Origin: Chloroflexota bacterium
GTDB taxonomy: Bacteria > Chloroflexota > Dormibacteria > Dormibacterales > Dormibacteraceae
Reading direction: 5' to 3'
Length of the DNA: 39,945 nucleotides
Assembly (NCBI GenBank): GCA_005881155.1
Contig: VBHN01000077.1
Coordinates: 1-39,945 of the forward strand
Part shown: one piece after another, positions 1-39,945 of the stretch
Position numbering within the stretch: the stretch's first letter is position 1
Layout of the letters: each line of letters opens with the position of its first letter
Translations under genes and position numbers: made by a program
The notes under the pieces: generated by a model
The model's input: only the letters and a program-made list of their open reading frames with translations
Told to the model about the DNA's origin: nothing
The model's database searches: none

Positions 1-100
1 GGAGGGACACCGCAAGAAGACGTGGGGAGGACCGCAAGTGTCGAGCGGGATTCTAACCCGGCCGGGCGGCTGGCGGCCACCCTCTTCCAACCGGCTGCCG

Positions 101-388
101 CTAGAGCGGCGAGTAGTGCTCGGTCTCCGGTTCGCCCTCGATGAGACCCTGGACGCGGGCCCGCACCTGGTCGGCGGGGAGCTTGGCCAGCGCCTCGGCG
201 GAATCCCAGCGCGAGATCACGACCAGGGGCGCCGGGTCCTCGCTGACGTCGCAGACCTGGACGCCGTAGCAGCCCTCCACCTGCCGGACCCGCTCGGCGA
301 TCTCCTCCAGCGTCTCGATAAGGTCCGCCCTCTTTCCCGCCGCCGGGATGAACCGGGTCAGTCGAATGACACGCGCATGCTCAGCCAT
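101..388 (-). CDS. Antibiotic biosynthesis monooxygenase (ABM)-domain-like small protein
   Basis: In-frame ATG at 388 within ORF 101..664; translation MAEHARVIRLTRFIPAAGKRADLIETLEEIAERVRQVEGCYGVQVCDVSEDPAPLVVISRWDSAEAL resembles the ABM fold family. Confidence 0.65.
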   Translation of the reverse strand: MAEHARVIRLTRFIPAAGKRADLIETLEEIAERVRQVEGCYGVQVCDVSEDPAPLVVISRWDSAEALAKLPADQVRARVQGLIEGEPETEHYSPL

Positions 389-431
389 GCCTCGAATTCT
401 CGTCCGAAATCCTCGCCGGTAGACTGCGCAG

Positions 432-1391
432 GTGCTGGGGAAAGCTGCCCGGCGGTTAGACCGGGCCGTCTTCCGGCCCGACTCGCTCAACCCGGACCTC
501 GTCTCGGCGATCGCCCTGGCTGGACCGGTCCTCGCCGGATTGGTGCTTTTCCGGATGGCGGCGGCGATCTTCCTTCTGCTGGCGGTCGCCATCGGCGGCG
601 TCACCCACCTCGCCTTGCGGCTTCGCCGGCAGCGCCCACAGACCAGCCCGATCATCGTGGCCATCGTCGGTGTCGCCCTCTGCGGACCACTCGCTTCGCC
701 GGCGCTGGCCGCGCTGGTGGCGCTGCTGGCCTCGGTTCTGGAGGTGCTGAGAAGCAGCTTCTGGCCGCGCTCACGGATCCATGCCGGGGTCCTCGCCTAC
801 GCGGTCGTCTACCTCGGCACCGGAGGCGCGGTCGCGGCCTACACGCGGCCCGGCAGCGAGCAGCTCTTCCCGGAACCGATCGCCCAGTGGTCACAGTTCT
901 ATGGCGGCTCGACGCACTTTCTGGAGCCGATCACGCTCTATGTCGGCAACGTCGCCGGTCCGGTCTTCGCCACCTCCCTGCTGGCCGTGGTGATCGGGCT
1001 GGCCTGGCTCTGGTACGCACGCCGGCTCTCACTGATGGCCCTGCTCACCTTCCTGGTCGCCGGCGGGCTGATCTCTGTGGGCCTGCACTACGACCCGGTC
1101 TTCCAGCTGGTCAGCGGGCCCACCTGGTTCGTGGTCGGCTTCGCGCTCTGCGACCGCCGGATGCTGCCCGGCCACCCGCTGGCGCGGCCGGTGCTGGCGC
1201 TGGCGGCCGGGGTGATCGGAATCGGCCTGCGGGCCGCCCACCTTTACATCGAGGCGCTCTTCGTCACCGTGGCCGTCGTCGAGCTGACCTATTCGGTGCT
1301 GGTGCTGCTGTTGGAGGGTGGCGTCGCGCTGCTCCGGCAGCGCTTCAACGCGCGGCGGTCTCTCGCTGAAAAAGGATCGGCCTCCGCATGA
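432..1391 (+). CDS. Multi-TM membrane protein, RnfD/NqrB-like
   Basis: 319-aa ORF with GTG start; many hydrophobic segments; motif PITLYVGNVAGPVFATSLLAVVIGLAWLWYARRLSL resembles RnfD-type proteins; 3' end overlaps convergent purA by 47 bp. Confidence 0.55.
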   Translation: MLGKAARRLDRAVFRPDSLNPDLVSAIALAGPVLAGLVLFRMAAAIFLLLAVAIGGVTHLALRLRRQRPQTSPIIVAIVGVALCGPLASPALAALVALLASVLEVLRSSFWPRSRIHAGVLAYAVVYLGTGGAVAAYTRPGSEQLFPEPIAQWSQFYGGSTHFLEPITLYVGNVAGPVFATSLLAVVIGLAWLWYARRLSLMALLTFLVAGGLISVGLHYDPVFQLVSGPTWFVVGFALCDRRMLPGHPLARPVLALAAGVIGIGLRAAHLYIEALFVTVAVVELTYSVLVLLLEGGVALLRQRFNARRSLAEKGSASA

Positions 1392-2652
1392 CCAGCTGGT
1401 CGCGGTGCGGACCCACGCCGATGAGGTCGACCGGAGCGCCGCAGACCTCGCCGACCCGCTCGACGTAGTCCCGACACTCGCGGGGGAGGTCGCTCCATTC
1501 CGTGCAGCGGGAGATGTCGGCACGCCAGCCGGGCATCTCCTCGTAGACCGGTTCGCAATGCTTCAGGTGGCTGATGTTCGCCATCGGGTGGTCGTGGACC
1601 TCGCCCCGGAAGCGGTAGCCGGTGCAGAGCTTGAGCGTCTCGACCTCGCTCAGCACGTCGACCTTCATCAGCGCCACGCTGGTGGCGCCGTTCAGACGGG
1701 TGGAGTAGCGCGCCACGGGACCGTCGAACCAGCCGACCCGGCGCGCCCTCCCGGTCACGGTCCCGTACTCCCGTCCTCTTTCGCGGATCAGCTCGCCGAG
1801 GTCGTCGAGCAGCTCGGTCGGGAAGGGTCCGTAGCCGACCCGGCTGGTGTAGCCCTTGACCACCACCACGGTCTGGTCGACGCGGGTCGGCGCGATGCCG
1901 CTGCCGGTCAGCGCGCCGCCGGCGGTGGGGTTGGAGCTGGTGACGTAGGGATAGGTGCCGAAGTCGAGGTCGAGCATGGTCGCCTGCGCGCCCTCGAGGA
2001 GGATGTTGTCGCCTCGGTCGAGGGCGGCCTGGACGATCGGGTAGGTGTCCTTGATGTAGCGATCGAGCCGTTTCGCGTACTCGAGGTATTCGGCCAGCAG
2101 CGCCTCGGCATCCAGCGGCTGCTCCGAGTAGAGCTTCTGCAGGATCGGGTTCTTCACCTGGCCGACCACGAAGTCGAGCTTCTTGCGCATGAAGACCTCC
2201 TTCTGGAGGTCGCCGATCCGGAACCCGATCCGCCGAACCTTGTCGCTGTAGGCGGGGCCGATGCCGCGCCAGGTGGTACCCAGGCGATCGTCGCCCCGGA
2301 CGCCTTCCTCGAGCTGGTCGAAGAGCGGGTGGTAGCTCATCACCATGTGCGCGCGCTCGCTGACGACCAGGTTGTCGGGCTCGAGGCCGCGCTCCCTGAG
2401 CTGGTCGATCTCCTTCAGCAGGACGCGCGGGTCGACCACCACCCCGTTGCCGATGATGCAGGTGCAGGTCGGGTAGAGGATGCCGCTGGGCAGGAGCTGG
2501 AACTTGAACTCGCCGTGCTCGGTGACGACGGTGTGGCCCGCGTTGTTGCCACCCTGGCTCCGGATGGCGAGGTCGGCCCGCTCGGCGAGGAGGTCGATTA
2601 CCTTGCCCTTGCCCTCATCGCCCCACTGGCCTCCGACGACGATCACGACCAT
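1345..2652 (-). CDS. purA: Adenylosuccinate synthetase
   Basis: 435 aa; GGQWGDEGKGKVIDLLAERAD, GNNAGHTVV, GTTWRGIGPAYSDK, TSSNPTAGG, GVGPHRDQ. Confidence 0.97.
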   Translation of the reverse strand: MVVIVVGGQWGDEGKGKVIDLLAERADLAIRSQGGNNAGHTVVTEHGEFKFQLLPSGILYPTCTCIIGNGVVVDPRVLLKEIDQLRERGLEPDNLVVSERAHMVMSYHPLFDQLEEGVRGDDRLGTTWRGIGPAYSDKVRRIGFRIGDLQKEVFMRKKLDFVVGQVKNPILQKLYSEQPLDAEALLAEYLEYAKRLDRYIKDTYPIVQAALDRGDNILLEGAQATMLDLDFGTYPYVTSSNPTAGGALTGSGIAPTRVDQTVVVVKGYTSRVGYGPFPTELLDDLGELIRERGREYGTVTGRARRVGWFDGPVARYSTRLNGATSVALMKVDVLSEVETLKLCTGYRFRGEVHDHPMANISHLKHCEPVYEEMPGWRADISRCTEWSDLPRECRDYVERVGEVCGAPVDLIGVGPHRDQLVMRRPILFQRETAAR

Positions 2653-2661
2653 GCTGGGAGC

Positions 2662-4059
2662 CTAGACGTCTGAGGGCGGGCCGCCGTTGCCCTCGTCGGG
2701 TCCGCGGCGCCGCAGGTCGAGGTTCTCGAACCTCGTCAGCTCCGGCCGGAAGCGGAGGTTGACAGTGCCGGTGGGCCCGTTGCGGTTCTTGGCCACGATG
2801 ACCTCCGCGATGCCCGTGGTGTCCGCCTTGTTGTAGTAACCCTCCCGGTAGAGAAAGATGACAACGTCGGCATCCTGTTCAATGCTGCCGCTCTCACGAA
2901 GGTCGGAGAGCATCGGGCGCTTGTCGGTCCGCTGCTCGGGACCGCGGCTCAGCTGGGAGAGGGCGAGCACCGGTAACTTCAGCTCGCGCGCGAGCGCCTT
3001 CATCGAGCGCGAGATCTGCGACACCTCCTGGACGCGGTTGTCATCGCTGCCGCCGCGCCGGCTGTGCATCAGCTGGAGGTAGTCGACGATGATCATGCCG
3101 ACGTTCTCCTGGAGCTTGATGCGCCGTGCTTTGGTGAGCAGCATCAGCTCGTCGAGCATCGGCGAGTCGTCGATGAAGATGGGCGCCTCGCCCAGCGGGC
3201 CCAGGGCCTGGGCCAGCCGCTCGTGCTCGGCCTCCCCGAGCAGTCCCCGATGCAGGCGCTGCGCATCGACACGCGAGTACTCGCAGAGCAGGCGCTCGGC
3301 GAGCTGGTCCTTCGACATCTCGAGGCTGAAGATGGCGACGCTGACGTGTCTGCTCACCGCGGCTTCCAACGCGATGTTCAGAGCCAGCGAGGTTTTTCCC
3401 ATGCTCGGGCGCCCCGCGATGATGGTCAGCTCGTTGTCCTTGAAGCCGTTGGTTTTCGCGTCCAGGTCGTAGAAGCCCGAGGCCACCCCCACCGTCCCGC
3501 CCGCGTTGTTCTGCAGCGCGTCGACCCGCTCCATGGTCGTGCGGAGCAGCCCGAACAGCTTCTCGAACTCGCTCGAGGTGCGGTCCTCGGAGATGTCGAA
3601 GACCACCTTCTGGGCCCGGTTGAGCGCGTCCGGCGCGTCGATCGCCTCGTCGTAGCCGAGGCCGGCGATGTCGCCGCCGGCAGAGATCAGCGAGCGCTTG
3701 GTCGCCTTCTCCTTGACGATCCGCCCGTAGTACTCGATGTTGGCCGAGGTCGGCACCGCCTGCTCCAGCTGGGCGAGGTAGGCGCGGCCGCCGACCCGCT
3801 CCAGGACGCCCATCTTCTCCAGCTCGGACCCGACGGTGACGATGTCGATGGGCTCCCCCAGGGAAAGCAGCTCCAGCGCCGCCCTGAAGACGTCCTCGTG
3901 GTTCTTCCGGTAGAAGTCGGCGGGGCGCAGGAACTCCGAGACCTTGATGATGGCGAGCTCATCCAGCAGGACCGCGCCCAGCACCGATTGCTCGGCCTCC
4001 AGGTCATGAGGGGGGACCCGTCCGGGAAGCCGCCCGTCGAGGGGCGGCGCCAGCGCCAA
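2662..4059 (-). CDS. dnaB: Replicative DNA helicase
   Basis: 465 aa; PHDLEAEQSVLGAVLLD, Walker A GRPSMGKTS, IIVDYLQLM, LSDLRESGSIEQDADVV. Confidence 0.97.
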   Translation of the reverse strand: MALAPPLDGRLPGRVPPHDLEAEQSVLGAVLLDELAIIKVSEFLRPADFYRKNHEDVFRAALELLSLGEPIDIVTVGSELEKMGVLERVGGRAYLAQLEQAVPTSANIEYYGRIVKEKATKRSLISAGGDIAGLGYDEAIDAPDALNRAQKVVFDISEDRTSSEFEKLFGLLRTTMERVDALQNNAGGTVGVASGFYDLDAKTNGFKDNELTIIAGRPSMGKTSLALNIALEAAVSRHVSVAIFSLEMSKDQLAERLLCEYSRVDAQRLHRGLLGEAEHERLAQALGPLGEAPIFIDDSPMLDELMLLTKARRIKLQENVGMIIVDYLQLMHSRRGGSDDNRVQEVSQISRSMKALARELKLPVLALSQLSRGPEQRTDKRPMLSDLRESGSIEQDADVVIFLYREGYYNKADTTGIAEVIVAKNRNGPTGTVNLRFRPELTRFENLDLRRRGPDEGNGGPPSDV

Positions 4060-4428
4060 CTAGCGGTCCCGGGTGACGATCAGGTTGATCGCCGCGTCCA
4101 CCTCGCGGGCCAGGTGAAGGGTCACCTGGTGCTCGCCCAGGGTCTTGATGGGGTCCTTCAGGGCGATGCGATGGCGATCGACCTCGACCTGGTGCTGCGC
4201 CTTGAGTGCCTCGGCGATGTCGGTGTTGGTGATCGAACCGAAAGCCTTGCCCTCCTCGCCCACCTTGAGGCGGACGACGACCGTCTTGTTGCCGATCTCG
4301 TCCGCCAGCGCCTGGGCTTCCTCGCGATCCTTCGACTCGCGCTTGGCCGCCGCGGCGCGGATCTTGGCCTCTTTGACCTCGCCCGCGTTGCCGACGTCCT
4401 TCACGTCCTTGGTGAGCATTACCCGCAA
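4060..4428 (-). CDS. rplI: Ribosomal protein L9, apparently lacking an internal N-domain segment
   Basis: MRVMLTKDVKDVGNAGEVKE joined directly to AKIRAAAAKRESKDREEAQALADEI; C-terminal domain FGSITNTDIAEAL typical of L9; directly upstream of dnaB. Confidence 0.85.
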   Translation of the reverse strand: MRVMLTKDVKDVGNAGEVKEAKIRAAAAKRESKDREEAQALADEIGNKTVVVRLKVGEEGKAFGSITNTDIAEALKAQHQVEVDRHRIALKDPIKTLGEHQVTLHLAREVDAAINLIVTRDR

Positions 4429-4469
4429 CTAAGAAAACCTCCCTGGAGCTGCCACTGCCACCGGTGAGC

Positions 4470-4856
4470 CTACCCAGCCTTGGGTAGGCGCGACCGCCAA
4501 TTCTCGACCACCCGCGCCAGACCCTCCCGGGCCAGGTCCGCGGCCGCCTCGCGGTCCTGGTCCCAGACCGACTCCCGGGCCTTGATCGCTTTGCGCGTGT
4601 CCGCGACGACCTCCTCCGGAACGGCGTCGATGAAGGTCTTGACCGCCAGGATCCCCAGCGCGAGCATGTCGAGCTCGCCCAGGACCGGGATCCAGGCCGG
4701 GAAGTCGATGGGGCTGACGATCAAGCCGAGAGCCGCCAGCACGGCCGCCTTGGGAGCTGCCGGCACCCGCTCGTCGCGAAGCAGGCAGTAGGCGAGCTTG
4801 GCGTGGATGGGGACCTCCTGTACGAGCGTGCGGACGTGTCTGAACGACAGGTTCAT
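4470..4856 (-). CDS. DUF1232 (YkvA-like) family protein
   Basis: 128 aa; AAVLAALGLIVSPIDFPAWIPVLGELDMLALGILAVKTFIDAVPEE. Confidence 0.7.
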   Translation of the reverse strand: MNLSFRHVRTLVQEVPIHAKLAYCLLRDERVPAAPKAAVLAALGLIVSPIDFPAWIPVLGELDMLALGILAVKTFIDAVPEEVVADTRKAIKARESVWDQDREAAADLAREGLARVVENWRSRLPKAG

Positions 4857-4921
4857 TGGAGGCGGCTACAGGGTACCCCCTTTGACGGGTCTGGAACAGG
4901 GCCTTAACCTTCGGCCCACCC

Positions 4922-6105
4922 TTGATGGCCGCTCTCGCCGCCGGACGCCTCCAGACCGCCTTCGGCCTCCGGCGTCACCTGGCCCTCTCAGCCTTCTGGT
5001 TCGGGGGCAACTACCACTGGGGGCCGATCCTCCCCATCCTCCTGCCCTTCCAGATTCTGCACCTCGTCTCCAAGAACCAGCAGGGCTCCGCCCTGGGCCT
5101 GATGCTGGGGTTCGGGTCCTTTTTCGCGATGGTGGTGCCCCCCATCGTCGGCTACTGGTCGGACCGGATCCACAGCCCGTATGGGAGGCGGCGCCCGATC
5201 ATGGTCATCGGCACCGCCGTCAACGTCATCGGCCTGGTGCTGATGTTCCTGGCGCCGTCCTACGTCCTCCTGCTCCTGGCCTACCTGGTGGTCCAGATCT
5301 CCAACAACGCCGCCGGGGCCGCCTTCAACGCCGTCGTTCCGGACGTGGTGCCCCCCGCCGAGTCGGCCTTTCCCTGCTGGGCGTACCCCTCACCACCTAT
5401 CTCGCGATCTGCGTGGTGCTCGTCGCCACCCTGATCCCCACCCTCTGGGCGGCGCGCGGCGCGGGCTTGACGCCGGTCGAGCGAGAGCCGGCCGTGCCCA
5501 CCGTCCAGGCTCTGAAGAACTTCCTGAGCCCGCTCTGGTCCGGCGACTTCGGCTGGGTGATCTTCACGCGGATGATGGTCAGCGGCGGCATCTGGTGCGT
5601 CCTGCCTTTCCTCCAGTTCTTCTTCAGCGACGTGAGCCACATCGCCAACGCGGACCGGTTCACGAGCTACTGGGAGCTCACGCTACTGCTCGCCGCCACG
5701 CCATTCGGACTGGTCGGGGGCTGGATCTCAGACCGGTACGGACGGAAGATCTTCGTCTACGCGAGCGGCGCCTGCCAGAGCCTGGCGGTGGTGCTGTTCA
5801 TCGTCTTCTTCCCCTCCCAGATCCTCCTGCTCTTCGCGATCGGCATCCTGTTCGGGGTCGGCTACGGCCTCTACTACCTGGCCTGCGACACCCTCCCCGA
5901 CCCGAAGCATGCGGCCAAGGACATGGGCCTCTTCCACGTCGCCTACACCTTCCCCCAGATCGTGCTGCCGTCGATCCTGGGGTTCGTCCTCGACGCCTTC
6001 AATCGCAACGCCCCCAACTCCGGGTTCCGCGTCGTCTTCGCCTTCGCGATCGTCTTCTTCCTGCTCGGAACGATCCTCGTGAGCCGGATCAAATCCGTCC
6101 GCTGA
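4922..6105 (+). pseudogene. MFS transporter, frame-disrupted around 5360-5375
   Basis: N-terminal half in one frame (4922..5434, ...NAVVPDVVPPAE), C-terminal half in another (...GLSLLGVPLTTYLAICVVLVATLIPTLWAARG... to 6105); GYWSDRIHSPYGRRRP and GGWISDRYGRK motifs. Confidence 0.8.
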
Positions 6106-6127
6106 GCCGGCGCCAGGGATAAAGAAG

Positions 6128-6153
6128 AGGCGGCACCCAGAACGGCGCCGCCT
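6128..6153. terminator. Possible stem-loop terminator after the MFS gene
   Basis: AGGCGGC-N12-GCCGCCT 22 bp after the stop codon; no T-tract. Confidence 0.4.
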
Positions 6154-6627
6154 CGGCCAGGCTTGTCCTTGACGCGCATCTCACTGGTGCCCCTGGTGGG
6201 GTCGTCGCCTCTTGAGGAGGCCTACCTTGCGCGACATATGAGGACAGGCGCGGCAACACGCTTGCTTTGTGGGCTGCGACCCCGGCCGGGACGCCGAACT
6301 GGCACGTTGAGGGTGGCTCTGCTGCGTCCTCTGGAAGACTTCAGGACATCGTGAGCCGCCTGTGGGAAAAGTGCAAGGGCACACCGAAAACGAGTTGGGC
6401 GTGCAGTGGAAAACCGCTTGGAAAACTAGTGACCCCAACCAACTTCGTCCCGTCCAGACCGAGCCTTGCGGCTCAACCCGTCCGGACCGCCGTCGATCGG
6501 GGCCGCGGTGAACGTTAGGCGTTGGTGAAAAGAAAAGAAACCCCCGAATTAATGTGCGCCGCCAGGCTACGAATAATCGTCACGCAACGCGTCATTTCAG
6601 GATCGCGGAAAGCGCCATTGTGGGAGG

Positions 6628-7419
6628 GTGCCAAGCCCGGGCCGGCCGACGCCGCTGACCTGTTGGACCTGCGGCGAGCGGCTGCGACTGAGCCCGGTCG
6701 GACTCGCCTGTCGCAACGGCCACCCCGTCGCCGAAGCCGGCCCCGGCGTCTACGACCTCTGGCCCCCCGACCGCGACACTCCGGCGCTCGACCTCTACGG
6801 CACGCCGCTGGGTTGGGCCTATGACTTCGGCGTCAACACGCGTCCGCTGGCGACTCTGGCGGCGCGGCTGGAGTGGGGCACGGACGTCTCCCGGATGTAC
6901 CGGCTGATGGACGAGGCGCTGGCAGTGCCGCGGGGAAGCGCCGTCCTCGACGTGCCGGCCGGCGGAGGCACCAGCTTCGCCGAGGGTGCGCCGGCACTCA
7001 AAGGGCTGTTGATCGGAGTCGACCTGAGCCCGGTGATGCTCGCCCGGGCCGCCCGGAGGCGGGCGGCAAACGGCCTTCAGCGCCAGGTGCTGCTGGCACG
7101 AGGCGACGCCACCCGATTGCCGCTTGCCGCGGCCAGCGTCGAACGCGTCCTCTGCTTCAACGGGCTGCATGTGATCCGCGACAAAGAAGCCGCCCTGGCG
7201 GAGTTCCGGCGCGTCCTCCGGCCTGGCGGGGAGCTGCTGGGGACGGTGCTGGTCAGCGACGGCGGGTCGCCCTACAGCCTCGTCGTGGGCCTGGAACGGA
7301 TGGCCAGCTTTTTCGTACCCGTCAGCAGCCGCGAGCTACGATCGCTTGCAAAGCGGTTTGGCTTCCAGCGCTGGGAGCAGGACCTGGAAGGCGCCCTCCT
7401 CTACTTTCGGGGTCAATGA
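6628..7419 (+). CDS. Class I SAM-dependent methyltransferase with N-terminal zinc-ribbon-like segment
   Basis: 263 aa; CWTCGERLRLSPVGLACRNGH, VLDVPAGGGTSFAEGAPALKGLLIGVDLSPVML, EFRRVLRPGGELLG. Confidence 0.8.
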   Translation: MPSPGRPTPLTCWTCGERLRLSPVGLACRNGHPVAEAGPGVYDLWPPDRDTPALDLYGTPLGWAYDFGVNTRPLATLAARLEWGTDVSRMYRLMDEALAVPRGSAVLDVPAGGGTSFAEGAPALKGLLIGVDLSPVMLARAARRRAANGLQRQVLLARGDATRLPLAAASVERVLCFNGLHVIRDKEAALAEFRRVLRPGGELLGTVLVSDGGSPYSLVVGLERMASFFVPVSSRELRSLAKRFGFQRWEQDLEGALLYFRGQ

Positions 7420-7449
7420 GCGGTTCTCAGTGAAAGGAACAGCGAGAAA

Positions 7450-9090
7450 ATGAAAGCCTCCTCCTACGCCCACGGAGCCAGCTCCCTCCCCCTGCTCGGG
7501 GAGACCATCGGCGAAAACCTCCGGCGCACCGTCGACCAGCACGGCGACCGCGAGGCGCTGGTGGTCCGCCAGCAGGGCTTCCGCGCCAGCTATCGCGAGT
7601 TCTGGGAGCTGACCACGAAATGCGCCCGCGGGCTGTTGGCGCGGGGCGTAAAGAAGGGCGACCGGGTTGGGATCTGGGCTCCGAACCGCTACGAATGGAC
7701 CGTGGTCCAGTACGCGACCGCCCGGATGGGGGCGATCCTCGTCAACATCAACCCGGCCTACAAGACCTCGGAGTTGGAGTACGCGCTCAACCAGTCCGGC
7801 GTGAGCTTCCTGGTCCTCGCCAAGGCGTTCCGGACCAACGACTACGTGGCGATGCTGGAGGAGGTTCGCGGCCGCTGCCCGGAGCTCCGCGAGTCGGTCG
7901 TGCTGGAAGACGGCTGGGAGAAGCTGCTGCGCGACTCGACCAAGGTCGCGGAGGCTGATCTGGACGAGCTCGAGGCGACGCTTCAGTTCGATGACCCCAT
8001 CAACATCCAGTACACCTCCGGAACCACCGGCTTTCCGAAGGGCGCCACCCTCTCCCACCACAACATCCTCAACAACGGCTACTTCATCGGCGAGGGTGTG
8101 CACTACACGCCCGAAGACCGGGTCTGCATCCCGGTGCCCTTCTACCACTGCTTCGGCATGGTGCTGGGCAACCTGGCCTGCACCAGCCACGGTTCCTGCA
8201 TGGTCATCCCGGCCGAGGCCTTCGACCCCGTGGCCACCATGGAGACGGTCCAGGAGGAGAGGTGCACCTCCCTCTATGGCACGCCGACCATGTTCATCGG
8301 CGAGCTCGGCAGCCCGCGCTTCAACGATTTCGACCTCACGAGCCTCCGGACCGGCGTGATGGCCGGAGCGCCCTGCCCGGTCGAGGTGATGAAGAAGGTC
8401 CTCTCGCTGATGCACATGCCCGAGATCACGATCATGTACGGGATGACCGAGACCTCCCCGGTCTCGACCCAGAGCCTGATCGGGGACCCGCTCGAGAAGC
8501 AGACGGGGACGGTCGGGAAGGTCTACCCGCACGTGGAGATCAAGATCGCCGACCCCGACACGGGCCGGATTGTTCCACGTGGAACACCGGGCGAGTTCTG
8601 CACCCGCGGCTACTCGGTGATGCTCGGCTACTGGAACAACGAACAGGCCACTCGAGACTCGATCGACGCCGCCCGCTGGATGCACACCGGGGACCTCGCC
8701 GAGATGGACGACGACGGGTACGTCAAGATCGTCGGCCGCCTCAAAGACATGATCATCCGTGGCGGCGAGAACATCTACCCGCGGGAGATCGAGGAGTTTC
8801 TATACAGCCACCCTGCCATCTCCGACGTCCAGGTCATCGGCGTGCCCTCCGAGAAGTACGGCGAGGAGGTCATGGCCTGGGTCAAGCTGCAGGAGGGCGC
8901 GCAGGTGACCGGGGAGGAGCTGTCCGAGTTCTGCCGCGGTAAGATCTCGACCTTCAAGATCCCGCGTCACTGGAAGTTCGTCGACGGTTACCCGATGACG
9001 GTCACCGGGAAGGTGCGCAAGATCGAGATGCGCGAAGCCTCGGTGAAGGAGCTCGGCCTGGAAGGTGCGGCGGCCGTAAGGACCGCCTGA
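7450..9090 (+). CDS. Acyl-CoA synthetase (AMP-binding, FadD-like)
   Basis: 546 aa; YTSGTTGFPKGATLSH, MYGMTETSPVS, GYSVMLGYW, MHTGDLAEMDDDGYVKIVGRLKDMIIRGGENIYPREIE, TGKVRK. Confidence 0.95.
   Translation: MKASSYAHGASSLPLLGETIGENLRRTVDQHGDREALVVRQQGFRASYREFWELTTKCARGLLARGVKKGDRVGIWAPNRYEWTVVQYATARMGAILVNINPAYKTSELEYALNQSGVSFLVLAKAFRTNDYVAMLEEVRGRCPELRESVVLEDGWEKLLRDSTKVAEADLDELEATLQFDDPINIQYTSGTTGFPKGATLSHHNILNNGYFIGEGVHYTPEDRVCIPVPFYHCFGMVLGNLACTSHGSCMVIPAEAFDPVATMETVQEERCTSLYGTPTMFIGELGSPRFNDFDLTSLRTGVMAGAPCPVEVMKKVLSLMHMPEITIMYGMTETSPVSTQSLIGDPLEKQTGTVGKVYPHVEIKIADPDTGRIVPRGTPGEFCTRGYSVMLGYWNNEQATRDSIDAARWMHTGDLAEMDDDGYVKIVGRLKDMIIRGGENIYPREIEEFLYSHPAISDVQVIGVPSEKYGEEVMAWVKLQEGAQVTGEELSEFCRGKISTFKIPRHWKFVDGYPMTVTGKVRKIEMREASVKELGLEGAAAVRTA
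8571..8586. promoter_or_regulatory. parS: Candidate parS centromere site (ParB binding), TGTTCCACGTGGAACA
   Basis: Perfect 16-bp palindrome matching the parS family (TGTTYCACGTGRAACA-like); six consecutive A/T-ending codons (att gtt cca cgt gga aca) in a gene that otherwise uses G/C-ending codons. Confidence 0.85.
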
Positions 9091-9122
9091 CCCGGGCGGC
9101 CGGTGCTGCCGGGCCCGCAATA

Positions 9123-9163
9123 TGACGGCGCGCTGACGGACCGCTGACGCCGCGACGATGACG
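9123..9163. promoter_or_regulatory. Direct-repeat array TGACG-N6-TGACG-N6-TGACG-N9-TGACG upstream of paralog A
   Basis: Repeats at 9123, 9134, 9145, 9159; identical spacing recurs upstream of paralog B. Confidence 0.55.
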
Positions 9164-9295
9164 CGGCGCCGGTCCGCCGCAACCGGCATGGATTTCCGTC
9201 CGCCCCAGCGTTAATTGCCACATTCGTTTCGGCAGACAGGCCCTCTTTCCTTTCCTTCCTTTCCGGGGGCGGGTCACGCCGAATAGGAGGGACCC

Positions 9296-11638
9296 ATGTC
9301 ACGCAGGTCGTTGACCCGGCGTGTTGCTGGCCTGGCAATCTGGCCGCTGGCGGCCCTGACGCTGGTCTTGAGCGGGGCGGTACCGGCTCGAGCCACCGTC
9401 GACAACTCCATCCTCGGCGGCCTCGACCCTTCGGCGCCGGGCGCGAACCCGTACTCGGGCTGCGTCGCCGCCATCTTGACCGGGGACGGCTTCGTCTTCG
9501 GCAGCGGCTCCGCGCTGGGCGCCGAGCTCGCCTCCCTCTGGCCTTCCCTGCCCGCCGGCGTCACCTCGGCCTGCCACCAGGCCGTGCTCACGCGGCAGCC
9601 GCAGGTCTGCGTGAACCCTCCTGACCCGGCGCTCTGCCCCGCGGCCGGCGCCGAAGCGACCTCCCAGCTCGCAGGCCAGGCGACGGCCCTGTCCGGCACC
9701 TGGCAGCTGATCCCCGATCCCGCCTGCTGCTCCGGCGCGGCCCAGAGCCCCCTCGATCCGGCAGCGCCGCCCAAGACGCCGATGGCGACAGTGACCGGCA
9801 CCTTCACGACCCCGACCGCCTTCTGCGACTCGCCGGGCTCCTGCCCACCCGGAACCGTCGGTCTCTGGACCAACTGCGGGAATTTCAGCTGTGGCCAGGT
9901 CACGCACATGAGCGTGGCCCTCACCGGACGCACTCCCGACACGGCGGCGATGCCGACCGGTGAGAGCGCGGTGCTGGCCCACGTCTACGCCACCGACGGC
10001 CACGGACGCGTGGTCGCGGACCTCGTCGACACCTACGGCAACAACTCCAGCGGCACCGGCTGCGGCGGCCCGGAGCCGCACCAATGCAATTTCGGGTTCG
10101 GGTTCGGCTGGGATTGCACCGACTCCGTAGGCGCGGTCGCGAACTGCGCCTCCCAGTCGCTGACGGTGTCCATCACCTTCCTTACGGGCTGGGCCGGACA
10201 GCCGGCGCCGCCGACCCTGGCCGAACAGGTCCAGATGAGCCTGAGCGCCCAGCTCCTCGACTGGCATGGAAACCCGGCCTGCCCGGACCTGGCGGACTGC
10301 CTGCCCTTCGACGACCCCCGGCTGGCCTACGGCGGGCCGGATGGTCGTCCTACAGTCGTCGACTACGGAGCGGCCCCACTGCCGGCCGCCGTGATCAACC
10401 TCGACCCCAGCAACCTCGGCTGCCTGGTGGGCGTCAGCGTGCTCAGGCAGCCGGCCGCCACCTGTCTCGACCTCACCGGCGCCCAGGCGCCGATCGTCCA
10501 GGCCGCCCACGCCCCGGTTACTCCCGCCTTGCCTCCGGCGGTGACCGCCACCGCCGTCCCGGCAGCCGGAGCCGGTGTTTGGGACAACCAGCCGGTGTCG
10601 GTGACGATCGTGGCCACCGACCAGGGCAGCGGCGTCGCCTCGGTGAGCTACCGTGCCGACGGCGCGCAGGTGATCACCGCGACGATCGTCCCGGGCACCC
10701 AGGCGGTGGTTACCCTCGCGGCCGAGGGCGTCACCACACTCAGCTACTGGGCGACCGACAAGCTGGGCGACGCCAGCCAGCCCCAGACCCTCACGGTCCA
10801 GCTGGACCTCTCCCCGCCGTCGTTCGGTTGCGCCGCCCCCGACGGCCTGTGGCACGCGGCCGACGTCGCTCTGGCTTGCAGCGCCATCGATGCCTTCTCG
10901 GGACTGGCGGATCCATCGGCAGCCGCGTTCCAGCTCAGGACCAGCGTCGCCGCCGGAACCGAGACCGCGAGCGCCGCCACGGGCAGCCGCCAGCTCTGCG
11001 ATCTGGCCGGGAACTGCACCACCGCGGGGCCGATCTCGGACAACCAGGTCGATCGCAAGGCGCCGGACATCACCCTCAGCGCTCCCGCTGGCGCCTACAC
11101 GGTCGGCCAGCTCGTCAGCGCCGATTACGCCTGCTCGGACGGCGGCTCGGGTGTCGCCACCTGCGCTGGTGGCGTGCCGGCCGGTTCGGCGGTGGACACC
11201 AGCCAACCCGGCAGCTTCGCCTTCGCGGTCAGCAGCACCGACAACGCAGGCAACCAATCCGCCCGGTCCAGCTCCTACACCGTCGGGTACGCGATCTGCC
11301 CGTCCGGGATGCAACCGGGCAGCGCGTTGGTAATCGTCTGGCGGACCTTCACGGTCTGCGACGCGGCCGGCGGCAACCTTTCCGGCAACTCCCTCTCCGT
11401 GCACGCCACCGGCATCCTCCAGCAGAGCACCGGGGCGGTGCTGCCGTTCCGGGGCGTGCTGCTCTTCATCGGTGACCGCTATCTCCTGGTGGCTTGGGTC
11501 GGGGGCCTCCCCGACGGCGACTACCAGGTGCTGGTGTCGGTTGGCAGCGACCCGACTAGCCACTCCCTTCCCTTCACCTTGAGCGGGCTCCAGTCGGAGC
11601 TGGACGGCCGGTTCGGCAGCGGTCTTAGGGACAACTAG
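9296..11638 (+). CDS. Secreted Cys-rich protein with bacterial Ig-like (Big) repeats, paralog A
   Basis: 780 aa; RBS aggagg upstream of ATG; signal peptide MSRRSLTRRVAGLAIWPLAALTLVLSGAVPARA; CSDGGSGVATCAGG / STDNAGNQS Ig-like motifs; ~75% similar to the next gene by eye. Confidence 0.85.
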   Translation: MSRRSLTRRVAGLAIWPLAALTLVLSGAVPARATVDNSILGGLDPSAPGANPYSGCVAAILTGDGFVFGSGSALGAELASLWPSLPAGVTSACHQAVLTRQPQVCVNPPDPALCPAAGAEATSQLAGQATALSGTWQLIPDPACCSGAAQSPLDPAAPPKTPMATVTGTFTTPTAFCDSPGSCPPGTVGLWTNCGNFSCGQVTHMSVALTGRTPDTAAMPTGESAVLAHVYATDGHGRVVADLVDTYGNNSSGTGCGGPEPHQCNFGFGFGWDCTDSVGAVANCASQSLTVSITFLTGWAGQPAPPTLAEQVQMSLSAQLLDWHGNPACPDLADCLPFDDPRLAYGGPDGRPTVVDYGAAPLPAAVINLDPSNLGCLVGVSVLRQPAATCLDLTGAQAPIVQAAHAPVTPALPPAVTATAVPAAGAGVWDNQPVSVTIVATDQGSGVASVSYRADGAQVITATIVPGTQAVVTLAAEGVTTLSYWATDKLGDASQPQTLTVQLDLSPPSFGCAAPDGLWHAADVALACSAIDAFSGLADPSAAAFQLRTSVAAGTETASAATGSRQLCDLAGNCTTAGPISDNQVDRKAPDITLSAPAGAYTVGQLVSADYACSDGGSGVATCAGGVPAGSAVDTSQPGSFAFAVSSTDNAGNQSARSSSYTVGYAICPSGMQPGSALVIVWRTFTVCDAAGGNLSGNSLSVHATGILQQSTGAVLPFRGVLLFIGDRYLLVAWVGGLPDGDYQVLVSVGSDPTSHSLPFTLSGLQSELDGRFGSGLRDN

Positions 11639-11662
11639 AAACAAACCTGCTCCGGCAGTTGT

Positions 11663-11691
11663 GCGGGAGGCTTCAGCTGAAGGCCTCCCGC
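11663..11691. terminator. Stem-loop terminator between the tandem paralogs
   Basis: GCGGGAGGCTTCAGCTGAAGGCCTCCCGC, near-perfect inverted repeat 25 bp after the stop; no T-tract. Confidence 0.6.
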
Positions 11692-11695
11692 TGAA

Positions 11696-11736
11696 TGACG
11701 GCGCTCTGACGGGCGGGTGACCCCGCGCCGATGACG
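11696..11736. promoter_or_regulatory. Direct-repeat array TGACG-N6-TGACG-N6-TGACC-N9-TGACG upstream of paralog B
   Basis: Repeats at 11696, 11707, 11718, 11732; same 11/11/14 spacing as upstream of paralog A. Confidence 0.55.
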
Positions 11737-11871
11737 CGCCGGCGTTTGCTCTCAGAGGGCACAGGATTTCCGGCCAACCGGACGTTGGTTGCTCAGATTT
11801 TCATATCGGCAGGTACGCCCAGCTCAAATTCATTCAGGGCCCGGCCCGCCGAGATCAGGGAGGAGGCGTTC

Positions 11872-14220
11872 ATGTCACGCGGGTCATTGACCAAGCGTGT
11901 TGTCGTCGCGTTCGTGGCCGGGCCGCTGCTGGCCACCGCGATCGCCATGGGCGGAGCAATGCCCGTTCAAGCCGCGGCCGCGAACCCGACCCTCGGCACC
12001 CTCGACCCGGCCGCACCTGGCGCCAACCAGTACTCGGGCTGTGTCGCCGCCATCCTGGCGGGCGACGGCTTCGTCTTCGGCAGCAGCTCGGCCCTGGACG
12101 CGGAGCTGGCCTCCCTTTGGCCTTCGCTGCCCAGCGGCGTCACCTCGGCCTGCAAGCAGGCGGTGCTCACCAACCAGCCGCAGGTCTGCGTCAACCCGGC
12201 GACGCCCTGGATCTGCTCCGCGGTGGGCGCCGATGCCACCGCGCAGCTCGCCAACCAGGCGACGGCGCTTGACGGGACCTGGAAGCTGATCCCGGACGCC
12301 AGCTGCTGCTCGGGCGCCGCGCAGACCCCCCTCGATGTCCGGGCCGCGCCGGAGACGCACATGGCGACCGTGACCGGGACCTTCACGACCCCAGCCGCCT
12401 TCTGCGACTCGCCAGGTTCCTGCCCGCCGGGCATCACCGGCCTCTGGACCAGCTGTGGCTACTTCAGCTGCGGCGCCGTCACCCATATGAACGTAACCAT
12501 CACCGGTCGGACCCCGGACACCGCCGCGATGCCCGTTGGCGAGAGCGCGGTCCTGGCCCAGGTCCACGCCGTCGACGGCCACGGCCGCCTGGTCGCGGAC
12601 CTGATCGACACCTTCGGCAACAACTCCAGCGGCGCCGGCTGTGGCGGCCCTGAACCGCACCAGTGCAACTTCGGCTTCGGCTTCGGCTGGGACTGCACGA
12701 ACGCAGCGGGCGCCTCGGCCAACTGCGGCTCGCAGTCGCTCACCGTCAGCACCGCCTACTGGACGGGCTGGGCGGGACAGGCGGCGCCGCCGACCCTGGC
12801 CCAGCTGGTGCAGCTGAGCCTGAGCGCCCAGCTCCTCGACTGGCACGGCAACGCCGGCTGCCCGAGCCTGGCGGACTGCTTGCGGTTCGATGACTCCCGG
12901 CTCGCCTTCGGCGGTGCTGACGGCAGCCCGACCGTCGTCGACCACGCCGCCGCGGCGATGCCGCCGGCGGTGATCAACCTCGACCCGGCCAACCTCAACT
13001 GCCTGGTGGGCGTCAACGTGCTGGCGACCCCGGCAGTAACCTGCGCCGACCTCACCCATGTCCAGGCCCCGATCGTCCAGGGCGCTCACGGACCGGTGAA
13101 GCCCGCCCTGCCGCCGGGGGTGACTGCCAGTGCTGTCCCGGCCGCCGGAGCCGGCACCTGGGACCACCAGCCGGTGGCGGTGACGGTCACCGCGACCGAC
13201 CAGGGCGGCGGCGTCGGCTCCGTCGGCTACCAGGCCGCCGGCGCTGAGACGATCGCCCCGACCACGGTTCCCGGCAACCAGACGACCGTCACCCTGGGGG
13301 CCGAGGGCGTGACCTCCCTCCGCTACTGGGCGACCGACAAGCTGGGCACGGCGAGCAAGCCGCAGACGCTCACGGTTCAGCTCGACCTCTCGGCGCCGTC
13401 GGTGGTCTGCGCCGCGCCGGACGGCCAGTGGCACGCGACTGACGTCTCCCTGGCCTGCACGGCCGCCGATCCCTTCTCGGGGCTCGCCGATCCGTCAGCT
13501 GGCTCCTTCCAGCTCAGCACCAGCGTGCCCTCCGGCACGGAGACCGCCAACGCGGCGACCGGCGCCCGGCAGGTCTGCGACGCGGTTGGGAACTGCGCGG
13601 GCGTGGGGCCGATCTCAGGCAACAAGGTCGACCGCAAGCCGCCCGCCATCACCATCAGCGCACCCGGCGGCGCCTACACTGTCGGCCAGCCGGTCAGCGC
13701 CGGCTACACCTGTTCGGACGGCGGCTCGGGAGTCGCCACCTGCGCCGGCGGCCTGGCGGTGGGCTCGGCGGTCGACACCAGCCGGCCCGGCACCTTCACC
13801 CTCACGGTCAACAGCACGGACAACGTGGGCAACCAGTCCACGCAGTCCAGCTCCTACACGGTCGGTTACGGGATCTGCCTGGTTGACAAGCAGCCCGGCA
13901 GCGAGGAATCCGTCGTCTGGCGGACCTTCACCATCTGCGACGCGGCCGGCAACAACCTGTCGAGTGACTCGCTGCTGGTCCAACCCACCGGTGTCCTCCA
14001 GATGTCGACCGGCACGGTGCTGCCCTTCGATGGGGTTCTGCACTTCGTCGACGACCGCTACCTCCTGGTCTTGAAGGTCGGCGGCCTGCCCGACGGCCAG
14101 TACCATCTGCTGTTCACGGTCGGCTCCGATCCGGCCCCGCATTCGCTGGCCTTCCTGCTGGACCGCAGCCAGCCTCAGCCCCAGCCCAGCCCGTCCCACC
14201 ACCCGAAGAAGCACAACTAG
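11872..14220 (+). CDS. Secreted Cys-rich protein with bacterial Ig-like repeats, paralog B
   Basis: ATG at 11872 with RBS gggaggagg; 782 aa; signal peptide MSRGSLTKRVVVAFVAGPLLATAIAMGGAMPVQA; full-length homology to paralog A; extra tail QPQPQPSPSHHPKKHN. Confidence 0.85.
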   Translation: MSRGSLTKRVVVAFVAGPLLATAIAMGGAMPVQAAAANPTLGTLDPAAPGANQYSGCVAAILAGDGFVFGSSSALDAELASLWPSLPSGVTSACKQAVLTNQPQVCVNPATPWICSAVGADATAQLANQATALDGTWKLIPDASCCSGAAQTPLDVRAAPETHMATVTGTFTTPAAFCDSPGSCPPGITGLWTSCGYFSCGAVTHMNVTITGRTPDTAAMPVGESAVLAQVHAVDGHGRLVADLIDTFGNNSSGAGCGGPEPHQCNFGFGFGWDCTNAAGASANCGSQSLTVSTAYWTGWAGQAAPPTLAQLVQLSLSAQLLDWHGNAGCPSLADCLRFDDSRLAFGGADGSPTVVDHAAAAMPPAVINLDPANLNCLVGVNVLATPAVTCADLTHVQAPIVQGAHGPVKPALPPGVTASAVPAAGAGTWDHQPVAVTVTATDQGGGVGSVGYQAAGAETIAPTTVPGNQTTVTLGAEGVTSLRYWATDKLGTASKPQTLTVQLDLSAPSVVCAAPDGQWHATDVSLACTAADPFSGLADPSAGSFQLSTSVPSGTETANAATGARQVCDAVGNCAGVGPISGNKVDRKPPAITISAPGGAYTVGQPVSAGYTCSDGGSGVATCAGGLAVGSAVDTSRPGTFTLTVNSTDNVGNQSTQSSSYTVGYGICLVDKQPGSEESVVWRTFTICDAAGNNLSSDSLLVQPTGVLQMSTGTVLPFDGVLHFVDDRYLLVLKVGGLPDGQYHLLFTVGSDPAPHSLAFLLDRSQPQPQPSPSHHPKKHN

Positions 14221-14252
14221 CAGGCAGCCGGTGGCGGCCGGAGCGGGTTGAC

Positions 14253-15278
14253 CTAGAGGACCTGCTCCGGCAGCAAGCCTTTCGCGCGCAGCTTGCTCAT
14301 CTCGTGCCAGGCGTCCACGTAGCGCATGGTGCCCGACGCTGATCGCAGCACCATCGAATGCGTGTAGGCGTAGAAGTCCTCGTAGCGGACGCCCTTCAGA
14401 AGGTCGCCGCTGGTGATGCCGGTGGCGGCGAAGAAGATGTTGTCGCCGGAGCAGAGCTCGTCGATGGTCAGCACCTTGCCCTCCGGGTGACCTTCGCGGC
14501 GAGCGATCTGCCGCTCTTCGTCGTTGCGGAAGAAGAGCTTGGCCTGCATGTCTCCGTTGAGGCACTTGACCGCGCAGGCCGCCAGCACGCCCTCGGTCGC
14601 ACCGCCGCTCCCCAGGAGCACGTGCTTGCCCGTCACCTGTTCGTTGGCGGCGGTGATGGCGCCCGCCACGTCGCCGCCGGAGATCAGGCTGATCCGCGGG
14701 CCGACCTCCCGGACCTGCTCGATGACCCCCTGGTTGCGCTCTCGGTCGAGGATGATCACGGTCAGGTCGCGGGGGTGCATCCCCTCGGCCTTTGCGATCC
14801 GCCGCAGGTTCCACTCCACCGGCATGTCGATGTCGATGACAGCCCGCGCCCGGCGCCCGACCACCAGCTTCTCCATGTAGTGGACGTGGGTGCTGAACAT
14901 GCTGCCGCGCTCGGCGAGGGCGACCACGGACATGGCGCCGGGCAGGCCGTTGGCGGTGAACTCGGTGCCGTCGATCGGGTCCACGGCCACGTCCACCTCG
15001 GGCTCGAGGCCGTTGCCGATCTCCTCGCCGAAGTAGAGCATCGGCGCCTCGTCCTTCTCCCCCTCCCCGATCACGACCGTGCCCTTCATGTCGACCGAGC
15101 CGAGGGCGCTGCGCATGGCGTCCACGGCTCGCTGGTCGGCGGCGGACTTGTCGCCCCGGCCCTGGAGAGGGGCCGCCGCCAGCGCGGCCGCCTCGGTGAC
15201 CCGGAGCAACTCGAGCGCCAGGTTGCGGTCCATCAGCTGGGCGGAGGCACGGGTGCCGGTTGCCATCTTGCCGTGCAA
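14253..15278 (-). CDS. glpX: Class II fructose-1,6-bisphosphatase
   Basis: 341 aa; GDKSAADQRAVDAMR, GTVVIGEGEKDEAPMLYFGEEIGNG, VDPIDGTEFTANGLPGAMSVVA, GGATEGVLAACAVKCL. Confidence 0.95.
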   Translation of the reverse strand: MHGKMATGTRASAQLMDRNLALELLRVTEAAALAAAPLQGRGDKSAADQRAVDAMRSALGSVDMKGTVVIGEGEKDEAPMLYFGEEIGNGLEPEVDVAVDPIDGTEFTANGLPGAMSVVALAERGSMFSTHVHYMEKLVVGRRARAVIDIDMPVEWNLRRIAKAEGMHPRDLTVIILDRERNQGVIEQVREVGPRISLISGGDVAGAITAANEQVTGKHVLLGSGGATEGVLAACAVKCLNGDMQAKLFFRNDEERQIARREGHPEGKVLTIDELCSGDNIFFAATGITSGDLLKGVRYEDFYAYTHSMVLRSASGTMRYVDAWHEMSKLRAKGLLPEQVL

Positions 15279-15323
15279 ACTTAACCCAACCCCTGGCGCG
15301 AGGCGCCCGTCTGTTGAGGCGCC

Positions 15324-15623
15324 TCAGCCCGAGTCGGCTTCCGCCGCTGCCTTGCCGGGCTTGGGCCCGGGCTTGCCGCGGCCCTTCGAGTCGGCGCCCG
15401 GAGGACCGCCCAGCTTGCGCCGGCGGATCGGCACGGCGTCCTTGTCGACCAGGATCTTGCTCTTGCTGACCAGCCTCCGCTCCAGGTCCGGGGTCTCGTA
15501 GACACAGGTCCGCTCGAGGACGGCCGTGACCCAGACCCGAATGCCTTCGAGCTCTCCCTCGAAGCCTTCGACGATCATCTCGTCCTCGTCCAGCTCGATC
15601 TTGCTGAGGGGCACCCTAGCCAT
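15324..15623 (-). CDS. Conserved hypothetical protein
   Basis: MARVPLSKIELDEDEMIVEGFEGELEGIRVWVTAVLERTCVYETPDLERRLVSKSKILVD...; basic Pro/Gly-rich tail; ORF may instead start at TTG 15650. Confidence 0.55.
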   Translation of the reverse strand: MARVPLSKIELDEDEMIVEGFEGELEGIRVWVTAVLERTCVYETPDLERRLVSKSKILVDKDAVPIRRRKLGGPPGADSKGRGKPGPKPGKAAAEADSG

Positions 15624-15639
15624 CGGCTCAGTGAGCCGA
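15623..15639. promoter_or_regulatory. Palindrome TCGGCTCA-G-TGAGCCGA abutting a start codon
   Basis: 8-bp perfect arms; touches the ATG of the 15324..15623 CDS. Confidence 0.35.
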
Positions 15640-15684
15640 GCATACCTCAAAAGCTGATAGTGGACTCGCTACTTTTTTGGGGTA

Positions 15685-16221
15685 CTAGAAGAACTCACCC
15701 CAGAACTTTCGGACGCGATCCACCGGTGTTTGCGAGGCTGGCGCCGGCTCGGCCGGCGGCGCCTCGGCGAGGACGGGCTCCTCCTCCGGCACGCCCTCGG
15801 GATGGACGCGGATCACGCCCTGGTGCACCCCGCCTTCCTGGACCACCAGGGCGCCCACCCGCGCGTCCCCCTCCAGCCGGCCGCTGGGTGCGATTCGCAG
15901 CTTGCCGAGGGCGACGATGTTGCCGCGGACCAGCCCGGCGATGGTCACCTCGTTGCAGCGGATGGTCGCCGTCACCGTGGCGCCCTTGCCGACCAGCAGC
16001 ATGCCGGCGCACTCGATCTCCCCGGAGAAGTCCCCCAGCAGCTCGCCGTTGCCGGCGATGACCCAACTTCCTGACGCGCTGTCGCCGCGCGCCAAAAGGC
16101 TCGACTCGCCATCGACCTTGGGCAGCGGGGTGACCGGCGCCACCAGCTGCTCCTCGGCGGTCGTGCTCCCGTTTCTGTTGGTTTCGACACGCAGCTTCGA
16201 AACGCTCGGCTCAGTGGCCAT
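15685..16221 (-). CDS. Bactofilin / polymer-forming cytoskeletal protein
   Basis: MATEPSVSKL...SSLLARGDSASGSWVIAGNGELLGDFSGEIECAGMLLVGKGATVTATIRCNEVTIAGLVRGNIVALGKLRIAPSGRLEGDARVGALVVQEGGVHQG. Confidence 0.85.
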   Translation of the reverse strand: MATEPSVSKLRVETNRNGSTTAEEQLVAPVTPLPKVDGESSLLARGDSASGSWVIAGNGELLGDFSGEIECAGMLLVGKGATVTATIRCNEVTIAGLVRGNIVALGKLRIAPSGRLEGDARVGALVVQEGGVHQGVIRVHPEGVPEEEPVLAEAPPAEPAPASQTPVDRVRKFWGEFF

Positions 16222-16370
16222 GACGTCCCCCTCGAAATCCTCCCGAACCCGGCGTCCGCGCCGGCTACTACCCCCAACCACGATTCCCAAATCGGAATCC
16301 TAGGACCGCAGCATAACCACTGCCAGGCAAAAAATTCCAGGTTGATTACGGGAAACCGGTTGGGACTTCT

Positions 16371-17306
16371 TCAGGCCTTTCGGTAGGGCTTCCCGACCGC
16401 GGCCGGTGCGATCGAGCGGCCGACGGCGCCGGCCACCACGACGATGGTCAGCAGGTAGGGCAGCATGCCGAGGAACTGCGGGGGGATGTGGATGCCAGCC
16501 GCCGTGGCCCGGCTGGCGACCTGGTCGGAGGCGGTGAAGAGCAGCGAGGCCAGGAAAGCCCCGCCCGGCGTCCAGCGTCCGAAGATCATCGCGGCGAGGC
16601 CGATGAAGCCCCGCCCGCCCGTCATCCCAGGCAGGAACTCGCCGATTTGTTGGAGGCTGAAGTAAGCGCCCCCGAGGCCGGCCAGGGCGCCGGAGGCAAG
16701 AACGTTCAGGTAGCGAACGAAGTGGACGTTGATGCCCGCCGTCTCGGCCGCCCGTGGATGCTCGCCGCAGGCCCGGGTCCGTAGTCCCCAGGTGGTGTGG
16801 AAGACCGTGAAGTGGACGACCCCGATCAGGACCAGCATCGCGTAGGTGACGAACGCGTTCTGGAACAGGATCGGGCCGGCGATCGGGATCTGGGAGAGGA
16901 CGGGGATGCTCCAGACCGGCAGCGTGCCCGGACCCTGGACCTGCTGGGTTTCGAGGAAGGTCCGGTAGAAGACGCCGGTGATCCCCACGGCCAGGATGTT
17001 GATCACCGTGCCGCTGACGATCTGGTCGACCAGGAAGCTGATCGAGAGGATGGCGTGGATGGAGGCGATCAGGACCCCCGCCATGATCGCTGCCGCCACG
17101 CCGAGCCAGAGGTTGTGGCTGGCGAAGGCGACCGCGTAGCCGACGAAGGCGCCGGTGAGCATGATGCCCTCCAGGGCGATGTTGGTGACGCCTGACCGCT
17201 CGCACATGACACCGCCGAAGGCGGCCAGCGCCAGCGGGGTTGCGGTGACCAGCGTCTGCGAGCCGAAGACGGTCACATCGCTGGCGTGGATCGCCAGCTC
17301 AAACAC
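16371..17306 (-). CDS. ABC transporter permease (nucleoside/BMP-type, NupQ/YufQ-like)
   Basis: 311 aa; ATPLALAAFGGVMCERSGVTNIALEGIMLTGAFVGY; coupled to second permease and ATPase. Confidence 0.88.
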   Translation of the reverse strand: MFELAIHASDVTVFGSQTLVTATPLALAAFGGVMCERSGVTNIALEGIMLTGAFVGYAVAFASHNLWLGVAAAIMAGVLIASIHAILSISFLVDQIVSGTVINILAVGITGVFYRTFLETQQVQGPGTLPVWSIPVLSQIPIAGPILFQNAFVTYAMLVLIGVVHFTVFHTTWGLRTRACGEHPRAAETAGINVHFVRYLNVLASGALAGLGGAYFSLQQIGEFLPGMTGGRGFIGLAAMIFGRWTPGGAFLASLLFTASDQVASRATAAGIHIPPQFLGMLPYLLTIVVVAGAVGRSIAPAAVGKPYRKA

Positions 17307-18402
17307 TGGAGATGGCCTCGCGCTCGGTGATGGCGACCTTGGCGACCTGGCCTTCGCGGAGCCGGAGCAGCCAGCGGATGATGGCGGGCGCGGCGATGAA
17401 GACGATCACCGAGGCCTGCACGATCGAGATCAGGTCAGAGGACACCTGCGTCTGCAGCTGCATGAAGCTGGCCCCGTTGTGGAGCGCGCCGAAGAGCATC
17501 GCGGCAGGAAGGATCGCCCAGGGGTTGCTGCGGGCGAGCAGCGCGACCGCGATCGCGTCAAACCCGTAGCCGGAGGCGACGGCCGGCGTCATGACGTGCT
17601 GGATGCCGAGGGTCTGCACGATCCCCGCCGTCGCCGCCAGCGCGCCAGAGATACCCATCGCCAGCACGGTGGTGGTGGCGACCGAGATGCCGGCCGCCCG
17701 GGCAGCGCCGGGGTTGTAACCGACGGCCCGGAGCCGGAAGCCGACCGTGGTCCGGTTGATCAGCAGCCAGACCAGCGGGATCGCGACCAGCGCCAGCAGG
17801 AAGCCGGCGTGGAGCCGGCTCTGCGGGATGATGATCGGCAGCGCCGCGTTGGGGTCGATGTAGGGCGTCCGCGGCGTGCGGGTGTGAGGGTCGAGCATCA
17901 GTCCCGGCGTCGTCACCAGGTAGTTGGCGAGCAGGAAGCTGACGTAGTTGAGCATGATCGTCGTGATCACCTCGTGGGCCCCGAAGCGGGCCTTCAGGAA
18001 CCCGGCGAAGCCCGCGTAGAGGAACCCGCCCGCCATCGCGGCCAGGATCGACAGCGGGATCAGCAGCAGCGCCGGCAGGTGAAGCGAATAGGCGACGAAG
18101 ACGCCCGACAGCGAGCCGATGTAGAACTGCCCTTCGGCGCCGATGTTGAAGAGCCCGGCCCGGAAGCCGAGGGCGACGCCGAGGCCCAAGAAGACGTAAG
18201 GGATCGAGCTCACCAGGGTCTCGGCGAAGGCGTTGGTGTTGGTGAAGGCACCCTGGAAGAGCGCCAGGTAGGCCTGGCTGGGGTCGGCGCCGGTGGCGAC
18301 GATCGCGATCGCCGCGACCCCAAAGCCGAGGACCACGGAGGCGGCGGGGACGATGACCAGGTTGATGACCCAACCGGGGAAGATCGACCACCAGCGCCTC
18401 AT
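17299..18402 (-). CDS. ABC transporter permease (nucleoside/BMP-type, NupP/YufP-like)
   Basis: 367 aa; LGVALGFRAGLFNIGAEGQFYIGSL, GYNPGAARAAGISV, GYGFDAIAVALLARSNPW. Confidence 0.88.
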   Translation of the reverse strand: MRRWWSIFPGWVINLVIVPAASVVLGFGVAAIAIVATGADPSQAYLALFQGAFTNTNAFAETLVSSIPYVFLGLGVALGFRAGLFNIGAEGQFYIGSLSGVFVAYSLHLPALLLIPLSILAAMAGGFLYAGFAGFLKARFGAHEVITTIMLNYVSFLLANYLVTTPGLMLDPHTRTPRTPYIDPNAALPIIIPQSRLHAGFLLALVAIPLVWLLINRTTVGFRLRAVGYNPGAARAAGISVATTTVLAMGISGALAATAGIVQTLGIQHVMTPAVASGYGFDAIAVALLARSNPWAILPAAMLFGALHNGASFMQLQTQVSSDLISIVQASVIVFIAAPAIIRWLLRLREGQVAKVAITEREAISSV

Positions 18403-19913
18403 GCGGCCGCACCGCCGGCCATCAGGAGGCCGATGCGGTCGCGGTCGATCTCCTCCCCCTCGAGGATGGCGACCACCCGGCCCCGGTAGACGACAGCCAC
18501 CCGGTCGCTGAGCGAGAGGACCTCGTCCAGCTCCGAGGAGACCAGGAGCACGGCCAGGCCCTTGTCGCGCTGGTCGACGATCTGGCGGTGGATGAACTCG
18601 ATCGAGCCGACGTCGACGCCGCGGGTGGGCTGGGCCGCGACCAGCACCTCGGGATTGGTGCCCAGCTCGCGGGCGACGACCACCTTCTGCTGGTTCCCGC
18701 CGGAGAGCGAGCCGGTGGGCTCGGCCGGGCCGGCGGCCCGGATGTCGAACTGCTTGATCAGCGCCGCCGCGTAGTCAAAGACGGCGCGCAGGTTGCGCAG
18801 GATCCAGCGGGCGAAGGGCGGCTGGTCGAAGTCCTCGAGGACGAGGTTGTCGGCGATCGGAAGCTCCAAGATCACGCCCTGGCGATGGCGGTCGGGAGGG
18901 ATCACGCTCAGCCCGCTGTGCAGGCGCGACTTGGCGGAGCGCCGGGTGACGTCGCGGCCGCCGATCAGCACCTGGCCGGAGACGGCGGGGCGGAGCCCGC
19001 TGATCGCCTCCACCAGCTCGTTCTGGCCGTTCCCCTCCACCCCCGCGATGCCGACGATCTCGCCCGAGCGGACGTCGAGGTCGACGCCATCCACCGCGAC
19101 CTGCTTGCGGTCGTCATGGACCACGAGCCCTTTGACCTCGAGGCGGACGTCGCCGGGGTGGGCCGGCTTCTTCTCGACCCGCAGCAGGACCGGCCGGCCG
19201 ACCATCATCCGGGCGAGGTCCGCGGGCGTGGACTGCTGGGGCGTGGTGTGGTCGACGACCTTGCCCCGGCGCATCACAGTGATGGCGTCCGCGACCTCCA
19301 TGACCTCGCCCAGCTTGTGGGTGATGAAGATCACCGCGTTGCCCTCGGCGACCAGGTTGCGGATGATCTCGAAGAGTCCCTTGATCTCCTGGGGCGTCAG
19401 GACCGCTGTCGGCTCGTCCAGGATCAGCAGGCGGGCTCCGCGGTAGAGCGCCTTGAGGATCTCGACGCGCTGCTGGACACCAACCGAAAGGCTCTCGATC
19501 CGAGCCCGCGGCGGCACCTCCAACCCGTACCGCTGGGAGAGCTCTGAGACCTGCCTGCCGGCCGTCTCGAGGTCGATGACGCCGGGCGGGCTGGTGATCT
19601 CCTGGCCGAGGATGATGTTTTCGGCCACGGTCAGGGGCGGGATGAGCATGAAGTGCTGGTGCACCATCCCGATCCCGAGCCTGATCGCGTCCTGGGGACC
19701 GTGGATGACGACCGGCCGGCCGTCGAAGACGATCTCACCCGAGTCGGGCGTGGTCAGGCCGTAGACGACGTTCATCAAGGTCGACTTGCCGGCGCCGTTC
19801 TCACCGAGCAGGGCGTGGACCCGGCCCCACTCGACGGCCAGGTCCACGCCGTCATTTGCCCTCAGCTCTCCGAAGGTCTTGACGATCCCCCGGAGCTCGA
19901 GGGCGGCTGTCAT
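18399..19913 (-). CDS. ABC transporter ATP-binding protein, duplicated ATPase (nucleoside/BMP-type)
   Basis: 504 aa; GENGAGKSTLMNVVYGL, LSVGVQQRVEILKALYRGARLLILDEPTAVLTPQE, LSGGNQQKVVVARELGTNPEVLVAAQPTRGVDVGS. Confidence 0.93.
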   Translation of the reverse strand: MTAALELRGIVKTFGELRANDGVDLAVEWGRVHALLGENGAGKSTLMNVVYGLTTPDSGEIVFDGRPVVIHGPQDAIRLGIGMVHQHFMLIPPLTVAENIILGQEITSPPGVIDLETAGRQVSELSQRYGLEVPPRARIESLSVGVQQRVEILKALYRGARLLILDEPTAVLTPQEIKGLFEIIRNLVAEGNAVIFITHKLGEVMEVADAITVMRRGKVVDHTTPQQSTPADLARMMVGRPVLLRVEKKPAHPGDVRLEVKGLVVHDDRKQVAVDGVDLDVRSGEIVGIAGVEGNGQNELVEAISGLRPAVSGQVLIGGRDVTRRSAKSRLHSGLSVIPPDRHRQGVILELPIADNLVLEDFDQPPFARWILRNLRAVFDYAAALIKQFDIRAAGPAEPTGSLSGGNQQKVVVARELGTNPEVLVAAQPTRGVDVGSIEFIHRQIVDQRDKGLAVLLVSSELDEVLSLSDRVAVVYRGRVVAILEGEEIDRDRIGLLMAGGAAA

Positions 19914-19919
19914 CTCTGG

Positions 19920-20914
19920 TTAGGCGCTCACCCCGGTCTTGAGGGAGCCGTCCTTCAGCTTGGTCTGGATGTCCGTGATCTTGGCCTTGACGTCGGCCGG
20001 GATCTTGGACTCGTAGTCGTGGTAGGGCGCCAGGCCGATGCCGTCGTTCTTGGCGTCGAAGCTCAAGATGCCGCCGGTGAAGGCGCTCTTGGTCAGGTTG
20101 GTGATGGCCTGCTTCACCGCCACGTCGAGGTGCTTCTCGGCGCTGGTGATCAGGCAGCTGTCGACGTCCGGGTAGCTGACGTACTGGTCGACGTCGACGC
20201 CCACGCAGTACTTGTTGGCCTGTTTGGCCGCGAGCAGGGCGCCGTTGCCGGTCTGGCCGCCGGCGCCGAAGATCACGTCCGCTCCCTGGCTGATGAAGGT
20301 CTGGCCCTGCTGCTTGCCCCAGTCGGGGTCGTTGAAGTCCTTGCGCCGTGGGCGTAGCCCTCGACGTAGTGGACGACCGGCGGCACCGTCTGCAGTCCGG
20401 CCACCACGCCGATGGTGCCCGTCTTGCTCATCAGGGCCGCCAGCGCGCCGGCCAAAAAGCCCGGCTGGTCCTCGGCGAAGAGGATGCCGACCAGGTTGCT
20501 GGGCGGTGTCTTGTCCGTGAAGTCGTAGGAGTCGACGAGCAGGAACTTGGTGTTCGGGTTCGACTTGGCGGCCGCGATCACCGCGTCGCCGAGGTTGAAG
20601 CCGACGCCGATGATCAGGTCGTATTTCTGGTCCAGGTACTGCTGGATGTTCTTGGGATAGTCGTCGGGCGTGCTCGACTCGATGGCCTTGCCCGAGACGC
20701 AGAGGCTGGAATCGGCCTGCGCGTTCTGGACGCCCTTGTAGGAGTCGAAGTTGAACGACTTGTCGCTGAGCTTGCCGACGTCGGTGACGAGGCCGACCTT
20801 CCAGGTCTTGGAGCAGTTGCTGGTGCCTCCGCCCCCGTTGCCGCCACCGCCACCGCAGGCGACGACCATGATCGCGGCGGCCAGCAGGCTGCCGACTACA
20901 CGAAAACCGCGCAT
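19920..20914 (-). pseudogene. BMP family ABC transporter substrate-binding lipoprotein, frame-disrupted around 20341
   Basis: Lipoprotein signal MRGFRVVGSLLAAAIMVVACGGGG; KVGLVTDVGKLSDKSFNFDSYKGVQNA...GYAHGA in one frame, KDFNDPDWGKQQGQTFISQGADVIFGAGGQTGNGALLAAKQ... in another. Confidence 0.85.
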
Positions 20915-20952
20915 TCGAAAACTCCTCCTAGATCCGGTTGACTGGTGGGAGT

Positions 20953-22209
20953 CTAAGCCAAACTCCGGCGAAGGAAAGAGGGCGCTTCCCGCCAGCCGAG
21001 CGCCGACACCTCGTCGCTGAGGTTGCCGCAGCAATCCCTGAGCTTTGCCTCCAGCTCAGCCGCGGTCGGGGGGCGGTCCGGCGCCCCCGGCGGCAGCTTC
21101 AGCTCCAGGTGCCGTGAGCCCTCACCGGTCACCACCTCGGCCTCGAACAGCCCGTCCAGCAGGCCTTCGCCGCCGGGCGCGGCCTCGACCTCGACCAGCT
21201 CCATCAGCCTGCGGGCGGCCGGCCGGCTCACGCAGCCGTCGCTGAAGCTGGCGAAGCCCGGTGGGCGGTCCAGGAGGGCGGCGGCGAGCCCGTACTCGAG
21301 GCTGAACTTGCCCTCCAGGCCGGTCTTCGGCGAGTGCCGGTTGAGGGGCTGCAGGGAGGCCGCGGGGGTGCGGACCCGGATGGCCCGGATCGCCCCGGGG
21401 TCGGCCTCCAGCGAGGCCAGGGCCGCCATCGGCCGCTGCAGCGCGTAGCAGCAGGGATAGAGCTTGATGGCAAGGCCGCCGGGGACCGCCAGCGGGGACT
21501 CGTCGACCCTGGCGAGGTCCCCGCCGAGAAGGGCCAGCCACTGGTCGACCGCACCCAGGTCGGCAGTGGCGCCGGCGGCGGCCAGCCGGGCCGCCCGCAC
21601 GCCGGCCGAGACGGCGAAGCCGACCTGGAGCGGCTTGGCCATGGTTCCGAACGCCCGCTGCAGGCCACCGGCGGCTGGCACGGCCAGCGCTATGGCGCGG
21701 GCCAGACCGTCCGCGTCGAGGCCGATCGCGATGCCCGCCGCGACGGCCGCCGCCGGCGCCCCGGCGGTACAGGTCGCGTGCCAGCCCCGGCTGTAGTGGT
21801 CCCAGCCGAGGGCGGTTCCCAGCCTTGCCATGACGCCGGCGCCGGCGAGGTAGGCCAGCTCACCACCCCCGACGCTAAGGGCGGCGGGGACGCAGACGGC
21901 CGAGAGGTGGGCTGTCGACGGCAGGTGCAGATCGTCGTAGTCGAGCGCGTGGGCGGCGGCGGCCCAACGGGTCGCCTCGTCCTCGCTCCGGGCGATCTCC
22001 ACGACTGGCTCGAAACGGCCGGCGACCGCGACCGCCACGGTGTCGACGAGCGCTCTTCGGGCGAGCGCGAGGTCCTCCGCCGAAGGCTCGAAAGAGGCCG
22101 CCCAGGCCGCCAGCTCGACCGCCGCGTCAGAGCTCAGGATGCGACCTAAGGTACTCCAGCACGGCTTCCCGGCTGGGTTCGATCGCACCTTCCAGGACCA
22201 GCTCGTCAA
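20953..22209 (-). CDS. MmgE/PrpD family protein
   Basis: ELAAWAASFEPSAEDLALARRALVDTVAVAVAGR...AHALDYDDLHLPSTAHLSAVCVPAALSVGG...GTMAKPLQVGFAVSAGVRAARLAAAG; exact start uncertain (overlaps cca gene). Confidence 0.85.
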   Translation of the reverse strand: MTSWSWKVRSNPAGKPCWSTLGRILSSDAAVELAAWAASFEPSAEDLALARRALVDTVAVAVAGRFEPVVEIARSEDEATRWAAAAHALDYDDLHLPSTAHLSAVCVPAALSVGGGELAYLAGAGVMARLGTALGWDHYSRGWHATCTAGAPAAAVAAGIAIGLDADGLARAIALAVPAAGGLQRAFGTMAKPLQVGFAVSAGVRAARLAAAGATADLGAVDQWLALLGGDLARVDESPLAVPGGLAIKLYPCCYALQRPMAALASLEADPGAIRAIRVRTPAASLQPLNRHSPKTGLEGKFSLEYGLAAALLDRPPGFASFSDGCVSRPAARRLMELVEVEAAPGGEGLLDGLFEAEVVTGEGSRHLELKLPPGAPDRPPTAAELEAKLRDCCGNLSDEVSALGWREAPSFLRRSLA

Positions 22210-23476
22210 GGCGGCTCTTAAGACGGCCGATCTCGGGACCGGGAGGCAGTCCCCGCTCGCGCATCAGGTCCTCCCCGGTGACCGGCGACCGGAAGCGGCT
22301 GGGCCGCTCCTGCCGCACCGTCTCGAGGCGGGCAGCCAGCTCCTCGAGCTTCTCGGGCTGGTCGTAGGCCGAGGCCGCGATGTCGGCCCGGGCCAGGTCG
22401 AGCAGGCGGCCGAGATCTTGGCCCGCGTCCCGGGCGAGCTTGCGCACAGCGCCGTCGGTCCACTCGGACCCGTAGTAGACGGGCCGCAAGTGCAGCAGCA
22501 CCAGCTTGGAGACCCGTTCGATCAGGGCGTTGGAGAAGCGGAGGCGCGTCATCGCGGCGGTCGCCATCTCGGCGCCGACCTTCTCGTGCGCGAGGAAGCT
22601 GCCGTCGGGTGCCGCCGTGGAGGGCTTGCCGACGTCGTGAAAGAGCGCCGCCAAGCGGGTGACGAGGTCGGCCGGGGTCTTGGACACGGCTTCGAGGGTG
22701 TGGCCGAAGACGTCGTACTGGTGGAAGCCGCCCTGCTCGACCCCCTTGCAAGCTGCCAGCTCGGGCAGGACTTCGGGGAGCAGCCCACCCTCGTCGAGCA
22801 GCTCCAGGGCGAGCTTGGGCCGCTCGCTCAAGAGGAGCTTCCGCAGCTCCTCGTTGACACGTTCGACGGAGACCATCGGGGGCCGCAGCCGGTCGGCGAG
22901 GCTGCGCATGGCCGGCAGCAGCGCGGGATCGAGCCGGAAACCCAGTTGGGCAGCGAAGCGGATGGCACGGAGCATCCGAAGGGGGTCGTCGTTGAAGGTG
23001 GCGACCGGGTCCAGCGGGGTCCGCAGCAGGCCCTCGCGCAGGTCGGCCAGGCCCGTGCCGAGGCGGTCCTCAACGTGACCTTCGAAATCCATCAGGAGGG
23101 CGTTGACGGTGAAGTCCCGGCGCCGGAGGTCGTCCTCGATAGTTGCCGGACGGACGGCGGGCTTGCGCGAGTCCGGCTCGTAACTCTCGGCACGGGCGGA
23201 GGCGAACTCGATCGGCCGCCCCTGCCACATCACCTGCGCTGTCCCGAAGCGTTCGAACACCACCGGCGGAGCGCTGCCCGTCAGCCGCGCGAAGTGCGCG
23301 GCCAGCTCGGGCCCCTTGCCGTCCTCGACGACCACGTCGATCTCGGCGTGCGGCCTGCCCAGCAGGCGGTCGCGCACGTAGCCGCCCACCGCCCAGGCCC
23401 GGGTCCCGGCCGCCGCGGCGGCCTTCGCCAGCGGGCCGAAGGCCGCGTCGTGCGCTACAGGTTCAGTCGCGCCCAC
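22127..23476 (-). CDS. CCA tRNA nucleotidyltransferase / poly(A) polymerase family with HD domain
   Basis: AWAVGGYVRDRLLGRPHAEIDVVVEDG, RRDFTVNALLMDF, DDPLRMLRAIRFAAQLGFRLDP, LAALFHDVGKPSTA; GTG start at 23476 proposed. Confidence 0.88.
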   Translation of the reverse strand: MGATEPVAHDAAFGPLAKAAAAAGTRAWAVGGYVRDRLLGRPHAEIDVVVEDGKGPELAAHFARLTGSAPPVVFERFGTAQVMWQGRPIEFASARAESYEPDSRKPAVRPATIEDDLRRRDFTVNALLMDFEGHVEDRLGTGLADLREGLLRTPLDPVATFNDDPLRMLRAIRFAAQLGFRLDPALLPAMRSLADRLRPPMVSVERVNEELRKLLLSERPKLALELLDEGGLLPEVLPELAACKGVEQGGFHQYDVFGHTLEAVSKTPADLVTRLAALFHDVGKPSTAAPDGSFLAHEKVGAEMATAAMTRLRFSNALIERVSKLVLLHLRPVYYGSEWTDGAVRKLARDAGQDLGRLLDLARADIAASAYDQPEKLEELAARLETVRQERPSRFRSPVTGEDLMRERGLPPGPEIGRLKSRLDELVLEGAIEPSREAVLEYLRSHPEL

Positions 23477-24333
23477 TCGACCGCCCCGACCAGTCCCACC
23501 TGGGTTCCCAGCGCGGCCCGGACCAGCCTCGGCTTGCGGTTCCGGGTGATGAAGGGCGAGGTCTTGATCGGCTCGTACAGCGCCCGCCGGACCAGGGCCC
23601 AGGAGTTGGTGATCCCGCCGCCGATGACGATCAGCTCGGGGTCCACCAGGTTGGCGAGGTTCATCAGCGCCTGGCCGACCATTCCGGCGGCCTCCTCGAC
23701 CACCTGCAGCGAGCGCGGGTCCCCCTGCCGGGCGGCGGCGAACACCTCGGCCGCCGGCCGGCCCATCTTGCGGGCGAGGGTGGAGCCGCTCGCGTAGGCC
23801 TCGGTGCAGCCGTGCATCCCGCAGGCGCAGAGCGGGCCCTTCGGGTCCAGGACCATGTGACCGACCTCGCCGGCGCTGCCGTGCGCCCCGCTGTGGAGAC
23901 GGCCGCCGAGGATCAAGCCGGAGCCGATGCCCGTGCTCCAGGTGACGTAGGCGAGGTCGTTGGCGCCCTTCCCCGCGCCCCTCTGGTGCTCGGCTACGGC
24001 CGCCAGGTTGGCGTCGTTCTCCAGGTGCACCGCCGCTCTCAGTTCCTGCTCCAGCAGTCGGGCCAGGGGCAGGTTCTTCGGCCAGCCGGTCAGGTTGGGC
24101 GGGTTGATGAGGGTGCCGGTCTTGGGGTCGCAAGGACCGGGGACGCCGATGCCGACCGCTCGCAGCCGGCGGCCTCCGGTGAGACGTTCGATGTTGCCGG
24201 CGGTCCAACGAACCATGCCCTCGGGACCACCGAGGGCTGCCGTCGAGGCTTTGGCCCGGCCGCCGATGGTCCCGTCGGAACCGGCGACGGCGACCCGGAC
24301 CTGGGTTCCGCCGAGGTCGATTCCGGCGATCAC
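23455..24333 (-). CDS. ROK family sugar kinase (glucokinase-like)
   Basis: 292 aa; IAGIDLGGTQVRVAV, GIGVPGPCDPKTG, ENDANLAAVAEH, zinc motif CACGMHGCTEAYASG. Confidence 0.92.
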   Translation of the reverse strand: MIAGIDLGGTQVRVAVAGSDGTIGGRAKASTAALGGPEGMVRWTAGNIERLTGGRRLRAVGIGVPGPCDPKTGTLINPPNLTGWPKNLPLARLLEQELRAAVHLENDANLAAVAEHQRGAGKGANDLAYVTWSTGIGSGLILGGRLHSGAHGSAGEVGHMVLDPKGPLCACGMHGCTEAYASGSTLARKMGRPAAEVFAAARQGDPRSLQVVEEAAGMVGQALMNLANLVDPELIVIGGGITNSWALVRRALYEPIKTSPFITRNRKPRLVRAALGTQVGLVGAVEWARLNL

Positions 24334-24349
24334 CGGATTAGCCTAAGGG

Positions 24350-25044
24350 TTGACCGTGCAGTCACTCGAACGCCACCCGGTCTTGCTCTCGGTCGCGGTC
24401 GTGGTTGCGATCGCCGGAATCGGGGTCAGCCTGCACCTGGTCTTTGCCGGCGTGGCCTCGGTGCCGCTTCGGCTGGCGCTCTCGGCGGCGGTGATGCTGG
24501 TCTCCCTCGGCGTCGGCCTTTACGTGGCCTCACGCCTGGGCTGGCGGCGCGCCGGCTTCCGGCGCGACCTGGACCCGCGAGGCCGGCAGACGCTCTGGTT
24601 GCTCGCCCTGCCCGTCCTCTCCGCGGGTCTGGTCTTCGGGGTCCGGGGCAGCGGCCAGCCCGCAGTGACCGTCTTCCTGCTCGGAGGCCTGGCCACCCTG
24701 GTCGCGCTCCACGAGGAGCGGCCCTCTTCGGCATCGGCCACTCGTTGAACGTGCTGACCACGTCCGCCTCGCCGCTGGCGGTGGTCTACCAGGTGATCAG
24801 CGCCGGCCTGGTCGGGATCCTGTTCGGGACCGTCCGGATCCGGACCGGCATGATCTGGCCCTCGGTCATCGTCCACGCGCTGGTCGACTGGGCGTCCTTC
24901 AGCGTGCTCTACCCGCAGATCTCGCCGCGCGAGCCGAAGCCGGTCCCGGCCATCGCCGGCCTGGCGGTCTACGGGGTGCTGGCCGCGGCGGCACTCTGGT
25001 CGCTAAGGCGAGAGGAGGTCCGGACCCAGCCCAGCGCCGGTTAG
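24350..25044 (+). pseudogene. CPBP family intramembrane protease-like, frame-disrupted around 24720
   Basis: N-terminal frame ends ...LATLVALHEE; C-terminal frame resumes ALFGIGHSLNV...VIVHALVDWASFSVLYPQ; EExxxR motif interrupted, FxxxH and HxxxD retained. Confidence 0.75.
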
Positions 25045-25190
25045 GGCTTCTGGGACATCTGGTAGCAGGCGACGTCGTACTGCAACGGCGCGCCGGCTCG
25101 GTTGTAGGCCTGTCCTCCGATACCGCCGTTCGGGAAGATACAAGCGAATACCGGGCAAGGTTACAGCCCCGATGTAGGGTTCGAACCCGG

Positions 25191-27029
25191 TCAGCGCAGC
25201 GTCCGGACGTCGCCCTCGCGGCGCGTGATCCGTTCGGCGTCGAGATGCTCGAGCAGCGCCAGCACGGGTCGCCGGCTCGCGGACAGCGCGTCCCGCAGCC
25301 TCGCCACGGTCACCCCTCCCTCGGCGGCGACGATCTCCTGGACCAGCGCCAGCGCCGACCGGTACGCCTCGCGGGTGAAGGCCATGTCGTCGGAGAGCCT
25401 GACCACCTCGCCGCTCTTGACCAGCGCCCGCAGCACCTCCGGTCCGGCGCCCGACTCGCGCAGCGCCTCCGGCAGCGAGGGCGGCGAGTAGGGCGACCGG
25501 CCCAGCAGCTCGACCAGCTGCCGGGCGGGACCGCCTTCGGCCGGGTCGAGCCGGACCTGGTGGGAGGGTAGCGCGACCTCGCCTGACCGCTCCACCAGCA
25601 CGCCATCACGAGCCAGCTCGCCGGCGACCACCCCGAACGCGGCCGGCGCCAGGCCGAGGCGGCTCTTCAGCTCCTCGCGGGGCATCCCACCCCGGAGCGG
25701 ATGGGCGCGGTGGTACTCCTCGAGCAGCCCGACCGTCCGACCCCTGATCGCCGTCCAGGCCTCGGGCGAGAAGACCCAGCCGCCGGCCCGCCTGGCGGCG
25801 AGCCGGGTAAGGTCCGCCGAGGGCGCCAGGGTCGCCTTCAGCAGAGCGCCCTCGGTGATCCCGCGGGCGTACTTGCGGAGCTCCTCCTGGAGGACGTCGC
25901 CCGCCATCCGCCGCTCCAGGGAGGCCGGGACCTCCGCGTCATGTCGAGGATGGCGGCGGGGATTGACATCGGCGAAGCGTCCGCCGGCGAGGGTGGCGGA
26001 CGGGCTGGGCAGGCGGAGGACGAAGTGGTCGCCGGCGGCGGCCGCCACGGGCTCCGCAAGGTAGAGCTGAATCCAGCCCCGTCCGCCGGGCGGGACCTCG
26101 TCAGCGTCGAGCACGATGGCGCGTGCCGATACCTCCGCGGTGCCGGTGTGGAGCATCAGGGTGGAGCCGTGCCGGAGCGGCCGGACGGCGCCGGCCAGCA
26201 CACTCACCTCCGCATCAACCCGGCGGGTGGGCGCGAACGCGCCGGGCCGCGCGAGCAGGTGCCCGCGGGCCAGGTCCTCCTTCTCGACACCGGCCAGGTT
26301 GACCGCCACCCGGCTGCCAGGAGTGGCGACCTCGACCTTGCGGTTGTGCTGCTGGAGGCCGCGGATGCGGACCCGGCGCCCGCCGGGCAGGGTCTCCAGC
26401 TCCTCCCCCACCTTCAGCGAGCCATCAACCAGGGTGCCGGTCACCACCGTGCCGAAGCCGCCGATGGTGAAGACGCGATCGATCGGCAGCCGAGGCCGGC
26501 CGAGGTCGGGGCGCGGCTCGGCCGCGTCGAGGAGGGAATCCAACTTCGCTTTCAGCGCTTCCAGGCCGCCGCCGGTGAGCGCTGAGACGGGAACGATCTC
26601 CGCCCCGGCCAGGGAGGTGCCGGCGAGCTGCTCGCTCACCTCGGCGGTCACGAGCTCGAGCCACTCGGGGTCGACCAGGTCGATCTTGGTCAGCACCACC
26701 AGCCCGCGCCGGATGTCGAGCAGGTGGACGATCTCCAGGTGTTCCACGGTCTGGGGCATCACGCCCTCGTCGGCCGCCACCACCAGCAGCACGGCGTCGA
26801 GGCCCTGGACCCCGGCCAGCAGGTTGCGGATGAAGCGCGCGTGCCCGGGGACGTCGACGATGCCCACCTGCCGGCCGCCGGGCAGCTCCAGGTAGGCGAA
26901 GCCGAGGTCGATCGTCATGCCCCGTCGCTTCTCCTCGGCGAGCCGGTCGGGGTCGATCCCGGTCAGCGCCTCGATGAGCGTGGACTTGCCGTGGTCGATG
27001 TGACCTGCCGTGCCGACGACGAAGCTCAT
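25191..27029 (-). CDS. selB: Selenocysteine-specific translation elongation factor SelB
   Basis: 612 aa; [74 protein letters not shown]-terminal winged-helix region. Confidence 0.95.
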
Positions 27030-27123
27030 CGGCAGTCACAAGCCGGCGCCGCGATATGGGCCGATCCAGGCGCCCCAGATCCGGCGACTAGACGCAGGGG
27101 CGGTCGATGAGCTTCGTGGAAAC

Positions 27124-28470
27124 TCATTTTTGGAGCGAGCGCACTGCCCGTTCAACCGCGTCGAAGAGGGGTTCATCCTCGCCGGTTAGGACGGTGCGGG
27201 GGTCCAGGCAGCAGCGGTCGGCCTCGATCCTCCCGAGCACGGGCGGCTCACCCTGGCGGAGCGCGCTCAACAGCCGCGAGGCTGGGCCTTCGAGCGCAAC
27301 CAGGGTGGTGGGCAGCCCGTGGCCGGGCAGGGAGCCGCCACCGGCCGCCGACTCGGACTCCAAAAGAGAGGTGGCGACCTCGCGGTCCCCGAGCTTGACC
27401 GTCCACCAGGCAGCCCGGCGCCGGAGCTCGGCGGGCTGGGCGGTGACCATCCGCTCGACCGGCACCTCGGTCCCCGCCCGCTCCAGCAGCCACTCGCGGA
27501 GCGTCGCCTCCAGCGCCGCCAGCGAGAGCTTGTCGATCCGCAGTGCCCTCGCCAGCGGGTGGCGGGCCAGCTTCCGGACCGCCTCCACCGACCCGAGCAG
27601 GATGCCCGCCTGAGGGCCTCCGAGCAGCTTGTCGCCGCTGAAGCAGACCAGGTCGGCGTGGCGTAGCGAGTCGACCACCGACGGCTCATCGGCCACGCCG
27701 AAGAGGGACCCGCTGCCGAGGTCGTCGAGCAGCAGCAGCTGGTGGTTGTGCGCCACCTCAGCCAGCTCCGCGAGGCCGGCCGACTCGGTGAAGCCGCTGA
27801 CCCGGAAGTTCGACGTGTGCACCCGCAGGACGGCGGCCGTCCGAGGACCCACCGCCTCTTCGTAATCGGAGGCGCGGGTGCGGTTGGTGGTGCCGACCTC
27901 GACCATCCGCGCGCCCGAGAGCCGCATCACGTCGGGCATCCGGAAGGAGCCGCCGATCTCGACCTGCTGGCCGCGGGAGACGATCACCTCGCGGCCCCTA
28001 CAGAGCGCCGTCAGGGCCAGCAGGATGGCCCCGGCGTTGTTGTTGACGACCAACGCCGCGGGCGCGCCGGTCAGCCGGCGCAGCAGCGGCGCGACGTGGG
28101 CGGTGCGCTCACCGCGACGGCCGCTGGCCAGGTCGAGCTCGAGATTCGAGTAGCCGGCGGCGGTCTCGCTGACGGCGGCCGTCGCAGACCGGGACAGCGG
28201 CGCCCGGCCGAGGTTGGTGTGGATGACGACGCCCGACGCGTTGATGACGCGGCGGAGGCTGGTCGCCAGCAGACTGCGCAGGCTCGCTTCGACCAGGGCC
28301 AGCCGGTCCTCACCGGAAGCCTCCGCCCCTGCCCGCTCCGCCTCCAGCTGGGCGCGGATGGCGGCGACCACGAGGTCGTGCGGGAAGCGCTCGCGCAGCC
28401 GGGCGTAACCCGGCTCGTTTACAAGCTTGCCGACGGCAGGCAGGGAAAGAGCCCGATGTACCCGCTGCAT
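27124..28470 (-). CDS. selA: L-seryl-tRNA(Sec) selenium transferase
   Basis: Start ATG at 28470; RVINASGVVIHTNLGRAPLS, VVNNNAGAILLAL, EIGGSFRMPDVM, VGTTNRTRASDYEEAV, CFSGDKLLGGPQAGI. Confidence 0.96.
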   Translation of the reverse strand: MQRVHRALSLPAVGKLVNEPGYARLRERFPHDLVVAAIRAQLEAERAGAEASGEDRLALVEASLRSLLATSLRRVINASGVVIHTNLGRAPLSRSATAAVSETAAGYSNLELDLASGRRGERTAHVAPLLRRLTGAPAALVVNNNAGAILLALTALCRGREVIVSRGQQVEIGGSFRMPDVMRLSGARMVEVGTTNRTRASDYEEAVGPRTAAVLRVHTSNFRVSGFTESAGLAELAEVAHNHQLLLLDDLGSGSLFGVADEPSVVDSLRHADLVCFSGDKLLGGPQAGILLGSVEAVRKLARHPLARALRIDKLSLAALEATLREWLLERAGTEVPVERMVTAQPAELRRRAAWWTVKLGDREVATSLLESESAAGGGSLPGHGLPTTLVALEGPASRLLSALRQGEPPVLGRIEADRCCLDPRTVLTGEDEPLFDAVERAVRSLQK

Positions 28471-29132
28471 CCGCCAAGGATGACGGTCGCGGCCGGCGCG
28501 TAGAAGGGCACCAGCACGACGTTGAGAAGGTTGCCGGCGAAGAACTGGCCGACGAAGAGCAGGAGGATCAGCACCTGCTGGATCTGCAGCCGGCGCATGG
28601 AGACGTCCATGAAGAAGCGCGGGAAGCGCCGCCGGAAGAGGACCTCGACGATCTCCCAACCGTCGAAGCCGGGCACCGGCAGGAGGTTGAACGCCATCAC
28701 CGAGAGGTTGGCGAAGTAGGCCGCGTAGAGGATGGTGGCCAGGTAGCCGAGCGGCGACATCACGACCGTGGTGTAGTTCACGTAGAGGGCAAGGGGCCGG
28801 GTCGCGAGACCGAAGACCACGGCCAGCAGGAGGTTCGCGGCCGGGCCGCCGAGGATGTAGGCGAACCGCTGCCAGAGGCTCTGCTGGCGGTACTCGTTGA
28901 CCGGGATCCGCTCGCCCCAGCCGACGCGCCAGAAGAGCATCATCAGCAGTCCGTAGACGCTGAAGAACTTGCGCGGGTTGGCCAGGGACAGGAAGCCGCG
29001 GTTGCGCGGGGTGCGGTCGCCCAACCAGTAGGCGACCAGCCCATGGCCCAGCTCGTGGGCGGCGATGGCGACCAGCGCACCCGGGATCAGGAGCAGCGCC
29101 GAGGCGATCCAGGGGTAAGGGTTGGAGAGCAC
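28419..29132 (-). CDS. Site-2 protease (M50) family protein
   Basis: HELGHGLVAYWLGD zinc motif and NLLPVPGFDGWEIVE motif; overlaps selA start by ~52 bp. Confidence 0.88.
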   Translation of the reverse strand: MLSNPYPWIASALLLIPGALVAIAAHELGHGLVAYWLGDRTPRNRGFLSLANPRKFFSVYGLLMMLFWRVGWGERIPVNEYRQQSLWQRFAYILGGPAANLLLAVVFGLATRPLALYVNYTTVVMSPLGYLATILYAAYFANLSVMAFNLLPVPGFDGWEIVEVLFRRRFPRFFMDVSMRRLQIQQVLILLLFVGQFFAGNLLNVVLVPFYAPAATVILGGCSGYIGLFPCLPSASL

Positions 29133-29408
29133 CTACTCGACGGGGATGCGGGCGCTGCGGGGCTTCTTGGCCGCCGGCCGTCGAGGCCGTGCCGGCGGTG
29201 AAGCGGTTCGGGTTCCGGCCCCCGGGCGGCGGCCGACCGCCTGCTGCTCGTACATGATCACCAGGGCGGTGATCAGCTCCCGCTGCGCGTTCAGGAGATG
29301 GTGCTTGGCCTCGTCGGGCAGGCCCTCGCTGAGCGCGTGACTCAAGCGCTTGCCCATCTCGAGGACGAACTCGACCATCCCTTGCGACTCCGGGTAGCGG
29401 CGGCTCAC
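29133..29408 (-). CDS. Small hypothetical protein, translationally coupled to the ArsA-like gene
   Basis: GTGA overlap with the upstream stop codon; VSRRYPESQGMVEFVLEMGKRLSHALSEGLPDEAKHHLLNAQRELITALVIMYEQQAVG plus basic tail. Confidence 0.65.
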   Translation of the reverse strand: MSRRYPESQGMVEFVLEMGKRLSHALSEGLPDEAKHHLLNAQRELITALVIMYEQQAVGRRPGAGTRTASPPARPRRPAAKKPRSARIPVE

Positions 29409-30469
29409 GCTTTCCCGAAGCGGACTTTCAGCTCGTCGCCTTCCAGGTTGGCGCCGACCGTCGGCCGGCCCGCCAGCATGCGCGGCAGCGAGACCTCGCG
29501 GCGGTAGCTCCCGACGGTGATCGAGAGCTCGCCGTCGTGGCGGCTCAAGTCGATGTCCGACTTCTCCATGAAGGGCAGCTTGAGCGCCAGCACGTACTCG
29601 GAGCCGACCTTCTCGATCCGCTGTGGGCTGCCCAGGTAGAGGCGCTGGGCGGGGTCGGTGTCGCCGTAGATCGACTCCGCCATCCGGCTCAGCATCCGGG
29701 TGCCGACGACCTCGGTGTCGAACAGGGGCACGGTCAGGATCGGCAGCGGTGCGAAGGATCGCTCGACCTCCAGCTGGTACTTCCCGTGGATCTTCTGCCA
29801 GCCCTTGAAGAAGTCGTCGGTCAAGCCCTCGGGCAGGATCCGGTTGACGATCACGGCGTCGGTTAGGTAGCCGAACAGGCTCAGGTAGGTGTAGGCCCGC
29901 TTGGCCTCCTTGACGACCATCTTCTCGAGGTTGAGCACGATCCGGACACTGGTCACGGCCGAGTCGGTCAGCAGCTGCTTCATACCCTCGAGGTCGACCA
30001 GGAGGTTCTTGTCCAGCCACCACTTGGCGGCGTCCGGGAAGGTCAGCAGCTGGAGCGTCTCACCGGTCGGGGCGCAGTCGACGACCAGGACGTCGTAGTC
30101 GCCCTTCTCGGCGTGGTGGCGGATCCACATCAGGGAGGCGATCTCATCCATGCCGGGCGGCGTCGCCACCTCCTCGGCCAGCACCTCGTCGAGGCCCTGG
30201 GTGGCGAAGACGCTGGCCGCGTAGTCGTGCAGCTTCTGCCAGTGCTTCTCCATCTCATGGAGCGCGCTGACCTCGTGGGCCCAGAGGTTGGTGGCGACCT
30301 TCTCCGGCTTCGGCCCGAGCTCGATGTCGAAGGAATCGCCAAGCGAATGGGCGGGGTCGGTGCTCATGACCAGGGTCCGGTTTCCGAGCTCGGCGCAGCG
30401 CAGCGCGGAAGCCGCGGCGACCGAGGTCTTGCCCACGCCGCCCTTGCCGGTGTAGAGGATGACGCGCAC
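29405..30469 (-). CDS. ArsA/GET3-like ATPase
   Basis: VRVILYTGKGGVGKTSVAAASALRCAELGNRTLVMSTDPAHSLGDSFD; DVLVVDCAPTGETLQLLTFPDAAKWWLDK; RIVLNLEKMVVKEAKRAYTYLSLFGY; GTG start at 30469. Confidence 0.92.
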   Translation of the reverse strand: MRVILYTGKGGVGKTSVAAASALRCAELGNRTLVMSTDPAHSLGDSFDIELGPKPEKVATNLWAHEVSALHEMEKHWQKLHDYAASVFATQGLDEVLAEEVATPPGMDEIASLMWIRHHAEKGDYDVLVVDCAPTGETLQLLTFPDAAKWWLDKNLLVDLEGMKQLLTDSAVTSVRIVLNLEKMVVKEAKRAYTYLSLFGYLTDAVIVNRILPEGLTDDFFKGWQKIHGKYQLEVERSFAPLPILTVPLFDTEVVGTRMLSRMAESIYGDTDPAQRLYLGSPQRIEKVGSEYVLALKLPFMEKSDIDLSRHDGELSITVGSYRREVSLPRMLAGRPTVGANLEGDELKVRFGKA

Positions 30470-30494
30470 TGCAGGCTGAGTATAGGGACGGGTT

Positions 30495-30956
30495 TCAGGC
30501 GCCCTTTTCGAAGGTTCCGACGCCCGCTTCCCAGGCGCTCTCGGGCGCCTCGAGCCGGGCCAGGCCGTCCGCCATGGCGAGGAAGGCGAGGGCCCGGTCA
30601 CGGCCGCCGGCAAGGGCCGAGACCGCCGCGATCGCGTCCGCCGTCGGCGCCAGTCGCGGCAGCAGCCGCCGCTGCTCCTGGGCAAAGCGCCGGTAGCCCC
30701 GGGCCAGCCGCCCAAGGTCGGCGCCGCGTTCCTGGCTCCAGACCGCCAGCAGCCGTCCCGACTCGGCGTTTAGGTCCGCCTCCAGGGCGGCCAGCAGTGC
30801 CGCCTTGTCAGGAAAGTGCTTGTACAGCGAAGGCGCCTGGATTCCGAGCTCGGCCGCCAGCCGGCGCAGGGTCAGCGCTTTCAGGCCCTCAGCTTCGGCC
30901 AGCTTCCGGGCGGCGGCGACTATCAGCAGGCGCCGACCCGGCTTGGCTAACGACAT
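30495..30956 (-). CDS. TetR family transcriptional regulator
   Basis: 153 aa; LIVAAARKLAEAEGLKALTLRRLAAELGIQAPSLYKHFPDKAALLAAL. Confidence 0.93.
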   Translation of the reverse strand: MSLAKPGRRLLIVAAARKLAEAEGLKALTLRRLAAELGIQAPSLYKHFPDKAALLAALEADLNAESGRLLAVWSQERGADLGRLARGYRRFAQEQRRLLPRLAPTADAIAAVSALAGGRDRALAFLAMADGLARLEAPESAWEAGVGTFEKGA

Positions 30957-30986
30957 TAGCCTCAGTCTAGGCTAACACCGTTAGCG
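30945..30986. promoter_or_regulatory. Two tandem inverted-repeat operators, GCTAA-N5-TTAGC, at the tetR start
   Basis: GCTAACGACATTAGC (30946-30960) and GCTAACACCGTTAGC (30971-30985), 25 bp centre to centre; first overlaps the tetR ATG. Confidence 0.7.
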
Positions 30987-30995
30987 AGTCAATCA

Positions 30996-31421
30996 TCACG
31001 GCGGTGCGCTGGGCATGAAGAGGACGGGGCAGACGGACCGGTGCGCCAGCGCCTTGCCGATGTCGCCGAAGACGGTCTCGCGGAGGTTGTGGGGATGGTG
31101 GCCGCCGATCACGATCAGGTCCGACCCGGCTGCCTCCGCCTGGGCCAGGATGTGGTCGGCCAGGCGATCGGGACGGACGCTCTCCACCAGCGCCGTGGCC
31201 TTGACGCCGGCCTTGACCAGCTTGGCGGCCATCAACTGGCCGTAGCGCTGCGCCTCGGGAATCGTCTCCTGCTCCTCCACCACGGTCGGATGGACGACCC
31301 GCTGCCGCGCGTGGTAGACGATGACCTCCGCCGAGAAGGCCTCGGCCAGCTCCGTCACCACCCGCAGCGTCTGCGAGGTGTCCTCGGCCTCCGCGATGGC
31401 GACCAGGATGCGATTGAACAT
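30996..31421 (-). CDS. Universal stress protein (UspA) family
   Basis: 141 aa; MFNRILVAIAEAEDTSQTLRVVTELAEAFSAEVIVYHAR...SDLIVIGGHHPHNLRETVFGDIGKALAHRSVCPVLFM. Confidence 0.92.
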   Translation of the reverse strand: MFNRILVAIAEAEDTSQTLRVVTELAEAFSAEVIVYHARQRVVHPTVVEEQETIPEAQRYGQLMAAKLVKAGVKATALVESVRPDRLADHILAQAEAAGSDLIVIGGHHPHNLRETVFGDIGKALAHRSVCPVLFMPSAPP

Positions 31422-31427
31422 TTCGGT

Positions 31428-32308
31428 TCAGGCAGGAGGGCGCGAGGTCGCCCGCTGCTGCTTGATGTGCTCGAGGATCTTCAGGGTCGCCTCGGTGTTC
31501 CGCTCGATCTCTTTGAGGATCTCCAGGGTCACCTTCTCGGCCGCCTCCTCCATCTCGGCCGTGTGCTCGAGGCGGAGCCGGTCGTGCTGGGCGGCGCGGT
31601 TCCCGGCCAGGAGCAGGACCGGCCCGGTGTAAGCAGCCTGGACCGAGAAGAGCAGGTTCAGGAGGATGAAGGGAAAGGGGTCCCAGCTCTTGTTGGCCAG
31701 CCAGATCGCGTTGGTGACGATCCAGGCCACGATGAAAATGCCCTGGACGATGAGGAAGGCCCAGGTGCCGATCGCTCCGGCAACCCTGTCCGCCAGCCGC
31801 TCGCCAAGGGTCGCCTCGTCCAGGTGGACCTGGTTGACCGGGTGGAGCAGGTGGCCCTTGACGTGGCGGCGCAGGATCGCCGTGCTGGACTCGGGCGAGG
31901 TCTGCGGATCTTGCTGACCTGGGCGCCGCCCTTGTCGGCCTCCAGGGCCGCGTGCTCGAGCGTCATCCGGTCCTTCGCCCCCTGCCGGTTCCCGGCCAGC
32001 AGGACGATCGGCCCGGCGTAGGTCGCCTGCAGGGACAGCAGCAGGTTGAGGAGGATGAAGGGGTAGGGGTCGACCGCCCGGTGCGACAGCCAGAAGCCGT
32101 TGATGCCGACCCAGATCGCCATCAGGATCGTCTGCACGATCAAGAAAGTCCAGGAGCCCATCCCCGACGAGAGCTGGTCGGCGACCTTCTCGCCAAACGT
32201 CCGCTCGTCGTAGTGCGCCATGTTGACCGGATGCCGATGCAGCTCGGCGGACTTCCGGCGGTCCCGGAGCGACTGCTTCACACTCTGGTGGTCGACGAGG
32301 CTTGACAT
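31428..32308 (-). pseudogene. Two DUF1003 family units joined out of frame (junction ~31905-31915)
   Basis: Unit 1 FGEKVADQLSSGMGSWTFLIVQTILMAIWVGINGFWL...FILLNLLLSLQATYAGPIVLLAGNRQ; unit 2 in another frame ATLGERLADRVAGAIGTWAFLIVQGIFIVAWIVTNAIWL...FILLNLLFSVQAAYTGPVLLLAGNRAAQHD. Confidence 0.8.
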
Positions 32309-32320
32309 TGCGCCAGCAAT

Positions 32321-32722
32321 CTAACGGGACTGTTTCGGCGTGTCTACGGCATCGATGCCGGCCCTCGCACGGTCGATCGCTTCCGTCTCCTCGTCGGTGA
32401 GGGTGATCGGCGAGGCCCAGCCCTGGACCGGTTTGGCGTAGATCCGGCAGCGGTCGCGGTGATAGAGGCTGTTGATCACCACCCCGGCGCCCTCCGCGTC
32501 GAGCAGCGCGAGCGAGAAGGAGTGGTCGCCGCCGACGTCGTGGTAGGCCTGGTAGCGGACCAGGCCGACGCGCTGCAGCGAGCGGTCGCCGGGCGTGGCG
32601 GCGGGCCCAGGTGCCCGCCGGCGCAGCTGGCGTTCGACGAAGGTCAGCCGCCGGAAGGCATAGCCGGTCCCGGCGAGGCTAAGGAGAAGTCCGGCGGCCA
32701 GGGCCCAGTCGGCGCCCGACAC
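32321..32722 (-). CDS. DUF4446 family protein
   Basis: LQRVGLVRYQAYHDVGGDHSFSLALLDAEGAGVVINSLYHRDRCRIYAKPVQGWASPITLTDEETEAI. Confidence 0.85.
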   Translation of the reverse strand: MSGADWALAAGLLLSLAGTGYAFRRLTFVERQLRRRAPGPAATPGDRSLQRVGLVRYQAYHDVGGDHSFSLALLDAEGAGVVINSLYHRDRCRIYAKPVQGWASPITLTDEETEAIDRARAGIDAVDTPKQSR

Positions 32723-32729
32723 GCCCGCC

Positions 32730-33077
32730 CTATTTGACGACGAGCGGGATGACGGTGTAGGCGGCGACGATCAGCAGGACGATCATCAGGCCGCCCACGA
32801 TCGCGATCTGGCGAAGGTCGGTGGTGAAGTAGGGGACCCGCTCCAGCGGGATGCCGGCGTCGCCACTCTCGATGACCACGCGGTGGCGGCCCTTTCCCCT
32901 GACCTGGACGCCGCCGCCGAGGGACATCTCGACGGAGCGGACCAGAGCCTGGTCGCCTCCGACCCGACCTCCCGGCGCGGCTGCCGCGGACGGCTTGGCG
33001 ACGGAAGAAGACTGGACTACCTGGGCCGGCGGCCGGTTCCTCGCCTTGTTGGTGCGGCGCTTCTGCTTTCGAGCCAT
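32730..33077 (-). CDS. Hypothetical protein with basic N-terminus and C-terminal TM helix
   Basis: MARKQKRRTNKARNRPP...IAIVGGLMIVLLIVAAYTVIPLVVK. Confidence 0.55.
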   Translation of the reverse strand: MARKQKRRTNKARNRPPAQVVQSSSVAKPSAAAAPGGRVGGDQALVRSVEMSLGGGVQVRGKGRHRVVIESGDAGIPLERVPYFTTDLRQIAIVGGLMIVLLIVAAYTVIPLVVK

Positions 33078-33112
33078 TCGGTCGCAGAGTTTAGCCGCCG
33101 AGGGGAATACGG

Positions 33113-33182
33113 AGCAGGCAAGTGAGGGTGGAATGTTGGTGGGACGTGAGCCGCGACGGTGCCGGAATTTCACTTGCCTGCT
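33113..33182. repeat. 13-bp perfect inverted repeat, 44-nt loop (intergenic)
   Basis: AGCAGGCAAGTGA (33113-33125) / TCACTTGCCTGCT (33170-33182). Confidence 0.6.
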
Positions 33183-33310
33183 GCCGGGGGCCGGGCCACA
33201 ACCTGCTGCGACGTTGGCTACGAGATGTTGTGTCCCGGTGCTATTTGTACCTCAGCATCTAGCGCCTGTCAAGAGTTTTCAGGCTCCGAATCCGGCATGA
33301 GATACTTCAC

Positions 33311-33886
33311 CGCCTGAGCTACTGCATCCGCTGCGGCTCGCGCCTCGAGGCGGCCCATCGCTTTTGCTGGAACTGCGGGACGCCCCGAGCACTCGCGTCC
33401 GGGTCGGATCCCGGGGAGAGAGCCAAGACCGACCAGGCTACGCCAGAACCGGTCCGGCCCCTGCCCGGGTCGCGCCCGGCCGTCGCCGCGGCCGGCGAGC
33501 GTCCGAAGCTCCCCGACCACGTGCTGATGATCGCGGTCCTGAGCGCGGCAACCGCCGTCATGTTCCTGGTCCTGCTCACGCAGACGGCGGCGGTGATCGC
33601 CAACCCGCACGGCCGCGACTCTCTGAACCTGATCCTGGCCCAGGCCGGAGTGCCGGCCGCCCAGCGGCCGGGCGTCCTGGTCCTGTACTCGGCCGCCCTG
33701 GTGCTCTTCTCACTGCTGCCGGCGCTGCTGCACGCCGCCGCCTTCTACGGCCTGCTGCAGCTGCGGCGGGCCGGCTGGATGGTGGCCTTCCTGCTCTCCA
33801 TCGTCTGGTCCCTGGCGCTGGTCGGCATCCCCTTCGCCTACCTGCTCTGGCGCCGCGACACGAGAACCGCGTTCGGCATTTCTTAG
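33311..33886 (+). CDS. Zinc-ribbon membrane protein of unknown function (start codon unresolved)
   Basis: In-frame extension of ORF 33521..33886: LSYCIRCGSRLEAAHRFCWNCGTP followed by three hydrophobic segments. Confidence 0.6.
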   Translation, partial: RLSYCIRCGSRLEAAHRFCWNCGTPRALASGSDPGERAKTDQATPEPVRPLPGSRPAVAAAGERPKLPDHVLMIAVLSAATAVMFLVLLTQTAAVIANPHGRDSLNLILAQAGVPAAQRPGVLVLYSAALVLFSLLPALLHAAAFYGLLQLRRAGWMVAFLLSIVWSLALVGIPFAYLLWRRDTRTAFGIS

Positions 33887-33925
33887 CTCCTTCTCACCTG
33901 GGCGCTCCCACAATGAGCGCCGCCG

Positions 33926-34606
33926 ATGCCGAACCGACACCGAATCCTGGTCGTAGACGACGACCCCCGGATCGCCTCCTCGCTGCGGCGCGCCCTCCTC
34001 TATGAGGGCTATGAGGTGGAGACGGCGGCCGATGGAATCGAGGGCCTGGCCAGTGCCCGCCGGCTGGCACCGGACCTGGTGATCCTGGACGTGATGATGC
34101 CGGGCCTCGACGGCATCGAGGTCTGCAGGCGGCTGCGCGCCGGCGGCGAGGTGGCGATCCTGATGCTCACCGCCCTCGACGCCACCTCCGCCCGCGTCGA
34201 GGGGCTGGACAGCGGCGCCGACGACTACCTGGTCAAGCCCTTCGCCTACGAAGAGCTGCTGGCACGCGTGCGGGCGCTCCTCCGCCGGGGCGCCGGACGC
34301 ACTCCCAGGGTGGTCTCCTACGGCGGCGTCCAGCTCGACCTCGACACGCGCGAGGTGACGCGCGGGGAGCGGCCTGTGAACCTCACCGCCAAGGAGTTCG
34401 AGCTGCTCGAGCACCTGCTCCGCCAGCCGCGGCGCGTCTTCACCCGCGACCAGCTGCTGGAGAGCGTCTGGGGAATCGAATCGGAGGCCACCAGCAACGT
34501 GGTCGACGTCTACGTCGGGTATTTGCGTCAAAAGCTGGAGCAGGCGGGCGAGCCACGCCTCCTGCAGACGGTCCGCGGCGTCGGCTATGCGCTTCGGGAG
34601 GTGTGA
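33926..34606 (+). CDS. OmpR/PhoB family response regulator
   Basis: 226 aa; RILVVDDDPRIASSLRRALLYEGYEVETAADG, DLVILDVMMPGLDGIEV, KPFAYEELLARVRALLRR, winged-helix C-terminus. Confidence 0.95.
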   Translation: MPNRHRILVVDDDPRIASSLRRALLYEGYEVETAADGIEGLASARRLAPDLVILDVMMPGLDGIEVCRRLRAGGEVAILMLTALDATSARVEGLDSGADDYLVKPFAYEELLARVRALLRRGAGRTPRVVSYGGVQLDLDTREVTRGERPVNLTAKEFELLEHLLRQPRRVFTRDQLLESVWGIESEATSNVVDVYVGYLRQKLEQAGEPRLLQTVRGVGYALREV

Positions 34607-34607
34607 G

Positions 34608-35993
34608 GTGCGCATCCTTTCCCTGCGGGCGCGGGTCGCGCTCTTCGGCGGACTGATCGTCTTCGGCGCCGTCTTCGCCTTCGCCGAGTTCCTGCTCGGT
34701 CTCGTCCAGCTGGGGCAGGGGAACCAGACCAACAAAGGTCTCAAGACTCGCGCCGACGCGGTCTCGGCCTGGGTGACGACGGCCACCCCGGACCAGCTCC
34801 GCGGCCAGCAGTACCTCGCGCCGGCGGACCTATCCAGTTCGACCGACGTCTTTGCCGAGGTGCTCGACTCGGACGGCCGGGTGGTCTTCAGCACCGGCAT
34901 CCTCAACGGGAGCCCGCCGGCCCCGCCTGCGAGTCTTCTCAAAGCGGCTGCGAAAAGTGAGGCCTACGACTATCTGAGGCTGTCCGGCAAGGATCCTTTC
35001 TATCTCTATTCACGACCCTGGTCGCGACCCGAGCTCGGGCTGGCCGGCTATGTGTTGACCGGCCAGTCCTGGCGGGCCCAGCGGGACTCGACCAGGGGCC
35101 TCCAGGGATTCCTGTTCGTCGCGGGAGGGATCGCCGTCCTCCTCGGGCTCTTCGCCAGCTGGGTGGTGGCCGGGCGCGCGCTGCAGCCGCTGAAGACGGT
35201 GGCGGCCACGGCCGACGAGATCCGGACCACGCGCGACTTCAGACGCCGGCTGCCGGGCACCGAGACCAAGGGTGAGGTCGGGTCCCTCACGGCCAGCTTC
35301 AACGGGATGCTCGGCGCTCTCCAGGACGCCTTCGACTTCCAGCGCCGCTTCATCGCCGACGCCTCGCACGAGCTGCGCACACCGCTGACCTCGATCCGCA
35401 CCAACGCGGCGCTGCTTCAGCGCGCCGACCTCTCGCCCAGCGACCGAACCGAAGCCGCCGGCGACATCGCCGCCGAGGCCGAGCGCATGAGCCGGCTGGT
35501 CGAGGACCTGCTGACGCTGGCGAGGGCCGACGCCGGCGTCAGGCTTGAGCAGAACGCGGTCGCCCTGGACCAGGTGGCAGGCGAGGCGCTGCGGCATTTC
35601 CGGCTCCTCAACCCGGATCGGCGCCTGAACGAAGAGCTGCTGCCGACCGCCGTCGTAGGCGACCGCGACGCGATCCTGCAGCTGATCTCGATCCTGCTCG
35701 ACAACGCCGCCAAGCACACCGCCGCCGGCGGCCAGGTCGGAGTCGAGCTGGGCGCGTCGGAGGGCACCGCGCGGCTCGTCGTCACTGACGACGGCGACGG
35801 CATCCCGGCCTCGGACCTGGACCGCATCTTCGAGCGCTTCTACCAGGCCGATCCCTCCCGTTACCGGGGCGGCGCCGGCCTCGGGCTCTCCATCGCGCGC
35901 TGGATCGCGAGCGAGCACGGGGGCAGCATCAGCGCCGCCAACCGGCCCGAGGGAGGCGCCCGCTTCGAGGTCCTGCTCCCGGCCGCTCCTTAG
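34608..35993 (+). CDS. Sensor histidine kinase (HAMP, HisKA, HATPase)
   Basis: FIADASHELRTPLTSIRTNAALLQ, LISILLDNAAKHTAAGG, DDGDGIPASDLDRIFERFYQADPSRYRGGAGLGLSIARWI; GTG start adjacent to response-regulator stop. Confidence 0.94.
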   Translation: MRILSLRARVALFGGLIVFGAVFAFAEFLLGLVQLGQGNQTNKGLKTRADAVSAWVTTATPDQLRGQQYLAPADLSSSTDVFAEVLDSDGRVVFSTGILNGSPPAPPASLLKAAAKSEAYDYLRLSGKDPFYLYSRPWSRPELGLAGYVLTGQSWRAQRDSTRGLQGFLFVAGGIAVLLGLFASWVVAGRALQPLKTVAATADEIRTTRDFRRRLPGTETKGEVGSLTASFNGMLGALQDAFDFQRRFIADASHELRTPLTSIRTNAALLQRADLSPSDRTEAAGDIAAEAERMSRLVEDLLTLARADAGVRLEQNAVALDQVAGEALRHFRLLNPDRRLNEELLPTAVVGDRDAILQLISILLDNAAKHTAAGGQVGVELGASEGTARLVVTDDGDGIPASDLDRIFERFYQADPSRYRGGAGLGLSIARWIASEHGGSISAANRPEGGARFEVLLPAAP

Positions 35994-36051
35994 CGATTTC
36001 TCATCACCGCCTCAAGCCGGCCTCACGACCTCGCTCCAGACTGAAGCGGAA

Positions 36052-37134
36052 ATGCTCCCACTGCACGCCAGCACCGGTTTCCTGGACGGGATCGCCAAGG
36101 ACCATCTGGGCGGTGCGCTCGCCCTGCTCGTCCTCCCCCTCGCCGTCCATTTCCTGCGCGGCCGGCGTTCGTGGCGGGACGCCGGGGGCCGCCGCCAACT
36201 GGTCGCCTGCCTGCTGGCGGCGACCGGGCTGATCCACCTCGGCCTGGTGCCCGGCCACCTGGCGCTGCCTGTGACCTCGGCTCTCTTCCTGGCCAACGGC
36301 ATCCTCTTCTGCGGTCTCAGCGTGCTGGTGCTGAGCTGGCGCTGGTGGCGGCCGGCGGCGCTGCTGCTGCTGTCCTCGACGATCCTCGCCTATGGCGTCT
36401 ACGTCGCGGCGGGCTGGGAGTCGGTCGACGACTTGGGCGGCGTCACCAAGCTGATCGAGCTGGCCGCCTTCGGCCTGACGGTCATGCCGGTGCGTCCCGG
36501 CGCCTTTCGCTGGACGGGCGCGACCGCCGCCACGCTGCTCGTCACCCTGGTGGCGGGAGTCCTGGCCTGGGGCGGGATCCTCCGCGACCACGGCGGGGCG
36601 CTCCGCCAGCCGCCGTCGGGCACGCCGACCGCGGCCGACCAGGAGGCCGCCAACCAGTTCGCCGCGACCACCTGGGCGGACCTCTACCGCTACCAGGACG
36701 CGTCGGTGGCCGTCGCCGCCGGCTACCAGCCGGCCTCGCCCGAAGCCTCGGGGACCGTCCACTACGAGAACAAGGCCTACGAGGGAACCAAGCGCCCGAT
36801 CCTGGACCCCAACCGGCCCCAGGGCCTGGTCTACGCCAACACACGGAAGGGACCGGTCCTGCTCGGAGCCATGTTCGTGCTCCCCAAAGAGGGCCAGCGC
36901 GGCAACGACTTCAACGGCGCGGTGGGAGGCTGGCACGAGCATCCCAACGCCTGCGTCTCTCCGGTCACCTTCACGCTCAGCGGGCTGCTGACCCCCTTCG
37001 GCAGCTGCCCGCCGCTCTCCTTCGCGATCATCACCACCCCGATGCTTCACGTCTGGCGTCCGGACATGCCAAACGGGCCTTACGGCGAGCTGGACGACAG
37101 GTGGGTCAAGAAGATCCAGGCGGGCCAGGCATGA
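36052..37134 (+). CDS. Multi-TM protein with C-terminal His/Cys-containing soluble domain, unknown function
   Basis: 360 aa; N-terminal hydrophobic segments; C-terminal GGWHEHPNACVSPVTFTLSGLLTPFGSCPPLSFAIITTPMLHVWRPDMPNGPYGELDD. Confidence 0.7.
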   Translation: MLPLHASTGFLDGIAKDHLGGALALLVLPLAVHFLRGRRSWRDAGGRRQLVACLLAATGLIHLGLVPGHLALPVTSALFLANGILFCGLSVLVLSWRWWRPAALLLLSSTILAYGVYVAAGWESVDDLGGVTKLIELAAFGLTVMPVRPGAFRWTGATAATLLVTLVAGVLAWGGILRDHGGALRQPPSGTPTAADQEAANQFAATTWADLYRYQDASVAVAAGYQPASPEASGTVHYENKAYEGTKRPILDPNRPQGLVYANTRKGPVLLGAMFVLPKEGQRGNDFNGAVGGWHEHPNACVSPVTFTLSGLLTPFGSCPPLSFAIITTPMLHVWRPDMPNGPYGELDDRWVKKIQAGQA

Positions 37135-37649
37135 AGACCACCCGCGAGGTCGCCTTCCTGCTGCTGGTCCTGCAGTCCGCGATCGGCATCCTGACGGCCG
37201 CGGGCCCAATCGTCCTTGCCCTCGGCGGGACTCCTGCCGACGCGCTCCTGGCGCTGCTGGCGATCTCGCTCTCGGTGGGGCAGCTGGTGCTGGCCGTGCT
37301 TTTCCTCCGTGGCAGCCGGAAGGCCGGCGCCTGGCTGATCGGATACGAGGCGCTCTGCCTGACCGGTGCAGCCCTGGCCGCCTGGATCCACCTCGGCGCC
37401 GACGATCGCTTCGCCCCCATCGTCACCAACCTGGGCCTCCCCGTCCTGTTGCTGGTGCTCTTGCTGCGCCTGCGCCTATGGTCAGCAGATGAAGATCGGG
37501 GTCGTGGGCGCGGGGAACATCGGCAAGACACTGGGTGGGTCCTGGGAGGCGGCCGGGCACGAGGTCCGCTACGGGACGCGGGCGGAAGCAGGCAGCATCT
37601 TCGAGGCCGCGAGCTCCTCGGAGGTGATCCTGTTGGCGGTGCCCGCTGA
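37131..37649 (+). CDS. Membrane protein; C-terminal part likely spurious overlap
   Basis: MKTTREVAFLLLVLQSAIGILTAAGPIVLALGG...LLLVLLLRLRLWSADE; ATG overlaps upstream TGA; last ~53 codons overlap the next gene out of frame. Confidence 0.6.
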   Translation: MKTTREVAFLLLVLQSAIGILTAAGPIVLALGGTPADALLALLAISLSVGQLVLAVLFLRGSRKAGAWLIGYEALCLTGAALAAWIHLGADDRFAPIVTNLGLPVLLLVLLLRLRLWSADEDRGRGRGEHRQDTGWVLGGGRARGPLRDAGGSRQHLRGRELLGGDPVGGAR

Positions 37650-38058
37650 CGCGGCTCTGGAGGCGCTCGAGGAGGCCGCCGAGGTCGCCGGGAAGCTGGT
37701 CATCGACTGCACCAACCGGATGGGTCAGGCGGCTTTCGAGAAGGGCAAGTCGAAGGCGGAGGAGCTGGCCGCGGCCGCCCCTGACGCGCACGTTTTCAAG
37801 GCGTTCAACGCGGCTTTCTCCAAAGTGATGAAGAACGGGGGCAAGACCCACGGGCAGAAGGCGGACCTGGCCTTCGCGGGCGACGGCGAGGTCGGCCGGG
37901 AGCGGCTGGAGAAGCTGATCGCCGATGCCGGCTTTGCGCCCCTGGACTGCGGGCCGCTGGAAAACGCCTACCTCGTGGAGGCGCTGGGCGCGGCCATGAT
38001 CTACCTCGGCTTCGGCGCCAACCTGGGCGCCGACATCGCCTGGAAGCTGATCCGCTAG
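37489..38058 (+). CDS. NADPH:F420 oxidoreductase-like (NAD(P)-binding, COG2085-type)
   Basis: MKIGVVGAGNIGKTLGGSWEAAGHEVRYGTRAEA...VIDCTNRMGQ...HVFKAFNAAFSKVMKN...DAGFAPLDCGPLENAYLVEALGAAMIYL. Confidence 0.82.
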   Translation: MKIGVVGAGNIGKTLGGSWEAAGHEVRYGTRAEAGSIFEAASSSEVILLAVPADAALEALEEAAEVAGKLVIDCTNRMGQAAFEKGKSKAEELAAAAPDAHVFKAFNAAFSKVMKNGGKTHGQKADLAFAGDGEVGRERLEKLIADAGFAPLDCGPLENAYLVEALGAAMIYLGFGANLGADIAWKLIR

Positions 38059-38540
38059 CGGGTCACCTGGTAGACGACCCGGTACTGAGATGCCCCGGAG
38101 TCAATCCGAAGGTCGAAGTACTCCCTGCCGCCCCGTCGCCACTCGAGGTCGACCGGTTGCGCTGAGGTCGGCTCCGGCGAGGAGCTCGTGAACCCGTTTG
38201 ACGCGAGGGCCTGCCGGTACCAGGCCTCCAGCGTTGCCCGATCGGCCGTTGTCGACAGCAGCGTCTCGGCCCGCGCCGGGCCCGAGGCCGGGTTGTTCGG
38301 GTCCTCGCTCTGGTCGGACTGAGCCGTCTGGACGACCTTCGAGCCCGGGTAGTAGAGCTTGGCCACCGGTCGCGCCCAGAGGTCCGACGCGCGCACCGCG
38401 CGGTGGTCGGGCAGGCCGTCGGGGCCCCGCGAGTGTTCCGCGACATAGCTCAGGTAGGCGTAGCCCGCCCCACCCAGGGCCAGCACCAGCACGGCAACCC
38501 CGGCGTAGACGAGAAGGCGGCGGCGGTTGAGGTCGCTCAA
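38055..38540 (-). CDS. Membrane-anchored hypothetical protein
   Basis: 161 aa; RRRLLVYAGVAVLVLALGGAGYAYLSYVAEH anchor; stop shares CTAG with the convergent upstream gene. Confidence 0.65.
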   Translation of the reverse strand: MSDLNRRRLLVYAGVAVLVLALGGAGYAYLSYVAEHSRGPDGLPDHRAVRASDLWARPVAKLYYPGSKVVQTAQSDQSEDPNNPASGPARAETLLSTTADRATLEAWYRQALASNGFTSSSPEPTSAQPVDLEWRRGGREYFDLRIDSGASQYRVVYQVTR

Positions 38541-39535
38541 CCGCCGATGCGGAAGAAGATCACGTCGCCGTCCTGGACCCGGTACTCGCGGCCCTCGACA
38601 CGCAACCTCCCGGCCGCACGCAGGGCCTCCATCGAACCCGCCTGGACCAGCTCGTCGACGCTGGTGACCTCGGCCCGGATGAACTTCTTGATGAAGTCGG
38701 TGTGGATGACGCCGGCGGCGATCGGCGCCGGTGCGCCGTCCTCGCAGGGCCAGGCTCGGACCTCGGGCTCGCCGGCCGTGAAGTAAGTGATCAGGCCGCC
38801 CGCCTGCCAGACGGCGCCGGCGACGGTCGCCAACCCGGACTCGGTCAGCCCATAAGAGGCTCGGTATTCGGCCGCGTCCTTCGACTCCAGCTCCGCCAGC
38901 TCCACCTCCAGCGCCGCGGCCAGGACCGCGCTCTGCGCCCTGTGCTCGAACGCGTAGTGCTCGAGCGTGGCGCCCGCGGCAAGATCCTCGGCGACGTTGG
39001 CCACGTAGACGACGGGCTTGCTGCTAACCGGGAAGAGAGGCGCCAATATCTCCTTTGCGGCCGCGTCCAGCTCCAGCAAGCGGAGGGGCTGCCCGGCGTC
39101 CAGGTGCGCCTTGGCGCGGGTCAGAACCTCGGCCGCGGCAGCCGCTCCCGGCTTGTTGATGCGCGCTTCCTTGGCGGCGATCTCGAGGCGCTTCTCGACC
39201 GAGGCCAGGTCGGCCAGGACGAGGTCGAGCCCGACGCTGTCGAGCTCGCCGGCCGGGTCCGAGTCGGGTCCGAAGCAGCGGGCGACCACCAGCAGCACGT
39301 CCGCTTCGCGGGCGGCCGCCACCTGCTGCGCCCGGCTGCCCGGCGGCGCATCGGCGACGCGGACCTGGGCGTAGACCTTCTTCTTCGGCCTGACCGCCTC
39401 CTCGAGCCGGTCCAGCCGGGGATCCAGGACGTCCACCATGCCGACCCCGCCCGAGCCGCGACCGGCGGTCAGGGCGTTGAAGACGGTCGTCTTGCCTGAG
39501 GCGGGCGGGCCGACGATGGCGACGGAAACAGGCAA
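38537..39535 (-). CDS. ychF: YchF-family (DUF933) GTPase/ATPase, divergent
   Basis: VAIVGPPASGKTTVFNALTAG; C-terminal LITYFTAGEPEVRAWPCEDGAPAPIAAGVIHTDFIKKFIRAEV...GREYRVQDGDVIFFRIG. Confidence 0.88.
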   Translation of the reverse strand: MPVSVAIVGPPASGKTTVFNALTAGRGSGGVGMVDVLDPRLDRLEEAVRPKKKVYAQVRVADAPPGSRAQQVAAAREADVLLVVARCFGPDSDPAGELDSVGLDLVLADLASVEKRLEIAAKEARINKPGAAAAAEVLTRAKAHLDAGQPLRLLELDAAAKEILAPLFPVSSKPVVYVANVAEDLAAGATLEHYAFEHRAQSAVLAAALEVELAELESKDAAEYRASYGLTESGLATVAGAVWQAGGLITYFTAGEPEVRAWPCEDGAPAPIAAGVIHTDFIKKFIRAEVTSVDELVQAGSMEALRAAGRLRVEGREYRVQDGDVIFFRIGG

Positions 39536-39538
39536 GGG

Positions 39539-39945
39539 CTACTGGAGGTCCAGGTCGAAGGCGGTGTGCAGCGCGCGCACGCCGTCGCCAGCCCGGGCCC
39601 GGTCGACCAGGCAGGTGATCCGGATCTCGGAGGTGCTGATCATCTCGATGTTGATCTTCTGCTCGGCCAGGGTCTTGAACATCCGGGCGGCGATCCCGGG
39701 CGTGCCCAGCATCCCGGTGCCGACGATGGAGAGCTTGGCAAGGCCGCCCGAGGAGAGGACCTCGTTGGCGCCTATCTCCTGGTTGGCCCGCTGGACCAGG
39801 GCGACGGCCTGCGGCAGCTCGTCCTCGGCGACGGTGAAGGTGATGTCGGTGGCGCCGGTGACGCCCACGTTCTGGACGATCACGTCGACCGAGATCGAGG
39901 CCGCACCCAGCGGCTCGAAGAGGGCGGCCGCCACGCCGGGCCGGT
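39539..39945 (-). CDS. Aspartate kinase, C-terminal ACT region (partial, runs off window)
   Basis: RPGVAAALFEPLGAASISVDVIVQNVGVTGATDITFTVAEDEL...LSIVGTGMLGTPGIAARMFKTLAEQKINIEMISTSEIRITCLV. Confidence 0.9.
   Translation of the reverse strand, partial: RPGVAAALFEPLGAASISVDVIVQNVGVTGATDITFTVAEDELPQAVALVQRANQEIGANEVLSSGGLAKLSIVGTGMLGTPGIAARMFKTLAEQKINIEMISTSEIRITCLVDRARAGDGVRALHTAFDLDLQ

Follow-up and report, generated by a model that had tools for sequence, protein, structure and literature searches.

The window analysed here, 39,945 nucleotides long in its entirety, is contig C156 of G000, a 2.8-Mb Dormibacteria-like MAG in 235 contigs that is 84.7% complete. It carries a fadD-type gene for a fatty acid CoA ligase, and within this gene there is a perfect 16-bp palindrome, TGTTCCACGTGGAACA, just as the earlier note had described it (table 1). 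The rplI-dnaB-purA cluster lies nearby, its near edges 4.1-5.9 kb from the palindrome. The window also contains adjoining selB and selA genes, that is, selenocysteine insertion machinery, and two neighbouring genes, likely a tandem duplication, for large proteins that both have a barrel domain of the OmpL47 type.

Table 1. Coordinates of the features mentioned in the text (positions in the window, unless a contig or locus is named)
Feature	Position	Strand	Basis
purA, adenylosuccinate synthetase	1345..2652	-	Pfam PF00709, E=1.5e-171
dnaB, replicative helicase	2662..4059	-	Pfam DnaB_C, E=1e-104
rplI, ribosomal protein L9, C-terminal domain	4060..4428	-	Pfam PF03948, E=9e-28
fadD-type gene for a fatty acid CoA ligase, with the palindrome at codons 374-379	7450..9090	+	NCBIfam NF009233, E=1e-246, slightly under cut-off
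TGTTCCACGTGGAACA, probable parS of type BB (B half-site TGTTCCAC twice)	8571..8586	.	Consensus match, codon and Markov statistics, P. aeruginosa identity
Large proteins with OmpL47-type barrel domain	9296-11638 and 11731-14220	+	
selB and selA	25191-28659	-	
AB sites with TAA/GTG at frame start, G000	C105:4850, C146:23159, C223:22958, C220:7241		
AB sites with TAA/GTG at frame start, G009	C75:26585, C18:86, C97:2929		
Four exact BB sites, G041 C205 (L281, 3045 bp)	243, 1017, 1725, 2658		
Two AB sites, G181 C33 (L319)	9598, 9631		
TGTTTCACCGTCAAG element, family f2	L051 454 and 499; L057 391; L058 392; L061 3153(-); L065 3016 and 3064; L259 8442		
TGTTTCACGATTTTC, G051 (family f3)	L246 8986 and 9154		

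The fadD palindrome and its setting

TGTTCCACGTGGAACA is the sole match in the window to TGTTYCACGTGRAACA at up to three mismatches, and it agrees with the 16-bp palindromic parS consensus at every position. In the fadD frame it reads att gtt cca cgt gga aca and encodes IVPRGT (residues 374-379). The observation that six consecutive A/T-ending codons stand here amid G/C-ending ones was borne out, the GC3 of fadD being 0.92 and no other stretch of the gene having even three A/T-ending codons in a row. Given the peptide, such a choice of codons has a probability of 5.7e-9, and it is the least probable among 4,162 six-codon windows from eight CDSs of the window, which supports the view that selection on the DNA prevailed over codon preference. 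Markov models of order 1-3 predict 0.6-1.7e-4 copies of TGTTCCACGTGGAACA in the 2.8-Mb assembly. This rarity, the faultless match to the consensus and the presence of one ParB and of related sites in the same genome all speak for a site of parS type.

FadD orthologs were found in 36 of the 42 genomes of the family (f1), with 71-85% identity, the closest named relative being that of 'Candidatus Dormibacteraeota' S89_Bin_13, on which account the organism is taken to be one of the Dormibacteria. They retain the peptide, although the IVPRGT motif proved to be conserved only in part: its V-P-R core is well conserved, but the last residue varies among T, E, M, A and Q. As for the palindrome, none of the aligned orthologs has it, and the nearest relative (G012, FadD 85% identical) reads atc gtt ccg cgc ggt atg at this place. 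Because its codons and its sequence are so rare and the orthologs are devoid of it, we regard the fadD site as real and recent, either selected at the DNA level or else imported as a patch.

The earlier note also took the rplI-dnaB-purA cluster as a sign of origin proximity. The cluster is indeed there, but origin proximity was not supported. The linkage of dnaB and fadD is maintained across the family and fadD is intact. In no family genome, the best-assembled members included, are dnaB and purA found on the parB contig; in G030 they are more than 187 kb from parB, which is itself at least 187 kb from both contig ends. In three genomes of the sister family f2 (G042, G060 and G072) purA and parB are 48-65 kb apart.

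Two half-sites in three pairings

The fadD palindrome is the only site on its contig, and no second canonical site was found in the 235 contigs of the G000 assembly at up to one mismatch, what rules out that it is one among many canonical sites. Nor is it typical of the parS set of its genome, in which the repeated sites are of two other types. A search at three mismatches brought out TGTTCCACGTTTTACA, hereafter AB, with six exact copies in G000, two of them near parB on contig C44. Its left half is the canonical half-site TGTTCCAC (B) and its right half, GTTTTACA, is the complement of TGTAAAAC (A). The site is non-palindromic and shows three mismatches to the canonical consensus, all within one half. 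The second type, AA, is the palindrome TGTAAAACGTTTTACA, which departs from the canonical site in both halves and is present in three exact copies.

A combined pattern, TGTWNMACGTKNWACA, has 11 exact matches in G000 and none in the reversed control. These are seven AB (one with a variant base), three AA and a single BB, that of fadD; counting three sites with one mismatch, the total is 14. Eight of the 14 are on C44, C141, C155 and C169, which share synteny with the contig that bears parB in G009, and by this synteny the eight map within about 42 kb of parB. G000 has a single parB, on C44, with parA just upstream and AB sites on both sides; a cognate parAB pair for the fadD site is thus at hand.

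At up to one mismatch, AB was found in 40 of the 42 family genomes (14 genera) and in none of 59 class-mates. Most family genomes have one copy, 4.2-4.5 kb from parB (in G005, upstream of gcvT), while G000, G009, G019, G006 and G013 have several sites each, ten of them within 47 kb around parB in G009. An unbiased k-mer scan around parB gave the AB-type site as the sole conserved islands of at least 12 bp with unconserved flanks in the family, and AB and AA sites cluster near parAB as such short islands. The base immediately outside AB is A or T in 94% (upstream) and 87% (downstream) of 54 sites, in genomes that are GC-rich. The exact canonical site is absent from 37 of the 42 genomes. In many AB sites a high-GC3 frame starts exactly where the B half offers a GTG, the A half contributing a TAA in frame (table 1), and parS may overlap start codons there.

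Codon 376 of gcvPA, close to parAB, is occupied by BB in G011, G013 and G021 (peptide MFHVEQ), as an additional site near their AB sites. In G006, whose sites are mostly AA, the same codon has TGAAAAACGTTTTACA, one mismatch from AA (peptide MKNVLH); the other genera have neither BB nor a near-AA site at this codon. A small contig of G041, a genome with 9% contamination, bears exact BB copies in repeats of about 0.7-0.9 kb.

Six other families of the phylum also contain TGTTTCACGTTTTACA, in eight genomes altogether, and six of these genomes have it no more than 1 kb from parB. The distance to the parB end is at most about 60 bp in G135, G216, G286 and G422; in G362 the site is placed where a ParB-like reading frame ends, while in G417 and G380 two AB copies are found 0.7-0.9 kb upstream of parB. 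G181 has two AB sites 33 bp apart; a ParB was looked for up to about 9 kb away but did not turn up. The canonical site is present in none of these eight genomes, whereas many of their f15 and f53 relatives have one, located about 0.75 kb (and similar distances) upstream of parB, that is, where G417 and G380 have AB. Such swaps of site type, at the gcvPA codon and upstream of parB, are the best evidence for AB as a parS equivalent in function to the canonical site.

The absence of the palindrome from orthologs and a different sequence at the other sites of the genome had been named in the earlier note as grounds for abandoning a parS. Both were literally found, but they are too strict, because the sites of this family move between genes and the other sites share a half-site with that of fadD.

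Other arrangements were seen in two further families. Near parA and parB of family f2 a more extended element is conserved, in which TGTTTCACCGTCAAG precedes (C)CCGTGRAAC. About 13 bp separate the canonical half-site from its complement in this element, which is sometimes doubled and is possibly a split or three-half-site parS. In G051, of family f3, TGTTTCACGATTTTC is found twice near parB, with a canonical half and a differing second half. For the rest of f3, in which most ParBs have lost R204, no parS was found; a candidate, CAAACCACGTCGTTTG, was rejected as the conserved start of the parB gene, its complement reading MNKRRGLGRG.

ParB and the reading of the sites

Most genomes of the family have one clear chromosomal ParB, and for this reason the asymmetric AB is presumably read by a ParB homodimer. 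The recognition helix of most members is GK[NH]RVxVxQ, with S172 changed to N or H and N178 to Q (in G006, to G and H, respectively). Class-mates with canonical sites retain S172 and N178, two residues that are also conserved between ParB and Noc (PMC7383237). Recoding through S172N or N178Q as the cause of the A half-site was ruled out, for AB-lineage ParBs of f15, f20, f42 and f53 retain N178; the near-identical helices of G417 (AB) and G164 (BB) are further against it. V174, which follows R173, is common to the ParBs of the AB lineages, with the ParB-like protein beside the G362 site as the exception; it also occurs in several BB ParBs and may at most be permissive.

On the evidence of these sequences, we consider it probable (about 0.8) that the fadD palindrome is a parS, that is, a ParB-loading site, which arose in the fadD gene of this lineage and represents BB in a centromere set of mixed half-sites. 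The one chromosomal ParB, product of a single gene, would accept both B (TGTTCCAC) and A (TGTAAAAC), however they are paired (BB, AB or AA), each subunit reading one half-site. Once bound, ParB would load as a CTP-dependent clamp, then spread and, like its counterparts in known ParABS systems, serve SMC loading and the segregation of origins by ParA. The asymmetric AB near parB would be the family-wide core of the set, extra copies being spread over genes and gene starts in a few genera, and the fadD site would most likely be an additional loading site for ParB, of the kind usual in ParABS systems.

Some facts count against this reading: BB is single in G000 and absent from the fadD orthologs, and loci of the C156 type are far from parB in some relatives. 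The first two, together with the unsupported origin proximity, would also be seen if AB and AA were parS and the fadD palindrome a chance or non-functional look-alike. We find this unlikely, considering that about 1e-4 copies are expected, that no other six-codon window among the 4,162 is less probable and that BB stands beside AB sites in G011, G013 and G021.

Some AB sites at gene starts would also be explained by a transcription regulator, and the 16-mers as a whole might be its operators instead of centromeres. Several sites of G000, G009 and G006 are in fact at the 5' end of a high-GC3 frame that starts directly after the TAA within the A half-site, the GTG of the B half-site being in start position. 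On the other hand, many sites are deep within coding frames (fadD codon 374, gcvPA codons 177 and 376), site density is highest around parB, and elsewhere in the phylum the site abuts on the parB end or replaces the canonical parS, so that operators seem quite improbable. That the fadD site is a parS which came in with a mobile element, or which serves one, is the least credible explanation by far: canonical parS do occur on plasmids and prophages, and G041 has four BB on one 3-kb repetitive contig, but fadD is intact, the dnaB-purA linkage is preserved across the family and G000 has a single ParB.

A mixed half-site set would add a further, rather doubtful, prospect, that of a directional centromere in this Chloroflexota-like lineage, with a fixed asymmetric parS as the nucleation point of a ParB homodimer. 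The asymmetry might then be functional, by means of polar clamp loading or release or of oriented SMC loading, and might have originated several times through the replacement of one half of a canonical site.

Comparison with known parS systems

Taken alone, the fadD site would be ordinary, because it is identical over 16 bp to parS2 and parS3 of P. aeruginosa, which are validated parS, and because nine of the ten parS of PAO1 are predicted within coding sequences (PMC4368675). The weaker sites of P. aeruginosa, however, are near-palindromes of one half-site with scattered mismatches, whereas in G000 a second half-site type recurs exactly. The ParB of P. aeruginosa can also recognise a single B-type heptamer, GTTCCAC, known as half-parS (PMC7022226); these are isolated halves, whereas the AB of the family has a fixed and different other half.

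What appears to be new is the set of mixed half-sites, together with an asymmetric parS that is conserved exactly. Neither of them was found reported in the literature searched, mostly outside subscription journals, and TGTTCCACGTTTTACA was not found there either; the usual description of parS is that of a highly conserved palindrome which a symmetric dimer reads. A single ParB apparently using BB, AB and AA, with an exchange of site types at one and the same gcvPA codon, would offer a direct test of the evolution of half-site recognition, affinity and clamp loading. Moreover, scans with the canonical consensus would miss the centromeres of a whole family, given the 37 genomes without an exact canonical site.

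AB shares with the canonical chromosomal parS, TGTTNCACGTGAAACA (PMC7022226), the length of 16 bp, the register, the left half-site and the vicinity of parAB. It differs from it at three positions of one half, yet is conserved base for base in most of the 14 genera. The Noc-binding site has the sequence ATTTCCCGGGAAAT. It is likewise a re-specified site of the ParB fold (PMC7383237), to which Q173 and R201 correspond in the protein. Our sites do not belong to this class, given that their sequence differs and the G000 helix keeps R173, which in the ParBs of the family is accompanied by N/H172, V174 and Q178. Noc sites are symmetric and altered in both half-sites, whereas AB is altered in only one.
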